Shown here one piece after another: positions 1-64,000 of a stretch of 64,000 nucleotides of DNA; position 1 is the stretch's first letter; each line of letters starts with the position of its first letter. The DNA is from a virus: positions 124,001 to 188,000 of IMG/VR virus record IMGVR_UViG_3300027710_000011; one strand, given 5' to 3'. The translations under genes were made by a program, and so were the position numbers. The notes beneath the pieces were generated by a model. It saw nothing but the letters and a program-made list of their open reading frames with translations, was not told the DNA's origin and made no database searches.

Positions 1-550
1 TGAGATTGTGGTCGCGATACGCACTGCGGATACCGCCACCATCTATTTGATCCCAGCAGACCGGTGTGACTTGGTTGTCTGGCACCGTCACGACTGTCAG
101 ACCTGGAGATACTTCATTCACGGTGGTGGCTGCCATGAGTTCGTTATTTCCAACAAGCTCTTCATACTTGCTGGAAGTAATGTGGAGCCTGTTGGACTTC
201 ACGCCGGAACGAACTGCTGCTAGCACAATGCGTTTTTCCCAACGCTCCGTACTCATCGCCGGCAAAGATGCCCATTTGTAGTAAATTTCTAACGGAATGT
301 GCATCCGAAACGGAATCTGAGTCGAAGCTTTGTCAAAGCCAGAAAGCGGCTCATTGGTGGCCATTACATTACCGTTACCGCCTCTTATGTACTCGCTCAA
401 GACGTAAGTCAAGCCATACGCTTCAAAGCTCTCGCAACGAAGTTCGCCATACTGCTGTAACAATTCAGCGTCACTAAGTTTGAGAACTTCGGCAATGATC
501 TTGTCCACCTCGACGAAATTGGCGGCGTCGTAATAATCAATCTTACTCAT
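1..550 (-). CDS. Hypothetical protein, 3' part cut by window edge
   Basis: The frame is open from an ATG at 548-550 to the left edge of the window, so the C-terminus is missing (about 183 residues visible, beginning MSKIDYYDAANFVEVDKI). Its start overlaps the stop of the upstream gene in an ATGA arrangement (547-550), which suggests translational coupling. No known motif was recognised. It has the mixed-charge composition of a soluble cytoplasmic protein, with no signal peptide or membrane segment. Confidence 0.75.
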   Translation of the reverse strand, partial: MSKIDYYDAANFVEVDKIIAEVLKLSDAELLQQYGELRCESFEAYGLTYVLSEYIRGGNGNVMATNEPLSGFDKASTQIPFRMHIPLEIYYKWASLPAMSTERWEKRIVLAAVRSGVKSNRLHITSSKYEELVGNNELMAATTVNEVSPGLTVVTVPDNQVTPVCWDQIDGGGIRSAYRDHNL

Positions 551-1029
551 GTTCTTTTTCCTATTTTGAGTTCTTGACCAATTTCCATATACAGCTCGTT
601 ATGTCGTCTTTCACGAGCTGCTAAGGCGTCGATGCAGGTGAACATGTTTGTGAACATGTCCTTCTCGCGAAGCCCGTTTCCGATAGTGTACGAGATCATC
701 TCAGGCGTGACCTCTGGCAACGGATAGTGTTTTTTGCAGAACTGCGCAAGCGTCATTGGACTTGCGTCAGGCAACTTGAAGGGCTTGTGACTGGATTCTT
801 TCACCGCCTGCATCACGGCAAGTTGGAAGTCAGAGGGATGATGCCTAGCGATCTTACTGGCATCGTTGCGAACCCACATCTCCTGACCTTCGGTTTTACT
901 GCGCAGCCAGCCGTCTTCTTCAAGAGTTTTGGCAGCCATCTCTTGAGCATGAGTCTTCCCAACTTGCATTGAAGACATTGCTGCAAAGAGAGCGAGACTT
1001 TGGTAAGGACGTAATGGAAAGCGTGCCAT
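547..1029 (-). CDS. Hypothetical protein, 160 aa
   Basis: ATG start at 1029, ending in an ATGA overlap with the following gene. The first 25 residues are mildly hydrophobic, but no clear membrane helix follows. The rest is charged and probably helical. The family is not recognised. It lies in a minus-strand run with the 107-residue gene upstream and the partial gene downstream, so the three are probably co-transcribed. Confidence 0.7.
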   Translation of the reverse strand: MARFPLRPYQSLALFAAMSSMQVGKTHAQEMAAKTLEEDGWLRSKTEGQEMWVRNDASKIARHHPSDFQLAVMQAVKESSHKPFKLPDASPMTLAQFCKKHYPLPEVTPEMISYTIGNGLREKDMFTNMFTCIDALAARERRHNELYMEIGQELKIGKRT

Positions 1030-1058
1030 TTTCGTATCTTTCTGAGTTGAGACGAGCT

Positions 1059-1382
1059 CTAGTACTGACTGTCAAGTTCTGCGATTTCCTCAGCAGTGAT
1101 TTGAAGAGTCAGAATAGACATGCAGTCCTCAGGACTGATCACACCTGTCCAAAGCTCGCCGTCGGTTGTGACGATTGCGATCTTGTTTTGAAATGTAGTC
1201 GTATCAACATTCTTAGTGATACGACCGTAACTGATGAACAAGTTCTGAATGAACTGCTCGTCTTTGAATCTTGCTGTTGGAATCTGAATTTGCTTCAGTT
1301 GTTCTTCTTGTCTTGATCTGACGAATTCTGCGAACGTATCTTGGAAGTCCGCTTTCTTGTTTCGTGTCATAAACTCAAACAT
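1059..1382 (-). CDS. Hypothetical protein, 107 aa
   Basis: ATG at 1380-1382 is preceded by a good ribosome site (GAGGAAACC). The protein is small and acidic towards its C-terminus. It has a central stretch (about residues 52-85) that could be a small beta domain, and no recognised family. It is the first gene after the hairpin at 1434-1459. A TTATTAC element on the minus strand just after that hairpin may serve as its promoter; this is inference. Confidence 0.7.
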   Translation of the reverse strand: MFEFMTRNKKADFQDTFAEFVRSRQEEQLKQIQIPTARFKDEQFIQNLFISYGRITKNVDTTTFQNKIAIVTTDGELWTGVISPEDCMSILTLQITAEEIAELDSQY

Positions 1383-1433
1383 TTGGTTTCCTCACCCCCG
1401 TTTATTGATCTATACTTTTTACTGACGTAATAA

Positions 1434-1459
1434 AAAAGAGCAGGATATCCTGCTCTTTT
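1434..1459 (-). terminator. Rho-independent terminator
   Basis: Perfect palindrome AAAAGAGCAGGAT/ATCCTGCTCTTTT just after the stop of the 1471-2313 gene, read on the minus strand and followed by TTTTATTACGTC. Confidence 0.85.
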
Positions 1460-1470
1460 CCATCGTTGTT

Positions 1471-2313
1471 TTATTTTGTCTTTTGCGCTTCGTAATCAAC
1501 TTTCAAGCGATTCATCAGGTTTTCCATTTGAAACAGATCACGCTGATCGCTTGATGAGTTGAACACAATTTGACGTACTTCCTTTTCGAACATGCCGTGT
1601 TGGTTGCAGCACGAGTGATCAGGTAAGCACAGGCCGCGTTCAAAATCCGGTATTTCAACAGTTTGACTGTTGGCTTGTGCACGAGCGCGCAGCTGATGTT
1701 GTTTGCTCCACATGAAAGCCAGTGGTATTTTGAAGATAGGAATGTCCGCATTACCTTTGACACGGATGGGATCCATGTCTTCTAGATACGGAACCAACGA
1801 CTGATGAACAGAGTATCCTTCCACCCAACGCGACAACACGGTGATCCGGTCCAGAGATTCAATTCGCTTGATCAGACGAATGTCTTTCTCAGTGAACCCA
1901 TCTTTCTTGTATCGCAGCGTCATGTAATCCTGACAGTCTTCCGGTGTGAACTTCAAAGGAGGGCTATCTGGATCAAGCGCAATTGCATAGACACCAATCT
2001 GGATGAAACGGAACAAAGCGTATTCCGTATTCGTCGCAGTCTTGTGCCTGGTATGAAAAATCCGAGTCCACCAAGGAACGATCGAGATCAGTTCATCCAA
2101 TGTATGCATCTTGCTTGCGATGACGCGAATCTCTTTCAACGCGTCATGCAATGGGTTGGTGCACCTGTCGTGAAAATTCAGCTCGGTCGTGTTTGTTCCT
2201 ACATCCAGTTGATTGCTCAGGCGAAACGACTCTAGTTCTTCTTTGGCCTTCAAGACCAAATTGAACATCTGCCCTCGAGTTTCCTCAATGACTATCGTAC
2301 TTGTGTTCGTCAC
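1471..2313 (-). CDS. Hypothetical protein, about 280 aa
   Basis: The frame opens at a TTG (2325), but a GTG at 2311-2313 is preferred because GGAG sits six bases upstream of it. The protein is soluble, rich in charged residues and Trp/His, with a Cys/His-containing stretch near the C-terminus (CLPDHSCCNQHG) that could bind metal; this is not proven. No family was recognised. It stands alone between two hairpins (2421-2453 upstream, 1434-1459 downstream), so it is probably its own transcription unit. Confidence 0.7.
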   Translation of the reverse strand: MTNTSTIVIEETRGQMFNLVLKAKEELESFRLSNQLDVGTNTTELNFHDRCTNPLHDALKEIRVIASKMHTLDELISIVPWWTRIFHTRHKTATNTEYALFRFIQIGVYAIALDPDSPPLKFTPEDCQDYMTLRYKKDGFTEKDIRLIKRIESLDRITVLSRWVEGYSVHQSLVPYLEDMDPIRVKGNADIPIFKIPLAFMWSKQHQLRARAQANSQTVEIPDFERGLCLPDHSCCNQHGMFEKEVRQIVFNSSSDQRDLFQMENLMNRLKVDYEAQKTK

Positions 2314-2420
2314 AATTCTCTCCAATCACATCTGTTTGAACAGTGGTGCAGATAACGGTTGGTTCCGTTACTCACACTCTCACTTCTTAATCCCTGCTCT
2401 AACAGTTCACGGAAGGCTCG

Positions 2421-2453
2421 TAAGGTCGACCTGGTTTTAATAGGTCGACCTTA
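2421..2453 (-). terminator. Hairpin terminator after DNA ligase
   Basis: Twelve-base stem TAAGGTCGACCT/AGGTCGACCTTA with a 9-base loop, immediately after the ligase stop codon on the minus strand. The U-tract is poor, so termination efficiency is uncertain. Confidence 0.65.
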
Positions 2454-2457
2454 CACG

Positions 2458-4805
<2,348 letters not shown>

Positions 4806-4846
4806 TGGTTGATTCCTTGTTCGATTTATTGACTAATACCAGATCA

Positions 4847-4855
4847 GTGATATGT
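4847..4855 (-). promoter_or_regulatory. Candidate early promoter element ACATATCAC
   Basis: On the minus strand the sequence reads ACATATCAC, 41 bases upstream of the ATG at 4805. The same 9-mer occurs upstream of four other minus-strand genes in this window. Its core CATATCAC differs at two positions from TATATTAC, reported for phiKZ early promoters. Confidence 0.5.
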
Positions 4856-4898
4856 AACCAAGATAAAGTCCATTCAAATAAAGGACAAGTGACGTAAT

Positions 4899-4922
4899 AA
4901 AGAGCGGGAAGTCCCGCTCTTT
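4899..4922 (-). terminator. Rho-independent terminator
   Basis: Stem AAAGAGCGGGA/TCCCGCTCTTT with a 2-base loop centre, downstream of the Nudix gene on the minus strand and followed by TTTATTACGTC. Confidence 0.85.
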
Positions 4923-4934
4923 ATTTATTCAGAC

Positions 4935-5687
4935 TTACTTCTTGGTGGCCAAGACATTGTTGTTGAATTCAATTTCATTTTTCAGAAGCGAATCCACCAC
5001 CATGCGACTCCAGCCCTCCAGTTCATCCCAGTGATCCGTACGCAGATCACGAAGAGCAATGTAGCCACCGTCTTCGTTGTCGTCTTCCACCGGATAGGCA
5101 GTCACGTCGCGAGGCAAGATGCCCATGTACAGCAGGCCCAGATGAACGCGACCAACGTCTTCACTGTGATCAACAATGACGCTCTTGGAATTCACAATTT
5201 GGAGTTCCAAATTTGCTGCTTCATTGACATCAGCAACGCGGAAGCCAACTTCTTCACCGATTTCGCGACGAACACACTTGTAGATGGTTTCATCAAACAA
5301 GAGATAGGACTCAGTGATGTCGCCGCTGACCTTCTCGCCCTTAGTCGCGTCTTCTTCTTCAACATGACCGCCGTAGCCGATCGAGAGCTTGCCGTGCAGG
5401 CGCGCTTCACCCTCGCCCTTGCCTGGCCGACGATACGTTGCCAAGCTGGTGGTCAGGAGACCAGTTTCCTGATCAATCTCGGTGGTAGGGAACAAGATGT
5501 ACGGGATGAAATGGAGGTAGTTGTGATCTTCCTCCAAATCGGCACGCTTGCGATATTCCAGATGAGGCTGGATGCTTTCCAGAATTGCTTGCGTACTCAG
5601 CCCGTGAATACCGTGCTCGAGCTTACCGCCAAGCGCGTGCGTCACGTGGTGTTTCTGCACGCACAGGACAAGGTTTTGATGCTTCAT
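4935..5687 (-). CDS. Nudix hydrolase family protein
   Basis: Probable nucleoside-diphosphate-X hydrolase; the substrate is unknown. The Nudix signature is visible as E133-x7-REIGEEVGF (141-149), which supplies the metal-binding glutamates. The glycine that normally starts the box is displaced: GGHVEEED lies at 106-113, leaving an insertion of about 20 residues inside the canonical 23-residue motif. An N-terminal extension of about 60 residues precedes the domain. The start overlaps the stop of the ThyX gene (ATGA, 5684-5687), placing it in an operon with other nucleotide-metabolism genes. The domain call is secure; the substrate is not. Confidence 0.85.
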   Translation of the reverse strand: MKHQNLVLCVQKHHVTHALGGKLEHGIHGLSTQAILESIQPHLEYRKRADLEEDHNYLHFIPYILFPTTEIDQETGLLTTSLATYRRPGKGEGEARLHGKLSIGYGGHVEEEDATKGEKVSGDITESYLLFDETIYKCVRREIGEEVGFRVADVNEAANLELQIVNSKSVIVDHSEDVGRVHLGLLYMGILPRDVTAYPVEDDNEDGGYIALRDLRTDHWDELEGWSRMVVDSLLKNEIEFNNNVLATKK

Positions 5688-7060
5688 TTGAATTCACCAG
5701 AGAAGGTTTGGGTTCCACGCTTCAGAGTGAAGTTGTCTTCGTCCAGGTCGGGATAGACTGCTTCACCAAAGCGGGGCTTGATTTCTTGCAGACGCTTATA
5801 GACGTCATGCATGTAGTGACGCAGAGTCTGGTGCACCGTCTTGCCTGTGCGCAGTTCGATCAGATATGCCAGCTGACCAAAGTCACACTCGTACTCCACT
5901 GGAACACGACACCCCATAGGGATAGCGTATTGCAGATTCACCCTGGTCGTATAGTTCGTACCAGAGCAGTAGTCTGAGTTGGTTTGTTCGATAGAACGAA
6001 TTGCTTTAGCAACACGTTCATTGATGCTTTCAGGCAGCTCCTTGGTGTACCAAGGATGCATACCGTGTTCGGCCGTCAGCGTAGGCATCAGACACACACC
6101 GTTGCGATGACGATGCAAGTCCCGGAAGGCACCAAAGTCGATCAAGCCGCCGATAGACCAGCGTGAATTGATGTTAGCGATGCGAGGCAGCAGCTCGTGC
6201 TTCTTACGCTGACCGACCCAGTTCTCGACGTATCGCTCATCCAAAGACTGACGGTTCTCCAGGATAGCACGCTTCATCATCGGTGGATAGAAGAACAGAC
6301 CCGAGCCCTTCATGTACGCGAAGCGTTCGCGCAGCACCTCGACACCAGGCGTGGCATCGGGATAGAAGTCCTTCAGGCCTACGAGCACGCGTTCTGCAAT
6401 GTCGCGCATCTCTTGAGCAGGGTGATGCAACATCGCGCCGAAGTGATCGTTGATCGTATCGAACGTACCTTGGAAGGCCACGTTGGTTGTGCAACCAGCT
6501 GGGAGGAGACCGCGACAGATGTCGAAAGCACGAGCCTTGATGGTATTGCTCCAAGTCGTCATGAGCGCATCGACTTTGTCACCCGGCGTCTCAGGAGGAA
6601 TATTCAGAGGATATTCACGAACCAAGCGTTCGGACACCAATGGCAAAGCATCGATGTAGATCTGACGGAATTCTTCCTGGATAGCAGGAATCATGTCATC
6701 CAATTCCCACTTCATCTTTGGCGAGACGAAAGGTTGGTTGGAGAAGTCGATGTAACGCGTCGACGATTCCTGGCCGTTGTACAACGGATGATCTTCAATG
6801 GCCTTGGCAGCCAACTGAGACACGCCTTCCAGCCAGATGGTGGTTGTACCCAGTTGACCCACCGACTTGTGACCGTAGTTCACGTAGAACTTCTGCAAGC
6901 GGCTGCGCAAAGATTGTTCTTCTTCAGGCGTCGCCGGCAGTCGAGTCAGAATAGACGCGTAGCTACGCGAATACATGGCCAGCAACATTGCCTGCACGTC
7001 TGGTGCAAAATGGTCAGTGATGCCGACGTGGATGACAGGGGCTACAACTTGAGTATTCAT
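5684..7060 (-). CDS. thyX: Flavin-dependent thymidylate synthase ThyX family, double-domain form
   Basis: Expected to methylate dUMP to dTMP using methylene-THF and FAD. Two ThyX-like domains can be traced. Domain 1 (about 20-225) has the EGVS and QESSTRY (97-103) patterns and the RAFDICRGLLP helix. Domain 2 (about 300-440) has FRDLHRHRN with the RHR triad at 317-319 and an ELRTGK...TLRHYM segment. The RHR-x7-S signature is imperfect because the position after RHRNGVCLMP is Thr. The length (458 residues) is about twice a simple ThyX, like the long COG1351 proteins. ATG at 7058-7060 was chosen over an in-frame TTG at 7096. It is coupled to the Nudix gene downstream. Confidence 0.85.
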   Translation of the reverse strand: MNTQVVAPVIHVGITDHFAPDVQAMLLAMYSRSYASILTRLPATPEEEQSLRSRLQKFYVNYGHKSVGQLGTTTIWLEGVSQLAAKAIEDHPLYNGQESSTRYIDFSNQPFVSPKMKWELDDMIPAIQEEFRQIYIDALPLVSERLVREYPLNIPPETPGDKVDALMTTWSNTIKARAFDICRGLLPAGCTTNVAFQGTFDTINDHFGAMLHHPAQEMRDIAERVLVGLKDFYPDATPGVEVLRERFAYMKGSGLFFYPPMMKRAILENRQSLDERYVENWVGQRKKHELLPRIANINSRWSIGGLIDFGAFRDLHRHRNGVCLMPTLTAEHGMHPWYTKELPESINERVAKAIRSIEQTNSDYCSGTNYTTRVNLQYAIPMGCRVPVEYECDFGQLAYLIELRTGKTVHQTLRHYMHDVYKRLQEIKPRFGEAVYPDLDEDNFTLKRGTQTFSGEFK

Positions 7061-7108
7061 GCTTGTGGTTCTTTCTTGGATGAAGTAAATTTGCAATTAT
7101 TTTCTTGA

Positions 7109-7489
7109 CTAATTAGCTGGTCCAGTATCTTGCGCGATGAAACCAATGTGCTGATGACTGCGAAGCGGATTAAAAGCAAAAGCGCTTGGCTCAAGGACGA
7201 CAATTTGCTCACCGCTTAAGATGCCTCGATCCTTAGCGATGTTGATCATCTTCCTCTTCTTAGCCGTGATCATGTCGGGATTGATCTGGAAATTCAGCAA
7301 CCCATTTTCCTTGAGTAGCTCCACCACAGCTAAGAGATCGTGAATCTCGTAAATCAGATGCTCTTCGTTGGTAATGCCTTTGTCGGGAACAATGCTGTCA
7401 AGACCAAACAAGCTCGTCTTAGCAGCAGCTTGCCCAATCTCGTTACACTCTTCACCGGCCTTCATGAATAGATATTCAGCGTAGTTCAT
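7109..7489 (-). CDS. MazG-like nucleotide pyrophosphohydrolase
   Basis: A 126-residue all-alpha protein with the EExxE...ExxD metal-binding pattern of MazG/dUTPase-like pyrophosphatases: EECNE at 13-17 and EIHD at 48-51. It probably hydrolyses a (d)NTP to the monophosphate and pyrophosphate, which fits its position next to ThyX and Tmk. ATG at 7487-7489 follows GTGAGGTC. The final 40 residues lie outside the typical domain and are unassigned. Confidence 0.75.
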   Translation of the reverse strand: MNYAEYLFMKAGEECNEIGQAAAKTSLFGLDSIVPDKGITNEEHLIYEIHDLLAVVELLKENGLLNFQINPDMITAKKRKMINIAKDRGILSGEQIVVLEPSAFAFNPLRSHQHIGFIAQDTGPAN

Positions 7490-7541
7490 ATTGACCTCAC
7501 TTCTAAAGTATCCTCAAGGTCTGTAATTAATAACCAAAATA

Positions 7542-7566
7542 AAAGGAGGGCCGGAGCCCTCTCTTT
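7542..7566 (-). terminator. Rho-independent terminator
   Basis: GAGGGC/GCCCTC stem with a CGGA loop at 7546-7561, flanked by A/T runs, at the end of the 7565-8713 gene on the minus strand. Confidence 0.8.
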
Positions 7567-8713
7567 ATTCAGCCTGTACAGCTGGTTCGGGATGTTCTTT
7601 AGCGAACTCACGAATCGCACCGAGGAGATCATCTTTGTTCAAAGGAAGATGCGTATCCGCAGTCCACTCGCGTTCTTCACTGACATCGCCTTCAAAGCTA
7701 CGAACCTGATAGGTCAGCTTTCCAAACCAACCAATACCTGCGATTGGTCCATCCGGGAAATCAATACCGGCCATTTTTGATGGCAGGAATGTTCCGTAGT
7801 TCGCACCGAAGCTTTTGGGGTTCAGCAACGAAACAGACTTGGACGGAGGAAGCCAAACGTTTTCAACGTCAGCAATCGCACGTTCACGAGGCCGGCGCCA
7901 AACGGTGTACTTCTGTTCACCGCGATCGAGATGATGGTCATAACCGTAAACGACGTTCTCTTCCCAATAGTAACCTACCGGGACAACAGATTCGCCATCA
8001 ACATCCAACTTGATCTTGTATTCCCATCCGGGACACAATTGAGCACTGTGCAACTCGTTGAAGAACTTGAAGTTACTCACCAAGTCACGTGCCAGCTCCA
8101 GTGCGAAGCCGAACTTGTGCGAATCACGAATCTGAGGTTGCTTGTGAATGTGAGTGAACACGGCGCGCCATGTTTGCACTTCACGATCATTACCAACCTG
8201 GAACAAACCGTCGCTGTTCGGAGTGGAGTTAACTTTCCAATCCAAACCCAGAGGCGGTGTCATTGCGACAGCGTGACCATCATTCTTGTTGATGCGATAG
8301 GTTTGTGCGAACACAAAACCACCTGCGCGACAAGCTTCCAAATCTTCAATTTCGTTTTGCGAAACGATATCAAACGAAATGTCTGGAGTCTTGTACGCAT
8401 TACCGTTGATGTTACCCTTACGAAGAGCGTGCATTTGTTTCTTGCTGAGTGTGTAATACACGTCGCAAGCCACCATGTCTTCGCTGTAAGCGTACATCTT
8501 CAGAATACAAGCGTCCTTGTAGTCCGGGATGATTGCCAACAAACTCTGAGGGTTCTTGGCAATGAAGGTAACGATACCTTCACCTTCCGGATGCAAAGCA
8601 CAGCGATCCGCAGCTTGCTTTGCAAAAGGATAAACCTTGGATGTTTGGACATAATGCGTCTTCGAATACTTATTCAGCAATTCGAAGACGCTGTCCTTGA
8701 GTTCGATGCTCAT
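7565..8713 (-). CDS. Hypothetical protein, 382 aa
   Basis: Soluble mixed alpha/beta composition with no signal peptide or membrane segment, and no family recognised. Its ATG shares a base with the stop of the Lys/Ala/Pro-rich gene upstream (TGATG, 8711-8715), so the two are translationally coupled. It ends at a strong terminator. Its position among nucleotide and DNA metabolism genes suggests an intracellular role, but nothing in the sequence names one. Confidence 0.75.
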   Translation of the reverse strand: MSIELKDSVFELLNKYSKTHYVQTSKVYPFAKQAADRCALHPEGEGIVTFIAKNPQSLLAIIPDYKDACILKMYAYSEDMVACDVYYTLSKKQMHALRKGNINGNAYKTPDISFDIVSQNEIEDLEACRAGGFVFAQTYRINKNDGHAVAMTPPLGLDWKVNSTPNSDGLFQVGNDREVQTWRAVFTHIHKQPQIRDSHKFGFALELARDLVSNFKFFNELHSAQLCPGWEYKIKLDVDGESVVPVGYYWEENVVYGYDHHLDRGEQKYTVWRRPRERAIADVENVWLPPSKSVSLLNPKSFGANYGTFLPSKMAGIDFPDGPIAGIGWFGKLTYQVRSFEGDVSEEREWTADTHLPLNKDDLLGAIREFAKEHPEPAVQAE

Positions 8714-9696
8714 CAGGTGCTGATCCGTGAAGTGGCGGTCATCGAACGGAAAGTGTTGCGCAAGAACTTCTCACGCTCCAAAGCCTTCTCAGTCGTCATC
8801 TCGGGAGGCAACTTCAGCTGAGGCGCTGTGGGTTCCGGCGCTGCCTTGACGTAGGGGTTCTCGGGAATTGCGGCCAAGAACTTGTTCACTTCAGGCTTCG
8901 GCAAGAAGCTAGACGGAGCGAGGGAACCAGCCTGGGACTGTGACTGCGTTGTAGGGATTGGCGCAGCGGCTGGTGTGCTTTTCGGGGTAGCAGCTGTGAC
9001 AGGTTTTGTTTTCACAGCCTTCGTAGGCTTTTTTGCCGGTTCCACCTTCTTCACCGGAACAGCCTTGGTAGAAGGGCGAGCAACAGCAGTCTTCACCACA
9101 GTTGCAACGACGGCTTTCTTTGCTGCGGCCGGGATCTTGGAATCCTTGAGCATGGCCTTGACAGCCACAGCAGTCTTATCTGCCGTTGTCTTGGCAGCGT
9201 AGAACTTCTTGGCTTCACCCTTGGTCAAAGTCACCGAAGCGACGACTGGTTTGGCCGACTTCAAAGTGTTCTTCACGGGCGCTGTTGCTTTCGCACCTTG
9301 AACTGGCTTGATGCCTTGAACAGCAGCGACCTTTTTCACCGGCTCGAACTTCTTGGCAGTTTCTACGATCTTCTTGACCGCAGCTGGCGGAGCCGCTTTC
9401 TTGACGGGAACGACCTTCAACACGATGTTGTTGGCTTTGAGCAGTTTGTTAGCTGCATCCACCTTGGTCTGATTGCCGGACTTGATGGCTTCGCCAACTT
9501 GAGTTCCGATATAGCGTGCTTTGACGTGATCGACAATTGCTTGCTTGGTAGACACACCAGCGGGCTTCTTGACAGGGACGGAAGCCTTGGCAACAGCCTT
9601 CAAAGCAGGCTTTGCAGGTGCTGGCTTTTTGGCAGGCACTTGTTTGGTGGCGACAGGGATCTTTTTGTTCACAGGGATTGTGGGTTTGGTGGCCAT
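8713..9696 (-). CDS. Lys/Ala/Pro-rich basic protein, histone H1-like composition
   Basis: The first 235 or so residues are strongly basic and built of Lys, Ala, Pro and Val with many KKPA/VPVKK repeats, resembling histone H1 or bacterial AlgP-like tails. Two short alpha-helical islands interrupt this (about 48-93 and 155-195). The last 60 residues are different and acidic to neutral, ending in an EKALEREKFLRNTFRS helix. The likely role is non-specific nucleic-acid binding or compaction; this is inference from composition only. ATG at 9694-9696 has AAGGAG upstream. It is coupled to the next gene by TGATG. Confidence 0.7.
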   Translation of the reverse strand: MATKPTIPVNKKIPVATKQVPAKKPAPAKPALKAVAKASVPVKKPAGVSTKQAIVDHVKARYIGTQVGEAIKSGNQTKVDAANKLLKANNIVLKVVPVKKAAPPAAVKKIVETAKKFEPVKKVAAVQGIKPVQGAKATAPVKNTLKSAKPVVASVTLTKGEAKKFYAAKTTADKTAVAVKAMLKDSKIPAAAKKAVVATVVKTAVARPSTKAVPVKKVEPAKKPTKAVKTKPVTAATPKSTPAAAPIPTTQSQSQAGSLAPSSFLPKPEVNKFLAAIPENPYVKAAPEPTAPQLKLPPEMTTEKALEREKFLRNTFRSMTATSRIST

Positions 9697-9706
9697 GATT
9701 GGCTCC

Positions 9707-10606
9707 TTAAAAATGTTTGAGAAACTCGTCCAAGGTATAACGGTCGATAGGAAGATTCAGCCAAGCAGACCAAGAGATCCAGCCTTGCCAAGTATCGTCC
9801 TTGCGTTTTGTAGTGACGAAAGTTTCGTCCGTCTGCAAGCAGGTCAAAATGCGCAGACCGTCGATCTCCATGGCAAAGATCAAGTTTGGCTTGCCTTCGG
9901 GATTGAAGAAGAATTTCTCTTGTAACTCACCCGTCAGCGCTTCTGAGGTCGAATGATCGATAAAGTCCGGACCGTTCTCGATGACGTACACATCAATACC
10001 GTTGATCATGCTCGTGATATCAGCGATACGAAGAACGTTTTTAGGGCTGTGGTTAGACTCACGATCCGTTGTCGAGCTCGGCATGTAGGCTTTGCAGAAC
10101 ACATTGCGCAGCTTATACAGATACATCTCGACAGTCACCTTCTGAGGCACAGGTGCCGGCAGGTTGTAAAGATCAATGTCGTCTTTGAGGGCGTCGATTT
10201 TCAGACGACGGAAGTGATGATGTTCGGTGCATTCATAACGAGTAACACCGTTATCGTGAAACTCGTTGTCCACCCAACCGTGACCTTCTGGTGGGTTGGA
10301 GTAGCCGCCTTTACGCGAATGCTCGACCGCACGATATTCCCAATCCGGATGAATCCGAAGTGAGTGCAAGCGTTTGGCCAGATCACTCTCCAGCCAAGAT
10401 GCGCTCACGTGATTACCGTAGATCGTCGCATTGATCCAAGCCTCAGAAGGTACTTCTTTGCACTTGCTTGGCCAAACTGCGCCAAGATCAGCAACGTAAC
10501 CGAGAAGTGCTTCCATGTTGGCAACCACGTTTTGGGAAGTTGTCGTTCCCAAAGCCTTGACGATGCGTTCATGAATTTCTTGCTGAGTATCTGTTTTCGT
10601 TTGCAT
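9707..10606 (-). CDS. Hypothetical protein, 299 aa
   Basis: ATG at 10604-10606 lies a few bases after the thymidylate kinase stop, with AAAGG as ribosome site. Soluble, with a His-rich stretch (ECTEHHHFRRLK) near the middle and a Trp-rich C-terminus (WQGWISWSAWLNLP). No family was recognised. The position suggests co-transcription from tmk through to the 7565-8713 gene. Confidence 0.72.
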   Translation of the reverse strand: MQTKTDTQQEIHERIVKALGTTTSQNVVANMEALLGYVADLGAVWPSKCKEVPSEAWINATIYGNHVSASWLESDLAKRLHSLRIHPDWEYRAVEHSRKGGYSNPPEGHGWVDNEFHDNGVTRYECTEHHHFRRLKIDALKDDIDLYNLPAPVPQKVTVEMYLYKLRNVFCKAYMPSSTTDRESNHSPKNVLRIADITSMINGIDVYVIENGPDFIDHSTSEALTGELQEKFFFNPEGKPNLIFAMEIDGLRILTCLQTDETFVTTKRKDDTWQGWISWSAWLNLPIDRYTLDEFLKHF

Positions 10607-10615
10607 ACGAAGCCT

Positions 10616-11275
10616 TTAGCGACGTTGTTCGATGCCCAGGAAATGATAGTTCGTCCAATGACGACACGTCTTATCCAGTTCATTGAGAGTTGTGTTGTTG
10701 CTGATACGAGAGAAACGCTCGGGCTTGTGTTTCTCTTCGAACTCCATCAATGTCAACATGCCGTTGCGCACACTGGTATGGAATTCTTCAGCTTCTGTGT
10801 CCATGAAGTCCATGTTGCCGCGCTCACGCAAACGCTTAGCGCAAACGTCAGAGTTGGCTTGGACAAAGACCAAGTGATCGAGTTCTGGTGGCTTGATGAA
10901 GTTGTTGATCAAGTCGTCCACTTGAGGCAGCAACTTACGACCAAAACCTTGATAAGCCATCAGAGAAAACAAGAAGCGATCACAGATGACGATGGCGCCG
11001 CGTTGCAATGCTGGGATCGTTTGCGACGACAAGATGTCTGCATGACTTGCCGCGTAGAGCAGCAATTCAGATTCAGGTGTCAACGGATATTCGCGCTCCA
11101 GCAAGACCTTGCGAATTGGGCCATCGGGCGCACGAAGACGAACAACTTCTTGACCAGGAACAGCTTCTTGAATCAACTGGTGAAGAGTGTTCACAACTGT
11201 GGATTTACCAGCGCCATCCACGCCTTCAATGGCGATGAACTTGCCGGGGTATTTGGGATTAGTTCTGATGTTCAC
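10616..11275 (-). CDS. tmk: Thymidylate kinase
   Basis: Phosphorylates dTMP to dTDP with ATP, the step after ThyX. The P-loop is GVDGAGKS at residues 18-25 (GTG start numbering), followed by the RAPDGPIRK region and the CDRFLFSLMAYQG segment that carries the conserved DR motif of Tmk. The length (219 residues) is normal. The frame opens at a TTG (11287), but GTG at 11273-11275 is preferred because GGAG sits six bases upstream. It heads a run of minus-strand genes and completes a local dTTP pathway with ThyX and the MazG-like enzyme. Confidence 0.93.
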   Translation of the reverse strand: MNIRTNPKYPGKFIAIEGVDGAGKSTVVNTLHQLIQEAVPGQEVVRLRAPDGPIRKVLLEREYPLTPESELLLYAASHADILSSQTIPALQRGAIVICDRFLFSLMAYQGFGRKLLPQVDDLINNFIKPPELDHLVFVQANSDVCAKRLRERGNMDFMDTEAEEFHTSVRNGMLTLMEFEEKHKPERFSRISNNTTLNELDKTCRHWTNYHFLGIEQRR

Positions 11276-11392
11276 CAGTAACTCCAAGAGATCAAAAAAA
11301 GATAAAAGGACTACATTGATTCCAGCTCTTCGCTTCGCTCAATGATCAACTATAAAAAGCGTGATTAGTGTAAAAAAAGATTAGCGCATAAA

Positions 11393-11418
11393 TGGGAGCT
11401 GTCTTTCGACAGCTCCCA
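11393..11418 (-). terminator. Rho-independent terminator
   Basis: Eleven-base perfect stem TGGGAGCTGTC/GACAGCTCCCA with a 4-base loop, directly after the stop of 11425-12015. The minus strand continues TTTATGCGC. Confidence 0.85.
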
Positions 11419-11424
11419 AATGTT

Positions 11425-12015
11425 TCACTCTTCTTCCTTGATACGGATGAAAGACTTCACAGCCTGTTGCCATTTGCGATCTTCTGGTTGGAAGCTGGAA
11501 ACAACTTTGTTCACCAACATTCCACCGACGATTCGGTACACCTTCCCAGAGTGATTGTGCTTAACACGTGTGTAGGATTTCAAACCGTCTTCGAAATGCG
11601 CAATGATCGTGAGCTGTTGTTGGCTGACAAAATGCTCATGAGCTTTAAAGGCATTTGCAAAGGCGGTTGGTGTGATGGCGTCAACGCGCGGTACGTTTGC
11701 CTCAGGGATGCGACCGTAGCGTTGTTTGTACGCATACATTGCTTCTTCCCGGCTCTTGGTTATAGGAACCACCAGAGCGACACTTGGACCGTGCAGCTTA
11801 TCAACTTGCACTTCAACTTGAAAGTTCGTGTCAGCGTAATCGTTACACATGTCACGGAACCAGTCGGGAGCGGCGTGATGCATCCAGACCAAACGATCCG
11901 CAACGTGTCCGCTACGATCTCGCCCAATGACATTCAAGCCACTGAAGCGAAACTTACCGTTTGGGCAACGGTGGATCTTGACGAACCCTTGTCTTACTTT
12001 CTGTGCTTGATACAT
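11425..12015 (-). CDS. Hypothetical protein, 196 aa
   Basis: ATG at 12013-12015 with AGAGGACC upstream. The protein is basic, His/Trp-containing and soluble. No family was recognised. It ends at its own terminator, so it is the last gene of a unit that probably includes the small gene upstream. Confidence 0.72.
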   Translation of the reverse strand: MYQAQKVRQGFVKIHRCPNGKFRFSGLNVIGRDRSGHVADRLVWMHHAAPDWFRDMCNDYADTNFQVEVQVDKLHGPSVALVVPITKSREEAMYAYKQRYGRIPEANVPRVDAITPTAFANAFKAHEHFVSQQQLTIIAHFEDGLKSYTRVKHNHSGKVYRIVGGMLVNKVVSSFQPEDRKWQQAVKSFIRIKEEE

Positions 12016-12040
12016 TTGGTCCTCTTAGACCCAATCCTAA

Positions 12041-12229
12041 CTACATCAAAGCCCCTGGAACACAGTCGAACATGTTCCTTGATGTGCTGTAATCTGGATC
12101 AGGTATTAATTGCTCAATCGATGGATCTTTCTTGGACTCATCGACTTGCATTTTGGTTTTGATGATGGCTTCTTGTCGTTGTTGCTTCTTGCTTTTATTG
12201 CAAACTTCTCGACTGGTTTGATGACTCAT
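12041..12229 (-). CDS. Small hypothetical protein, 62 aa
   Basis: Short, Lys/Gln-rich and hydrophilic, beginning MSHQTSREVCNKSKKQQRQE. ATG at 12227-12229 has CGAGG eight bases upstream. It lies between two same-strand genes with spacing typical of the region, which supports it being real. The function is unknown. Confidence 0.55.
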   Translation of the reverse strand: MSHQTSREVCNKSKKQQRQEAIIKTKMQVDESKKDPSIEQLIPDPDYSTSRNMFDCVPGALM

Positions 12230-12244
12230 GACATAACCTCGAAT

Positions 12245-12276
12245 AGCAATTGGTAGGGCTTACCATACCAATTGCT
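12245..12276 (-). terminator. Hairpin between small genes
   Basis: Eleven-base stem AGCAATTGGTA/TACCAATTGCT, just after the stop of 12281-12778 on the minus strand. The U-tract is weak; it could be a terminator or an attenuating 5' hairpin for the 62-residue gene. Confidence 0.55.
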
Positions 12277-12280
12277 TGAA

Positions 12281-12778
12281 TCAAGACATGTGGGTAGGAG
12301 TCGTCGGAATTTCATCCTCGCGAAAGATATTAGGACCTGAGCCACGCGTGTGTTTGGTTGCGTATTCTGGACCATACAGTGCTTGGCTGCGATGAATCAG
12401 CTTGGCGAAGTCTTGTCCGTAAAAGGCACATGCCACCAGGCCGGAGTCGTACAGGCAGTTATCGTACACAAAGTACATTGCCGACAACGATTCGAGGCTG
12501 GGTGTCAAAGACGGAATGGGTGCGAAGATCAACTTGATCTTGTCGTGGTTCACATTGACCAAGACTGAGAAGTGCTCGGCGATGTATTTCTCCATCGTCG
12601 TGAACAAGGCTGGTTGACGCTTGTTCGGCTTCAGCAGTTGCAAGGTGATTGCGGTGGAGACTGTTTCCAAATCACTCACGGTTTTACATGCAGTGATTTG
12701 TCGCAGAATACGACCTGGCTTGTTGAAAAGAACCATGTCCACAAGGCCGCGAAGGTTTTGAATCAGTTGGTTGAACAT
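12281..12778 (-). CDS. Hypothetical protein, 165 aa
   Basis: ATG at 12776-12778 with AGAGAGGAAA upstream. The N-terminal half is amphipathic and helical, with a Tyr/Phe-rich segment (MYFVYDNCLYDSGLVACAF) around residues 100-120. No family was recognised. Confidence 0.7.
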   Translation of the reverse strand: MFNQLIQNLRGLVDMVLFNKPGRILRQITACKTVSDLETVSTAITLQLLKPNKRQPALFTTMEKYIAEHFSVLVNVNHDKIKLIFAPIPSLTPSLESLSAMYFVYDNCLYDSGLVACAFYGQDFAKLIHRSQALYGPEYATKHTRGSGPNIFREDEIPTTPTHMS

Positions 12779-12805
12779 CTTTTTTCCTCTCTGAAATAGT
12801 TAGCA

Positions 12806-12833
12806 AAAAAGACGGGAGTAAACCCGTCTTTTT
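12806..12833 (-). terminator. Rho-independent terminator
   Basis: AAAAAGACGGG/CCCGTCTTTTT stem with a 6-base loop after the 12849-13610 gene. Strong U-tract on the minus strand. Confidence 0.85.
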
Positions 12834-12848
12834 ATTCGCAGCACTTGC

Positions 12849-13610
12849 TTATTCGAACGGCGTGTAGCCGTCAGGATCAGCCAGCATTGCGTTGATCTTG
12901 TCCAGATCAAACAATTGGCGGTGGCGCATCACAACTTCAATGTCGCGATCCAAGATCATGCCGTTGGTACCAGCACGACCCACGTGTTGACGCAAACGGT
13001 CAGCACCGGACAACTCATAGTAGTAACCGTTGCGCATCACAACCAAAGCCGTAAAGGTCTTGGGGAAGATGCGTGCGATGGTGCCGACTTCGCCGTGCTT
13101 GAAGCCACGCGTGTAGAACAAGTGGCACAGCGTGTGATCGTCTTCGACCTTGAGCGATGACACGGAATTGCCGCGCAGCTTGAGCATGCGGGTTTTCCAT
13201 TCAACGACGGCTTGGTTCAAATTGCTGGCCGAAGGACGCACAAAGGCGATGTTGTCGTTCAGCAACGCCTTGACATTGACGCGGATCCAGATGTTCTCCA
13301 ACTCTTCAGGAATCTGAGGAGTCGCCAGCAGTTCTTTGAACCACTGATGACCGTGCTTGTCTGGGAGAAGGACGCGGTTGCGAGGCACAGGCTTTTCACC
13401 GCCAGTCCGACGATCACGACCACCGCCGATGCTCGGCAGCACGAGGCCGTGCATGTGGTGGGAAAGACGACGCTTGTCTTCGCTGTTGCCGCGGCGCACG
13501 TTCTCGATTGTCACCCAGCCTTCGATCTTTTCTTCCACTTGCACAACGGCTGATTTGTGCTCTTCTTGGTCGGCCGGTGTTTCGAGGACGGGTTGTTGTT
13601 GATCGGACAT
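12849..13610 (-). CDS. Hypothetical protein, 253 aa
   Basis: The frame runs open to 13724, but ATG at 13608-13610 is chosen because GGAG lies six to seven bases upstream and the residues before it are unlike coding sequence. The first 25 residues are Gln/Glu-rich. A basic patch (RRGNSEDKRRLSHH...GGGRDRRTGGEKP) follows at about 40-75 and could contact nucleic acid. No family was recognised. It sits just downstream of the membrane-protein cassette and ends at a strong terminator. Confidence 0.72.
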   Translation of the reverse strand: MSDQQQPVLETPADQEEHKSAVVQVEEKIEGWVTIENVRRGNSEDKRRLSHHMHGLVLPSIGGGRDRRTGGEKPVPRNRVLLPDKHGHQWFKELLATPQIPEELENIWIRVNVKALLNDNIAFVRPSASNLNQAVVEWKTRMLKLRGNSVSSLKVEDDHTLCHLFYTRGFKHGEVGTIARIFPKTFTALVVMRNGYYYELSGADRLRQHVGRAGTNGMILDRDIEVVMRHRQLFDLDKINAMLADPDGYTPFE

Positions 13611-13692
13611 ATGTTTCTCCAGACGCAAAACGTCGAGTTGAATGAATACTGAGCTATGACTCGCCCAGCGAGAGTGGCATGATGATACTGCT

Positions 13693-13722
13693 GTTAGGTT
13701 TATTTTGCCCTTTAAACCTAAC
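13693..13722 (-). terminator. Hairpin, part of a double terminator
   Basis: GTTAGGTTT/AAACCTAAC stem with a 12-base loop, in the gap after the anchored membrane protein gene (minus strand). Confidence 0.6.
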
Positions 13723-13729
13723 AAAAAAT

Positions 13730-13772
13730 AATATCACTAGAGCAGGTTTTACCCTACCCTAGTGAATATTAC
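13730..13772 (-). terminator. Hairpin, part of a double terminator
   Basis: Near-perfect TAATAT-CACTAG/CTAGTGAATATTA inverted repeat, 26 bases after the stop of 13798-14976. Together with the 13693-13722 hairpin it fills the 187-base gap; no gene is seen there. Confidence 0.6.
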
Positions 13773-13797
13773 TTATCGGCTCGAACGCCTAAGCCGT

Positions 13798-14976
13798 TTA
13801 ACCGGCTGTAGCGCTTTGAGCTTCACCGACTTCGATCTCGCTGACGCCCATCACTTCGCGGGCGGCTTCCTTGGAGATGAACAGAGCCAGAGACAGGTGG
13901 CTCTCGTCAGCGATCTTGAAGATCTCGCCGATCGGCTTCGTCCAACCAGTGTAGTCAACACCGGCTTCCAGGCTGGGACCGTTACCGCGGAAGATTTGAA
14001 CGTAGCCAGCGGCGCGATGCACCAGGACCATGTTCTTGTCTGCCAGGATCGGGTCAGCGAAGTGCACGAAGCGATCGCCTTCCAGGTTCGAGAAGCTGGT
14101 GACTGCTTCCACCGGTGTGGAGTTCACGATAGCCGCGATGTAGGCCATGTCCGAACGGGTGTAAGGGAACACCGTGGTCGGAGTAGCGGCTGTGAAGACC
14201 AGGTTGAAGAACTGGATGGATTGCTCCATTGGGCCGGAGTTCTTCAACTGGAAGTTCGTGGCCTGAGCGCGCTCCACATCGTAGTTCTCAGGATAGGCGT
14301 GGTGCAGATGGATGAGGCCCTGACGGACTTTCAACAACTCCATGCCCTTCTGGAACACGTAGGCCTTGGCCTGGTTCGCTGGCGAGACGATCATCGGCTG
14401 GCTCTGTTCTGCCAGATTCAAAGTCACGCTTTCGCGCTTGCCTTCAGCCATGAAGCTGACCTTGTCGCCGATCAGTGTCACGTTCACACCAGGTCCGATC
14501 GGGAAGATCAAGACGCGGACGCCGTCGATCTCTGTGGAACGGGGCTCAGACGTGCGGTACTTGATCGTGAGCGCCGAAGACATGGTCACGTTGGTGACGC
14601 AGCGACCCAAGTCATGAACCTTGTCGAAGAAGCGTTGTTCAGGCGACTGCTCAGCCTCGACGGGTGCCGGGGTTTCAGCAGTTACGCCAGCGTTATCTTC
14701 AACCGAGGCCGAATCGTCGGGCCGTTGGACTTCCGTAGTGTCACCACTATTGGAATCGGCTGGCGCTTCTGCGACAGGAGCGGCGGGGGTTTCAGTTGTT
14801 TCGGCGGAACGAATGTCATCGTTGACGTCCTTCTTGGTTTCAGCCTCGGGAGCCGTAGCCTTGTCTTTCTTGATGTAACGGTACACACCGTAGGCACCAA
14901 GACAGACCAGTGCAATGCCTGCACCGTAGACGCCGATGCGACCGAGACGAGAGATGTTGTTCAGTTGGAAATTCAT
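13798..14976 (-). CDS. N-terminally anchored membrane protein, 392 aa
   Basis: One clear membrane helix at residues 15-35 is followed by a basic YRYIKKDK stop-transfer, so the large C-terminal part is probably on the cytoplasmic side. Residues 40-110 are Ala/Pro/Glu-rich and disordered, then comes a folded domain to the end. ATG at 14974-14976 is preferred to a GTG two codons earlier because AGGAG lies five bases upstream and overlaps that GTG. No family was recognised. It is the last gene of a run of five membrane proteins (13.8-17.0 kb). Confidence 0.75.
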   Translation of the reverse strand: MNFQLNNISRLGRIGVYGAGIALVCLGAYGVYRYIKKDKATAPEAETKKDVNDDIRSAETTETPAAPVAEAPADSNSGDTTEVQRPDDSASVEDNAGVTAETPAPVEAEQSPEQRFFDKVHDLGRCVTNVTMSSALTIKYRTSEPRSTEIDGVRVLIFPIGPGVNVTLIGDKVSFMAEGKRESVTLNLAEQSQPMIVSPANQAKAYVFQKGMELLKVRQGLIHLHHAYPENYDVERAQATNFQLKNSGPMEQSIQFFNLVFTAATPTTVFPYTRSDMAYIAAIVNSTPVEAVTSFSNLEGDRFVHFADPILADKNMVLVHRAAGYVQIFRGNGPSLEAGVDYTGWTKPIGEIFKIADESHLSLALFISKEAAREVMGVSEIEVGEAQSATAG

Positions 14977-15000
14977 GACCACTCCTAAAAAACCAACACG

Positions 15001-15055
15001 AAAAGACTCGTGGTGGTGAATGTCTCGTGAAGCGGGATTACCCCACGAGTGTTTT
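15001..15055 (-). terminator. Imperfect long hairpin
   Basis: AAAAGACTCGTGG pairs with CCACGAGTGTTTT around a 29-base loop, between the 118-residue membrane gene and the next gene on the minus strand. Read as a terminator of the former. Confidence 0.55.
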
Positions 15056-15064
15056 CAAATTGGC

Positions 15065-15421
15065 TTAAACAGCCGCTGCTGGATCAGCTTGCGCTGACGA
15101 ACCGGGGAAGAACACTTCCTTAACCTTGACGCTGATGTTCTCGAAGAAACTGCGCACAGGGATCAGGAAGAGCGCGCCGACGGCCAGCAAGCAGAACACG
15201 CAAGCAAACACCTTGCCGAACAGCACAGCAGACAGAGTCGTACCACCAGCAACGACAGCGACGGCCGCAGCGATCACGATGACCACCATGGCGAAGATGA
15301 AGATGCGGTAGAGGGCGTGCATGACGATCTTCATCAAACCCTTGGCAATGCCAAGAATCAAAGCGGTGAAGAAGTCGCCGACAAGATCGGAATACTTGTT
15401 GTTGTCTTGTGTCGTGGACAT
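15065..15421 (-). CDS. Small membrane protein, 118 aa, two TM helices
   Basis: Hydrophobic helices at about 38-60 and 66-88 with an Ala/Gly-rich interior. An amphipathic helix at 16-36 precedes them, and the tail is Ala-rich. ATG at 15419-15421 has AGGAG upstream. It has no lysin or Rz features, and its size would allow a holin, but nothing specific supports that. Part of the membrane-protein cassette. Confidence 0.72.
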   Translation of the reverse strand: MSTTQDNNKYSDLVGDFFTALILGIAKGLMKIVMHALYRIFIFAMVVIVIAAAVAVVAGGTTLSAVLFGKVFACVFCLLAVGALFLIPVRSFFENISVKVKEVFFPGSSAQADPAAAV

Positions 15422-15488
15422 GAAAAACTCCTATTGAATGAAAATGAAGGTTGGGATAAGTAACTCGTAAGGCTTTCCTTTCTAGAAA

Positions 15489-15527
15489 GTGTAGAGACTC
15501 GAGCATTGATAGCTCAAGCCTCTACAC
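15489..15527 (-). terminator. Stem-loop after the 164-residue membrane gene
   Basis: GTGTAGAG/CTCTACAC outer stem with an inner GAGC/GCTC pair. A second structure (TAAGTGC 15535-15541 with GCACTTA 15575-15581, enclosing TAATCTAGA/TCTAGATTA) lies between it and the stop codon. Confidence 0.6.
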
Positions 15528-15578
15528 ACTGTGTTAAGTGCTTGAAATAATCTAGAATCTAGATTACTTCTGACGCAC

Positions 15579-16073
15579 TTAGGCGGCGGCGGGAGCCGGC
15601 GTGGCGACCACGTCGGACTTCTTGAACCAGGACTTGACCTTGGTCCAAGCAGAGGTGGCCTTGTCAGCGGTGTAGTCGACGGCGGTGTTGATTGCCGGCA
15701 TAGCGGTGCTGAAGAAGAAGTACATGCCGCAGAGGATCAGGCCGTATTCGACAGCGACCATCATCAACGCAGACATGCCCAGGGCACCCATCCAGACGGC
15801 GAAGAAGTTCAGGGCGTAGAAGGTGCTCATGTAGGCGGCGATGTTGATCACCCACTTGGCAATGTTGCGCACATTGAACGACATGCGCAGCGTCCAGGTC
15901 ACGCCTTCTTCGCCCTTGGCGCCGCCAGGAGCAGCTTGCTCGGTCTTGGTGTCGGCAGCAGGGTCGCCCTTGGCGTTGGTTTGCTCAGCGCCGGCGGCGT
16001 TGACGTTTTCGGTGTTGGCGTTGGCGGCGGCGGCGTTTGCTTCTTGAGCGTTCGAGGTCTTGTTCGTGTTCAT
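15579..16073 (-). CDS. Small membrane protein, about 164 aa, two TM helices
   Basis: The N-terminal 55 residues are Ala/Asn/Gln-rich and disordered. Hydrophobic helices follow at about 72-94 and 98-124, then a Lys/Trp amphipathic segment and an Ala/Pro tail. The start at 16071-16073 (AAAGAAACCACC upstream, MNTNKTSN) is chosen; the frame also has an upstream ATG at 16211 with GGAG, which would add 46 basic residues. The extension spans a hairpin-forming stretch, so the shorter form is preferred but not certain. If the short start is right, 16074-16327 holds no gene. Confidence 0.7.
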   Translation of the reverse strand: MNTNKTSNAQEANAAAANANTENVNAAGAEQTNAKGDPAADTKTEQAAPGGAKGEEGVTWTLRMSFNVRNIAKWVINIAAYMSTFYALNFFAVWMGALGMSALMMVAVEYGLILCGMYFFFSTAMPAINTAVDYTADKATSAWTKVKSWFKKSDVVATPAPAAA

Positions 16074-16327
16074 GGTGGTTTCTTTCTTTAACGATGGAAT
16101 GGAAGGGGACACAGGGGTTCTTGGAGCGGCAGGCCTTTGGACTCTTCGTCTCGGCCTTGGCTCCGGCTCGATAATGTAGTGTACTCCATTATCGATGATG
16201 TGGAGTGCCATATTAGGCTCCGATTAGAGGGGTCTGCGGAAGAACCCAAGCGTCGGAGGCGCACATACGCACACCCTTACTAACTTGGGTTCCATGTTAC
16301 TCCTGGGAGTGATAGGCTTGTGACTGG

Positions 16328-16606
16328 TTAAGCGTACTGATGACCAGAGCCGAACTTCGACGAAACGTAGTTGATCAGCTTGAAGATCTTGGCAACAGAG
16401 GCGTCGCGAACCAAGTTGTACAGACGAGCAACCTTCTTGTTGAACACCGTGAAGTAAATCAGCACGGCGAAAATGACCCAAGGCACAGCACCAGCGGGCA
16501 TGACGGACAACAAGATGCCGCCGAACAGAGCGAACATGATGCGACGCAATCCAGCGAAGAGGATGACCTCGACGATGAAATGGATGACAGCCTTAAGTGT
16601 GGACAT
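16328..16606 (-). CDS. Small membrane protein, 92 aa
   Basis: Two hydrophobic segments (about 22-38 and 40-56) preceded by an amphipathic helix and followed by a basic tail (FNKKVARLYNLVRD). ATG at 16604-16606. No family was recognised. Member of the five-gene membrane cassette. Confidence 0.68.
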   Translation of the reverse strand: MSTLKAVIHFIVEVILFAGLRRIMFALFGGILLSVMPAGAVPWVIFAVLIYFTVFNKKVARLYNLVRDASVAKIFKLINYVSSKFGSGHQYA

Positions 16607-16623
16607 GACAGTACTCTCTAAAA

Positions 16624-16672
16624 GGTTGGGGCTCGTTAAACGAGCAAGAGGGATTCTCTATCACTCCCAACC
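16624..16672 (-). promoter_or_regulatory. Structured 5' leader of the 92-residue membrane gene
   Basis: GGTTGGG (16624-16630) pairs with CCCAACC (16666-16672) and encloses a second hairpin GCTCGTT/AACGAGC (16631-16645). It lies directly upstream of the start at 16606 on the minus strand. It may be a terminator for the preceding gene or a translational control element. Confidence 0.4.
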
Positions 16673-16751
16673 ATGGATTGCGGAAACTTCGGGTTAATGA
16701 TTGCGTAATCGTAAGGCAAATTCCTTTCAGGTTATGTTGCACAAGACTGCT

Positions 16752-17000
16752 TTAGGCAGCAGCAGCCATCACGGGTTCGACGGCTTCGGCCGCAGCGACA
16801 CCGGCTTCGGCGACTGCCGCACCGCCTTTACCGAACCAACCGGCCACAGTGTTACCGATGCCGCGGAAGAAACCGCCGGTCGCCGACAAGACAGCAGAGG
16901 TCTGTGTGGGCAGGAAGTGGGCGCAACCCAGAGCCACGGCGATCAGAGCGCCGACGGTCAGAGCGATGGCGACGGCGTGCTTCTTGATGAACTTGAACAT
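16752..17000 (-). CDS. Small membrane protein, 82 aa
   Basis: Short basic N-terminus (MFKFIKKH), a membrane helix at 8-30, then a Gly/Ala-rich amphipathic region and an Ala/Glu/Val tail. ATG at 16998-17000 has AGAGGAT upstream; an in-frame GTG at 17051 is rejected for lack of a ribosome site. First gene of the membrane cassette. A toxin-like or pinholin-like size, but no functional evidence. Confidence 0.68.
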   Translation of the reverse strand: MFKFIKKHAVAIALTVGALIAVALGCAHFLPTQTSAVLSATGGFFRGIGNTVAGWFGKGGAAVAEAGVAAAEAVEPVMAAAA

Positions 17001-17165
17001 GATGGTATCCTCTTTGGTTGTGGAAAATGATTGAGACCGGGATGATCTCACGTGTGTAATATTAGGCTGAGGTGTTTTTCATTCCTAATACAGCACAAAA
17101 GCCAGGTAAGTATTTTACACTCCACCTTAACTCAAACCAGTCATATGGGTCTGAAAAAATCTTCA

Positions 17166-17735
17166 TTATACTTTTTCTATAGCTTTTTCAAAACTCCAAC
17201 CTTTTTTAACAATTCTACTGTAGAGTACGTTGTAAGAAATATTTAAATATTTAGACCATTCTACCAAGGTCTTCGTTACACCGTTATGTGTGTATGTGTG
17301 TTTATTAGAAGGTAGTGCAATTGCTGTTTCTAAATCTAGACCTCTTGATAATCTGTTTTTAATGGTCTGTACCGACAACCCTGATTGTCTGGCAAGTTCT
17401 GACGCAGTTACTTTCACATCAGCTACGGTGTAATAAACGTTATTTCGCCTATTGCTGCTTTGTTCAAGATTTGTAGCCCAACAGCAATTGTCAGGTTCGT
17501 AGTTTCCGTTAGTGTCCTTGCGCTCAATTGAATGTTGATCAGATGGTCGGAACCCCATATCCAAAATAAAAGCTTCATAGCTGTCCATCCAGCGACTACA
17601 AATAGTAATACCGCGCCCTCCGTAATCCGGATACGCTGGATGATTTGGATTTAAACAGCGTTGTTTCATATTTGCCCAAACAGCATAATGGTTATTTACG
17701 GATACATCGTGAAGATGTTTCTCGTGTTGCAACAT
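17166..17735 (-). CDS. Homing-endonuclease-like protein (YGGRGI / HNH-like family)
   Basis: N-terminal domain (about 18-95) has the phage pattern Y-x-VWxxMKQRC...YGGRGITIC-x-RW...SIERKDTNGNYEPDNCCWAT...EQSSNRR, commonly annotated as HNH or AP2-like homing nuclease. Two helix-turn-helix modules follow (about 105-135 and 148-189, VTASELARQSGLS and LVEWSKYLNIS), probably for DNA recognition. The gene is visibly richer in A+T than its neighbours. It has its own candidate early promoter (17766-17774) and stands between other units, as expected of a mobile gene. A paralog lies at 37254-37967. ATG at 17733-17735 with AGGAG. Confidence 0.8.
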   Translation of the reverse strand: MLQHEKHLHDVSVNNHYAVWANMKQRCLNPNHPAYPDYGGRGITICSRWMDSYEAFILDMGFRPSDQHSIERKDTNGNYEPDNCCWATNLEQSSNRRNNVYYTVADVKVTASELARQSGLSVQTIKNRLSRGLDLETAIALPSNKHTYTHNGVTKTLVEWSKYLNISYNVLYSRIVKKGWSFEKAIEKV

Positions 17736-17765
17736 TTTTTAACTCCTGGTAATTATATCGAGTTT

Positions 17766-17774
17766 GTGATATGT
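17766..17774 (-). promoter_or_regulatory. Candidate early promoter element ACATATCAC
   Basis: Minus-strand ACATATCAC 30 bases upstream of the endonuclease-like gene start at 17735. Confidence 0.5.
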
Positions 17775-17810
17775 TATCTGAAGTTTTTGCAATATAGTTT
17801 TTACAGCATA

Positions 17811-17838
17811 AAGACAGGGTCCCGTAGGACCCTGTCTA
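17811..17838 (-). terminator. Rho-independent terminator
   Basis: GACAGGGTCC/GGACCCTGTC stem with a CGTA loop after the DUF1353-like gene. The minus strand continues TTTATGCTGT. Confidence 0.85.
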
Positions 17839-17852
17839 TTACGTGTTTATTA

Positions 17853-18326
17853 CTACGATGAAAAAGCTTGTTTAGCTTCTTCCTTGTCACCACCGCTAGT
17901 TTCGTGGGTTGAAAAAGCAGAGATGAAAAGAACCCAGCGTTTAAAGAAACCGACGTTTGCGACTTTCATCGCTTCCAAGAAGACCATGTTTGCTTCGTAG
18001 CAATCCACCCTCATTCTGACCTTAGCGATTCTTACACGCCCAGTGGTGCGGAGATAATGGTGAACTATTGCTGCTTTCCCGTGAAGGGAATCTGGTTTAA
18101 TCCAGTTACGAAAGAATCGTGGCACCACGGCACCGGGCAAACACCATCCATGCGGGATGTGTACCCAGTACTCACGATCACGGTTACCGACATAGAAGTT
18201 CATGCACCCTCTAGTCACATAGACTGTTTGTCCTTCGCGTTGAGAAGACTTCTCGTCTACTGAGACACGGCTTGGTGCGTGAAACTTCAGGTAAGAAGTC
18301 AATTGACCACCTCGACCTAAAGACAT
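17853..18326 (-). CDS. DUF1353-like protein
   Basis: The segment YWVHIPHGWCLPGAVVPRFF (about 53-72) followed by KAAIVHHYLRTTG matches the DUF1353 pattern known from phage and bacterial proteins (VPxGFxTDxASxPxxxW ... AAxxHDxLY), although the usual Asp after the His is replaced by His. The C-terminal helices (RMRVDCYEANMVFLEAMK...KRWVLFISAF) also fit that family. The function of DUF1353 is unknown. ATG at 18324-18326 with AAGGAG. Confidence 0.65.
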   Translation of the reverse strand: MSLGRGGQLTSYLKFHAPSRVSVDEKSSQREGQTVYVTRGCMNFYVGNRDREYWVHIPHGWCLPGAVVPRFFRNWIKPDSLHGKAAIVHHYLRTTGRVRIAKVRMRVDCYEANMVFLEAMKVANVGFFKRWVLFISAFSTHETSGGDKEEAKQAFSS

Positions 18327-18391
18327 ACACGACTCCTTAGAACCGTTTTAAAGCGTATTACGCAAACATACACCCGAATATCTAGACGATA

Positions 18392-18421
18392 CGTTTAACG
18401 GCCTTGTAGAGCCGTTAAACG
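18392..18421 (-). terminator. Hairpin after the 18464-19825 gene
   Basis: Perfect 11-base stem CGTTTAACGGC/GCCGTTAAACG with an 8-base loop. No long U-tract, so efficiency is uncertain. Confidence 0.6.
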
Positions 18422-18463
18422 CGTTCTAGAGCCACTAGCTCAGGGTTTTCTTAAAGTGTCTCA

Positions 18464-19825
18464 CTAATCGTTATTCAGATCGATTTCGCGTTTAGTAAAA
18501 ACACTCAAATTACTGGCCGTGATGTGTCGATTAGTTTGGAAACCATTCCCTAGGGTTTGCACGTAGTGATGCGCATGGATCAGCACTCCGTATGTTTCCT
18601 TCACTGAATCTTCTTCCATGAACAAGATCTTCACCGGCATACCTGGGTACAACAGTGTGGGATCAGAGTTCTCCCAAGACATGGAGAGCAAAGCACCGTC
18701 ACGTATGGCGAGCTTTGAATATTCCACGTAAGGGTTTGAAGTGATTTTGTTATCACTGGTCAGGACGTTGTTGTAACCGTTGGGTCGCTTAATGGTCGTG
18801 AACTCATTATTCGTACCACCCCGGCCAGCAAGGGCTTTGTTACCCTCAACCTTGACAAAGCCTTCCATGAATTTGTCACCGTCACCAAAACGAACACCGT
18901 TACCGCTGTTGAGCATCATGCTCTCGGACTTGTTTTCTATTTTGGCTTCACCAGTCACAATGGCAGTGACAGCATCACCGTCTTTCTTGAATGTTCTCTC
19001 AGTACCCGGCATTCGATTCGGAGGAACACGAATCAAAGTCAACGTACGCTGAGCTTTATTGAAATCAACGTTGTTGTAGGGCTGGAAGATGTACCACGTA
19101 TCGTTCAGGAAGTAATACCCAAAGCCTGCGTTATACACGCCACATTTCTGATGGATGTAACCAGGAACGTTCACGAGTCGTGTTCCTTGCGGGATCACGA
19201 TGTGTTCTCTCTTTGTGGTATTGTTAGCAGGAAACATTTCCACACCAGTTGGAATTGCTTTCTGATCAGCATTAACGATCTTGGACTCGGTAGTCATCAC
19301 AGCTTTGATAACTTCTTCAACGGTAGCGTTTCTGAAAACACCACCAAAGCTTCTCATTCTGAATTGATCCACAGATTTCGTGATCAGCTGAAACTCCACA
19401 GTGAACATGTTGGTCAAATCAAGATCGGACTCACTAGGCTGATTATAGGTGTTCCCCGTAACAGCAGGATTCTTCGGGTCGACCATGACGGCAACGTATC
19501 GTTCCGACTGAATAGGACGCGAATCATCACTACCACCACCAACCTCGTTGACCGGGATCTTGTAAAGCGTGATTTCAAGCTTACTCATGTTCGGGTAGAT
19601 CTGGTACGTATAAGCACCACCACCTACTGTCAGAGTAAGGATGATTTCGTCTGTGAAGTTGTTGGTGTAATCACAGACGAAATCAATCGATAGCACCTTG
19701 AATGACTGAATCGTCTTGTCGGGAGTGCAATGGATATCTGCTGACCAAAAATAGCTTGCTGAGCCATTCTTGTTTGCAGCGATAGCCTTGATATCCGCGC
19801 CAAGGGCAGAGTCAAGAATATCCAT
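18464..19825 (-). CDS. Probable virion structural protein, 453 aa
   Basis: Beta-rich with few cysteines. The C-terminal segment (MPVKILFMEEDSVKETYGVLIHAHHYVQ) recalls the beta-barrel turns of tail-hub or late-control proteins, but the match is weak. The start shares an A with the stop of the preceding gene (TAATG), so it is translationally coupled. It is the last of four tightly packed genes (18.4-23.6 kb), a pattern typical of morphogenesis operons. Not assigned to a specific tail part. Confidence 0.65.
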   Translation of the reverse strand: MDILDSALGADIKAIAANKNGSASYFWSADIHCTPDKTIQSFKVLSIDFVCDYTNNFTDEIILTLTVGGGAYTYQIYPNMSKLEITLYKIPVNEVGGGSDDSRPIQSERYVAVMVDPKNPAVTGNTYNQPSESDLDLTNMFTVEFQLITKSVDQFRMRSFGGVFRNATVEEVIKAVMTTESKIVNADQKAIPTGVEMFPANNTTKREHIVIPQGTRLVNVPGYIHQKCGVYNAGFGYYFLNDTWYIFQPYNNVDFNKAQRTLTLIRVPPNRMPGTERTFKKDGDAVTAIVTGEAKIENKSESMMLNSGNGVRFGDGDKFMEGFVKVEGNKALAGRGGTNNEFTTIKRPNGYNNVLTSDNKITSNPYVEYSKLAIRDGALLSMSWENSDPTLLYPGMPVKILFMEEDSVKETYGVLIHAHHYVQTLGNGFQTNRHITASNLSVFTKREIDLNND

Positions 19826-20646
19826 TACAGCTGCTTGCCGCGGTTGTTACCCAGCAAGTTTTCGATGGACTGATTCGTACTGGACGTACGAGGCGCGCTT
19901 GTCGATGGCTGCAACGGTGCATTCCTTACGGTGACACCTGTGGTGCTAACGTTAGGACGGAAGAAGTCAGCCATGGACTTGCGTTCAGCGAACTGATCTT
20001 CTTCAACCAGTTCTTCATCCAGTTCAGGAGCTTGAAGCTTCTGATTGGCTCGCAATGGCTGAATGACGCGTACGCCCTTGATCTCACGTTCCTCAACGGG
20101 CTTCTCTTTGACACGGATGGCTTTGAGAAGGCTGCGTACACCGGCTGAGCGGATTTGAGACATGTGTGCTGAGATGAACTCATCATCGAAGTGCCACTTG
20201 GCACGTTCGTAAACCGAATGAGCAAAAGCATCAAGGTCGATCAAATCTTCCGTAGGAATATTCGTCGTATTGAGTCGATTGATCATGCGGTTTTTCCACA
20301 TCTCAAGGTAAGTCGAGATGGACTCATACATGCGCTTTGTGTCGGGCCCGTTGACAACGCCGATACGACAGCCTTGTTTGTAGAGCTCCACCAATTTGGA
20401 AATTGGCAGCATCACAACGCGCACTTCATCAGAGATCATCCGATCCGTACGGTCATCACCAGAGATAGGGACGCCAAACTCCTTGATGTCTTCAACGCTG
20501 CGCATTTGAAGAACAGGAAGTCGTACCAGATACAGTTCTTTGAAGATCGGGTACCTTGGATCATCAACTGGCAGAGGCTTCTCTTTGCCCACGTAAGGTG
20601 GAAACTGACCCGTTGGCCAAGGTGCAGGTGTTGTTACCTTTCCCAT
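19825..20646 (-). CDS. Probable virion structural protein, 273 aa
   Basis: Pro-rich N-terminus, a helical middle (about 75-180) and a disordered Ser/Thr/Gln-rich tail. ATG at 20644-20646 has AAGGAG upstream. It ends in a TAATG overlap with the next gene. No family was recognised; the structural call rests on context only. Confidence 0.62.
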   Translation of the reverse strand: MGKVTTPAPWPTGQFPPYVGKEKPLPVDDPRYPIFKELYLVRLPVLQMRSVEDIKEFGVPISGDDRTDRMISDEVRVVMLPISKLVELYKQGCRIGVVNGPDTKRMYESISTYLEMWKNRMINRLNTTNIPTEDLIDLDAFAHSVYERAKWHFDDEFISAHMSQIRSAGVRSLLKAIRVKEKPVEEREIKGVRVIQPLRANQKLQAPELDEELVEEDQFAERKSMADFFRPNVSTTGVTVRNAPLQPSTSAPRTSSTNQSIENLLGNNRGKQL

Positions 20647-20655
20647 GACATCTCC

Positions 20656-22092
20656 TTAGATTCCTCGAATCGCTGCTTTGATGAGAATCAGCAGAATCGG
20701 AGTGAAGTAGAAACGATCCATCGTGTTCCAGTTGTTCATATCTTGCACCAAAGACTTCAGATGCCTGATCTCAAGCGGTTCGGCACTGAGGTACTTACGC
20801 AACTGCAATTCCAGTTGAGATTGAGCACCCTTAGTCGTATCGTTGATGTAGAACGCACGGGACAAGATGTAGCACCCATCCTTCATCGCTTTGTGAACCA
20901 GCGGAGGAGGCTCAGGATAATCGATTTCGTTGCCATCAACATCAGCAGCATTGAAACCATTGATCACCACATTGGGGAACATATCCGCCAAGCGCTTGTC
21001 GGCGCTGGGAAGCAAAGAGATCACGCTAGGACGCATCTCTTCAGGAGCGGGTTTCAACCCACTCGTGTCCACCAACTTCGGGTTCTTGATCTGAACGTAG
21101 TCAACTGTCAACACCGGATCGACCGGATAGATCACGCTACCCAAACCACTGTGATAGATGCTGTACAGCAAAGGTTCTCTGCTGAACTGCAAAGCGTTCA
21201 CAGTCCCGTATTCAACGAAACAATCCTTGAGCAACGTAATGTCGCGCTGCTTGATCATGCTCCAGATTTGCATGCTGCGCAAAGCGTCATCTTCATCGCG
21301 GTTGTATTCGCGCACATGCTGGGCTTCTTCGGTATCCCACGCATCGAAGAAATTGGTACAAGCATTGACCAAGAACGGGTCGTACACCACAGGCTTTTGA
21401 CCAGGCATCAGCATGGTCTTGAACTCACGGCTGAAGAAGGCACGGAAGTAGCGTGTAACCAATTCCTTGTAACTGCGGCGCAAGAAGTTGGTGATCTCAA
21501 ACTCTTCTTCAAAGAGCAGAGGGTTCTGGCCGTGATTGTGGAAGTCACGGTCGTAGAACAACTTGCGAACAGTCTTGTTCTCCAAGTCAGCCAGTCGATT
21601 ACCGGGCGATGTATCGATCAACTGGTATTCGATCTGATGTACTGTGCGTTTGAAAACGCTACGGCGTTCAGAGGTTGTGACTTGGAAGATACCTTCCTTG
21701 CCATCACCCAAGTCGGCCAGGAACATATCGCCCGTATTCGGGATGACGAACGGATAAACGGTTGCCGTACCACGAACAACCATTTGTTTCGTTTGCGGAT
21801 CTTGACTGGTCGTCAAGGGAGACGACACCTTCAATTCCATATCGGTGATACGGGTGTATTGCTGGAACACACCTGAGACCGATTGATTCTGGCCAGCGGT
21901 AGAACTGTCAGTGTTGAGCACTTGGCTGTAGTACTGACAAACCCACTCGCTACCTTCAATGTGAGTAAGCAGATTTTCCACTGCTTCTACTTTGGTGTTG
22001 ACTGTCACGCCCTGGTAATCCGGCACAGCAGTCTGAGTGATTGCTGGTACTGGCGCCGGACGCGTTTCGTCATCGGGTTCGACGATAGGCAT
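20656..22092 (-). CDS. Probable virion structural protein, 478 aa
   Basis: Large mixed alpha/beta protein with a Pro-rich N-terminus and a hydrophobic C-terminus (YFTPILLILIKAAIRGI). The middle contains FRAFFSREFKTMLMPGQKPVVYDPFLVN-type segments with no database family that I can name. Nine bases separate it from the next gene. ATG at 22090-22092 with AGGAAAAC. Conserved-structural by context. Confidence 0.65.
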   Translation of the reverse strand: MPIVEPDDETRPAPVPAITQTAVPDYQGVTVNTKVEAVENLLTHIEGSEWVCQYYSQVLNTDSSTAGQNQSVSGVFQQYTRITDMELKVSSPLTTSQDPQTKQMVVRGTATVYPFVIPNTGDMFLADLGDGKEGIFQVTTSERRSVFKRTVHQIEYQLIDTSPGNRLADLENKTVRKLFYDRDFHNHGQNPLLFEEEFEITNFLRRSYKELVTRYFRAFFSREFKTMLMPGQKPVVYDPFLVNACTNFFDAWDTEEAQHVREYNRDEDDALRSMQIWSMIKQRDITLLKDCFVEYGTVNALQFSREPLLYSIYHSGLGSVIYPVDPVLTVDYVQIKNPKLVDTSGLKPAPEEMRPSVISLLPSADKRLADMFPNVVINGFNAADVDGNEIDYPEPPPLVHKAMKDGCYILSRAFYINDTTKGAQSQLELQLRKYLSAEPLEIRHLKSLVQDMNNWNTMDRFYFTPILLILIKAAIRGI

Positions 22093-22101
22093 CTTGTTTT
22101 C

Positions 22102-23637
22102 CTAGTGAGCGTTAATGACGAATGTCATCACGGTGTTGAACTGGATATGCTGCTTGTTCCAGCGTGAGTCAAAAGCTGTGTCAATCTTCTCAACAACTTT
22201 ATTGAACAGTTGATCGGACATGAAGTTTTGAGTCATGCACGTTGGATTGAGTTTTTCAATCTCGGGATCCAAAGTCATCATCAAGATGATGGCGGCTTTG
22301 CAATTGTTCCGAAGGCGCAGCTTAGCTTCTGGCGGCAGCAAACGAGGACGCTGGTACAAAGACAAGCGTACGTGGTATTGCGAACGAAGATCTGGCGGCT
22401 TACGGAGCATGACCTTGAGATCAGGCGTCACGTAATACTCATCCAACGGAATAGTCTTGTCGTTTTTGAAGACCACGACGTTGAAGATTGAATAACGATA
22501 CTTCGTCATCCACGGTGATTCGATCTTCATGAAATTCAGAACATCCGGATCGATGTGATGCTTAGAACCCAAGGGATCAAAGGACATCAGCTCAAGCGGA
22601 TTACTCTCATCGATGCTAGTCAGCGCTGTCACGACTCGCAATGTGTCCAAAGGAATCGTTCCGTTGTCAGGGATGAATTCATCAAAGGCCGGCATCGACA
22701 TACCTGGCATTCTTTGCTGAACCCGCAGTGCTTGGTTTTGAGCAAGGAACTGCGACATGGCGCCGGCAATCATCGAATACTCAAGCTTCGTGTCTTCGGG
22801 ACGCGGAGGTAATGAGGTTTGACGGAAAGCCTTGGCAATGAACTGATTGTGAATCATCAGCGGATACGACATCCAAACAACAGTAGGGATGTGAATCTTG
22901 GCTGTGTAGGTGAAATCAATATCCCACGAGCTATTTTCCGAATGCTTCTGACCTTCTTCGGATTCAGCAGGGAAATCAAAGTAGCCGATGATTTCTCCTT
23001 GCGTCTCAGCGATAGCCCAACGCGTGTTCTTACCCGCGTTATCACTGAGTACCGTAGCCTTAGGTGTGATGAAGCGATTCCAGTAAGCTGTGAAGGTTTC
23101 GCCGTAAGGCGCTACCTTCTCACGCATCTTGTTGATCTCTGCCGCAATGTCTATACATTCCTCAGGGATCAGATACGAGTAACTTGCTTTGTGGTAACGT
23201 GCTTCGCGATTTGCGGCAGCACGAGCGCGCAGATCGTTACGCCACATGCGAGCGTGATTGCGATCTACGAATTTGGATGTAAAGTTGAAGACAAGATCAA
23301 CTTCCACATACGACGGACGAATGAAGACTTTGGTTTCCGTATCGTTAAAGATGAGCGGATGATCCATGTAGTCCACAGATGCAGTCAGTTCCTGTTCCTG
23401 GTGAGTTCTTTCTTCCACGTTGATAATCCAACGGGCATCAGAGTCCAGCTGATTGAACTTGGGTTCCGTACCGATGGTTGAGCCAGGTTGAAACACTTCG
23501 GTGTTCTCGCCAGCATACATCAGCTGAGTTGTCCTTGGTAACCCGGTCCACTCCAGGACCTGCCTGGCAATATCGAGTACCGTCGGACGCAACATGCTCT
23601 CACGCACGTCCGGGATTAGATATATAGCTTTAGGCAT
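22102..23637 (-). CDS. Probable virion structural protein, 511 aa
   Basis: First gene of the four-gene 18.4-23.6 kb unit. It has many aromatic residues and short beta stretches, typical of capsid or tail proteins. No catalytic motif was seen. ATG at 23635-23637 has only a weak ribosome site (GGAACAACC). Upstream on the minus strand lies TTTATGTTGTC (just after the hairpin at 23712-23742), a TATG late-promoter-like element about 75 bases before the start. Confidence 0.65.
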   Translation of the reverse strand: MPKAIYLIPDVRESMLRPTVLDIARQVLEWTGLPRTTQLMYAGENTEVFQPGSTIGTEPKFNQLDSDARWIINVEERTHQEQELTASVDYMDHPLIFNDTETKVFIRPSYVEVDLVFNFTSKFVDRNHARMWRNDLRARAAANREARYHKASYSYLIPEECIDIAAEINKMREKVAPYGETFTAYWNRFITPKATVLSDNAGKNTRWAIAETQGEIIGYFDFPAESEEGQKHSENSSWDIDFTYTAKIHIPTVVWMSYPLMIHNQFIAKAFRQTSLPPRPEDTKLEYSMIAGAMSQFLAQNQALRVQQRMPGMSMPAFDEFIPDNGTIPLDTLRVVTALTSIDESNPLELMSFDPLGSKHHIDPDVLNFMKIESPWMTKYRYSIFNVVVFKNDKTIPLDEYYVTPDLKVMLRKPPDLRSQYHVRLSLYQRPRLLPPEAKLRLRNNCKAAIILMMTLDPEIEKLNPTCMTQNFMSDQLFNKVVEKIDTAFDSRWNKQHIQFNTVMTFVINAH

Positions 23638-23711
23638 TTTGGTTGTTCCAGTTTTCTAAGATATACACACGATTAGCCGACGATGTGTATTTTAACCAAC
23701 GCATCGACAAC

Positions 23712-23742
23712 ATAAACAGGAGGGGATTACCCTCCTGTTTAT
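23712..23742 (-). terminator. Rho-independent terminator
   Basis: ATAAACAGGAGGG/CCCTCCTGTTTAT perfect stem after the 23754-25175 gene. TTTATG forms the base of the stem on the minus strand. Confidence 0.85.
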
Positions 23743-23753
23743 TTCTTCTTTGC

Positions 23754-25175
23754 TTACTTCAGTTGCAAACCAGAAGCAACGCTATGGCTGCCCTTAGCGT
23801 GAGCAGCAATGCTCTTCGAAATTGCGGTCAGCAAGTACGAGATCGTGCGGCCAGAAGCTTCGGACAGACGCGTGTACGGCACAGTCGCGCTCTTCGTGAT
23901 CGAGTTGGTCACGATGAGGGATTGCAGCGACATTGCGTAACAGAGTGGATTCTGAGTATCCATCTTGCTCACGCGTGATGCGATTTGATCGCAGCAAGTC
24001 CGAGAAAACGCAGTACGCTTCTGCAAAGATGCAGAGATGCTACGGCTGCCGGAGCGTGCGCTGTAGAACGTCAGCAATTGCTTCACGAGCTTGATAGCTT
24101 TGGCAATCTCAGCCATGCTCATTGCTTCCACTTCCACCACAGCGGCGGCGGAGACAGCGTCATTCACAACCGTGATGCGGTTGCGGTGCGCCACACGAGC
24201 GATCAGGTCTTGCACCGAAGTGCTGGAGTGCATGCTGATCGAGGCGAAGACATCTTTAGGGATGTACTCTGCTTCAATGCGAATGCCGCCAATCAGCTGC
24301 GGCGTTTGCGTAATGATGCTGCCGTCAGGACCAGACAGGTGAGCGGCAGGGTAGCCGCTGAACAAACGAGGCACATTGAACGCACCGGAGATTTGTTGCA
24401 GCAACCGAACCGTACCGTCACGCTGAGCGTGTTGAACAGTTTGACCTTCCGTTTTCTTGATGGCCAAATCGCTCTCGTACAGACGAACGAAGCCGGAACC
24501 GTATTCGTAGTTGGCATCGCCAACCGAATCCATGAAGTTGCCCATCACATCAGCGAACTTGGCGGATTCGGCAAGCAGCTCTTGCATGCTGCTGACGCCC
24601 TTGCCTTGAACGGTAGGCAACTGGATCTTGATGTTGTCAACGTTTTTGGTAAGGGTACCGGCGCTGCTCAGTTCGTCGTAAGCCTTTTCAAGCTTCTTCA
24701 AACGAGTTTCGCTACCACCAGCAATCAACATCAAACGCTGGATGTAGCTGGCGATGTAGGTGCTGGCTTGACGCAGCAGTTGCTTGATGGCCGCGATGAT
24801 GCGAGCAATGGTTTCTTTCACCTTGCGAACGACTTCCGCACCGGTGATGCGAGCATCACCCAACATGTCTTCCATGGCAGGCGTGATCACTTCACCAGTG
24901 TCTTCCGTGCCAGCAGCAGCGAAGTCGCCAGCCACCTGGATCAATGCTGCTTCCTTCGGAGTGATTTCGCGGATGTGATCGACAACGAACGCCAAATCTT
25001 CCAGAGCCGAGACCATCGGCGCTGCGCGTTCAGTTTCGGCAAAGGTGCCTTCGAGTTGTTGTTGCAGTGCGCATGCTTCTTCAATGGCCTGCACTTGCTC
25101 TTCAAGAGCGACAGTAGGCAGGACACCGAGACCGAGCGTGCGCTCTTTGTAAACAGTTGCAATGAGCTTGCTCAT
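23754..25175 (-). CDS. Inner-head (inner-body) protein paralog, 473 aa
   Basis: Member of a paralogous family in this window. An ALE site lies near the N-terminus (VALEE, 22-25), followed by a helical prosegment and then a second A-x-E site (ITPAMED, 97-103). A long amphipathic helix follows (EVVRKVKETIARIIAAIKQL). In phiKZ, inner-body proteins are matured by a protease cutting after S/A/G-x-E, and the layout fits that. The product is probably packaged in the head and may be ejected with DNA. ATG at 25173-25175. The family call rests on architecture, not on a database match. Confidence 0.7.
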   Translation of the reverse strand: MSKLIATVYKERTLGLGVLPTVALEEQVQAIEEACALQQQLEGTFAETERAAPMVSALEDLAFVVDHIREITPKEAALIQVAGDFAAAGTEDTGEVITPAMEDMLGDARITGAEVVRKVKETIARIIAAIKQLLRQASTYIASYIQRLMLIAGGSETRLKKLEKAYDELSSAGTLTKNVDNIKIQLPTVQGKGVSSMQELLAESAKFADVMGNFMDSVGDANYEYGSGFVRLYESDLAIKKTEGQTVQHAQRDGTVRLLQQISGAFNVPRLFSGYPAAHLSGPDGSIITQTPQLIGGIRIEAEYIPKDVFASISMHSSTSVQDLIARVAHRNRITVVNDAVSAAAVVEVEAMSMAEIAKAIKLVKQLLTFYSARSGSRSISASLQKRTAFSRTCCDQIASRVSKMDTQNPLCYAMSLQSLIVTNSITKSATVPYTRLSEASGRTISYLLTAISKSIAAHAKGSHSVASGLQLK

Positions 25176-25278
25176 GATGTATTTTCTGTCGGTTGTTTAG
25201 TGCAGACCACGACTTTCAACAAGAAAGTCATTAGGAGAATTCTACATACAATGAAGAACGCAGAAAGCTGGTTGAAAT

Positions 25279-25310
25279 AAAACGAGTGAGCTTAAACACT
25301 CACTCGTTTT
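25279..25310 (-). terminator. Rho-independent terminator
   Basis: Twelve-base stem AAAACGAGTGAG/CTCACTCGTTTT after the 25324-26553 gene. Strong U-tract. Confidence 0.88.
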
Positions 25311-25323
25311 ATTATTACGCCAA

Positions 25324-26553
25324 TTACGCCAACTTAGCGTTGATGCTTTGCTCTTCCACGTCACGGATGCGCGCAAGCGCTTTATTCAACGATGTGCATT
25401 CGCTATCGATTGCTGAGCTGAGCTTAGTGATCGAGGTGATGTCTTTGATGATGCCGCCGAGAATTTCGCGCATCTGCGAAGCCTTCATGGGACCATAGGT
25501 TTTTCTACCTGTGAGCTTGAGGTCGATATCATTATCGTGACGGCGCAGATGGTCCTTGAAATTCTTCATCTCTTGCTCAAGACTCTTGGACAGAGTTGTC
25601 AAGCTGAGAGCGCCGCTTTCGCCGAGGAAACGAGCGTAGTCCGAAACCACATCCTCGATTTCAGAGACCAGATCATGGCTGATCTTGCTCGTGTTTTCTT
25701 CAGACGGCTCATCACCACCACCAATCAGAGATTGCGTGACCACGAAGTAGTTCTTGCAGAACGAAGCTGTGGACGACAGAGTGTTCGTGTGATTGATGCG
25801 CTCGGTTTGAACTCCGATCTTCACGCCGGCGTGCCAGGTCTTTTCATCGAACTTCTTCTCAAAGTTCAAGAGCTGACGTTGTGCAGCTTCCATCTTGTTC
25901 AGCACGCTGACATCCATCGTTTCTTCAACGTGACCAGCTTCGGCTTCATTGGCCGCGATACGAGTCTCAGCCAGGTCGGCGACGATCGGGACGTATTGCT
26001 CAATAGCTTTGGAAAGCTCGAGCATACTGGCGCAGCGCTTGCGAATGCTGTTGATCTTGCGGCTATCAGCCGAACGGCCAACCATGTGCTTGAATGCGGA
26101 CACGGTTTCCTTGAGATGCTTGAAGCCATTGCGGAACTTCTCGATAGCCCAAGCAATGAAAGCCTTGATCTTTTCGACCACGTAGGCGATCATCTGTTTG
26201 ATCTTGTCGATGATGGCTTGAGACTTGTCGCTGGTCGAAACTTGTTCGACATTCATAACGGCGCTGGACTCGAGGGCTGGTGTGAACACAGCGCCACTGA
26301 TACCGGACGATGCACCAGCGATGTCGCCGATCACTTGAACCAGAGCGATGTCGGTGGCGTCGAGTTCTTTCAGGGATTCCAGAACCAGGCTCAAGTTTTC
26401 CAGACCAACAGCCACATCTTCGGCTTGCTTGGCATCGGTCAGGCAGTTCTCGATGTCCAGCACTTGGGCCAGACCTTCGTAGGTGTTAGCTACGGCGTCA
26501 GCTTCGGCTTCGGCTTCCAGAGCCAGAGACAAAGCGATATTCTTTTCAGTCAT
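25324..26553 (-). CDS. Inner-head protein paralog, 409 aa
   Basis: ATG at 26551-26553 (AGAGG upstream) is preferred to the in-frame TTG at 26592. It has the family layout: ALEAE at 11-15, a prosegment with VGLENLSLVLESLKELD, then FTPALES (90-96) as the second candidate protease site, followed by an amphipathic helix (DKIKQMIAYVVEKIKAFIAWAIEKF). The prosegment is alignable by eye with that of 23754-25175 (LEDLAFVVDHIREI...IQVAGDFA against LENLSLVLESLKEL...VQVIGDIA). Confidence 0.7.
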   Translation of the reverse strand: MTEKNIALSLALEAEAEADAVANTYEGLAQVLDIENCLTDAKQAEDVAVGLENLSLVLESLKELDATDIALVQVIGDIAGASSGISGAVFTPALESSAVMNVEQVSTSDKSQAIIDKIKQMIAYVVEKIKAFIAWAIEKFRNGFKHLKETVSAFKHMVGRSADSRKINSIRKRCASMLELSKAIEQYVPIVADLAETRIAANEAEAGHVEETMDVSVLNKMEAAQRQLLNFEKKFDEKTWHAGVKIGVQTERINHTNTLSSTASFCKNYFVVTQSLIGGGDEPSEENTSKISHDLVSEIEDVVSDYARFLGESGALSLTTLSKSLEQEMKNFKDHLRRHDNDIDLKLTGRKTYGPMKASQMREILGGIIKDITSITKLSSAIDSECTSLNKALARIRDVEEQSINAKLA

Positions 26554-26616
26554 GTCAAACCTCTTCAGGGTTGGTAACTTGAGCTTAGTCAAGTTTTGTT
26601 AAATGCGTCATAAGAA

Positions 26617-26648
26617 GAGTATCAGATCCTTTTACGGATCTGATACTC
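26617..26648 (-). terminator. Perfect hairpin terminator
   Basis: Thirteen-base perfect stem GAGTATCAGATCC/GGATCTGATACTC with a 6-base loop, downstream of the 26696-28219 gene. Confidence 0.8.
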
Positions 26649-26695
26649 AACTATGATCAGTCTACTGAAATGATCGCGTTATGCAATTCTGAACA

Positions 26696-28219
26696 TTACT
26701 TCAGGAGTGCAGTTTCGCCATCATTCTTTTCAGCTTTGCCTTCAAGCTTGGCAATACACAGATCAACGTAACGGATCACGTTGGCACTGGTACTGATAGC
26801 GAAAGCGAACGAACGCTCGTGGATGCCGGCGGCCAGGGCAGGAGCGATTGCGGAAATCGAGCGCAGGAAATCGCGGTCCTCATCAGCGAGGTCAACGTCT
26901 TCCTTGGATTCGATGTTTGCAACAGCTGCTTCCAGTTTGGACACCAGAATCTTGCCGGCCTTGAAATCACGCTGGAACTTGCGAATGATCGAAGTCGTCT
27001 TGATGACTGTCTCGAGGACATTCAACAAACCTTCCGGAGGCAGAACATCAAGGTCTTTGAGTTCAGCGTTGTCCGTGCGCTTGATCATGTATTCGAACTC
27101 GCGCAGATCTTCCGTGGTCTTGGGCAGACACAGAACACCCACGTGGTTACCAGGCAGCAAGTCGGTGGTCAGCACATCAACACGATCACCAGCGCCGTCG
27201 ATGTCGAATTCGGCATTGCTGGAGTCATGAGGGAAGTGACCGTCCAACGCACGCTTGAGCACGCGTGGGAAGTTTTCCATCATGCGACCGATATCCTTGT
27301 CCTGAACGAATGCTTCGATCAGGGTGTTCAGATAGTCGATGTAACCGGAGTCAGCAGACTCATAGGCGTCCTTGACCAGGTCGTGCATGTTCTGGAAAGC
27401 TGCATCGTTCCAGCCAGAATCCGTGTAGCCCAGCGCCATCTTCAGTCGTTGGTTGCTGATGACAGCACCTTCACCGACTGTGGAGCCACGCAGGCCACGA
27501 ACGCGCGAACGCATCGACATCGCGGCACGCTCAACTTTGGCGGCTGTGTTGAAGATACTGGCGAAGAATTCTTGAGCATGCACGTAGGCACGACGAACGG
27601 CCTCGATGATCGTGCGCAGCAGACGCACGACTTGATCGCGAATGCTGCTGACCTTTTCACGCATGCTGGCACCAAAGCCTGCGCCGTCCTCGAGGGCCAC
27701 TGCAGGGTTTTCCAAGCCAAGCTTGTTGTAGATGCTCTCAATCGCCAGATCAAGAACAGCACGACCGGCATCGGTGTCAGCTTCAACGGCCTTGGTTTCT
27801 TCGGCAGAGCTTGCCAAGTCTTCCAGCTCATGAACGGCCACGCATGCCTTCTTCAGGTCACTGGCGTTGGCATCAAGAGCACGTTCGCCGTCACGCATTT
27901 CGCCGACGTCTTCCAGGATGTCGATAATGTCGACTTCGCCGGCTTCGAGCTCAGGTGCGTCAGGATCCAGAGGACCATCTTCATCAAGCACTTCGTCAGC
28001 GGGTGTCTCGCGACTACCTTCGTCAACTTCATCGGCCACGACTTCTTGGATGGCTTCCACCGTGGTTTCAGGCTCTACCACCGGAGCGTCATCGGTACCA
28101 GCAGCAGGCACTTCGTCCTGATTACCAGTAGCTTCGCCGCTTTCCAAAGGCACTTCTTCACGACCTTCAGCAGTTGCTTCGAGAGCAACACGCATCAAGT
28201 TGTTTTGATTTTGTTTCAT
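26696..28219 (-). CDS. Inner-head protein paralog, 507 aa
   Basis: Begins with VALEA (11-15), then an acidic Glu/Asp/Pro-rich prosegment (20-120), a helical part with VHELEDLASSAEE, and the second site AVALEDG (173-179). The mature part starts with an amphipathic helix (VSSIRDQVVRLLRTIIEAVRRAYVHAQEFF) as in the paralogs. Probably cleaved during head maturation and packaged. ATG at 28217-28219. Confidence 0.7.
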   Translation of the reverse strand: MKQNQNNLMRVALEATAEGREEVPLESGEATGNQDEVPAAGTDDAPVVEPETTVEAIQEVVADEVDEGSRETPADEVLDEDGPLDPDAPELEAGEVDIIDILEDVGEMRDGERALDANASDLKKACVAVHELEDLASSAEETKAVEADTDAGRAVLDLAIESIYNKLGLENPAVALEDGAGFGASMREKVSSIRDQVVRLLRTIIEAVRRAYVHAQEFFASIFNTAAKVERAAMSMRSRVRGLRGSTVGEGAVISNQRLKMALGYTDSGWNDAAFQNMHDLVKDAYESADSGYIDYLNTLIEAFVQDKDIGRMMENFPRVLKRALDGHFPHDSSNAEFDIDGAGDRVDVLTTDLLPGNHVGVLCLPKTTEDLREFEYMIKRTDNAELKDLDVLPPEGLLNVLETVIKTTSIIRKFQRDFKAGKILVSKLEAAVANIESKEDVDLADEDRDFLRSISAIAPALAAGIHERSFAFAISTSANVIRYVDLCIAKLEGKAEKNDGETALLK

Positions 28220-28255
28220 GTCTAATCCCTTTTCAAGATTGCTACGTAGTAGTTA

Positions 28256-28283
28256 AGACGAGAGGTATTTCTACCTCTCGTCT
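28256..28283 (-). terminator. Rho-independent terminator
   Basis: AGACGAGAGGTA/TACCTCTCGTCT perfect stem with a 4-base loop after the 28293-30290 gene. Confidence 0.82.
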
Positions 28284-28292
28284 CAATCCTGA

Positions 28293-30290
28293 TTAGGCTG
28301 CGGCAGGAGCCGGGGCTGCTCCCGCAGCCCCGGCAGGAGCTTCAGCCTTCTTCGGGGCCAGAGCGGCCAGCGACTTCTTGCAGTAGTTCAGCGAAGCGCT
28401 GTTGTTGGCGAACGCAACCTTCACGGCATTCGAAGTCAGGCCGGCAGCCAGTTGATGCAGAACCTTGCCCAATGCGGGATCGGGTTTGGCATCAGCACCG
28501 GCAGCTTTGGCGGCGTAACCGTTGAAGCTGTTCAAAGCACTCTTGAGCTGACGACTCATGTTGGTCAGAGCAGACATGCTCTTGGCGCTGTTGGCGATCA
28601 CAGTGGCCAGGCCGCGGACTTCAGGAGCAGACAGAGCCGGGATTGCGGTTGTCGCAACTTCGGCCGGGACGTACTGACGGCCGAAAGCCATCTTGGGCAG
28701 ATCAGCAGCAGTCTTGGGAACGTAAGCCCACAGGACTTGGTTGCCAGGCAGAACGGGCGAAGCAAAGCCCTGCGTGCCTTCAGGAGCAGCGGCAACGCCC
28801 AGCGAAGCCAGATCGTTGTTCGGCTTCAGAGCAGCAGCCACGTTGCCGTAGATTGCTTGAACCAGCTTTTCCTTGTTGGCCAAGCTGGCATCACCGGTTT
28901 CACCAGCGCGCTCAACCATCTTGGTGATGCCGTCGACGAAGATGCCGCCGTTGGCAGCAATTTTGTCCAGTGTGCCGTTGACGGACACCATCTGCTGCAC
29001 GATGTTCTTAGGAACAGCGGTGCCGATGGCGAAAGCCTTAGCCAAAGCAGCGTCTTCCAGCGGTTTGTCGGAACGAGCATCGCCCATGGCTGTGGCTTGT
29101 TTCAGCAAGCCAGCTGCTTGTTGACCTTGGAGAACGGCGCCAGAGGCCAGCTTGTCGTAGAAACCGATGACCATGCTGATGAATTTGGCGATGGCGGCCT
29201 TGATGACTTCCCACACGTCCTTGGCGGTCTGCTTGATTTCTTCCAGAGCGATGGAAGTTGCCGAGATGCGGACGCCAGGCTGTTCAAAGGACTCCATGGC
29301 CAGGATGCCGATGGGAGGAGCCAGCTTCAAAGTTTGGTGGATGTGTTCCACAGCCACTTCCAGAACTTGAGCAGCAGCCTTGGGCAGGCCGCCTTCTTCA
29401 GCGCTGGATTCCACGATGTCGGCGATCTTGCTCAGGGCTTCACCACCTTCGTTGTAGGTGTTCAGCTCGGTGGCCATTTCGTCCAGCTCAGGTGCGATCT
29501 GATCAGCAGTGATCATTTCGGGCGAAGAGCCGATGGGGGTGGTATCGGAAGTGACAACCAGGTCTTCCTTGGACACGGCAGCTTCGGCACCTTCTTCGCC
29601 TTCAGCCTTGGTCTCGTCGATGGCGGACTGCACTTCTTCAGCAGCAGCATCCGACTCGGCAGGAGTCGGCGTAGCGTCCACAGCGGGTTCGTCAGCAGCA
29701 GGCACTTCAGCCGCAGGGGCGTCAGCGGCCGGTTCAGCTGCAGGCTCACCGCCTTCAACAGGAGCCGCGTCGGCGGCAGGAACTGCGTCAACCGCAGGCG
29801 CGTCTTCAGCAGGAGGTGCATCGGCAGCAGGTGCTGCGTCAGCAGGAGCATCGGCCGGGACGTCGGCTGCGGGAGCAGCGGCTTCGCCTTCGGCAGGCAC
29901 AGCGTCGACAGCAGGTGCGTCCACAGCGTCAGCAGCGACATCAGCAGCGCCACCGGCATCGGCGGGAGGAACTTCAGCGACAGCTTCAGGCACCACTTCA
30001 GCCACAGGCTCAGCAGGAGCGGGAGGCACTTCCACCACAGCAGTACCTTCGGCCGGCTTGGAAGCTTGTTCCACTTCGACCTTGATGATCACGGTCGGAG
30101 CAGTTGTTTCGGCCACAGGAGCGACTTCGGGAACACCGGCTTCACCAGCGCCGGCGGCCACGGCGTCAGCGGTCGTGTCGGCAGCGGCTTCGGTCGGCAC
30201 AACCGCGGGGACTTCGTCAGATTCCAGAGCGACAGCGGATTGGCGGGCCATCAAGCCGGCGAGAACTGCGCGGTTCAGATTACGTTGCAT
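28293..30290 (-). CDS. Inner-head protein paralog with Ala/Pro-rich prosegment, 665 aa
   Basis: AVALES lies at 19-24, followed by about 210 residues of Ala/Pro/Val/Asp/Glu low-complexity sequence (25-235), then a helical prosegment and two candidate protease sites, LAMES (330-334) and IALEE (347-351). The mature part opens with KDVWEVIKAAIAKFISMVIGFYDKL, like its neighbours. The low-complexity stretch would be removed if both ends are cut. ATG at 30288-30290 with GGAG. The very long open frame on the opposite strand is a by-product of this GC-biased sequence. Confidence 0.7.
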   Translation of the reverse strand: MQRNLNRAVLAGLMARQSAVALESDEVPAVVPTEAAADTTADAVAAGAGEAGVPEVAPVAETTAPTVIIKVEVEQASKPAEGTAVVEVPPAPAEPVAEVVPEAVAEVPPADAGGAADVAADAVDAPAVDAVPAEGEAAAPAADVPADAPADAAPAADAPPAEDAPAVDAVPAADAAPVEGGEPAAEPAADAPAAEVPAADEPAVDATPTPAESDAAAEEVQSAIDETKAEGEEGAEAAVSKEDLVVTSDTTPIGSSPEMITADQIAPELDEMATELNTYNEGGEALSKIADIVESSAEEGGLPKAAAQVLEVAVEHIHQTLKLAPPIGILAMESFEQPGVRISATSIALEEIKQTAKDVWEVIKAAIAKFISMVIGFYDKLASGAVLQGQQAAGLLKQATAMGDARSDKPLEDAALAKAFAIGTAVPKNIVQQMVSVNGTLDKIAANGGIFVDGITKMVERAGETGDASLANKEKLVQAIYGNVAAALKPNNDLASLGVAAAPEGTQGFASPVLPGNQVLWAYVPKTAADLPKMAFGRQYVPAEVATTAIPALSAPEVRGLATVIANSAKSMSALTNMSRQLKSALNSFNGYAAKAAGADAKPDPALGKVLHQLAAGLTSNAVKVAFANNSASLNYCKKSLAALAPKKAEAPAGAAGAAPAPAAA

Positions 30291-30337
30291 GTTGAAACTC
30301 CATTCGAATGGGGATGTACTTTTTGGTACGAATTCAG

Positions 30338-30363
30338 AAAAGCCTACTTCCGGAAAGGCTTTA
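30338..30363 (-). terminator. Weak hairpin
   Basis: AAAGCCT/AGGCTTT stem with a 10-base loop between 30393-30992 and 28293-30290 on the minus strand. Confidence 0.5.
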
Positions 30364-30392
30364 TCTACAGGATTGTGAGGCTGAGGCGTTTT

Positions 30393-30992
30393 TTAATCGT
30401 TCATGCCGAACAAGATGTGACCAGTGGTCAGCATGTCACTGAAGCCGCCGGACTGATGCATCCATTGTTGAACGACTTCGTCGATCGACAAGTTCAACTG
30501 AGCGACTTCGGTCAGATTACGGCGACCAAAGTAAGTGACTGCTTTCTCAGACAACGCAGTCGAACTCACGCGGCGCTCGTCTTCATCCAAGATCACGTTC
30601 CAGTTCTGGACAGCCATGCGGCGATTACCCGTCATCAGGTAGTGCAGCGTGTCATCCAAGAAGTCCCGGTGAGTTTCACCAAAAGAGGGACTTTGGAATT
30701 GAGCTGTATACCACTCAGCGAAGTTTGTGGTACCGAAGGCCAGCATGAAGTCCAGCATGGCTTGTTCTTTGAAGTCGAACTTGCGAGCGTTCAGGTCATT
30801 ACGACCCAGACTCTGGTACGCGCTTTCCACCTTCAAGTTCGCAATGATGACCTTGTCATCGTTGGTATCGAACAAGGAGACGTCGTATTGCAGACGGCCC
30901 GACGGACGAGGCTTGCGTTCCAGGATTGGCTCAAGCTGGGCACCCAGGAAACCTCGTGGGTAAATCTTGAACTTTCCGAGAAGGCTGTTCAT
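30393..30992 (-). CDS. Probable virion protein, 199 aa
   Basis: ATG overlaps the stop of the upstream gene (TAATG), with GGAGGG inside that gene as ribosome site. Globular mixed alpha/beta composition. No motif or family was recognised. The context between inner-head and structural genes suggests a head or tail component. Confidence 0.65.
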   Translation of the reverse strand: MNSLLGKFKIYPRGFLGAQLEPILERKPRPSGRLQYDVSLFDTNDDKVIIANLKVESAYQSLGRNDLNARKFDFKEQAMLDFMLAFGTTNFAEWYTAQFQSPSFGETHRDFLDDTLHYLMTGNRRMAVQNWNVILDEDERRVSSTALSEKAVTYFGRRNLTEVAQLNLSIDEVVQQWMHQSGGFSDMLTTGHILFGMND

Positions 30993-31882
30993 TACGCACC
31001 CTCCAGCTCAGCCACGGTTGCTTGCATAGCTTGCACACGTGACTCGCATTGAGCGATGGTCTTCTCCAGCTTGGCGTTCGGGCGCTTGGCTTGGAGTTCC
31101 TTCATGAGCTGCAAACGCAACTCGATGAGGCGCAGCTCTTCCTTGGATTCGTTGAAGCGAGCGACTTGCCACTCGGCAATCACCATGCGAACGAAGTAGA
31201 TCGGATTTGCCTTGGTGGCAATGATGCCTGCCTTCATCGGATCGAGCTTGTTGAGGCCCACCGTGGAGTTCAGGTTGTTCTCGTTGGATTCGCTGACCGT
31301 GATTTCAGGGACTTCGTTCAGCTTCTTCATCACCGTAGCAACGTCGCCGATGGCAGTACCGTAGGCGACCAAGAAGTCGCTGAAGGTTTCTTCCAACCAC
31401 TTGCGCTCGTCCTTGGTGATGGAATCTTCGATCACGGTGCCGGATTCTTCATACCGGGCGCTCTCGTAAACGAAGATCATATTCAGCCACTTGCGGCCGT
31501 ACTTGGACACCAGGTAGATTGCGTTGACGTACTGCAGCACAGCGGCTTGCTTGTAGGTCAGGCCCAGCGACGACACTTGCCCAGACAGGTTTGCTTGCAC
31601 CAGCTTCTCAGCCGTGTTCAAGTTTTCCTGCACCGTCTTCAGATGGTGAGCGATGTGAACAATGGGGTTACCATTGTCAGGGCCGGAAACGCTGCGCTTG
31701 AAGTCGGAAACCATACCGGAGATGGTCTCATCCTTGAACTTCCAACTGCGAGCCAAGTCGGCCGCGAAGCTGTAGGATGCTTGAAGCTTTTCGAGTTCAC
31801 CACGAGTGATGCGGATGTCCTCGATGATGGTGTCCTTGTTGAAAATGGCCACCAGTTTCGAAACGAAGTCTTTGAATTTCAT
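30992..31882 (-). CDS. Probable virion protein with C-terminal coiled coil, 296 aa
   Basis: The frame opens at a GTG (31906); ATG at 31880-31882 gives the more typical N-terminus MKFKDFVSKLVAIF but lacks a good ribosome site, so the start is uncertain. The C-terminal 60 residues (ELRLIELRLQLMKEL...CESRVQAMQATVAELEGA) form a likely coiled coil. The rest is helical. Coupled to the 199-residue gene downstream. Confidence 0.62.
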   Translation of the reverse strand: MKFKDFVSKLVAIFNKDTIIEDIRITRGELEKLQASYSFAADLARSWKFKDETISGMVSDFKRSVSGPDNGNPIVHIAHHLKTVQENLNTAEKLVQANLSGQVSSLGLTYKQAAVLQYVNAIYLVSKYGRKWLNMIFVYESARYEESGTVIEDSITKDERKWLEETFSDFLVAYGTAIGDVATVMKKLNEVPEITVSESNENNLNSTVGLNKLDPMKAGIIATKANPIYFVRMVIAEWQVARFNESKEELRLIELRLQLMKELQAKRPNAKLEKTIAQCESRVQAMQATVAELEGA

Positions 31883-31948
31883 AAGGTCTACGGACCCGAC
31901 TCTCACGCCGGGCGCGTCTCCTGAATAAGAAGGTTGGAAGATAACTCT

Positions 31949-31974
31949 AGACTGGGAGGCACACCTCCCAGTCT
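31949..31974 (-). terminator. Rho-independent terminator
   Basis: Perfect stem AGACTGGGAGG/CCTCCCAGTCT with a 4-base loop, just after the stop of 31982-33118. Confidence 0.82.
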
Positions 31975-31981
31975 ATTGTTT

Positions 31982-33118
31982 TTAGAACGATGGCGAAGAG
32001 CCGAGGCGGTACGCCGAAAGGATGTCCGAGATATCGGGACCGGAACCCTTGTTGGCAGCCTTCAGGTCACGGAAAGAAACGCTGACAGGATCAGGAATGC
32101 CGCGGGTGTAGAAAGTCGCACGATCGCGACCCGTATCCACAACGACCAGGATCATCAGGTAGGTCTTTTCGAAAACCTTCTGACGTGCTTTGGAGTCCGC
32201 CATGCGCAGGCCCAGGGCGACTTCGGCTTCCAGACGGGTGTCATCAGACATGATGAGCAGATTGGAAGCCGTGGCGACCGAGAAGTTGCCGGTCACCAAG
32301 CTGGCAACGGCATTGTTCGAGCGGCGGCTCAGGATCGACGAGTAGATGCCGGCCTTGTCGTCCTTCAGATGTTGCTTGTGAGCATCCACCAAATCTTGAC
32401 AAGCAATCAGGTCGCGGAAGAACTCGATTTCACCCGAACGCCACTGGTAAACACGTTCGCTGAACGACACGTCTTTACTTCCGGCGCTAAGAATATGAAT
32501 GAGACTCTTTGGTGTGATGGAATTTGCCATCAGTCGCACCGACACCGGGATGCAGACTTTGTTGTCACCATCGCTCACCGTGACGTTGATCATTTTGCCA
32601 ACTGACAGGTTCGACAGTTGACGAAGTTCTGCGTTGACGTCCTTCTCGACGCTGGCAGATTCCATGGCAATCGCAGCTTGCTCACGATTGCGGATGTCGC
32701 CAGGAACCGGCAGCCGGTGCTCGAAGCTTTGGTAGGATTCCATACCGAGGCTGATCAGATCAACGCGGTCCTTGCCTTCGGCGTATTGTTCCAAACCAAG
32801 CATGTGGCCGGCGATGGAAGCTTTGCCATCACGGTTCGGATTGAGCTTCTCCAAAGTCTTGATGACTTCGACCTGGCCGACACTTGTTGTCAGCGCGGCG
32901 GCTTGCAAGTAGTAGCCACTGAACAAAGCCAACAGGCTTTGCTGGATGTCCGGCAGAGCTTCATTGCTCAGCAACGTTTGGTCGATGAGCAGAAGAGGTT
33001 CGACGCGAGCAGCGCTTGTGTAACCAACCAGGGAATCAGACCCTTCGCGGACACCGGCAAGCATCTTGGTAGCTTGCTGCAAAGCAGCAATGCCGGTAGA
33101 AGCAACTTGTTCGTACAT
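31982..33118 (-). CDS. Probable virion structural protein, 378 aa
   Basis: Globular helical and beta mixture without catalytic motifs; residues 120-155 contain a GMESYQSFEH...AIAMESASVEKD stretch with A-M-E triplets that could be protease sites. ATG at 33116-33118 with AAGGAA. It is divergent from the plus-strand gene at 33149 with only 30 bases between starts, so any promoters must overlap or lie within coding sequence. Confidence 0.65.
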   Translation of the reverse strand: MYEQVASTGIAALQQATKMLAGVREGSDSLVGYTSAARVEPLLLIDQTLLSNEALPDIQQSLLALFSGYYLQAAALTTSVGQVEVIKTLEKLNPNRDGKASIAGHMLGLEQYAEGKDRVDLISLGMESYQSFEHRLPVPGDIRNREQAAIAMESASVEKDVNAELRQLSNLSVGKMINVTVSDGDNKVCIPVSVRLMANSITPKSLIHILSAGSKDVSFSERVYQWRSGEIEFFRDLIACQDLVDAHKQHLKDDKAGIYSSILSRRSNNAVASLVTGNFSVATASNLLIMSDDTRLEAEVALGLRMADSKARQKVFEKTYLMILVVVDTGRDRATFYTRGIPDPVSVSFRDLKAANKGSGPDISDILSAYRLGSSPSF

Positions 33119-33148
33119 GATGTATTCCTTAGACAGGATTGATTTCCA

Positions 33149-34234
33149 ATGGGTAATTTAACTTACGACAATCTACAGACGCCTGATGGATCCAGTTCAG
33201 CCATTAAGGCCAAGCTCGATGAAATCAGTGCTAACAACTCGATTGGTCAGATCAGCACGGCGGTTTTCGATACCATCTACGGTATCAACCATCGGCAAAC
33301 TCCCAACTCGGTTGCTATCAACAAAGACTATTATGGTCTGACGTTTTTCACCAGACCAAATATGAACATGCGCACTGCAAACATTCGAGCAGTGCGTCAA
33401 TTCATTCCTCTCCTGAGCACAGAAGAAAAGAGTATGGGTCGCGCGATCCGTGCCATGTTGGACACAGATGCGAGTGAACATCAACACGACACTCCTCTGA
33501 TCGACAATGAACAAGCGTTCATACCTATTCTCACAAACCAACTGGAGTCAATCTCTGGATGGCCTGATGTGACGGTTCCGTTTTATACAACGAAGCCTGG
33601 TGCATATGGTGAAGAGGTCAGTTTTGCTGACGGCATCACGCAGATCTACAGATCATACGATATACGAGCTAACTTTCGTAATATCAACGGTGATCCGATT
33701 ATGAATTTGTTCTTGTACTGGTGCTGGTATCAGTCCATGGCATTTCAAGGTATCGTTACTCCGTACATGAGGCATTTGATTCAAAACACGATGGATTACA
33801 ACACGCGAATTTATCGCTTGGTTTTGGATGAATCTCGTCGCTACGTTCAGAAGATTGGTGCATGCGGCGCAGCCTTCCCGATCGATACCCCGATTGGCAA
33901 CGCATTCAACTTTGACTCTGACGGCCCTATCAATCGCGGTAACGATAAAATCTCGATTACGTTCCATTGCAATGGCGCAATGTATCAAGACCCAATCTTG
34001 GTGCATGAGTTCAACCAAACTGTTTGTGGTCAAAACGCAAACATGATTGGTACGGATGAAGAGCGTTCGAGGAGGCTTGTGAAGTTGACGCCTATCGAGT
34101 GCAATGTTTTCAATCATCGCGGTTATCCACGTATTGATCCCGATACGTACGAACTGCAATGGTGGGTCAAGATAGCTGAATATCGCGAACTGCTCGGGTC
34201 TAACTCTAATGATGATCCGTTGGCAGATTTCTAA
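33149..34234 (+). CDS. Probable virion structural protein, 361 aa
   Basis: Aromatic-rich protein of the type common among jumbo-phage virion proteins (YYGLTFFTRPNMNMRT at about 62-77, WCWYQSMAFQGIVTPYMRH around 190-210). No named family. AGGA lies ten bases before the ATG. Twenty-one bases separate it from the 974-residue gene downstream, so the two form a plus-strand pair embedded in minus-strand territory. Confidence 0.65.
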   Translation: MGNLTYDNLQTPDGSSSAIKAKLDEISANNSIGQISTAVFDTIYGINHRQTPNSVAINKDYYGLTFFTRPNMNMRTANIRAVRQFIPLLSTEEKSMGRAIRAMLDTDASEHQHDTPLIDNEQAFIPILTNQLESISGWPDVTVPFYTTKPGAYGEEVSFADGITQIYRSYDIRANFRNINGDPIMNLFLYWCWYQSMAFQGIVTPYMRHLIQNTMDYNTRIYRLVLDESRRYVQKIGACGAAFPIDTPIGNAFNFDSDGPINRGNDKISITFHCNGAMYQDPILVHEFNQTVCGQNANMIGTDEERSRRLVKLTPIECNVFNHRGYPRIDPDTYELQWWVKIAEYRELLGSNSNDDPLADF

Positions 34235-34255
34235 AAACTACTGAGAAAATTCCTC

Positions 34256-37180
34256 ATGAACAACACAGTCGCTTCCCGTCTAGGGGATGTATCGAAATTC
34301 ATGTACAACCCCTCGGCAATTCAACGAGCTGCGGTTGGCTTGATTTCAGCAGTGACGAACGGCGAGATTGAACTTGTTGATCCGAGCAATCCGGTGGTCA
34401 TGTGTATTGAAAATGCATCGATCAATACTGCTGCTTGGATGATCGAGAATGCAGCTCTGACTCGTCGCCAATACCCGGCTGCTGCCCAGACGATCGAAGA
34501 TCTCTATCCTCACATGAGCGATAAAGATTACATCGATCGCTTTGCAGTACCCACTAAAGGCAACTTCGTCTTCTTCTTCGGTGAAGATGAGATCTTGTCT
34601 AAGCTGGTGGCCGATGCCAGCAACAACGGTGTTCGTAAAGTTGTGATTCCTCGCAACACTTACGTGACGGTCAACGATACGGTATTCAGCTTGCAATACC
34701 CGATCGAGATTCGCCAGATGGCTCACGGTGGTTTGCAGATCGTTTACGACGTAGATGCGCTGTCTCCGCTCCAACGCCTGGCTACCAACTTGATCGAATG
34801 GAAGATCTTGACTGCTGCTGACGGTACTCGTCTGCTGGCCTTCTCGGTCGAGATGACTCAGTTCAAGATCAACAGCCAAAACAACTCAGTGACGAACGCC
34901 ACTGGTTTTGTGCAGAACATCGCGATCACTGATCAATTCTTCTTTGGTCGTGTGTTTCAAAAGAACAACGATGGTTCGTACAAAGAACTGGCTACCACTC
35001 ACACGGAAGAGATCTTTGATCCGGCGACACCTACCGCTGTCTTCACGGTCTTAGAAGGCTCTGTTCGCGTCAAGATCCCTCAGGTCTACTTGACAACAGG
35101 AATGGTGAGTGGTTCGATTCGGATTGACATCTACGAAACCAAAGGTGTTTTGTCGATGAACATGATCTCGTATCGTCCCGAGCAATACTTGCTCAAGTAC
35201 GAAGCATACAGTCCGAGCGAGAAGAATGAGTACGTTGCTCCTTTGGCAACATTGCGCATCAACAGCGTGATGTCGTCTTCGGTGATCAACGCTGGTCAGA
35301 ACGGTCTGACATTCGAGCAGCTTCGCAAACGCGTTATCAGCAATGCGATTGGCTCTCCTGATCTCCCGATTACCAATACGCAGATCGAAGCATCTCTGGA
35401 GCGTGAAGGTTACGCTGTTGTTAAGAACATTGACAACATCACCAATCGTGCATTCCTGGCTGCTCGCTCGTTGCCTGATCCGCAAGCCAGTGAATTGATC
35501 ACAGCAGCTGCTGCGGGTATCAGCACGTTGTCTACTTCAGTCGAAGACGTTGTCAAGGTCTCTACGGTTGTGAATAACGGTGACGTTGTCACGATCAAGC
35601 CAGAGACCTTGTACAAGAACATCAACGGTGTTGTGCAGATTGTTTCTGATTCTGAAGTGTCTGCGCTGAGCGCAATGCCTCCTGATCAGATGGCGATCGT
35701 GGTCAACAATGCCAACTACATGTACACGCCTTTCTACTACGTGATGGATTCGTCCAGCAACGAGTTTGGTTTGCGTGCCTACCACTTGGATACTCCTATT
35801 GTGGAATCCAAGTCGTTCATTGGCGAGAACGATACGACGCTGTTGCAAGTCGGTACTGACCAGTACTCAATCATTCGGTCCGCAAACGGCTATGTGATTG
35901 AAATCCAGACCAAGAGCTCTGATGACTGGAAGGGTTTGCGAGACGATCAAGTGTTTGTCCAGCTGGCTTACATCCCGACGGGCGACGTTGATCGCGCTTA
36001 CGTGCAAGGCATGCTGGTCGGTAAGTCGGATGAGGGTGAACGCATCTATCACTTCCCGATCAATACCACTTGGAAGATTGGCGCAGATAACGAGATGCAA
36101 GTCTCGTCGTTCCTGATGTTCAACAATACACCTCGCAATGTGAACTTGCCGTTGCTGAAGGACTTCGATGTTCTTTACTCGACAAACACGCCTCGTGGTG
36201 CCAATTGGGTTGTGAGTAATACAGACGCGTTCTTGGGCTACTTCTTGCTGCCTCAGGATACGTACGCCATTACTCACGAGACTCTGTCGGTGCGCTTGGG
36301 TCACTTCTTGAAATACTTGTGGTGCCGTGCTCGCACTATTGTTGGTGAAGCCAATTACGAGAAATGGGCGATGGATGTTCCTGCTCTTTACGCAGAGGAC
36401 ATTTATCAAACAGATCCAGTGACCGGTTCTGCATTTGAGATTGATGCTGACGGAAACCTTCAATACACGATTCTCCACAAGAAGGGTGATCCTGTTATCG
36501 ATGATCATGAACGACCTGTTTACAAGCATCGTATCGGCGACATCAAGCTTGACGCCTACGACAGTCCTATCGTGATCAACTCACGCAATCTGGTTCGCCA
36601 GATGGACATGTTCTTGATTGAAGGCAGTTACTACCTGGCCACTAACCAGGTGACTGCTGAGTATCGGAACTACTTGCGTACGACGGTGGTGGATTGGCTG
36701 ACAGAAGACTTGCCCAGCATGGGTAACAACCTTCTGGAACAAACCAGTCTGTTCTACTACCCGATCACAAGCGTGGGACTGATCAAGGTCTTGTTCGCTA
36801 ACGGCCTGGAAACCTATCTAGAAGCCGGTCAATCGTTCCGCTGTACCCTGTACGTCAACAGTGCTGTGTACAACAACTACGACCTGCGTGCGACACTGAC
36901 TGTGAACACCATCAAGACGATCAGTCTTGAGTTGCAAAAGCGCATTGTGTCAATGTCCAACATCATTGACGCATTGAAGACTTCCTACAAGGACGACGTC
37001 ATTTCGATTGAGATGTCCGGTCTGGGTGGGAACAAGAATCTCAACGTGGTAACGATCATCGATGATGCGCAGCGCTTGTCGCTTCGTAAGATGTTGGTGA
37101 CTCGTAACGACGAGACGCTTGGTTTGCAAGAAGGTGTCGAAGTTACGTTTGTGCTTCACGAAAGAGCTAGTTTGATGTAA
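34256..37180 (+). CDS. Large probable virion structural protein, 974 aa
   Basis: A very long beta-rich protein without catalytic motifs, expected for a tail or baseplate component. The frame is clean throughout, with plus-strand codon bias. The ribosome site is weak (GAGAAAATTCCTC). It ends at a large hairpin shared with the convergent endonuclease-like gene. No family was recognised. Confidence 0.7.
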   Translation: MNNTVASRLGDVSKFMYNPSAIQRAAVGLISAVTNGEIELVDPSNPVVMCIENASINTAAWMIENAALTRRQYPAAAQTIEDLYPHMSDKDYIDRFAVPTKGNFVFFFGEDEILSKLVADASNNGVRKVVIPRNTYVTVNDTVFSLQYPIEIRQMAHGGLQIVYDVDALSPLQRLATNLIEWKILTAADGTRLLAFSVEMTQFKINSQNNSVTNATGFVQNIAITDQFFFGRVFQKNNDGSYKELATTHTEEIFDPATPTAVFTVLEGSVRVKIPQVYLTTGMVSGSIRIDIYETKGVLSMNMISYRPEQYLLKYEAYSPSEKNEYVAPLATLRINSVMSSSVINAGQNGLTFEQLRKRVISNAIGSPDLPITNTQIEASLEREGYAVVKNIDNITNRAFLAARSLPDPQASELITAAAAGISTLSTSVEDVVKVSTVVNNGDVVTIKPETLYKNINGVVQIVSDSEVSALSAMPPDQMAIVVNNANYMYTPFYYVMDSSSNEFGLRAYHLDTPIVESKSFIGENDTTLLQVGTDQYSIIRSANGYVIEIQTKSSDDWKGLRDDQVFVQLAYIPTGDVDRAYVQGMLVGKSDEGERIYHFPINTTWKIGADNEMQVSSFLMFNNTPRNVNLPLLKDFDVLYSTNTPRGANWVVSNTDAFLGYFLLPQDTYAITHETLSVRLGHFLKYLWCRARTIVGEANYEKWAMDVPALYAEDIYQTDPVTGSAFEIDADGNLQYTILHKKGDPVIDDHERPVYKHRIGDIKLDAYDSPIVINSRNLVRQMDMFLIEGSYYLATNQVTAEYRNYLRTTVVDWLTEDLPSMGNNLLEQTSLFYYPITSVGLIKVLFANGLETYLEAGQSFRCTLYVNSAVYNNYDLRATLTVNTIKTISLELQKRIVSMSNIIDALKTSYKDDVISIEMSGLGGNKNLNVVTIIDDAQRLSLRKMLVTRNDETLGLQEGVEVTFVLHERASLM

Positions 37181-37199
37181 AAAATAAAAGGAGTGTTGG

Positions 37200-37248
37200 A
37201 AGGAGTGTAACCGCCATAGCTAAAAAGCTAATGGCGGTTACACTCCTT
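37200..37248. terminator. Bidirectional terminator
   Basis: Stem of about 18 bases (AAGGAGTGTAACCGCCAT / ATGGCGGTTACACTCCTT) plus an inner AGCT/AGCT pair, between convergent genes 34256-37180 (+) and 37254-37967 (-). A-tract and T-tract on both sides allow function in both directions. Confidence 0.88.
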
Positions 37249-37253
37249 TTATT

Positions 37254-37967
37254 TTACGTCTTATTTACAGCTTCTTCTATTGACAACTTATCCCGATTGA
37301 TTCTTTGATGAAGTTTCCAATACGGGATCCCTGATGATTTTGATATCTCAGAGAGACTCATCTGTTGTCCATTGAATAAGAAAGTTTTTGGTTGTGTGAG
37401 TGGGCCAAAAACCTTATCTAGTGGCCAGTTGTTATTTAATCGATTTTCAAGTGTAGCTACTTCAATCCCGATTAAATTGGACCATTCAGAAAGCGTAAGC
37501 GTCTTATCATCAAAAGTGTAAGTGCTTGGTTTGCGAATTTCAGGATTTAAAGCTTCGCTGACGCTAGCGCCTTTACTTAATCTTGTATAAATTGTCTTAG
37601 CAGAAACATTCAACTTTCTGCTCATTTCAGCTACAGTTCCTTTATTTCCATCGTGTTCCAGTACGACATTTGTTCTAAGATTGTTAGCTTGCTCCATAGG
37701 AGTTGCCCAACGACAATTACCAGGTTCGTAATTCCCATTCATGTCGGGGAAGCGATCAATTGAATATTCAGGGCCAGGCTTAGAACCCATATCGGTATAG
37801 AAGTTTTCGAAAGAATTCCTCCATCGATCACAAATCGTAATACCACGACCACCGTAGTTGTGATAAGCAGGATTATTTTGATTAAAACAACGAGCGATCA
37901 TGCTACACCAGCTTTGGTACTCGCTAGTCTTGGACATTCCGTGCGTGCTATTTATACCAGTTACCAT
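37254..37967 (-). CDS. Homing-endonuclease-like protein (YGGRGI / HNH-like family), 237 aa
   Basis: Same family as 17166-17735: YQSWCSMIARC...YGGRGITICDRW...SIDRFPDMNGNYEPGNCRWAT...EQANNLR in about residues 18-95, then three helix-turn-helix modules (KGTVAEMSRKLNVS, LTLSEWSNLIGIE, MSLSEISKSSGIP). The open frame extends upstream, but ATG at 37965-37967 is chosen because GGAGG lies eight bases before it; the extension overlaps the neighbouring gene's end and terminator. A+T-rich, with its own candidate early promoter and a terminator at each side: an independent insertion between structural units. Confidence 0.82.
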   Translation of the reverse strand: MVTGINSTHGMSKTSEYQSWCSMIARCFNQNNPAYHNYGGRGITICDRWRNSFENFYTDMGSKPGPEYSIDRFPDMNGNYEPGNCRWATPMEQANNLRTNVVLEHDGNKGTVAEMSRKLNVSAKTIYTRLSKGASVSEALNPEIRKPSTYTFDDKTLTLSEWSNLIGIEVATLENRLNNNWPLDKVFGPLTQPKTFLFNGQQMSLSEISKSSGIPYWKLHQRINRDKLSIEEAVNKT

Positions 37968-37996
37968 AATGCCATCCTCCAATTCTTGACACAAAG

Positions 37997-38005
37997 GTGA
38001 TATGT
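37997..38005 (-). promoter_or_regulatory. Candidate early promoter element ACATATCAC
   Basis: Minus-strand ACATATCAC, extended as CCACATATCACC, 29 bases upstream of the start at 37967. The identical 12-mer occurs upstream of 47540-48088. Confidence 0.55.
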
Positions 38006-38065
38006 GGTTATAAAACCGTAGACTTCGTTCTGCATGAGCGCGCAAGTCTTCGTTAATTGAGACGT

Positions 38066-38097
38066 CATAAATGGAGGGATCACTCCCTCCATTTATG
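38066..38097 (-). terminator. Rho-independent terminator
   Basis: Fourteen-base stem CATAAATGGAGGGA/TCCCTCCATTTATG with a TCAC loop after the 38111-39562 gene. Confidence 0.88.
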
Positions 38098-38110
38098 CTA
38101 TCTAGTTTGT

Positions 38111-39562
38111 TTACGAATAAACAAGCTTCTCGATTGCTTCCGGTGTAGAGTTCACCAGGGTTGCCATCTTCTTGCAGTATTGACCCACAAAGAAATCCAT
38201 GTCGATTTGGAAATTCATGCACGCTGTGAGCAATTTCACAGTGTGTTTGTGAATCCAAATCGCCAGCTGCATAGCTGCTTTCAGGAGGTGGTGAACTTCC
38301 TTGATCAACGCAGTGTTGCTGCTCTTTCTCATCTTTTCAATGATAGTAAAGCAACTTTTCATGCAATCGTCGAGGCTGTTCGTTTCTTCAGCTGCGCCCT
38401 TCTCACTGAACTGAATTTCCTTGTTGACAATGAGAATGCGTTCAGCGATGAAACCTAACGTCACCGTATCGCTTTGCTGTTCCGTCATGGGCTCGATGCC
38501 GTCGGTCATTCGCTCCAGCTTTTGAATGTAGCCGAACAAATCACCGTCATGTATACGAGACAGACGTCTCATATAGGTCGATAGCTGTCTCTGAAGATCT
38601 CTATCGGTGGAATCTGCATCAAGACCTTTTAACGTGTCTTTAACAGCGGCGAGCACGTCACCGTTCTGTGCTTTTGAGGAAATGATCTCTTCAAAAACAC
38701 GATCGGTTCTTGAAACAGTAATCGCGCCGTGTTCGTTCTCACAAAACCCCACACGAACTTGTTTCAATCTGTCGAGCAACTTTTCAGTAGCGTCAGAGAT
38801 GGCTGTTTGATCGGACAGGTCTTTTGACAGTTTGGAAACACTGTCGACAAGCTTCTTGGGAGTATGGAAGTTTTTCTCCAGAGCAGTCATGTTCTTTACG
38901 AGAGTTCCAAGACCCTCGCTGCTCTGACGATATTTCCGCATGAGATCGGAAGTGACAAACTTCTTGTACTGCACACGTATCCACTCGATCGCTTCGAGGA
39001 TATATTTCTTGAGCTTCTCAATCAGCTCTTCGATTTTCATCCCCACTTCAGTAGCGTCTATCTCTTTCGAGGATTCACTTCTGCCTAAGCGCTTGAGTCG
39101 AGCCGATATGATCGGATCTTTGGACAAATCAACCCCTTGGCGCTGGTAAAGGGGATTTCGGTTAAGCAGCGGTATGGCTTCAAGCAGCGCGCTTTTCATT
39201 GCTTGGTTGCCGTTTTTATCGGCACTGAAGCTATCTGCCTCATACTCAAACGAAGCCACAACGTTCTTACCAGGCTCGATCTTTTCCATATGGCCGCAAG
39301 CAATGTGACCATACTCGTGATCCATGATTGCATTTTTAGCGGATGCTGAAAGCTTATTCCAAATACTGGTGATCGCGAAGATGATGTGTTCACCGTAAAC
39401 GATCAGATCCGGCTCTCTCACGATGCTTTTGACGTCAATGACAGCGTGTTTTGGAATAGCACCAATCCCCACCATCTCCAGGTACTTGTAGGTACCCATG
39501 TCGGAGAAGTCGCTTTCTTCGATAAACAGAATCTGTCCGTACGCGCACTTTTCGGTTTTCAT
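38111..39562 (-). CDS. Zinc metalloprotease fused to inner-head-type domain
   Basis: The N-terminal domain carries the zinc protease motif HEYGH at 82-86 (DHEYGHIACGH), followed by FEYEADSFSADKNG at 105-118, whose Glu fits the third zinc ligand of M48-like (gluzincin) enzymes, E-x-AD. After residue 168 the sequence (DATEVGMKIEELIEKLKKYILEAIEWIRVQYKKF) resembles the start of the mature part of the neighbouring inner-head proteins, with A-T-E as a possible prohead-protease site. The protease domain thus stands where the paralogs have a prosegment. It may act in head maturation or be delivered into the host; the substrate is unknown. ATG at 39560-39562, close behind the next paralog. Confidence 0.75.
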   Translation of the reverse strand: MKTEKCAYGQILFIEESDFSDMGTYKYLEMVGIGAIPKHAVIDVKSIVREPDLIVYGEHIIFAITSIWNKLSASAKNAIMDHEYGHIACGHMEKIEPGKNVVASFEYEADSFSADKNGNQAMKSALLEAIPLLNRNPLYQRQGVDLSKDPIISARLKRLGRSESSKEIDATEVGMKIEELIEKLKKYILEAIEWIRVQYKKFVTSDLMRKYRQSSEGLGTLVKNMTALEKNFHTPKKLVDSVSKLSKDLSDQTAISDATEKLLDRLKQVRVGFCENEHGAITVSRTDRVFEEIISSKAQNGDVLAAVKDTLKGLDADSTDRDLQRQLSTYMRRLSRIHDGDLFGYIQKLERMTDGIEPMTEQQSDTVTLGFIAERILIVNKEIQFSEKGAAEETNSLDDCMKSCFTIIEKMRKSSNTALIKEVHHLLKAAMQLAIWIHKHTVKLLTACMNFQIDMDFFVGQYCKKMATLVNSTPEAIEKLVYS

Positions 39563-39579
39563 TCTTTATTGCTCCCGTG

Positions 39580-40599
39580 TTAGTGCACGATGATGGGCAT
39601 TCTTGTTACGTTCTTTTGACCGATTTTGCTCATGAGTTGCGAAACCGTCTGAACGTAGACATCTGCTTTCTGAACGACAAATGCCTCAGCGTGAATGATG
39701 TCGGACAGCAACGTGACGACGGCGTCAGTTTTTGATCCAGAACCATCAGTGATAGCCTGCATGCCACCTTCGCTTTCAAGCGTCTTCAGAATTGCCGTCA
39801 ACGTCTTAACGTTGCTCTCATGCGCATCGTTAATGCTGTTAAAAATATTGACGATTTGTTCAATCTTCTTAGCGGCATCGTCAGTGTGGAGATTTTCACT
39901 CACAAGCTTATCAGCTTTTTCGTGAGCGTCGAGGGCCATTGATTTAAAGCTATCGACCTTATCCTTGAGGGACTTGAAGAATTGCTTATTTTCAATGAAC
40001 TTGTCCAGGTTAGCAGCCAGAGTGCTGATCCGAACACAGTCTTCACAAATCGCCATAAAGGCTGCGACATTTTCCTTATCAATGAATTCAGAAAAAATGG
40101 TTCGATCTTTTTCTGACATTTCATCAATAAGCTTATTGCCTTTGCTGGTGACAGAACTTGCAATCAAGGCAAAGCGATTTCCGACATCTTTCGGAACAAC
40201 ATCCTTGCCCTTAAAGAATTTGAGGATCAATGCCTTGCAGGCACGGAACCATTCTGCAAGTTTTGCGATAACAGCTTTGAAGAAGGAAATGATCTTCTGG
40301 ATGATTTCCTTGAAAACGGATTTCTTCTCACCGTCAACTGCCTCAAGGGCAAAGCTGTAACGAGTCTTCGTTACAGCTTGACTGTAGAAGCCCAGAGGGC
40401 AATCGTCAGTAACCATGCCAGGAACCAAGTCCATTGATTCCATAGCGATCTTCTGGTTCATACCACCGATTGCTTGGAGGCTGTTTCGCAGAGAGTCCAA
40501 GCCGCGAAGCTTGGTTACCAACGTACCGACGCTTGGATCTGGAGCGATTTCTTCGAGAGATACCGCGCCCAATTCCGCGTCTTCTTTAAAACCATTCAT
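39580..40599 (-). CDS. Inner-head protein paralog, 339 aa
   Basis: Close paralog of 40667-41965: both have GLDxLxxxLxxxGGMNQxxAMES (AMES at 52-55 here), CPLGFYSQ, TKTRYSFALEAV (ALE at 84-86) and then a long amphipathic helix (KSVFKEIIQKIISFFKAVIAKLAEWF). The candidate protease cut is after AME and/or ALE. Probably packaged in the head. ATG at 40597-40599 with TGAGG. Confidence 0.75.
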   Translation of the reverse strand: MNGFKEDAELGAVSLEEIAPDPSVGTLVTKLRGLDSLRNSLQAIGGMNQKIAMESMDLVPGMVTDDCPLGFYSQAVTKTRYSFALEAVDGEKKSVFKEIIQKIISFFKAVIAKLAEWFRACKALILKFFKGKDVVPKDVGNRFALIASSVTSKGNKLIDEMSEKDRTIFSEFIDKENVAAFMAICEDCVRISTLAANLDKFIENKQFFKSLKDKVDSFKSMALDAHEKADKLVSENLHTDDAAKKIEQIVNIFNSINDAHESNVKTLTAILKTLESEGGMQAITDGSGSKTDAVVTLLSDIIHAEAFVVQKADVYVQTVSQLMSKIGQKNVTRMPIIVH

Positions 40600-40666
40600 G
40601 TTGTTACCTCAGGTGTTTTTTATTCCGGAATTGGTGCGGTATCAGCACTCCTGCATTTATGCTGCT

Positions 40667-41965
40667 TCAGACATAAAGTCTTTGCACGCCCTCAATGTCG
40701 AGATGTTTTGCCAGCTCGTCACAATCGATGTGTTCGTTTTTTGGTTTGAACGATTGTGCTTTACTCATAGCCGTCTTAGCGATCCATTCATACCCGCGTA
40801 AAGAATCCTCAATAGCATCAACAAGGTACTTGAACTCATAAATGAAGTTCTTGCAGGACTCTGTCAATCGCGAGATTGATTTTTGCGCAGTGAGGATGGC
40901 TTTCATGTTCTCATCGATGTTGCGCATTTCGTCATCACTGACTTTGCCACTCATGTCAATCTTGAACAAGACTAAACCAGACGCGCTACTTGAAAAATCA
41001 CCGAAGAAAGCAAGTACTTTCTTGTTCTCTTTCGCAAAAAAGAGCAATTCAACAAGCTCATTCGGCGTGAGAGTTTTCTCGCCGCTGCTTTCAGAATGAA
41101 GTCTTTTTTCAAGGATCGAATTAGCAAGTGAGTTTAACTCGCTCACCAATTCTTTATTTGTGAAGAAAACGCTATGTCTGACGTTATCCGAGTTTCTAAT
41201 GAAGTCTTTAATTTCATCTTGCAGCTTGTGTGCAACTTCAAAAGCTTTGTGAAACTGTTTAAGAGTTTCAGGATGAGCTTTTAAATAGCGCAAAAAGGAC
41301 AACCTCAAACCAAATCTGGAAATTGGCTTTCTGGCGTACCAGACTGAATCACGAGCAAACTTGTCAACAAACACCTGAGATTCACTCTCAGAAATCCCAT
41401 GCACATACTGCACCAAAGATTCAGCGTACTTGTAGTTATCGGCCAACATTTCTTGATATTGCACGACAAAATGAAGAACGGCGTCGTGGGCGTTTGAGAA
41501 TTTGTTGGCTTGCGCCAAGGTCTTCTCTTTCACTTCTGGATCCAAGAAACGCTTGATGGCGTGAATGATCTTACCCATCCATTCCTTGAATTTCTCCCAC
41601 ATCCTCGTAAGGATACTCTTTCTTTCTTCCTCTACTGCTTCGAGAGCAAAGCTGTAGCGAGTCTTCGTGATGTCTTGACTGTAAAAGCCCAAGGGACAAT
41701 CAGCAGTGACAAGGCTTGGAACCAAGCTCATTGATTCCATGGCCAGCTGTTGATTCATGCCGCCAAGGTTTTCCAACGTAGCTTGGAGGTAATCCAGGCC
41801 GCGTTGTTTCGTCATCAAGGCACTGATGTCCAAATCTTCATTCAGCTCAGGAACTTCACCTGGCACAACTTCTTGGAAGACGGCTTGGTCAAATTCCTTA
41901 GCCGCTTCCTTTGCCGGCTCGATGACTTCATTATCGAGCTCAACACCTTCGTTAAGGCTTGACAT
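40667..41965 (-). CDS. Inner-head protein paralog, 432 aa
   Basis: Shares LxxxGGMNQQLAMES (AMES at 75-78) and KTRYSFALEAVEEERKS (ALE at 107-109) with 39580-40599. It has a longer acidic N-terminal segment. The mature part begins with an amphipathic helix (ILTRMWEKFKEWMGKIIHAIKRFL) and continues helical. ATG at 41963-41965 with AAGGAC. Confidence 0.75.
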   Translation of the reverse strand: MSSLNEGVELDNEVIEPAKEAAKEFDQAVFQEVVPGEVPELNEDLDISALMTKQRGLDYLQATLENLGGMNQQLAMESMSLVPSLVTADCPLGFYSQDITKTRYSFALEAVEEERKSILTRMWEKFKEWMGKIIHAIKRFLDPEVKEKTLAQANKFSNAHDAVLHFVVQYQEMLADNYKYAESLVQYVHGISESESQVFVDKFARDSVWYARKPISRFGLRLSFLRYLKAHPETLKQFHKAFEVAHKLQDEIKDFIRNSDNVRHSVFFTNKELVSELNSLANSILEKRLHSESSGEKTLTPNELVELLFFAKENKKVLAFFGDFSSSASGLVLFKIDMSGKVSDDEMRNIDENMKAILTAQKSISRLTESCKNFIYEFKYLVDAIEDSLRGYEWIAKTAMSKAQSFKPKNEHIDCDELAKHLDIEGVQRLYV

Positions 41966-41975
41966 GGTTTAGTCC

Positions 41976-42506
41976 TTAGCAGACGGGCGCCGAAATTGGC
42001 GAGACAGTCGCGATGGCTTCACCGTTGTTGGCTGCCACTTCAGCGTTCTTGGCTTCTTGAGCATCCTTGAGCTTTTGCAAGATGTCGCGGATGCCGATTT
42101 CCAAGGCGCCGATGTGAGTGGCCATGCGGTTCAAGGCGTCCATCTCTTCACGAGAGAAGTTGCGAGCAACATTGAAGTAGCCGCAGAAGTAGTCGTCCGG
42201 AGTTGTTGTGTGAACACGACGAACGTGGATGGTTTCGTAGCGCATCATCCAGAACTTGCGAACCAGTTCCAGCGACAGACGCACATCGAAAGGAGCAACT
42301 TCATTGAAAGCACCAACGTGGTCACGAGCAATCATCGCGCCGGAACGAGCGAATTCGGAAACAGCGCTGTCCACCTTAGCGGCCGGCACGGCAATGAAGT
42401 CAGCCACGCTGCTAGCAACAGCGGCAGCAATAGCGAAGGTGCGATCAGGGCCGGTCAGGCGAATGGTGGAAACGTTGCTCAGAAACTTGATGTAATCGGT
42501 TTTCAT
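41976..42506 (-). CDS. Probable virion-associated protein, 176 aa
   Basis: Ala/Val-rich N-terminal region (about 22-60) of moderate hydrophobicity, a helical centre and an Ala/Asn-rich tail. No A-L-E site and no recognised family. It lies between the metalloprotease gene (15 bases downstream of its stop) and an inner-head gene, so it is probably co-expressed with them. ATG at 42504-42506 with AAAGAGAA. Confidence 0.65.
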   Translation of the reverse strand: MKTDYIKFLSNVSTIRLTGPDRTFAIAAAVASSVADFIAVPAAKVDSAVSEFARSGAMIARDHVGAFNEVAPFDVRLSLELVRKFWMMRYETIHVRRVHTTTPDDYFCGYFNVARNFSREEMDALNRMATHIGALEIGIRDILQKLKDAQEAKNAEVAANNGEAIATVSPISAPVC

Positions 42507-42520
42507 AATTCTCTTTCAGT

Positions 42521-43873
42521 TCAGATGGATTTGAGAGCTGCCGCCTTGGCGTACAGATCATTGTGGGCGAGACCTTCCAGTTGCCTTTGGAAGGTTACGT
42601 TGGCTTGACGGTTAGCCGCGTTGGCGTTGAAGAAAGCAAAAACCTTCGAGACGAGCGTGGGCTCAGAAGAACCGAGCTTGAGCACCTTATCCATGAAGGC
42701 AAGTTCTTCGTTCAGTTGTTTAACGTACGCAGCGTTAAACTTGGTGTTACCGCGAGCCAGAGCAACTTTAATTGCCTGCACCTGCTGGTTACGCAGTCTG
42801 ACCAAACGACCGTGGTTGCTATCGTACATAGGTTCGAAAGGACTCACATCTTCTTTAGAGATGAGACCAACGCCTAGGATTGCGGCCACGATACCGATGA
42901 TGACCATGAACGGGGCACCAGTAGCGACCAAGCCACCACCTAGTACGGTTGCAACAAGACCGCCGACGAAACGCGCAGCTTGAGTGTAGTAGAGCGTGGC
43001 GCGATCTTGCATCGAATAGTCCGGATTCCATTTCATCAGCTTATTCAAAGCTGAGAACAAATGAGCGCCAGCACCATGTCGAGCCGCGTATTGATCGGCT
43101 AACATTTCAAAGGTGTTCATGTCGTAAAAGCTATGGCCGGATTGTGTCCGGATTGCTTTCATGCCATTGCTCAAAAGCACAGTGCTCACCACCATGTCTT
43201 CAGCGTTTTCAATGGACTGAACGACGTTACGATCAATGCCAAGATCCTTACCGGCAGTCCTGATAATCGTCGCGCGCTTGCTTGGTTCTTTCACATTCAG
43301 AAGATCGCGTTGCAGCTCAGCCAATACTTGATTGGTGGAGACTGAACGATCCAGGAATTCCAGCGATGTCCAGAAGTGACCGATCTCGTGCAAAAGCAAA
43401 GAGCAGTATTCTTCATCGGTGAACTTGGCACCGAATGCTTCCTTGTACAACATCTCTCGACTCATGCTGAGTTCGCCATGAATTGTCTTGGAGATGCTTC
43501 CTGTTGCGACACATTTCTTCAAATCGAGACTGACGCTGAGTTCCTTCTTGAACGCATTGATTGACTTGATAATTTCATCGTTATTATCGATGGCAACAAA
43601 GTCGTAGGAATTGAAGATGTGACTCCAATCCAAACGCGTGAAGAAGATAGAACCAGTGGCTCCGACCGCTAGATCAAAGTTGATGATCAAGCCAGTGCGA
43701 TCAAGCACTGTCTTACTCAACCTCTTCTCCAGGTTTTCCCACTCGGCGTTCGAAGCCGCAGCGCGTTGATCAGTCGGAAAAGTAGCCAGGTCAGCTAACA
43801 GATCTTTGAAGAAACCGTCACCTTGAAAATGTATAGCTTCTGTCGCAATTGACAGATTCTTTTCGGTGGACAT
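42521..43873 (-). CDS. Membrane-associated zinc metalloprotease
   Basis: HEIGH at 162-166 (LLLHEIGHFW) gives the zinc-binding HExxH motif; FEMLADQYAARHG at 255-267 supplies the ExxAD third-ligand motif of M48-like proteases, with Glu256 as the likely ligand. A Gly-rich hydrophobic stretch at about 300-338 (VGGLVATVLGGGLVATG...VIIGIVAAILGVGL) is one or two membrane-inserting helices. An A-T-E triplet at 10-12 could be a prohead-protease site. It sits among inner-head genes and has a conserved upstream element (43897-43918), so a packaged protease that acts at or in the host membrane is plausible; the substrate is unknown. ATG at 43871-43873 with AAAAGG. Confidence 0.75.
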   Translation of the reverse strand: MSTEKNLSIATEAIHFQGDGFFKDLLADLATFPTDQRAAASNAEWENLEKRLSKTVLDRTGLIINFDLAVGATGSIFFTRLDWSHIFNSYDFVAIDNNDEIIKSINAFKKELSVSLDLKKCVATGSISKTIHGELSMSREMLYKEAFGAKFTDEEYCSLLLHEIGHFWTSLEFLDRSVSTNQVLAELQRDLLNVKEPSKRATIIRTAGKDLGIDRNVVQSIENAEDMVVSTVLLSNGMKAIRTQSGHSFYDMNTFEMLADQYAARHGAGAHLFSALNKLMKWNPDYSMQDRATLYYTQAARFVGGLVATVLGGGLVATGAPFMVIIGIVAAILGVGLISKEDVSPFEPMYDSNHGRLVRLRNQQVQAIKVALARGNTKFNAAYVKQLNEELAFMDKVLKLGSSEPTLVSKVFAFFNANAANRQANVTFQRQLEGLAHNDLYAKAAALKSI

Positions 43874-43896
43874 GGTTTTGCCTTTTATGTTGTCAG

Positions 43897-43918
43897 TACT
43901 GTAATCACATAAATTAGC
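43897..43918 (-). promoter_or_regulatory. Repeated 22-bp upstream element, copy 1 (late-promoter-like)
   Basis: Minus-strand CTAATTTATGTGATT followed by ACAGTAC, 23 bases before the start at 43873. It matches copy 2 (45277-45298) at 21 of 22 positions and contains TATG, the core of phiKZ late promoters. Confidence 0.5.
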
Positions 43919-43934
43919 GTAATGATTGACATAC

Positions 43935-43969
43935 GCATAAAGAGGGAGGGTAGACCTCCCTCTTTATGC
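43935..43969 (-). terminator. Rho-independent terminator
   Basis: Fifteen-base perfect stem GCATAAAGAGGGAGG/CCTCCCTCTTTATGC after the 43982-45220 gene. Confidence 0.88.
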
Positions 43970-43981
43970 TACTTACGTCTG

Positions 43982-45220
43982 TTACCGGGAATTAATGAAT
44001 TCCTTGACCACACGCGTATTCAGATCATGGACAGACTTCCAGACCGTGTTCAAAACGTTCAAGCCCAAGACCACTTGAATCAAGTTCCCGCGAACCAAGA
44101 AGCTGTGGACTTGCGTCACATACTCGGAATGCGCGTCGAACGTACCTGTCGGACTCTTGACAGCTGAGTCGTTGAGTTTGTTCAAAGCATCCAAGAAGAC
44201 CTTGGAGTTAGTCGCGAAGAAATTCTTGATCTGGTTGGCGTACTTGACGATCTCGTCGTTCAGAGCCACCAAGCGATCTTGAAGATCTTGAGCTTTCATC
44301 AAGTTTGTCGTGATCGTCACGCGGCCCAATGCCAAGTCATCCTTGGCTGGAGGTTTGATCGAAGCACGATACTTCAACACGCCTGCATACTGGTTGTCTT
44401 TGATTTCTTCCAGGATGTGAATGCAGTTGAAAACCTTCAGCTCAGTAGCGAAGTGACGAGCCCTGCGCTCACCTTCTTCAACTACGTGTCTGCAGGTTTC
44501 ATCAAAGACTTGCAGATTTGCATCCGGCGCATTCATCAGCTTGTTGTAAGCTTCGATGACGAACTTGCAATGACGGAACTGCAAAGTCAACAATGCCACG
44601 GTGTCCTTGATGTAGCTAGCTGCCAACTGCTCCAACTTCTCAGTCTCAGCGATGATCTTCGAGTACTCGAGATGCAAGAAGCTTGGAATCTGGATAGGGA
44701 TTGAACCCGTTGAGTATCCTTCAGTAGCGACGGAAGGACTATCGGGCTGGCTTTTAGCCAGATCCAGTAAGCGCTGCGTTTCATTCAAGGAGCGCTTGTT
44801 CTGCTCTTCTGAACTGAGGATATGCATCACGTAGTTCTTGATGCGGTTGAACATGTCAACAGCAAACGCGATGATCTTCTTGATGAACTCTTTGATCTTG
44901 TCCATCACGCTGGCCTGCGCGCCTTCAACGGCTTCCAGAGCCAAGGCGTACTTTTGCTCTTTACTCAGGATACCAACTTGACGCTTGTTTGTACCGAGTA
45001 CGGCACAAGCCGCGCCGTAGCTTTCCATAACGAGCGAACCACTAGCGTCGTTGGCTTCGGTCAACTGACGCTTAAAGGCGCTGAGTTCGGCAGAACGCTG
45101 CAGAGATTCACTGAAGCCGGCCACGAGCTCATTGAGGTCGTTTGTGTACGACTCAGTGCAAAGCTCAGTAAGAGAAGTCTTTGGATCAACGAGAAGACTA
45201 TCCCAGATTATCTTGTTCAT
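43982..45220 (-). CDS. Inner-head protein paralog, 412 aa
   Basis: Family layout: a helical prosegment, LVMESYG (63-69) as a possible first site, and YALALEAVEGAQAS with ALE at 94-96. An amphipathic helix follows (VMDKIKEFIKKIIAFAVDMFNRIKNY). The mature domain is helical throughout. ATG at 45218-45220 with AAGGG. Its 5' leader contains a small hairpin (ACAGGAA/TTCCTGT, 45251-45270) and the second copy of the 22-bp element. Confidence 0.73.
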   Translation of the reverse strand: MNKIIWDSLLVDPKTSLTELCTESYTNDLNELVAGFSESLQRSAELSAFKRQLTEANDASGSLVMESYGAACAVLGTNKRQVGILSKEQKYALALEAVEGAQASVMDKIKEFIKKIIAFAVDMFNRIKNYVMHILSSEEQNKRSLNETQRLLDLAKSQPDSPSVATEGYSTGSIPIQIPSFLHLEYSKIIAETEKLEQLAASYIKDTVALLTLQFRHCKFVIEAYNKLMNAPDANLQVFDETCRHVVEEGERRARHFATELKVFNCIHILEEIKDNQYAGVLKYRASIKPPAKDDLALGRVTITTNLMKAQDLQDRLVALNDEIVKYANQIKNFFATNSKVFLDALNKLNDSAVKSPTGTFDAHSEYVTQVHSFLVRGNLIQVVLGLNVLNTVWKSVHDLNTRVVKEFINSR

Positions 45221-45276
45221 ACCAACCCTTAAAGCAAAAGATGTGTTTTTACAGGAACAATCTTTCCTGTGTTAAG

Positions 45277-45298
45277 GTACTGCAATCACATAAATTAG
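45277..45298 (-). promoter_or_regulatory. Repeated 22-bp upstream element, copy 2 (late-promoter-like)
   Basis: Minus-strand CTAATTTATGTGATT followed by GCAGTAC, 56 bases before the start at 45220. It lies in the divergent gap with the plus-strand DNA polymerase gene. Confidence 0.5.
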
Positions 45299-45323
45299 AT
45301 TCATTGCTCATAAAAGGACTGAC

Positions 45324-47030
45324 ATGAGTAAAAACGCAATGCTCGATTTCAAACCCGAGGACATTGTCGGACGAGAATGTCGTCACGTCACCTATTGTCC
45401 TCCGAAAGACAACGGTCGTGGTGACTTGCACGTCATCAAGGAAATCTTGCACCTGAAGGACGGACGTATTGTTCCTAACCTGCGCAAGGTCTCCAATTAT
45501 CAACGCCCCTTCTGGATCACCAAGAAGGGTTATCAGAATCACAAGGACAAAAAAGAATCTGAAGAGATCTCGCGTCTCCAAGAATTCCGTTGCACCCAAA
45601 CTGATTTGACACGGCGTATCGCTATGGCGTTGGATAATCCAGGCATGCAGGGCGGTATGCGTCGTATTTGTCGCAGCCCCTACGTGTATGGTGCCGACAT
45701 CACGGCAGCTGCTCTGATCAAGCAGGGTTATATCGACAAGTGGCCTGACATCAATACGCCTTTCTCAGTCTGCTACGCTGATACGGAAACAGATGTGGTG
45801 ATTGGTCACGAGGAAATCCTCATGGCTACGGTGAGTTGGAAGGATAAGGCTTACACCGTTATCCAGGCCGACTTCGTTAAGGGTTTCTCCAACGTTATTC
45901 CTCGCTTGCACGCTATGGCTGAAAAGCTCATGGGTGACGTGATCAGGGAACGTAACCTCAAGTGGGAATTCGTTATCGCCAACAGCGAAGCCGAGGTGGT
46001 GATCAAGACGTTTGAGAAAGCGCACGAATGGGGTCCTGACTTCCTGGCCATCTGGAACATCGACTTCGACATCCCACGCATGATCAAAGCGTTGGAGAAG
46101 GTGGGCATTGATCCTGCTCAAGTTCTGTGCGATCCATCTATCCCGCCTGAGTTCCGTTTCTTCAAGTACAAACAGGGTCCAAGCCAGAAGGTTACAGCTT
46201 CCGGTAAGGCTACACCGATTAAACCCGCTGACCGCTGGCACACGCTGTACGCCCCTGCAAAGTTCTATGTCATCGACGGCATGTGTGCGTACAAGAAAGT
46301 CCGTACAGGCCAGCCTGAGCAATCCTCGTACGGTTTGGACGCCATCCTGACGGCTGAAGAGGTCGGTATCAATAAGCTGGACATCGAGGAAGCAAAACAC
46401 GTCGACGGTTTGGCTTGGCACCGCTTGATGCAAACCAAGTTCCAATTGGAATACATCATCTATAACGGTGGTGACTGCATCTGTGGTGAGAAGCTCGATG
46501 AGAAGATCAATGACTTGTCCATTGCGCTTCCCATGATGACTGGTTGCTCTGAGTTTGATAACGTCAAGTCTCAGCCTCGTCGTACGGTGGACATGCTTCA
46601 CACGTTTATGCAGAAGTACGGTCACGTCATTGGCACTACGTCCGATGAGATGAACGATGAGTTGGATGAACTCACAGTCGATCTTAAGGGTTGGATTGTG
46701 ATGCTTCCTGCCCACCAGGTTGCTGACAACGGTATTCAGATCATCGAAGAGATTCCGCATCTGCGCAGCAACATTCGCAGAGACGTGGGTGACTTGGACG
46801 TGAGTGCTAGTTATCCAAACGGTGGTGAGGTGTTCAACATCTCTAAGCACACGACGTCTAAGGAAATCATTGACATCGAAGGCGTCAGTGAATACCAGCG
46901 TCGAATGCAGGGCGTGAACTTGTCGGGAGGACACACGAACGCTGTGGAGATCTGTACGAATGTTCTTGGCCTTCCTGCCTTGCCTGATCTGTTACACAAG
47001 TTCAAGCAAGACAAGGGTTTGTTTAACTAG
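45324..47030 (+). CDS. Family B DNA polymerase, exonuclease plus motif A only
   Basis: Replicative polymerase fragment or split subunit. Exo I is YADTETD (Asp153, Glu155), Exo II WNIDFD (244-249), Exo III YNGGD (380-384), giving an intact 3'-5' proofreading domain. The palm begins with motif A, LDVSASYPN at 491-499 with catalytic Asp492. The protein stops 76 residues later, before any motif B (KxxxNSxYG) or motif C (DTDS). It ends at a real stop codon and terminator, and the next genes are on the other strand, so the rest must be encoded elsewhere or replaced. The start ATG is preceded by AAAAGGAC. Confidence 0.88.
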   Translation: MSKNAMLDFKPEDIVGRECRHVTYCPPKDNGRGDLHVIKEILHLKDGRIVPNLRKVSNYQRPFWITKKGYQNHKDKKESEEISRLQEFRCTQTDLTRRIAMALDNPGMQGGMRRICRSPYVYGADITAAALIKQGYIDKWPDINTPFSVCYADTETDVVIGHEEILMATVSWKDKAYTVIQADFVKGFSNVIPRLHAMAEKLMGDVIRERNLKWEFVIANSEAEVVIKTFEKAHEWGPDFLAIWNIDFDIPRMIKALEKVGIDPAQVLCDPSIPPEFRFFKYKQGPSQKVTASGKATPIKPADRWHTLYAPAKFYVIDGMCAYKKVRTGQPEQSSYGLDAILTAEEVGINKLDIEEAKHVDGLAWHRLMQTKFQLEYIIYNGGDCICGEKLDEKINDLSIALPMMTGCSEFDNVKSQPRRTVDMLHTFMQKYGHVIGTTSDEMNDELDELTVDLKGWIVMLPAHQVADNGIQIIEEIPHLRSNIRRDVGDLDVSASYPNGGEVFNISKHTTSKEIIDIEGVSEYQRRMQGVNLSGGHTNAVEICTNVLGLPALPDLLHKFKQDKGLFN

Positions 47031-47051
47031 AATTAAACAAAAAAAGAAGTA

Positions 47052-47087
47052 GCATAGAGAGGAGGCCTAGGCCTCCTCTCTTTATGC
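47052..47087. terminator. Bidirectional terminator
   Basis: GAGAGGAGGCC/GGCCTCCTCTC perfect stem (57-67/70-80 of 47000) with GCATA/TTTATGC flanks, between the convergent DNA polymerase gene and 47096-47515. Confidence 0.85.
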
Positions 47088-47095
47088 GGTCTAGT

Positions 47096-47515
47096 TCAGG
47101 TGAACGGCGACTTTGTTTTACGACACGTCAGCTTCAGCTGAGGCATGCGGTAAGTCTTCTTGCGCATCATCATTGCAGTACCAGGAGAACCATCTTTAAG
47201 CTCTTCCTTGATGAGATTGATCAAGAAGGTGATGTTCTCTTTAATCTCATCGATTCTAGCCTTAGGGATTTTGTTCTTGTACTTAGCCTGCTTGTTGGTT
47301 ATCTCGCTGTTATAAACGTCTTCGCCCGCCACCTTAAGCGAGGATTCGCTATCAGTCATTCTCGCGGCCGAAATAAGGTAAAGACCACTGGTCGTGAAGA
47401 TCATTTGCTTATCGCCAACGATTCGACGATTACGAATACCCTTGGTTTCTTCCAGGAGTTTTTCCAACCGAAGCTCAACACTACGGTAGATTGTTTCTCT
47501 AGTCTTGCTAGTCAT
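47096..47515 (-). CDS. Hypothetical protein, 139 aa
   Basis: Basic, helical and soluble. It begins MTSKTRETIYRSVELRLEKLL and ends in a Lys/Arg-rich tail. No family was recognised. ATG at 47513-47515 with AAGGAG. Follows 47540-48088 by 24 bases, so they share a transcript. Confidence 0.7.
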   Translation of the reverse strand: MTSKTRETIYRSVELRLEKLLEETKGIRNRRIVGDKQMIFTTSGLYLISAARMTDSESSLKVAGEDVYNSEITNKQAKYKNKIPKARIDEIKENITFLINLIKEELKDGSPGTAMMMRKKTYRMPQLKLTCRKTKSPFT

Positions 47516-47539
47516 GACTATATCTCCTTGGTTGATTTA

Positions 47540-48088
47540 TCACTTGGTTGGTGGATCAAACTTCAAGGTCTTGGTGACCTCTTTCATTTGACGATACCAC
47601 TTTTTACAGCCGTTCTCATCAACTTCATCAGGGATAGGGAAGAAACGCTCAACCGGGCGACCATCTTGGTTGTTGATAGTAAAGATGGTCGAATCTCCGA
47701 AGGCTTCGAAGCCGCCTTGGAAGATAACACGAATCACGATATCTTCCGGATCTTTGTCTCTGCACCAGAGATGCAGGCTCACCGGACGGTACAAATGCCG
47801 GAAGGTAGCTTTCGTGCCATGATCCTCGACCTTCATCAAATACTGAGAGTAGAACATCAAATCCGAAATGGCAGCGCCGTTAGCGATCTGACGTTCGAAC
47901 CATTCACAGGCCTTGAGCGGGTAACCGTTAGTCATGTCGAACCATGCGTCGAGCGGATGGACCACGACGACATCACTGCGTATGGAATCGCCTTTTATTG
48001 TTTCTTTGATTTCATCCCAAGACTGATGCTTGATCAGCGCGAAGGTCTTACCTGTATCTTCGTTTTTAGTTGATTGTTCAACTGACAT
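47540..48088 (-). CDS. Hypothetical protein, 182 aa
   Basis: Soluble Trp/His-containing protein with no recognised family. ATG at 48086-48088, AAAGGAG upstream. It is the first gene after the terminator at 48173-48202 and has the extended CCACATATCACC element 52 bases upstream, so early expression is likely. Confidence 0.7.
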   Translation of the reverse strand: MSVEQSTKNEDTGKTFALIKHQSWDEIKETIKGDSIRSDVVVVHPLDAWFDMTNGYPLKACEWFERQIANGAAISDLMFYSQYLMKVEDHGTKATFRHLYRPVSLHLWCRDKDPEDIVIRVIFQGGFEAFGDSTIFTINNQDGRPVERFFPIPDEVDENGCKKWYRQMKEVTKTLKFDPPTK

Positions 48089-48140
48089 TTCATTTCTCCT
48101 TTATGATGTCTAACGGGATTGTTCCCAGCATCACAAGTAG

Positions 48141-48149
48141 GTGATATGT
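48141..48149 (-). promoter_or_regulatory. Candidate early promoter element ACATATCAC
   Basis: Minus-strand CCACATATCACC core, 52 bases upstream of the start at 48088; identical over 12 bases to the element at 37997-38005. Confidence 0.55.
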
Positions 48150-48172
48150 GGTTGAAAGTAAATAGACAGCAT

Positions 48173-48202
48173 AAAGCAGGTGAGGTTTCCCCCACCTGCT
48201 TT
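48173..48202 (-). terminator. Rho-independent terminator
   Basis: AAAGCAGGTG/CACCTGCTTT stem with a 10-base loop; the minus strand continues TTTATGCTGTC. It lies about 260 bases past the nearest upstream stop codon (48463). Confidence 0.82.
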
Positions 48203-48462
48203 AGCCCAGACTCCGACATCTGATCACAATTGTTTTCACGCACCTTTCCCAAGAAGCGTGAACATATCGTGGTTAATACAAAAGAACAAAGTGTAGCTCA
48301 GCTACCCGCAAAAGTGTAGCAACAAACAGTAGTGGCTATTTGCTGAAACGCTTGCTTAGTCAGACCTCAAACAAGGTCATGGTTCCGTGATGACTCGCAG
48401 TTGAGACAATGCATCGGCAAGTTAATGACATGTGAGCTCACATATAAATGTAAGCGAATACG
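48203..48462 (-). other. Gene-free 260-base stretch, possible 3' UTR or small RNA
   Basis: No convincing reading frame on either strand. On the minus strand it runs from the stop of 48463-48897 to a strong terminator, so it is probably transcribed. It contains a 14-base perfect palindrome ATGTGAGCTCACAT (48430-48443) preceded by TTATATGTGAG-type late-promoter-like sequence, and a GTAGCT/AGCTAC hairpin. No tRNA fold could be drawn. Confidence 0.4.
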
Positions 48463-48897
48463 TCATTCCTCTTGTTTGCCAGGGTTCAACTTTGAACTGT
48501 ACGCTTTGACGCGCAACAGCTGTTCACTTGCTGACTTGATGCGGCATCCGCTCACACCAAGCTTTGTGGCCGTTTCAATCCACGTCTCGATTACCTTTGG
48601 GGCGGCTGGGTCTGTGGATCGCAGCAAGAAAACAGGTTCATCTTTCGGAATGTAAGGTGGTGTTCCTTCTGGTGGAAAGAATGCCAACATCTCTTGCATC
48701 CGATTTCGAATCTCTTCAAAATTAGATTGCTTAAACAAGATATCGACATTTAATAGGCGGAGAGCGTCGGCTGCAAATCTTCCCATTGCAGTATCTTCGC
48801 GGCCGTCATGGGTGGCTGACAATATTAGCCGAACAAGCATGTACTCGTACGGTGTTATGTCCTGGAAACATTCATACTTGTCGCTACCGTAGATCAT
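48463..48897 (-). CDS. Hypothetical protein, 144 aa
   Basis: The segment DEPVFLLRSTDPAAPKVIETWIE (about 88-110) resembles a motif seen in many small phage and bacterial proteins of unknown function (EPxFxLRxxDxxAPxxVxxW), from memory. ATG at 48895-48897 has GAGGA upstream. Helical, soluble. Confidence 0.68.
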   Translation of the reverse strand: MIYGSDKYECFQDITPYEYMLVRLILSATHDGREDTAMGRFAADALRLLNVDILFKQSNFEEIRNRMQEMLAFFPPEGTPPYIPKDEPVFLLRSTDPAAPKVIETWIETATKLGVSGCRIKSASEQLLRVKAYSSKLNPGKQEE

Positions 48898-48948
48898 AGA
48901 CCATCCTCTTTAAGGATTCCCAACTCCGGCCCCCGACCCGGTTCATTT

Positions 48949-49266
48949 TTATTCCACCCTGGGTAAAGAGTCAACGATCTGCTGTTCTTTTTTCTGAGAC
49001 GTTGCGGCCAGCTTCAACATTTGGATTACTCTGTGTGTTGGCTGGTCAATAAATTCAGTAAAAGATAAGCCGAAGTGATCAAATATTCGTTTGGACTTGT
49101 ATTCTTTCATTCGCTCATGCACCGCACCGTCTGTGAATACGTCCTCGCATTCATTCATCAGGATGGGACCGTACGGATGTGCGTCCGTGGGGTCGTCGTG
49201 ATTACGAATGCCAAAGGTCTGTTCGTATCGATCTAACAAGAACAAACGAACAGACGTGGACGGCAT
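48949..49266 (-). CDS. Hypothetical protein, at least 105 aa, start uncertain
   Basis: The first in-frame ATG (49264-49266) has no good ribosome site, while the frame stays open upstream for more than 45 codons with protein-like sequence (DPKFEEGVDAYRELNDLIAS just before the ATG) but no ATG, GTG or TTG start. This upstream part overlaps the end of 49356-50960 in the -1 frame. The product may begin at a rare start codon or be reached by frameshifting from that gene. No family was recognised. Confidence 0.6.
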   Translation of the reverse strand: MPSTSVRLFLLDRYEQTFGIRNHDDPTDAHPYGPILMNECEDVFTDGAVHERMKEYKSKRIFDHFGLSFTEFIDQPTHRVIQMLKLAATSQKKEQQIVDSLPRVE

Positions 49267-49355
49267 TTGAGGAGCTGACGCGATAAGGTCGTTTAATTCC
49301 CTATACGCATCAACTCCTTCCTCAAACTTCGGATCACAGACGTGAATGCTACCTG

Positions 49356-50960
49356 CTATTCGTCGGTCGGGACGATCCGACTGACTCGATGCATGAGCAG
49401 GGAAAAAAACACACCAATCACGTCGATGGGGATCAGATGCGGGAAACGTGGCAGATTGGTTTCTTTGCCAGAGGTTTCAGGAATCGCAATCACCGCCGCC
49501 GTCGAATCGTTGATGAACGAGTCAATTGCTGGGTAATACTTTTCCTGGATTTCCTTGACGCCGCTCAAGACTTCCAGCATGCTGTCGATGGTTTCAACAT
49601 CGTTATAGCTGTTGCCGTCGATCGTGATGTTGGCAATCCAATGACCGTACTGGCGCATACGCGACAGATTGGCGTGATCCAAGATGGAGCGATTGCGGCC
49701 TTCCACATCGGTGCGATCACCAGTGAAGGTACGGTCGATCACGCTGATCAGCGAGTCAATCCACACTTGGGTCGAACGAACGTAGTCGCCAATGCTCGGA
49801 ACCTTGAGACCGATCGTGACTTGATCATCCTTGAGTTGGATGGTGCGGCCGGACGAATGGATGAACTGTTCACGGTAGATTTTGACCATGTCATCCGTGA
49901 TTTGTTCCGGCTGACGATTGCTCATGTGAGCCTTTTGGCGATCAGTGAAGGCTGTTTGATCAACCCACATCAGCTTGCCCACATCGATCAAACCGGTGAT
50001 CACGTTCTTGCTAACGATGCCTTCAGCAGTCACACTGGAGCGGGCGAACTGGAAGCCGTTAGGCCAGATGGTGCAAGCCAGACCCCAGACCAGGATTGGC
50101 AAGTCAAGAATGCTGATCTTGTCGCGCAGATTCTTGCTGTCCTTCAGAGTGGTCGAGTAGACGTGATCCATGATCATGTCCACAATGTTGTCCACCAAGT
50201 AGCCCGAGGTATTGGAGAAGGCCATACCGAATGTAACGCGGCCCAGAGCAATACGAGCTTGCTCGTTGCGCTCACGCAGTTCCAGGTACGCAGAGTCTTT
50301 CGGAGTCTTCAGCGTGATGTGGAAGCCAGAATGCCACAGAGGGATCTGAACCAAACCACCACTGCCCAGCAAAGCGCGCATGCGAATCAGCGCGTTCTCG
50401 CCGGTGAGCTTTTGACCTTCTTTGTCGGCAAACTTCGGCGACGAGAAAGCAAGACGACCATTCGGAGTGTCCAGGCCTTGACGCCAAGCCGAACCTTCAC
50501 GAGTGATTGCAGGAACCAGCAGACCACGTTTCAAGCGAGGGATCTCGCCTTGATCAAGAATGCCTGCCCAGGTCTTGCCAATATTGGTGGCGAAGTCCTT
50601 GGCATCAGGGTGACGCAGGTTTGCTTCCGTATTGGCAGCAGTGGCCGCAGGCAAAGCCATTGTTTCAAGACTGGTGTCCAGAGTACCGTCGAGGTGACGA
50701 ATACCCTTCTTGACATCCTCGTAGTCTTGTTGAACAGTGCTGCAGTCGACGAACCCGAGCATCTCCGGAGTTGCCGATGCGCGGGCATCAGGTTCTTCAG
50801 CATCAAGCTTGGGTGGAACAACAGAAGCCGGAGCTTCTTCATGAGTCTTCACTTCCTCGACTGGCTGTGCAACTTCAACAGCCACGGGCTCGGCAAGAGC
50901 TGGGGGTTCTGCAGGCATTTCCGGCGGAAGGCCGGCGGCTTCATTGGTATCTGTAATCAT
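49356..50960 (-). CDS. Probable structural or conserved phage protein, 534 aa
   Basis: The N-terminal 60 residues are Pro/Glu/Ala-rich and disordered, followed by a long folded region without catalytic motifs. The sequence near the C-terminus (DVIGVFFSLLMHRVSRIV) is hydrophobic. A run of seven T on the coding strand (49403-49409) precedes the stop by 15 codons and lies where the downstream gene's frame is open. ATG at 50958-50960. No family was recognised; the structural role is inferred from size and context. Confidence 0.65.
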   Translation of the reverse strand: MITDTNEAAGLPPEMPAEPPALAEPVAVEVAQPVEEVKTHEEAPASVVPPKLDAEEPDARASATPEMLGFVDCSTVQQDYEDVKKGIRHLDGTLDTSLETMALPAATAANTEANLRHPDAKDFATNIGKTWAGILDQGEIPRLKRGLLVPAITREGSAWRQGLDTPNGRLAFSSPKFADKEGQKLTGENALIRMRALLGSGGLVQIPLWHSGFHITLKTPKDSAYLELRERNEQARIALGRVTFGMAFSNTSGYLVDNIVDMIMDHVYSTTLKDSKNLRDKISILDLPILVWGLACTIWPNGFQFARSSVTAEGIVSKNVITGLIDVGKLMWVDQTAFTDRQKAHMSNRQPEQITDDMVKIYREQFIHSSGRTIQLKDDQVTIGLKVPSIGDYVRSTQVWIDSLISVIDRTFTGDRTDVEGRNRSILDHANLSRMRQYGHWIANITIDGNSYNDVETIDSMLEVLSGVKEIQEKYYPAIDSFINDSTAAVIAIPETSGKETNLPRFPHLIPIDVIGVFFSLLMHRVSRIVPTDE

Positions 50961-50975
50961 CTTGTTCTTTCTGGA

Positions 50976-51677
50976 TCAGTGAACAGTTTCTTTGACTTCC
51001 ACATCAGTGATGACGGTCGGATCTTGTTCCGGAGTCATACCGGGTTCCTCGGCCACCACGTTCATGTGCAAGTGAGTAGCAATGTGCTCAGTCACTTGCT
51101 TGGAGAGTTCAGTGGCGACTTCCGGGGCGGCAGCGGCCAACTTTGCTTCAGCAGCAACGATGATTTCCGTCACCGACTCGATCATGGGACGCACGTTGGC
51201 TTCGAACTGTTCAGTCCAAACCAAGTAGTCATTGTGCAGCATGATCGCTTTGAGGTGCTCGTCGGCATTGCTCGAAGCACCAGTGTTCTCGGCATGCTGC
51301 GCGCGGATGCCGGAATAGAACTTGGCAAATTCGGTCAAGTCGCGAGCCAGCACGCTGGCCGTGCGGTTGAGATGTTCCATGTTGTCAACATGCTTCATCA
51401 ACTCAGCGTTGCGAAGAATCGGCAACAGGGCGCCAGGAGATGCCAGCAGCTGACCACAGCGGCCGGCGATTTGATTCAGGTCATCCCAAACCTTATTGTT
51501 CTCGGGCGGCTGAATCAAGTTGTCGGCAACAGTCGTGCCTTTCTTGGTCAAACCAGTGGCGCGGCGCTGAGCGCGATTCATTCCGCCAGCCAGCATGTTT
51601 GCGGCCAAGGCCGTCTTTTTCGGATCAGTGGTCGGAACTTCAATGCCGTGGACTTTTCGAGTGTTAGTTTTGCTCAT
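50976..51677 (-). CDS. Hypothetical protein, 233 aa
   Basis: Helical Ala-rich protein with a basic N-terminus (MNRAQRRATGLTKKG at 33-47) and an acidic C-terminus. ATG at 51675-51677 with AGGAG. Fifteen bases before the next gene, so likely the same operon. No family was recognised. Confidence 0.68.
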   Translation of the reverse strand: MSKTNTRKVHGIEVPTTDPKKTALAANMLAGGMNRAQRRATGLTKKGTTVADNLIQPPENNKVWDDLNQIAGRCGQLLASPGALLPILRNAELMKHVDNMEHLNRTASVLARDLTEFAKFYSGIRAQHAENTGASSNADEHLKAIMLHNDYLVWTEQFEANVRPMIESVTEIIVAAEAKLAAAAPEVATELSKQVTEHIATHLHMNVVAEEPGMTPEQDPTVITDVEVKETVH

Positions 51678-51858
51678 GATTTTCTCCTGAGGGATATCAA
51701 CTTAAGAATGGCGGATAGCCCTCAACTTACGAATCAGTCCAGGGCCTGATCGTATAAATTGTTAAAAGCACTCATTAAGAACGAGATGCGGCTTCGCTAC
51801 AGAATTCAAAGAAACGTGTATTTTTTCCCTTATTATTCCGCAATATTTTGATTCATTC

Positions 51859-51869
51859 TCTATATATGA
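51859..51869 (+). promoter_or_regulatory. Candidate late promoter, TATATATG element
   Basis: CTATATATGAA lies 16 bases before the plus-strand start at 51885 in a 207-base A+T-rich divergent gap (51678-51884) that holds no gene. It contains the TATG core described for phiKZ late promoters. Confidence 0.5.
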
Positions 51870-51884
51870 AAAAAGGGTGTCCCC

Positions 51885-52778
51885 ATGCTGGATTCATTGA
51901 ACGTTTATTTACAAACGTCAACAACTCCGGAACTACGAGCTGCAATTGCTGATGCCTTTGATATTTTCGAAGAGTACGGCCTCGAGGATCCTGACGTTGG
52001 TTTCGAAGATATCTTGATGACCTCGGAAGACGAAGGAGTCTCTGAAGTCATGACACGCGTCATTGCCTTGACCGAGGAATTGCAAGATAGCATTCTGGGT
52101 CAGTTGCAGATCAAGTTGGCTGATGAGGCTTCCGTTTCAGAAGGCAACACAGTTTTGCGAGCTTTGAAGCAATTGGAGTCCTCTGACTTCAATGACGAGA
52201 TTCACCAAGTCTGTCGTGAGAACACTGACACGATCGAGAGCTTGGCTGAAATCTTGAATTTGGTTACAGGTATCGATACCGAGCGCCTGATGCCTATGTT
52301 TGAAGAAGTCAGTTCTTCTTTGATCAAGCGCATTGGTGAAAGAGCCGCTCTTTACGTGGCAGAACATCGCGATGCGGTTGATGTTGAAAAGAATTCGGAA
52401 CTGATGAAAAGGTTCCTAGCTTACCGCCTTGCCATGGACAGTCAACCGCTGTTCATGTACGACATGTTGATTGCCAGTGTTCCGCTGAATCAACCGTACA
52501 AGACTTACCACGTCAAAATCATGCAGGCTATTCAAGCTCAAGAGCTTGCTTCGCCAATGATGCCTCGTCTTCGTCAAGTCAAAACTGCTGTGCAACTTTG
52601 CGCAGCAGTCATCGTGGCCTGCGACACACAAGACGCCAACATGCGTAATGTGGTCATGGCTGAATTGGAAAAGACCTACAGCGACATTGATGCGATTACT
52701 CCTATCTACGTCGAAATCGATTCCATCATGAACAAGTTCCATGCCCTTATGAACTCGGGTATGGGAAAGGCTGAATAA
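51885..52778 (+). CDS. Probable virion-associated protein, 297 aa
   Basis: Acidic all-helical protein without motifs. ATG preceded by AAAGGGTG. It ends in a TAATG overlap with the RNA polymerase beta-prime gene, so the two are translationally coupled and may act together. No family was recognised. Confidence 0.65.
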   Translation: MLDSLNVYLQTSTTPELRAAIADAFDIFEEYGLEDPDVGFEDILMTSEDEGVSEVMTRVIALTEELQDSILGQLQIKLADEASVSEGNTVLRALKQLESSDFNDEIHQVCRENTDTIESLAEILNLVTGIDTERLMPMFEEVSSSLIKRIGERAALYVAEHRDAVDVEKNSELMKRFLAYRLAMDSQPLFMYDMLIASVPLNQPYKTYHVKIMQAIQAQELASPMMPRLRQVKTAVQLCAAVIVACDTQDANMRNVVMAELEKTYSDIDAITPIYVEIDSIMNKFHALMNSGMGKAE

Positions 52779-54118
52779 TGAAACGACTTGATTTCTTCAT
52801 CGCTGCTTTAAAAGCAGAAGTTCACCTACGCACGGCCTGGGTGATTTCTGCCTTCAGCTTGATCTCTGAGAACCCAGATGCCTGGAAGGAAAACAGCACG
52901 CCTGGTGATCCTTCCAACTATCCTTTCCGGGTAGTTCAAAATGCGGCTGGTCATTTCTTTGTCAACCCTAGCAACGTTGATGAACTCGTCATGATCGAAG
53001 ATGCTCCTGCGGGCAAACCCATCTTCGAGATGAAAGAAGAGATCGATGTACCTGCTGGTACTTTGGTCAACATTGCAACTGACACGCACACCACTTACGG
53101 CAATCTGCTGTTCAACGCTTTGTGCTTGGTCTATCCGTTTGGGAATAAAATCCCATTTCAGAACGGCGACATCAGTACAAGCAAGTTGGAAGAAATGATC
53201 GTTGACCGCTTGAAGAGCACCAACGATAAAGAAGCTGCTGCATGGGAAGGTGAAGGTCGTAATCCAAAGTGGATTTACGTTGATGAGCATTTGAAGTTTG
53301 TCAACGCAATGTTTGCGCTTGGTGCTTTTACACAACTGTGCGTGCCTGCTTGTTCCGAGAAATCAATGACGTCTCCTCCCGGATTGGCAGAATTGCGCGA
53401 ACGTCTCTTGGCTGAGAACAAGGAACGCTTGCACGATCCAGAAGTGATTGCCAAGATTGATGCCGAGCTGGTTGGTTACTTGAAGGAATACCTCAAGGGA
53501 GATTCTTCCATGGGTTTCCTGAGCAAGAAATCTTTCGACGTTGTTCGCAAGAAACTGTTCTTGATGAACGGCGCTGAAGCCAGTTTGGAAAAAGACAACA
53601 GCTTCCAGTTGGTTACTCGTTCCCTGAACGACGGCTGGGACATGAAAGACTTCTCTGCACTTTGCACTGGCTCACGCTCTGGTTCTTACAACCGTGGCGC
53701 TCAGACAGAGTTGGGTGGCGAGGCCGTGAAATGGCTGTTCCGTGCTTCTTCTAACTTGGCAGTGGTTGGTAAAGACTGTGGTTCCCGCATGGGTAACTAT
53801 ATGTTTGCTGCTCCCGGTGAAGAACATAAACTGATTGGATTCACCGCCCTCATCGGTAATGACAATGTCAAGATCGATAAGACAAACGTCGGAACATACA
53901 TGGGTAAGCGTCTTTTGATTCGCTCGCCAATGTATTGCAAGATGCCCAAGACTGACTTCTGCGAAGCTTGTATTGGTGACCGCTTGGCAAACTCACCTAC
54001 GGGCTTGTCTACTGCTGTTGCTCACTACGGCGACACCTTCATGGCATTGTTCATGTCAGCCATGCACAGCAACGTGCTGGAGCTGCAGAAGATGGACTTC
54101 AAGTCGGCCATTGTTTAA
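52778..54118 (+). CDS. RNA polymerase beta-prime-like C-terminal subunit (probably virion RNAP)
   Basis: Three beta-prime landmarks occur in order. TTYGNLLFNALCLVYPFG at 105-122 matches the TTVGR...LP region. GSYNRGAQTELGGEAVKWLF at 302-321, then DCGS at 333-336, match the bridge-helix-proximal GAR...TRRL...DCGT region. FCEACIGDRLANSPTG at 394-409 matches the CxxCYGRDLA region, followed by GDTFMALFMSAMH in place of GIIAAQSIGEP. The catalytic NADFDGD part is absent, as expected when beta-prime is split into separate genes. The 446-residue length and late-gene context suggest the virion polymerase; a second beta-prime C piece lies at 58227-60239. Confidence 0.82.
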   Translation: MKRLDFFIAALKAEVHLRTAWVISAFSLISENPDAWKENSTPGDPSNYPFRVVQNAAGHFFVNPSNVDELVMIEDAPAGKPIFEMKEEIDVPAGTLVNIATDTHTTYGNLLFNALCLVYPFGNKIPFQNGDISTSKLEEMIVDRLKSTNDKEAAAWEGEGRNPKWIYVDEHLKFVNAMFALGAFTQLCVPACSEKSMTSPPGLAELRERLLAENKERLHDPEVIAKIDAELVGYLKEYLKGDSSMGFLSKKSFDVVRKKLFLMNGAEASLEKDNSFQLVTRSLNDGWDMKDFSALCTGSRSGSYNRGAQTELGGEAVKWLFRASSNLAVVGKDCGSRMGNYMFAAPGEEHKLIGFTALIGNDNVKIDKTNVGTYMGKRLLIRSPMYCKMPKTDFCEACIGDRLANSPTGLSTAVAHYGDTFMALFMSAMHSNVLELQKMDFKSAIV

Positions 54119-54195
54119 TGGTCTTTTTTACCTTACCAACGTGATCATGTGTTATGGTTAAGAACAGAAACAAACCTTTCAAATCGGAGCCTGGA

Positions 54196-55047
54196 ATGAG
54201 CAATGAGAACAAACCTGAAACCCTCGTCACTGGTGACGCTGGCGCTGCTGTCGCTGGCGGGAACGATGCATCTGCAGCCAACGCCGCAGGCATCAATGAT
54301 CAATCGGGCGCTGCAGCAACAACCGGTGAATCCGCAGCCGCCAATTCGCAACCCGAATCCGGTGGTGACGCTCAACAAGCTAACGAAGCGCCGAATCCGG
54401 ACTCAGCATCACAGCCTGAGCCTGAAGTCGTGATCACACCAGCGCCGGCTCCGGCACTGCAAGCTGTGTTGCCGCCTCCAGCGCCAAAGTTGCAACCTTC
54501 GATTGCTCCTACCCCGGATGCACCCAAGGCTGTCGTGGCCGCTGTGGTTCAAGAATTGCCCAGCAGCTCTATCACTGGCATCACGCCTCACGAGAACGTG
54601 AATCGTCTGCTGGCCGAAGTGCCCAAGAGCAAGCACGGCATCATCCACTTCCTGGTGGAATACGCTCGTGACATGGCTCCTCGTCGTCCCATCCCGACGG
54701 CCGAAGGCGCCAGCTATCAAGTCAACTTGTACCGTCAGCTGCATGCGTTGATCAACAAGGAAGACGAGCACTTCCGTCCGCTCTTCACCGCTGTTCTGCG
54801 CATGTTCGAAAACGAAGCAGACGGCTGCTTCCGTGCAAGCCACGCTTTCCGCTTCATGGAAAGCGTGTCGCTGAATCGTGATGAGCGCGAATCCTTCAAC
54901 AGCCTGATCGACGCCTTGCGCTTGCTGGGTCCTGTTCAAGGCCGCAAGGAAGCCGGAACGCAGATCAGCCTGTCCAAGGTGTTGGCCAAGAACATGACTG
55001 ACTCCGGTCGCTCGCGTGTCTTGAGCTACTTCGACGGCAGTATCTAA
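54196..55047 (+). CDS. Hypothetical protein with Ala/Pro-rich N-terminus, 283 aa
   Basis: ATG at 54196 (GGAG seven bases upstream) is preferred to one at 54154. Residues 1-135 are Ala/Pro/Gln/Asn-rich and disordered; residues 140-283 form a helical domain (ENVNRLLAEVPKSKHGIIHFLVEYARD...). No family was recognised. TTATGG just upstream could serve as a TATG-type promoter. Confidence 0.68.
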   Translation: MSNENKPETLVTGDAGAAVAGGNDASAANAAGINDQSGAAATTGESAAANSQPESGGDAQQANEAPNPDSASQPEPEVVITPAPAPALQAVLPPPAPKLQPSIAPTPDAPKAVVAAVVQELPSSSITGITPHENVNRLLAEVPKSKHGIIHFLVEYARDMAPRRPIPTAEGASYQVNLYRQLHALINKEDEHFRPLFTAVLRMFENEADGCFRASHAFRFMESVSLNRDERESFNSLIDALRLLGPVQGRKEAGTQISLSKVLAKNMTDSGRSRVLSYFDGSI

Positions 55048-55071
55048 GGTCTTTGATCTTTAGAAAATAAC

Positions 55072-55103
55072 AACACTACGAGGCCTAAGTGCTTCGTAGT
55101 GTT
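55072..55103 (+). terminator. Rho-independent terminator
   Basis: AACACTACGA/TCGTAGTGTT stem followed by TTTTATTC, after the stop at 55047. Confidence 0.85.
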
Positions 55104-55139
55104 TTATTCTGTGTAGCACGTTATTACAAAGGACCCCTC

Positions 55140-56033
55140 ATGTCAAAGAACTTTCAGGTAGGCAACACTGATCCCTACATCTCCAAAATTCAACAAGCAA
55201 TCAACGAAAAGTTGGGCCCAGTTGACGCCAGCAAAATGCCTGGTAAAGCCTATCTGGTAAGCGATGGTGGTTTTGGTCCCAAGACTCGTGATGCCTTGAT
55301 GGCATTTCAAAAGTCAGTTGGTCTGAGCGCATCAGGCACGTACGATGCTGCAACTGCTGCGGTACTTGATCCATACATTGACCAGCGGTTCTTGTCTGAC
55401 GAAGACTTCTCTGGTGCTTCTCAAACGCTGCAAATTGAAGAAGCACTCATTCGCGCTGTGACCGAAGTCGAAGGTCGTGGCCGTGGTTTCTTGCCCGATG
55501 GGCGGCCTTTGATTCTGTTTGAACGCCATGTGTTCCGTCAGCAATTGCTCAAGCTAATGAAGGCGTCGACGGCAACGGCAGTAAGCGTTGCCAAGATTCT
55601 GGGCGTGGGCGTTCCTGTGACTGGTCCGAACATCGCGTTGCTGGACGATACGATGATGTCTTTGCATGGCGACATCTATTCCGAAAAGCTTGGTGGTTAT
55701 ATCGGTGGTGCATCCGAATATAAGCGTTTGGAAAAAGCTGCTCAATTCAGCCTGAGTGCTGCTCGTTCTTCCGCTAGCTGGGGTATGTTCCAGATCATGG
55801 GTTACCACTTCGCTACGCTGGGCTACGGCTCAGTTGAAGAAATGGTGAAGCTGGCATGCGTGAGCGAAACATCTCACCTGAAGGACTTCTGCAAGTTTGT
55901 TCAAGCAGATCAAAAACTCATCACGTCTTTGCGCGGTAAAGACTATCTGACTTTTGCACGGACTTACAACGGTCCTGGCCAACAAGGTTACGATGAGAAG
56001 ATCCGTACCGCCTATCAGAAGTTCAAGAACTAA
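55140..56033 (+). CDS. Endolysin: peptidoglycan-binding domain plus DUF3380 muramidase
   Basis: Degrades host peptidoglycan, probably by cutting N-acetylmuramic acid bonds. The N-terminal PG_binding_1-type domain is about residues 8-76 (DGGFGPKTRDALMAFQKSVGL). The C-terminal DUF3380-type domain runs from about 98 to the end, with the signature TEVEGRGRGFLPDGRPLILFERHVF (108-132; Glu109 or Glu111 probably catalytic) and SASWGMFQIMGYHF further on. Same domain order as the known giant-phage endolysins. ATG at 55140 (AAAGGACC upstream) is preferred to one at 55089. No signal peptide, so it needs a holin or other release. Confidence 0.93.
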   Translation: MSKNFQVGNTDPYISKIQQAINEKLGPVDASKMPGKAYLVSDGGFGPKTRDALMAFQKSVGLSASGTYDAATAAVLDPYIDQRFLSDEDFSGASQTLQIEEALIRAVTEVEGRGRGFLPDGRPLILFERHVFRQQLLKLMKASTATAVSVAKILGVGVPVTGPNIALLDDTMMSLHGDIYSEKLGGYIGGASEYKRLEKAAQFSLSAARSSASWGMFQIMGYHFATLGYGSVEEMVKLACVSETSHLKDFCKFVQADQKLITSLRGKDYLTFARTYNGPGQQGYDEKIRTAYQKFKN

Positions 56034-56052
56034 ACAAAAAAAATAAGGCGTA

Positions 56053-56090
56053 ATAGAGCCAGAGCTGGGTGACCAGCTCTGGCTCTTATT
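56053..56090. terminator. Bidirectional terminator
   Basis: AGAGCCAGAGCTGG/CCAGCTCTGGCTCT 14-base stem flanked by TAAT and TTATT, between the convergent endolysin gene and 56106-56555. Confidence 0.88.
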
Positions 56091-56105
56091 CCGTGACCTT
56101 GCTTC

Positions 56106-56555
56106 TTACGAAGCTTCGGTACCGGGGGCAGGCTTTTCAGCCGGCGTAGGCGCAACCTTGACCAGACCGACACTCATCTGTTCAATGCTGTCCATGATGG
56201 CGTGGCCGGTCCTGGACATCTCGGCTCGGGCGGCGGGCGTCATGACCGGTTTACCGTCGTCTGCAGGAGCAGGTGTCACGCTCCAAGTACCGCCGACGAG
56301 GCCGGCATCAGGCTTGACTTCTTCGGTTTTCGGAGCGTTCATCTGGATCAGCTTTTCCAACGCTCCCATAGCGCGAGTCAAACGAACCGTGATTTCGCCG
56401 ACAGTCTCGGTCGAAACGACGTAGCCTTCCAACGTCGGTTGCTTCGTCAGCAAAGCAATCGTCAGACCCATGTCTTCATGAGTCTTCTTGAACATGTGGC
56501 TGACGATAGCGCGGCGCTGATCATCAGTCAGAGGTGTTTTGTTTTCTTCAGACAT
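56106..56555 (-). CDS. Hypothetical protein, 149 aa
   Basis: Helical N-terminal half and a Pro/Ala-rich tail. It begins MSEENKTPLTDDQRRAIVSH. ATG at 56553-56555. No family was recognised. It lies downstream of the helicase gene on the same strand. Confidence 0.7.
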   Translation of the reverse strand: MSEENKTPLTDDQRRAIVSHMFKKTHEDMGLTIALLTKQPTLEGYVVSTETVGEITVRLTRAMGALEKLIQMNAPKTEEVKPDAGLVGGTWSVTPAPADDGKPVMTPAARAEMSRTGHAIMDSIEQMSVGLVKVAPTPAEKPAPGTEAS

Positions 56556-56619
56556 TGTGAGTCCCGTGATAAAAATAGAAGACTAAGGGTGGTTAGCCCT
56601 TAGTCAAGCAACACCTACG

Positions 56620-58179
56620 TTACCCGAGCGGGATAGCGTAAGTGGATGAGCCACAAACTAAAGCTCTGGTCAGCAACAACTCTTTCTTCTTCATGTGATA
56701 ATCAACGTGTTTAGACACGTCTGTACACACGAAGTAGATGAAACGTAGCTTCATGTCAGCATACTTCTCAGGATTTGTTACTGGAAGATTTCTCAATCGT
56801 CCAAAGCCTTGGATGTTGGATGCTGAACTCGACACCGCCGTCGTTAAGATGACAGTGGAGAGTTGATCAATGTCGTGTCCCGTGCCGGCCGATTGCAAGG
56901 TACTTACAGCGATCTCTGCATCCAACAAGTTCTCATACGGGTCATCTTCGACATAACGCCGAACATCTTTACCCGGATAAGTTTTCTTCAAGTACTGCGC
57001 CACTAGCGTGCACAAGTCAATCGATGCGCAATATACGAGCAGGCGATTGCCTTGTTTGTAGTCCTTCAAATAGTGATCGTGAATTGCAACATCAATCAAG
57101 TTCATGTACCCCTGCAGGAGTAATGGGTACTTGATGACGCTTTGTTCAAAGGCATGGTGACTGTAAGTCGAGGAGCCCCACTCCGACGTCTTCAGTAAAT
57201 CAGGCCTTTTGACACTATAGAACAATGCAGTGGATTCGATATATCGGTCATATGCGAGTCCAGCGTAGCGATGGTCTTTTGGATAACCGACCTCGTACAT
57301 ACGAGAAAGGAACGGATCATCGTTGATCAAGGTCGCCGAGAGCGAGATTGTCAATGGGCAGTGACAATACAAGTCCATCTTAAAGTTCAAATGGAAGTCT
57401 TGGTGAACCTCGTCGATGATTCGAACACCAGCGCCCAGAATTGGAAGGAGTTCTTCTGGGTAACAATCGTAGCCTTGGCTCAGACTGTAATCGCCTTTTC
57501 TCTCATACAACGTAAACCAGTTTTGTAGCGTTCTATTACTAATGATTACTACTCTTGCCTTGAGCTGACCGCTCTTGGCTGTGGCAATCAAATTCATCAA
57601 AGCAGCAGAGCCGTTGATCAGGATGGTTTCCTTTTTAGGGATACCACAAATCTTCTCAAAATCGCTAGCCCATTTCTCCATGTACTGGGGTTTAAGGATA
57701 ACGACAACTCTGGCTTTTGTGGCAGCAGCTCTATTTGCTGCCAAGAACGTCTTGCCCTTTCCTGGTTGGATTTCAACCAGCTTCCGTGTGTTCGGGAGCG
57801 AGGACAACAGGTATTCCGCAATCGGTTCCTGGTAGTCTCGCAATGTCCATCCCGGCAAAACGGAGATATCCACGGGCGCACCTTTCGGCGGCTCATGGAT
57901 AGTAACCTGGTAGAACTCAGGCAGGATTGAGATGTTGTTTAAATGAGTGACGAATGCGTCGTATTGGTTGATATGGAAACGAAACTCGCTTCCATCTCGT
58001 ACACGCGCACCAAACACTTTCAGCGGAGCGCGGACGTATTTACGCCCAACGCGGACAAGACCCATCTGAATGTAGTTCTTCGCAAACTGTGTTACTACCT
58101 CACGCCCACGAGGAGAGCAAAGCGACAGTTTGAAAAAGTGCGAGTACACATCAACCTTGAAGTATTGGTGCAAATACAT
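56620..58179 (-). CDS. SF2 DNA/RNA helicase
   Basis: ATP-dependent helicase of the UvsW/RadD-like SF2 type. Motifs in order: LRDYQ (Q-motif-like, 113-117), Walker A QPGKGKTFLAA (138-148), motif Ia VVVILKPQYMEKW (158-170), DEVH box (256-259), motif III SLSATL (279-284), and near the C-terminus STLQSAGTGHDID and SNIQGFGRLRN, which carry motifs V and VI. An N-terminal domain of about 110 residues precedes the core. Likely role in recombination-dependent replication or fork remodelling; this is inference. ATG at 58177-58179 with GGAG nine bases upstream. Confidence 0.9.
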   Translation of the reverse strand: MYLHQYFKVDVYSHFFKLSLCSPRGREVVTQFAKNYIQMGLVRVGRKYVRAPLKVFGARVRDGSEFRFHINQYDAFVTHLNNISILPEFYQVTIHEPPKGAPVDISVLPGWTLRDYQEPIAEYLLSSLPNTRKLVEIQPGKGKTFLAANRAAATKARVVVILKPQYMEKWASDFEKICGIPKKETILINGSAALMNLIATAKSGQLKARVVIISNRTLQNWFTLYERKGDYSLSQGYDCYPEELLPILGAGVRIIDEVHQDFHLNFKMDLYCHCPLTISLSATLINDDPFLSRMYEVGYPKDHRYAGLAYDRYIESTALFYSVKRPDLLKTSEWGSSTYSHHAFEQSVIKYPLLLQGYMNLIDVAIHDHYLKDYKQGNRLLVYCASIDLCTLVAQYLKKTYPGKDVRRYVEDDPYENLLDAEIAVSTLQSAGTGHDIDQLSTVILTTAVSSSASNIQGFGRLRNLPVTNPEKYADMKLRFIYFVCTDVSKHVDYHMKKKELLLTRALVCGSSTYAIPLG

Positions 58180-58226
58180 CCAGTGGGCTCCGTGTGGGGT
58201 GGTTGTTTAGACCACCCCTTACTCTC

Positions 58227-60239
58227 TTACATCTGACGACTGCCGTACTGAGTTACTTCGCGTGGCATGATGAGGCCATCGAAGATATGCTCAAAGCGGT
58301 TAGGCAACAGATACGTTGCGGGGTTTGTGATGATTTCACCATGACGCTCGTAAGCCATACGAGGAGCCAGATTACGGTAGTCCATGGTCAGACGCATAAC
58401 GCCCATACCTTGTTTGCCCCACGGTTTCGGGAGCGCGTAATCGTTCTCTTCGGCGGACACGATCATTGCTGCGTACAACACGACTTCCAGGATCGCCAGG
58501 TTCACGTTCAGCTTTTCGTTCACCAAAGTAAACAGATCAACTAGCAGTGATGCCGGGGACATGAAGTTATCGCGCTTTTCCGTATCCTCCACGCACGACT
58601 CGATCATGACGGCAATCTCTCGAGAGTGATCGCTCATGTTGAATGTGCGCAGCGGCAGGGTAAGAATCGATTTCTCGAAATCCCAACCATCCATATCGAT
58701 CACTACGTTGCCGTGTTGATCGTACGTCCATTTCTTCTCGCGGACATGCCGAAGCATATCGTGAGTGAAAGATGACAAGCGACGCTTTTCATTGACCTGG
58801 ATTTCCTGGTCATAGATCATTTTGTCGGTGGTCACTTGGACGCTGATAGCTTTGATCTCGGTAACTCGAGGCGTCTGCAACTTCAGGATGTCATCGATCT
58901 CCAAGACATCGGTCAGGTTCTTCACTTCTGAAGCCTTCACAATTATGGAAATCTTATTCCCCTTCAAACGATCAGAGAGTTTATAGGAATTTCCACCTCC
59001 GACCACTTGCAGGAACTTCTGATCTTCTTGGGTCAAGATGGCTGGCTCAACCGTAGCTGTGCCATCCAAGTGCTTGACCGACAGCACTGCTTGCGACGAT
59101 TGCTGCGTGACGTACGTAGCGCACAACTGGCCCAGATTGGTATTGTCCGGGATGGAATCCGAGATCTTGCCGAAGCAAACACGACACACACCGGATGGAT
59201 CTGGGTGGAAACAGTTGAACACCGAACGCATGTTGATCTTGCGACCAACCAAGTGCGTGTCTGTTTCTTTGACCGTCTTCAGCACGCCGTCGTCGTCCAT
59301 GTAGTTCTTGCCGACGATCTGGCTCAAGTCACCCTCATAGGTGACCTCGCCATCAACAACTTCGCGACCACGAACGTACCAGCCCAAGTACTTGGTTGAA
59401 CCACAATCTTCGTGATGCAACGTTTCCACAGCCTGCGAGACGAACTGCAAACGACGTGAGAAGTACTCAGCGGTCTGCAACGGTTCTTTCGCGAACTCCA
59501 TCGACTTGGACGCTGACCGTGATTCGATCATGTTGTCGTGGATGGAACGGATGCCGTGAATGTAGCCTGACAGGATCGGATGAGCGAACCGGTCCGAGTT
59601 GGTATCTGTCAGGAAGCCACGCGGCCCCAAGCACTGGTGAAGCTGTTTCTCACTGATCAAGTTAGACCGGATCATCTTGGAGATAGGCGACAACAACATC
59701 TCAGGCGTGTCCCGCAGGACGCTAGAGATGGTGCTGTAAGCACCTGTGATCGAAGCTTCTGTGGGTTCCAGCCTGGATTCCATCTCGACCATCGCAGGAG
59801 TTTGCAAGACCTTGATGAAATCCACGACATCCAGGGAGATCACGTATTCTTCCAACCGATACGACATGTCGTTGTACATCATGTTCGTCACTTCGTACGC
59901 CATCTTGGCCATATCGAAGCGAAGTTGACGACGCTCTTGCTCGCTAGGTATCAGCTCACAATGGTAGTCGTACACGTCCCACAACACTGTTTTGATCAGG
60001 CTGAGGTGCGTGCTCGGCGACACACGGCGACCGTTCAACATCTTCTTCAGATGGTGCGACATCTTGATCGGAGCGCCGGGATACGCACGGTGGAACTCCC
60101 ACGCATAGCGAGAGTACAACGTGGTCTTTTCATTGACTTCGTAATCACCATCATCAAAACGAATGGTGAACACTCCGGTCAACGTATCCCAGCATTCTTC
60201 GATGGGAAGGTTAACGATGTTTCTTGCCGGGATGATCAT
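58227..60239 (-). CDS. RNA polymerase beta-prime-like C-terminal subunit (probably non-virion RNAP)
   Basis: Residues about 226-290 (SGYIHGIRSIHDNMIESRSASKSMEF...EYFSRRLQFVSQAVETL...DCGS) match the beta-prime region S-F-x-x-GL...GARKGL...YLTRRLVDVAQ...DCGT; GVCRVCFGKISDS at about 352-364 matches the GVCxxCYGRDLA region. The rest continues through beta-prime C-terminal sequence. It lacks the NADFDGD motif, so this is the C-terminal half only. The ATG overlaps the stop of the beta C-terminal gene (60236-60239), so the two subunits are made from one message. The shared CATATCAC element suggests early transcription, fitting the non-virion enzyme. Confidence 0.85.
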   Translation of the reverse strand: MIIPARNIVNLPIEECWDTLTGVFTIRFDDGDYEVNEKTTLYSRYAWEFHRAYPGAPIKMSHHLKKMLNGRRVSPSTHLSLIKTVLWDVYDYHCELIPSEQERRQLRFDMAKMAYEVTNMMYNDMSYRLEEYVISLDVVDFIKVLQTPAMVEMESRLEPTEASITGAYSTISSVLRDTPEMLLSPISKMIRSNLISEKQLHQCLGPRGFLTDTNSDRFAHPILSGYIHGIRSIHDNMIESRSASKSMEFAKEPLQTAEYFSRRLQFVSQAVETLHHEDCGSTKYLGWYVRGREVVDGEVTYEGDLSQIVGKNYMDDDGVLKTVKETDTHLVGRKINMRSVFNCFHPDPSGVCRVCFGKISDSIPDNTNLGQLCATYVTQQSSQAVLSVKHLDGTATVEPAILTQEDQKFLQVVGGGNSYKLSDRLKGNKISIIVKASEVKNLTDVLEIDDILKLQTPRVTEIKAISVQVTTDKMIYDQEIQVNEKRRLSSFTHDMLRHVREKKWTYDQHGNVVIDMDGWDFEKSILTLPLRTFNMSDHSREIAVMIESCVEDTEKRDNFMSPASLLVDLFTLVNEKLNVNLAILEVVLYAAMIVSAEENDYALPKPWGKQGMGVMRLTMDYRNLAPRMAYERHGEIITNPATYLLPNRFEHIFDGLIMPREVTQYGSRQM

Positions 60240-62383
60240 TTGTCTTCAGTCTCCATCTGGTTACCAGCAGAGCCGGCGACGTAGGGTTTGTACATGAACT
60301 TCCATCCACCGCACAAGGCCAAGTGTTTGACCAACTGCAGAGGACGCGCGTTGCCCAGCGGAATTTCATTGCGATCCACAGCACACGCAATATCTGTTGG
60401 CTTATCAGCCAGCAAAACACTGCGAACAATCGAGCGGTGAGTCGGGATGTTGTTGTTGCGATCCAGAATCTCTGCCGTTGGCAAAGGTCCGATCGTAGAC
60501 AGCAAGATTCGAACTTCCGCATCGCCGAAAGCACGGATGGCTTGATTCCGTGTTGGCGACGTGTACTTATCACGGCTGGTGATTGGTGCAAGGACGCCGA
60601 AGTTCTGGAACTTGCCGGAAGACACAGCAGTCCAGTCATCACCAGTCTTTTCCAGAATGATGATGTACATCGAACCAATTCGTACAGGGTTCTTGGTCGT
60701 GCGACGGATGCCGGAGTTGCCGACATACGAGACAGGGCCGTAAACCGTCTTGAATTCGTTCTCGAGTTGCGCAATCACATCTGGACCATACGCTTGGTTG
60801 TCTGGCGGATGATGGATGCGGTTGACACCTTCCTCGATGATTTCTTTCAGATGGTATTCGAACGGCTGTTTGTACGTGCCGTCAATGAACCACTGATGTA
60901 CGTGCGGTATCACGATCTCGTACCAGCGCAGCAGACGATCTTTCACCGTTTGCATGTTTGCGTGCGTACGAAGGTATTCTTGATTGATTGGACCGCTGTC
61001 TGGCTTGATTCCAAAAGCATTCCGAATCTCAACCAAGAGATCGCGTTTACTTGCGTTCAAATACAACTCGTACAGACCGCCAAGATTCTGGCGTGCAAAA
61101 CGAGCGTTCGGATCCATGATCAGGTCAGCACGATTGCCGGCAGAATCCACCGGCATCTCATCATCTTCAGCAATGTGACAGATCACACCCTTACCGCCGT
61201 ACTGATCGGTGAGCTTGAAGCCGATGTTTGGCGTGATGTCGTATTCGATCACGAATTCCATGCGCCAGTCGTCCAGCGGAATACCGCGGTACGTCTTCGT
61301 CACGCGATCTGAGGATTCGCTTTCACCAGTTCCCTTAAAACCAAGAACGGTGTAAGCTTCCCTGACCAACGTGTGGAATTCTTCGCTGAGCGAAAGCGAG
61401 TCGCCACGATTGCGCTTGAAAATCTCGTACTCCGTGATGATTTCACGGTAGTAACGACGGCTTGCTTCGTTGTACTTGGCAGCCTGAACTTCCATGCCGA
61501 TTGGTGTTGTCGGCACCGAAGACTCAGCGTCGTGCATCACACGGATGTCGATGATTTTGCCGCCGGCAGACGTGTACGTGCTGCGATCAAAGACGTGATC
61601 CAGATGACGTGTCGAGTTGACAGTGATTTCGACGGGTTCGAAATCTTCATCGTAGCTGCGCAAAGACATCAGCACACCGTCGGGCGCGACGTATTCACCG
61701 ATGTCTGGGAAAGCCTTGTAGACCTTGTCTGTACCGTATTTGTTCAGCGGATAGAACTTCGATCCCCACTCAACGATACGACGCTCGTAGGTTTTGAACG
61801 AGAACTGCTTCAACAAACTACGACTAACGACAATACCGTCTTCAGCAACGCCTGGTACTGACATGAGTGCGATGTTGCACTCACGGCCGTACATGTAGTT
61901 ACCGTGCTTGCCAATAGCTGGCGAAGATTGCAGCACAGTTCCTGCGGCAATAGAAGCGCCGACACTAACTTTACTGCGATCTGTTGTGTTCTTGAACGCA
62001 AAGCCGAAATACGGATGATTGCTGTGGAAATCCACGAGCGAAATGCAGCCGATCTCTTTGGTATGCGCATTTTCGTAGATAACGAGTGTTTCCGGGTTAT
62101 GGCTAATACCGGAATCAAGCGTTTGACGATAACGAGGGATGATGCGGATGATGTCTGCATCGACCGGCATGGTTTTCGAGAAGGTGTACTTACCGTACTC
62201 CTGCTCCATGCCGCTTTGAATGCTCTTCTCGGTTGAGCCACTGATCACCAGAGCTTGGCTGATGTGGCTGGAGAACATTTGCTTTCGCGACGCACTGTTG
62301 TAAATGTCGAAGCTTGTCAACCCGAGGACGGTTGTGAGCTTTTGCGAGAGCTGGTTGGGTTTTCGGATATGCGGGTTTGTCAT
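60236..62383 (-). CDS. RNA polymerase beta-like C-terminal subunit
   Basis: GRECNIALMSVPGVAEDGIVVS (about 167-188) matches bacterial beta GxNxxVAxMPWxGYNFEDSIxxS. GFKLTDQYGGKGVICHI...EMPVDSAGNRADLIMDPNARFARQNLGGLYE (about 389-440) matches GDKMAGRHGNKGVISxI...DMPxxxDGxxxDIxLNPxGVPSRMNxGQxxE, which includes the conserved beta lysines near the active centre. The IRAFGDAEVRIL region fits the GGQRFGEMEVWAL element. The N-terminal half of beta is not in the window. ATG at 62381-62383 (AGAGGA upstream) is preferred over TTG at 62386. Coupled by ATGA to the beta-prime gene. Confidence 0.9.
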   Translation of the reverse strand: MTNPHIRKPNQLSQKLTTVLGLTSFDIYNSASRKQMFSSHISQALVISGSTEKSIQSGMEQEYGKYTFSKTMPVDADIIRIIPRYRQTLDSGISHNPETLVIYENAHTKEIGCISLVDFHSNHPYFGFAFKNTTDRSKVSVGASIAAGTVLQSSPAIGKHGNYMYGRECNIALMSVPGVAEDGIVVSRSLLKQFSFKTYERRIVEWGSKFYPLNKYGTDKVYKAFPDIGEYVAPDGVLMSLRSYDEDFEPVEITVNSTRHLDHVFDRSTYTSAGGKIIDIRVMHDAESSVPTTPIGMEVQAAKYNEASRRYYREIITEYEIFKRNRGDSLSLSEEFHTLVREAYTVLGFKGTGESESSDRVTKTYRGIPLDDWRMEFVIEYDITPNIGFKLTDQYGGKGVICHIAEDDEMPVDSAGNRADLIMDPNARFARQNLGGLYELYLNASKRDLLVEIRNAFGIKPDSGPINQEYLRTHANMQTVKDRLLRWYEIVIPHVHQWFIDGTYKQPFEYHLKEIIEEGVNRIHHPPDNQAYGPDVIAQLENEFKTVYGPVSYVGNSGIRRTTKNPVRIGSMYIIILEKTGDDWTAVSSGKFQNFGVLAPITSRDKYTSPTRNQAIRAFGDAEVRILLSTIGPLPTAEILDRNNNIPTHRSIVRSVLLADKPTDIACAVDRNEIPLGNARPLQLVKHLALCGGWKFMYKPYVAGSAGNQMETEDK

Positions 62384-62458
62384 CAATTGTCCTCTTTTTT
62401 GATGTACTACACGGGCTATTTGTCTTGCAAGGTCTTTTGTATGATTGTCACACCCTTA

Positions 62459-62467
62459 GTGATATGT
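62459..62467 (-). promoter_or_regulatory. Candidate early promoter element ACATATCAC
   Basis: Minus-strand ACATATCAC 75 bases upstream of the RNA polymerase pair. In this divergent gap the plus strand also reads TGTATGATTG and ATATGTGAC ahead of the 62503 gene, so both directions may start here. Confidence 0.5.
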
Positions 62468-62502
62468 GACTGAAACAACTTAGAACTTAGCGAGGTTTCT
62501 CA

Positions 62503-62847
62503 ATGGCAGCAATAGACGGACTCATGGTGTCGGATGGTGCCGACATCTATTACACCCAAGCTTTCCATAACGTGTTGGAAGACCACATGACTTATTTACG
62601 TGGTTTGAAGTCAACAACTAGACAAGAGGTTGACCCTATCGACGTTGTTCGTTACCAAGCCGATTTGTTTGGCTTGCTAGGGAAGTTTGGGATTAAGCCC
62701 GAGCTTCACTGGACTGTGATGCGTATGTCCAACATTGTGTCACCTGCCAAGGTTCCTGAAGATTTGTCTCACATCCTGGTTCCGGATGAGATGGAGATTA
62801 ACCGACTGAAACAAACAGTCGTGACGACCTCTAAAATCCAAAAGTAA
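62503..62847 (+). CDS. Hypothetical protein, 114 aa
   Basis: Small soluble protein beginning MAAIDGLMVSDGADIYYTQ, with a helical middle (VVRYQADLFGLLGKFGI). No family was recognised. GCGAGG precedes the ATG. It ends at a strong terminator. Confidence 0.7.
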   Translation: MAAIDGLMVSDGADIYYTQAFHNVLEDHMTYLRGLKSTTRQEVDPIDVVRYQADLFGLLGKFGIKPELHWTVMRMSNIVSPAKVPEDLSHILVPDEMEINRLKQTVVTTSKIQK

Positions 62848-62857
62848 AAGCAAGACT

Positions 62858-62885
62858 AAAAGGGGTCCCGTGAAGGACCCCTTTT
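62858..62885. terminator. Bidirectional terminator
   Basis: AAAAGGGGTCC/GGACCCCTTTT stem with a 6-base loop followed by TTTTATGACGTC, between convergent 62503-62847 and 62896-64000. Confidence 0.88.
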
Positions 62886-62895
62886 ATGACGTCAC

Positions 62896-64000
62896 TTAGA
62901 TGCCGGCAAAGCCGCCACCGTTGTTGCCGTTGTTCCCATAGCCGTTGCTATAACCAGGACCGCCGGAACGACCCCAGATCGGAACATGCGGAGGACGTTG
63001 TTGCGGCTGCAATTGCTGACCAGCGAAGGGATGAGCGCCGTAGCCGTAACCCATCTGCTGAACCGGTTCAACGTAGTTCGGCAAGAACTTGTTCAGGCTT
63101 TGCCCAATAACGCCAGGCGTCGCACCGACACGAGCCATACCTGCGTTTTGCTGGATGGGCTGTTGCACGGTCAACGGTGCGTTGTGAACCACATTAGCCG
63201 GCATCCCATAAGCAGGACGCTGAACAACGGGTTGCGGACGCGCTGGAGCTGTAGGACGTGGGCCAAAGATCGTGTCGTTGCTGCGATCTTCAGCAACAGC
63301 CGGAGCTTCGACTTGCTTGACAGTTGCGGGAGCTTGGCTTGTTGACAAGGTATTCTCGCCATCCCAAGGCGCTTGGTTCAGCGCTGGTTTGACGATACTG
63401 CCAGGAACTTCGATCTTCGGCCGATCCGAACCAGGCAGCTTGCCTTCATTGCCGGGCTGAGCTGGGACCAGGTTGATCTTCGCTTGAATCGCAGACAGGT
63501 TCTCGAAGGTGCTGACCCAATCCATCGGGTATTGCATGGAATCACGATCAGGGATCACCGTCTCGCCGAACAGCTCGGTCATTTCGTTCACCAAACCACC
63601 CAGCGAACGAGTAGCTTGCATCACGGCATCCAACGTTGGAGCAACTGTGGAGTCGCTGCCGCGGTTGTAATGACCAGCAATGGCGATGTTCGGCACCATG
63701 TACTCGACCAACTTGATCAAGCATTCACGATGCGCCTTCTTCACGCGGACGCCGTAGATCATGTTGGGCTGACCAGTTGCTGGACGCTTCAACAGCTCTT
63801 CGTAGAACGGGAATGACACAACGGCCAAGCGCTGCACAGTGCGTCCACCAATCTCGCCGCCGCGTTTGATGAAGAAACGCATGAAGCATTTCCCATCTTG
63901 GCTGACCGACATTGCTTCCAGGATTTTCGAGTAGGCTTCGACGATGTCTTCGTCGATATCCTTCAGGTTATCCATGAACAACGTTTGGTCAGGCGTCAGA
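62896..64000 (-). CDS. Probable conserved phage protein with Pro/Gln/Gly-rich tail, 5' end cut by window edge
   Basis: The frame is open to the right edge (LTPDQTLFMDNLKDIDEDI...), so the N-terminus lies outside the window; a TTG at 63981 and ATG at 63975 are probably internal. A folded domain of about 180 residues is followed by a long disordered Pro/Gln/Ala-rich region and a Gly/Asn/Tyr-rich end (GYGYGAHPFAGQQ... then NNGGGFAGI). The layout recalls single-strand DNA-binding or condensate-forming proteins, but the fold is not recognised. Confidence 0.72.
   Translation of the reverse strand, partial: LTPDQTLFMDNLKDIDEDIVEAYSKILEAMSVSQDGKCFMRFFIKRGGEIGGRTVQRLAVVSFPFYEELLKRPATGQPNMIYGVRVKKAHRECLIKLVEYMVPNIAIAGHYNRGSDSTVAPTLDAVMQATRSLGGLVNEMTELFGETVIPDRDSMQYPMDWVSTFENLSAIQAKINLVPAQPGNEGKLPGSDRPKIEVPGSIVKPALNQAPWDGENTLSTSQAPATVKQVEAPAVAEDRSNDTIFGPRPTAPARPQPVVQRPAYGMPANVVHNAPLTVQQPIQQNAGMARVGATPGVIGQSLNKFLPNYVEPVQQMGYGYGAHPFAGQQLQPQQRPPHVPIWGRSGGPGYSNGYGNNGNNGGGFAGI

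Follow-up and report, generated by a model that had tools for sequence, protein, structure and literature searches.

The closest described counterparts of the protein analysed here are phiKZ gp86, 201phi2-1 gp148 and SPN3US gp47, with which it shares both a genomic position – between gp84-85 and gp87, or gp45-46 and gp48 in SPN3US – and a layout in which a cut site and an amphipathic helix lead into a helical C-terminal part. In the known proteins the cut falls at SQE-122 (phiKZ gp86), at SQE-113 (201phi2-1 gp148) and at AVE-79, likely again at ALE-111 (SPN3US gp47) (PMC5694885). The cleavage motif of the SPN3US prohead protease, gp245, is A-x-E, with the cut coming after the motif (PMC5694885, PMC10052503). 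Ejection is expected for all three proteins; after cutting, the head is cleared of the N-terminal fragments of phiKZ gp86 and 201phi2-1 gp148, while that of SPN3US gp47 remains there (PMC5694885). SPN3US gp47 is essential (PMC5694885, PMC10052503), and the position that these proteins occupy – here called the gp86/gp47 slot – evolves fast and has been connected with host takeover (PMC5694885).

Zincins in the heads of phiKZ-type phages are likewise known, or nearly so. The virion of SPN3US contains gp45, which has a propeptide of 20 residues (PMC5694885), and a survey of jumbo phages described a conserved, uncharacterised zincin in the phiKZ-type group for which a role in assembly was suggested (PMC7824862); this protein ('group 1 zincin' AMR59696.1) is probably a member of the gp45/gp84 family. 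A zincin-type motif (HExxH) is found, too, in a packaged and ejected protein of phage N4, where it lies in the C-terminal C1 domain of the virion RNA polymerase; there, however, it is part of a 3500-residue polymerase, a carrier unrelated to the one described below (PMC12633501).

The window, the whole stretch of 64,000 nucleotides that was analysed, belongs to a viral contig of 276,772 bases. Its head-gene cluster follows the order gp45-gp46-gp47-gp48-gp49 of SPN3US and gp84-gp85-gp86-gp87 of phiKZ, which identifies the source as a phiKZ-type jumbo phage. The slot between the gp85/gp46 and gp87/gp48 orthologues holds three minus-strand genes, as against one in SPN3US and phiKZ (Table 1). One of the three, the focal ORF, encodes a fusion of an M48-like metalloprotease domain with an inner-head-protein module; its N-terminus is complete, with an in-frame TAA two codons 5' of the ATG and a ribosome-binding site (GGGAG) at 39572-39576. 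Read from its sequence, the gene is most likely a third and diverged copy of an inner-head (ejection) protein of the phiKZ gp86 / SPN3US gp47 type. Gene order as well as sequence supports the view that the usual propeptide of about 110 residues has been replaced by a protease domain of 165, joined at A-T-E172; this domain, the extra copy and the three-gene array are what set the focal protein apart from gp86, gp148 and gp47.

Table 1. Features of the slot region and of the focal protein (window coordinates)
Feature	Position	Strand	Remarks
Focal ORF	38111..39562	-	483 aa, complete; predicted M48-like metalloprotease domain, then inner-head-protein module
M48-like (gluzincin) domain, residues 1-165	39068..39562	-	predicted; occupies usual place of propeptide
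HEYGH, residues 82-86	39305..39319	-	predicted zinc-binding and catalytic motif
E106-Y-E-A-D110 (in FEYEAD, 105-110)	39233..39247	-	predicted third zinc ligand E106
DPIISARLKRL, residues 149-159	39086..39118	-	P150, A154, R155, K157 and L159 common to L017 relative
A-T-E, residues 170-172	39047..39055	-	predicted prohead-protease site: A-x-E motif, start of slot match, low model confidence at 161-170
Helical inner-head / ejection-protein module, residues 173-483	38111..39046	-	recognisable part is amphipathic segment ~173-216
Slot-protein paralogue, 339 aa	39580..40599	-	predicted cut ALE-86; BLAST matches slot proteins elsewhere
Slot protein, 432 aa	40667..41965	-	phiKZ gp86 / SPN3US gp47 type; predicted cut ALE-109
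phiKZ gp85 / SPN3US gp46 orthologue	41976..42506	-	position and weak sequence match
Conserved virion zincin	42521..43873	-	SPN3US gp45 / phiKZ gp84 orthologue (phrog_2767); four genes from focal ORF
SPN3US gp48 / phiKZ gp87 orthologue	34256..37180	+	flanks variable slot

The 432-residue slot protein has homologues at over 20 IMG/VR loci and in Burkholderia phage FLC9 (gp342); its 339-residue paralogue scores 176 bits on a profile of slot proteins of which it is itself a member. FLC9 has a single slot gene, as has L024, the closest contig, whose gp48 orthologue is 52% identical. Two slot-type genes each are found in four other jumbo-phage contigs (L026, L029, L089 and L090), so the slot seems to expand repeatedly. 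Adjoining the 3' end of the focal gene is an HNH-endonuclease-like ORF (37254-38258, minus strand) that may be a mobile insertion; read from its TTG it overlaps the focal gene by 148 bases, and its true start is thus probably internal. A similar ORF lies at 17166-17735 on the same strand.

A first-pass annotation of this DNA, made from the letters alone, had recognised a gluzincin-type active site in HEYGH and a downstream ExxAD, and this has held up. The two motifs are intact, separated by 19 residues, and both are kept in the one relative of the domain that we found: a protein of 205 residues from another jumbo-phage contig, L017 (E 1.6e-6 in a small database), in which the second motif reads FEIEAD. 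Going by the M48 pattern ExxAD, E106 should be the third zinc ligand. Among random proteins of the focal composition 2.3% contain HExxH, and 0.06% contain HExxH followed by ExxAD at 10-80 residues. In M48 peptidases a segment HPxxxRIxxL comes after the active site, and the focal DPIISARLKRL resembles it. The L017 relative (21091-21705, minus strand) stands alone, with lysozyme-like and RNA-polymerase-like genes as its neighbours, and in the gp86/gp47 slot of its contig no slot protein is recognisable.

Family assignment leads to M48, with matches below formal cut-offs. In single-sequence searches M48 is the best Pfam family both for the focal domain (E 0.0039) and for the L017 relative (E 0.0016), with 17.5 and 18.7 bits respectively against a PF01435 gathering cut-off of 20.3. 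Among PDB sequences, a profile built from both proteins ranks HtpX first (E 0.0095), with the runner-up at E 1.3. An AlphaFold2 model of the domain, built from two sequences only, has a mean pLDDT of 61, with a core (61-90 and 102-160) mostly at 73-87, values below 50 at 21-60 and low confidence at 161-170; the ExxAD motif falls within a helix spanning 102-117. The model shows the helices expected of such a fold at usable confidence, and ZMPSTE24, an M48 peptidase, takes the first four places among PDB folds, but at E-values (0.4-1.0; probability 0.57-0.72) that are not significant. The best match in a viral fold library is nameless (probability 1.00, TM 0.56), with an M48 protein and IrrE-like and SprT-like proteins among the lower named matches; in neither library does a match reach E 0.001. 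Across 79 jumbo-phage records the two-sequence profile matches strongly only in that of L017; four further records have one weak match each (E 0.015-0.08), and the coordinates of all four place them within gp45-type zincins.

The domain is very probably a gluzincin, for which M48-like is the best label, although its scores stay short of formal M48 membership. Like the M48 peptidases (HtpX, ZMPSTE24, BepA) and the minigluzincins it would carry HExxH with ExxAD on the next helix, and its P..ARLKRL segment recalls the HP..RI..L of M48 peptidases; it differs from both groups in lying below the Pfam cut-off, in being soluble and very small, in the few residues between its motifs, and in its fusion to a phage head protein.

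The first-pass annotation had put forward a head metalloprotease as a separate function. An enzyme of this kind is not new in itself: the window encodes the conserved virion zincin at 42521-43873. Its family is present in 138 phage records, and in 51 aligned members H162, E163, G165, H166, E256 and D260 (HExGH...ExxAD/SD) are invariant, as is E12, the Glu of the predicted propeptide cut. The family profile finds ZMPSTE24 in the PDB at E 1e-5; the AlphaFold2 model (pLDDT 83, pTM 0.84) has ZMPSTE24 as its best natural protein by Foldseek, at probability 0.90 and a non-significant E of 0.3. The two proteins are alike in their M48-like HExxH and ExxAD, in being predicted head proteins encoded in the same cluster and, in the window's copy of the zincin, in an A-T-E, here near the N-terminus. 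Yet the motifs are about 90 residues apart in the gp45/gp84 family against 19 in the focal domain, and most related phages have a conserved member of that family, in contrast to the rare focal domain. The gp45 HMM gives the focal protein 0.2 bits, and in the other direction the focal profile yields only weak cross-matches to gp45-type zincins. An origin of the domain as a copied piece of the gp45 zincin is, given this score and the difference in spacing, not supported. The focal domain is, on our reading, a second zincin of such heads, in propeptide position.

What joins the rest of the protein to the slot family is a short segment. Our slot profile (an HMM) comprises the slot proteins of 28 loci and the two window copies; most members have a propeptide with ALE or a comparable triplet at its end and, after it, a helix of hydrophobic or amphipathic character. 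The focal C-terminal part, whose match begins at residue 170 and hence in the cut-site columns, scores 21.5 bits, the best of 1925 scored shuffles reaching 8.2; among 1334 other long ORFs, those scoring above it are almost all at the slot position. For comparison, phiKZ gp86, which is outside the profile, scores 23.2 bits and SPN3US gp47 3.1. Profile alignment by hhalign assigns probabilities of 18% to the focal C-terminal part, 38% to phiKZ gp86 and 24% to SPN3US gp47 (at most 1% in 60 shuffles), with the match confined to some 47 columns at the cut site and first helix rather than extending over the whole C-terminal part. Over residues ~169-216 the focal protein resembles the stretch directly behind the prohead-protease site of gp86/gp47-type proteins about as closely as phiKZ gp86 does. 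The kinship is probably real, though it rests on a single segment.

The first-pass annotation had likened the C-terminal part, beginning after the A-T-E, to neighbouring inner-head proteins. The module bears this out, but the likeness lies mostly in that one segment of about 47 residues, and the closest relatives are the gp86/gp47 slot proteins, not mainly the phiKZ_IP family (PF12699), which matches at six other places in the genome (E<=10) and not in the focal ORF. The slot-type segment is carried also by the phiKZ_IP-like inner-head proteins at 28293-30290 and 43982-45220. Four consecutive phiKZ_IP-type proteins lie at 23754-30290 on the minus strand, the one at 28293-30290 having a long Ala/Pro/Glu-rich N-terminal stretch. 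The propeptide pattern of the window's nearest relatives, GGMNQ..AmE..P....TrY..ALE, is absent from the focal ORF, which has the M48-like domain instead. In a mixed full-length alignment MAFFT misaligned the two halves.

The fusion occurs in none of 73 other clusters, and the domain type was found alone in one other contig, L017: it is rare. The full-length protein has no relatives by tblastn in 50,697 phage records, nor has its N-terminal or C-terminal part alone at useful E-values; a peptide scan of IMG/VR gave no relatives except L017, and none of 200 pattern matches from a peptide scan of GTDB genomes was confirmed. No second copy of the protease domain exists elsewhere in the same genome.

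In line with the first-pass annotation, which gave the known phiKZ maturation protease as a serine-type enzyme, a serine prohead protease is encoded elsewhere in the genome: a phiKZ gp175 query found its orthologue (35% identity, E 2e-35), which a PF03420 search had missed. The position of the cut is a prediction, since A-x-E is common in these proteins; with seven such triplets in the focal protein, the motif alone is weak evidence, and in the HMM alignment ATE-172 sits about 6 residues out of register with the ALE site of the relatives.

We favour, at roughly even odds (about 0.5), a reading in which a third slot copy has exchanged its propeptide for an M48-like protease, is packed, is cut at ATE-172, and has both parts ejected. 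The protein would be packed into the prohead and cut after ATE-172 by the serine prohead protease, leaving in the mature head a helical protein of ~35 kDa and a folded metalloprotease of ~19 kDa, whose size would probably make its exit harder than that of an ordinary propeptide. Together with the DNA, both fragments would probably be delivered into the host; there, in a step that is the least certain, the protease might cleave a protein of the host or of the phage at an early stage of infection. The prohead-targeting signal of known slot proteins is believed to lie in their propeptide; packaging of the focal protein, whose ORF is without the usual targeting propeptide, is thus not assured. The SPN3US gp47 N-terminal fragment that remains in the head speaks for this reading, and the clearance of the phiKZ gp86 and 201phi2-1 gp148 fragments against it (PMC5694885). 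More tentatively, and at less than even odds, the propeptide position may serve as a cargo bay, from which the prohead protease frees a foreign enzyme within the capsid for injection as a host-acting effector.

Other readings of the domain need to be weighed. The metalloprotease could act in head assembly and not in the host: freed inside the prohead, it would trim propeptide debris or assist the breakdown of the core, alongside the gp45/gp84 zincin. Such a role would account for the propeptide position and the nearby virion zincin, and has been suggested for the conserved phiKZ-type zincin that is probably the gp45/gp84 family (PMC7824862); yet 73 other clusters and FLC9 manage without the domain, so it can serve no general assembly step, and the slot is fast-evolving and tied to host takeover (PMC5694885). 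We regard this role as doubtful, and self-processing of the head core, an option of the first-pass annotation, found no support. Were the domain instead a zincin-derived propeptide with no need of enzyme activity – a targeting or folding piece, later removed – its place exactly at the propeptide position would follow naturally, and the propeptides of phiKZ gp86 and 201phi2-1 gp148 are indeed cleared after cutting (PMC5694885). Against this, a merely structural domain would not need zinc ligands or a catalytic Glu, and those predicted here are intact and kept in the stand-alone L017 relative at ~26% overall identity; we hold an inactive propeptide to be unlikely.

The site itself invites the further thought that the 483-residue fusion stays uncut and works as one protein, its helical part positioning the protease in the head or after ejection. 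That ATE-172 is one of seven A-x-E triplets, and out of register, speaks for this, while in phiKZ, 201phi2-1 and SPN3US the slot protein is in each case cut close to the corresponding position (PMC5694885) and the model is poorly ordered at 161-170, which together make an uncut fusion decidedly improbable. Least credible is a wrong M48-like assignment, with HExxH and ExxAD a coincidence in a helical inner-head protein: statistics are sub-threshold in each single search, but Pfam, PDB sequences, PDB folds, viral folds and the gp45 cross-matches agree on the fold class – searches that are not fully independent, most having the same two sequences as their starting point – and L017 retains both motifs.

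A protease domain that is cut free, packed and injected remains in our judgement the most likely reading, with cleavage, packaging, activity and target all argued from sequence; the phage may thus pack, and possibly inject, an extra protease. What is new is an inner-head protein in which the propeptide appears to have been replaced by a predicted M48-like metalloprotease. SPN3US cannot do without its slot protein, which is believed to take part in host takeover; a member whose enzyme domain can be read from sequence offers direct access to what proteins of this kind are able to do inside the cell. If packaging of the domain and its release by the prohead protease are both real, jumbo phages would be shown to load enzymes by way of head-protein propeptides.
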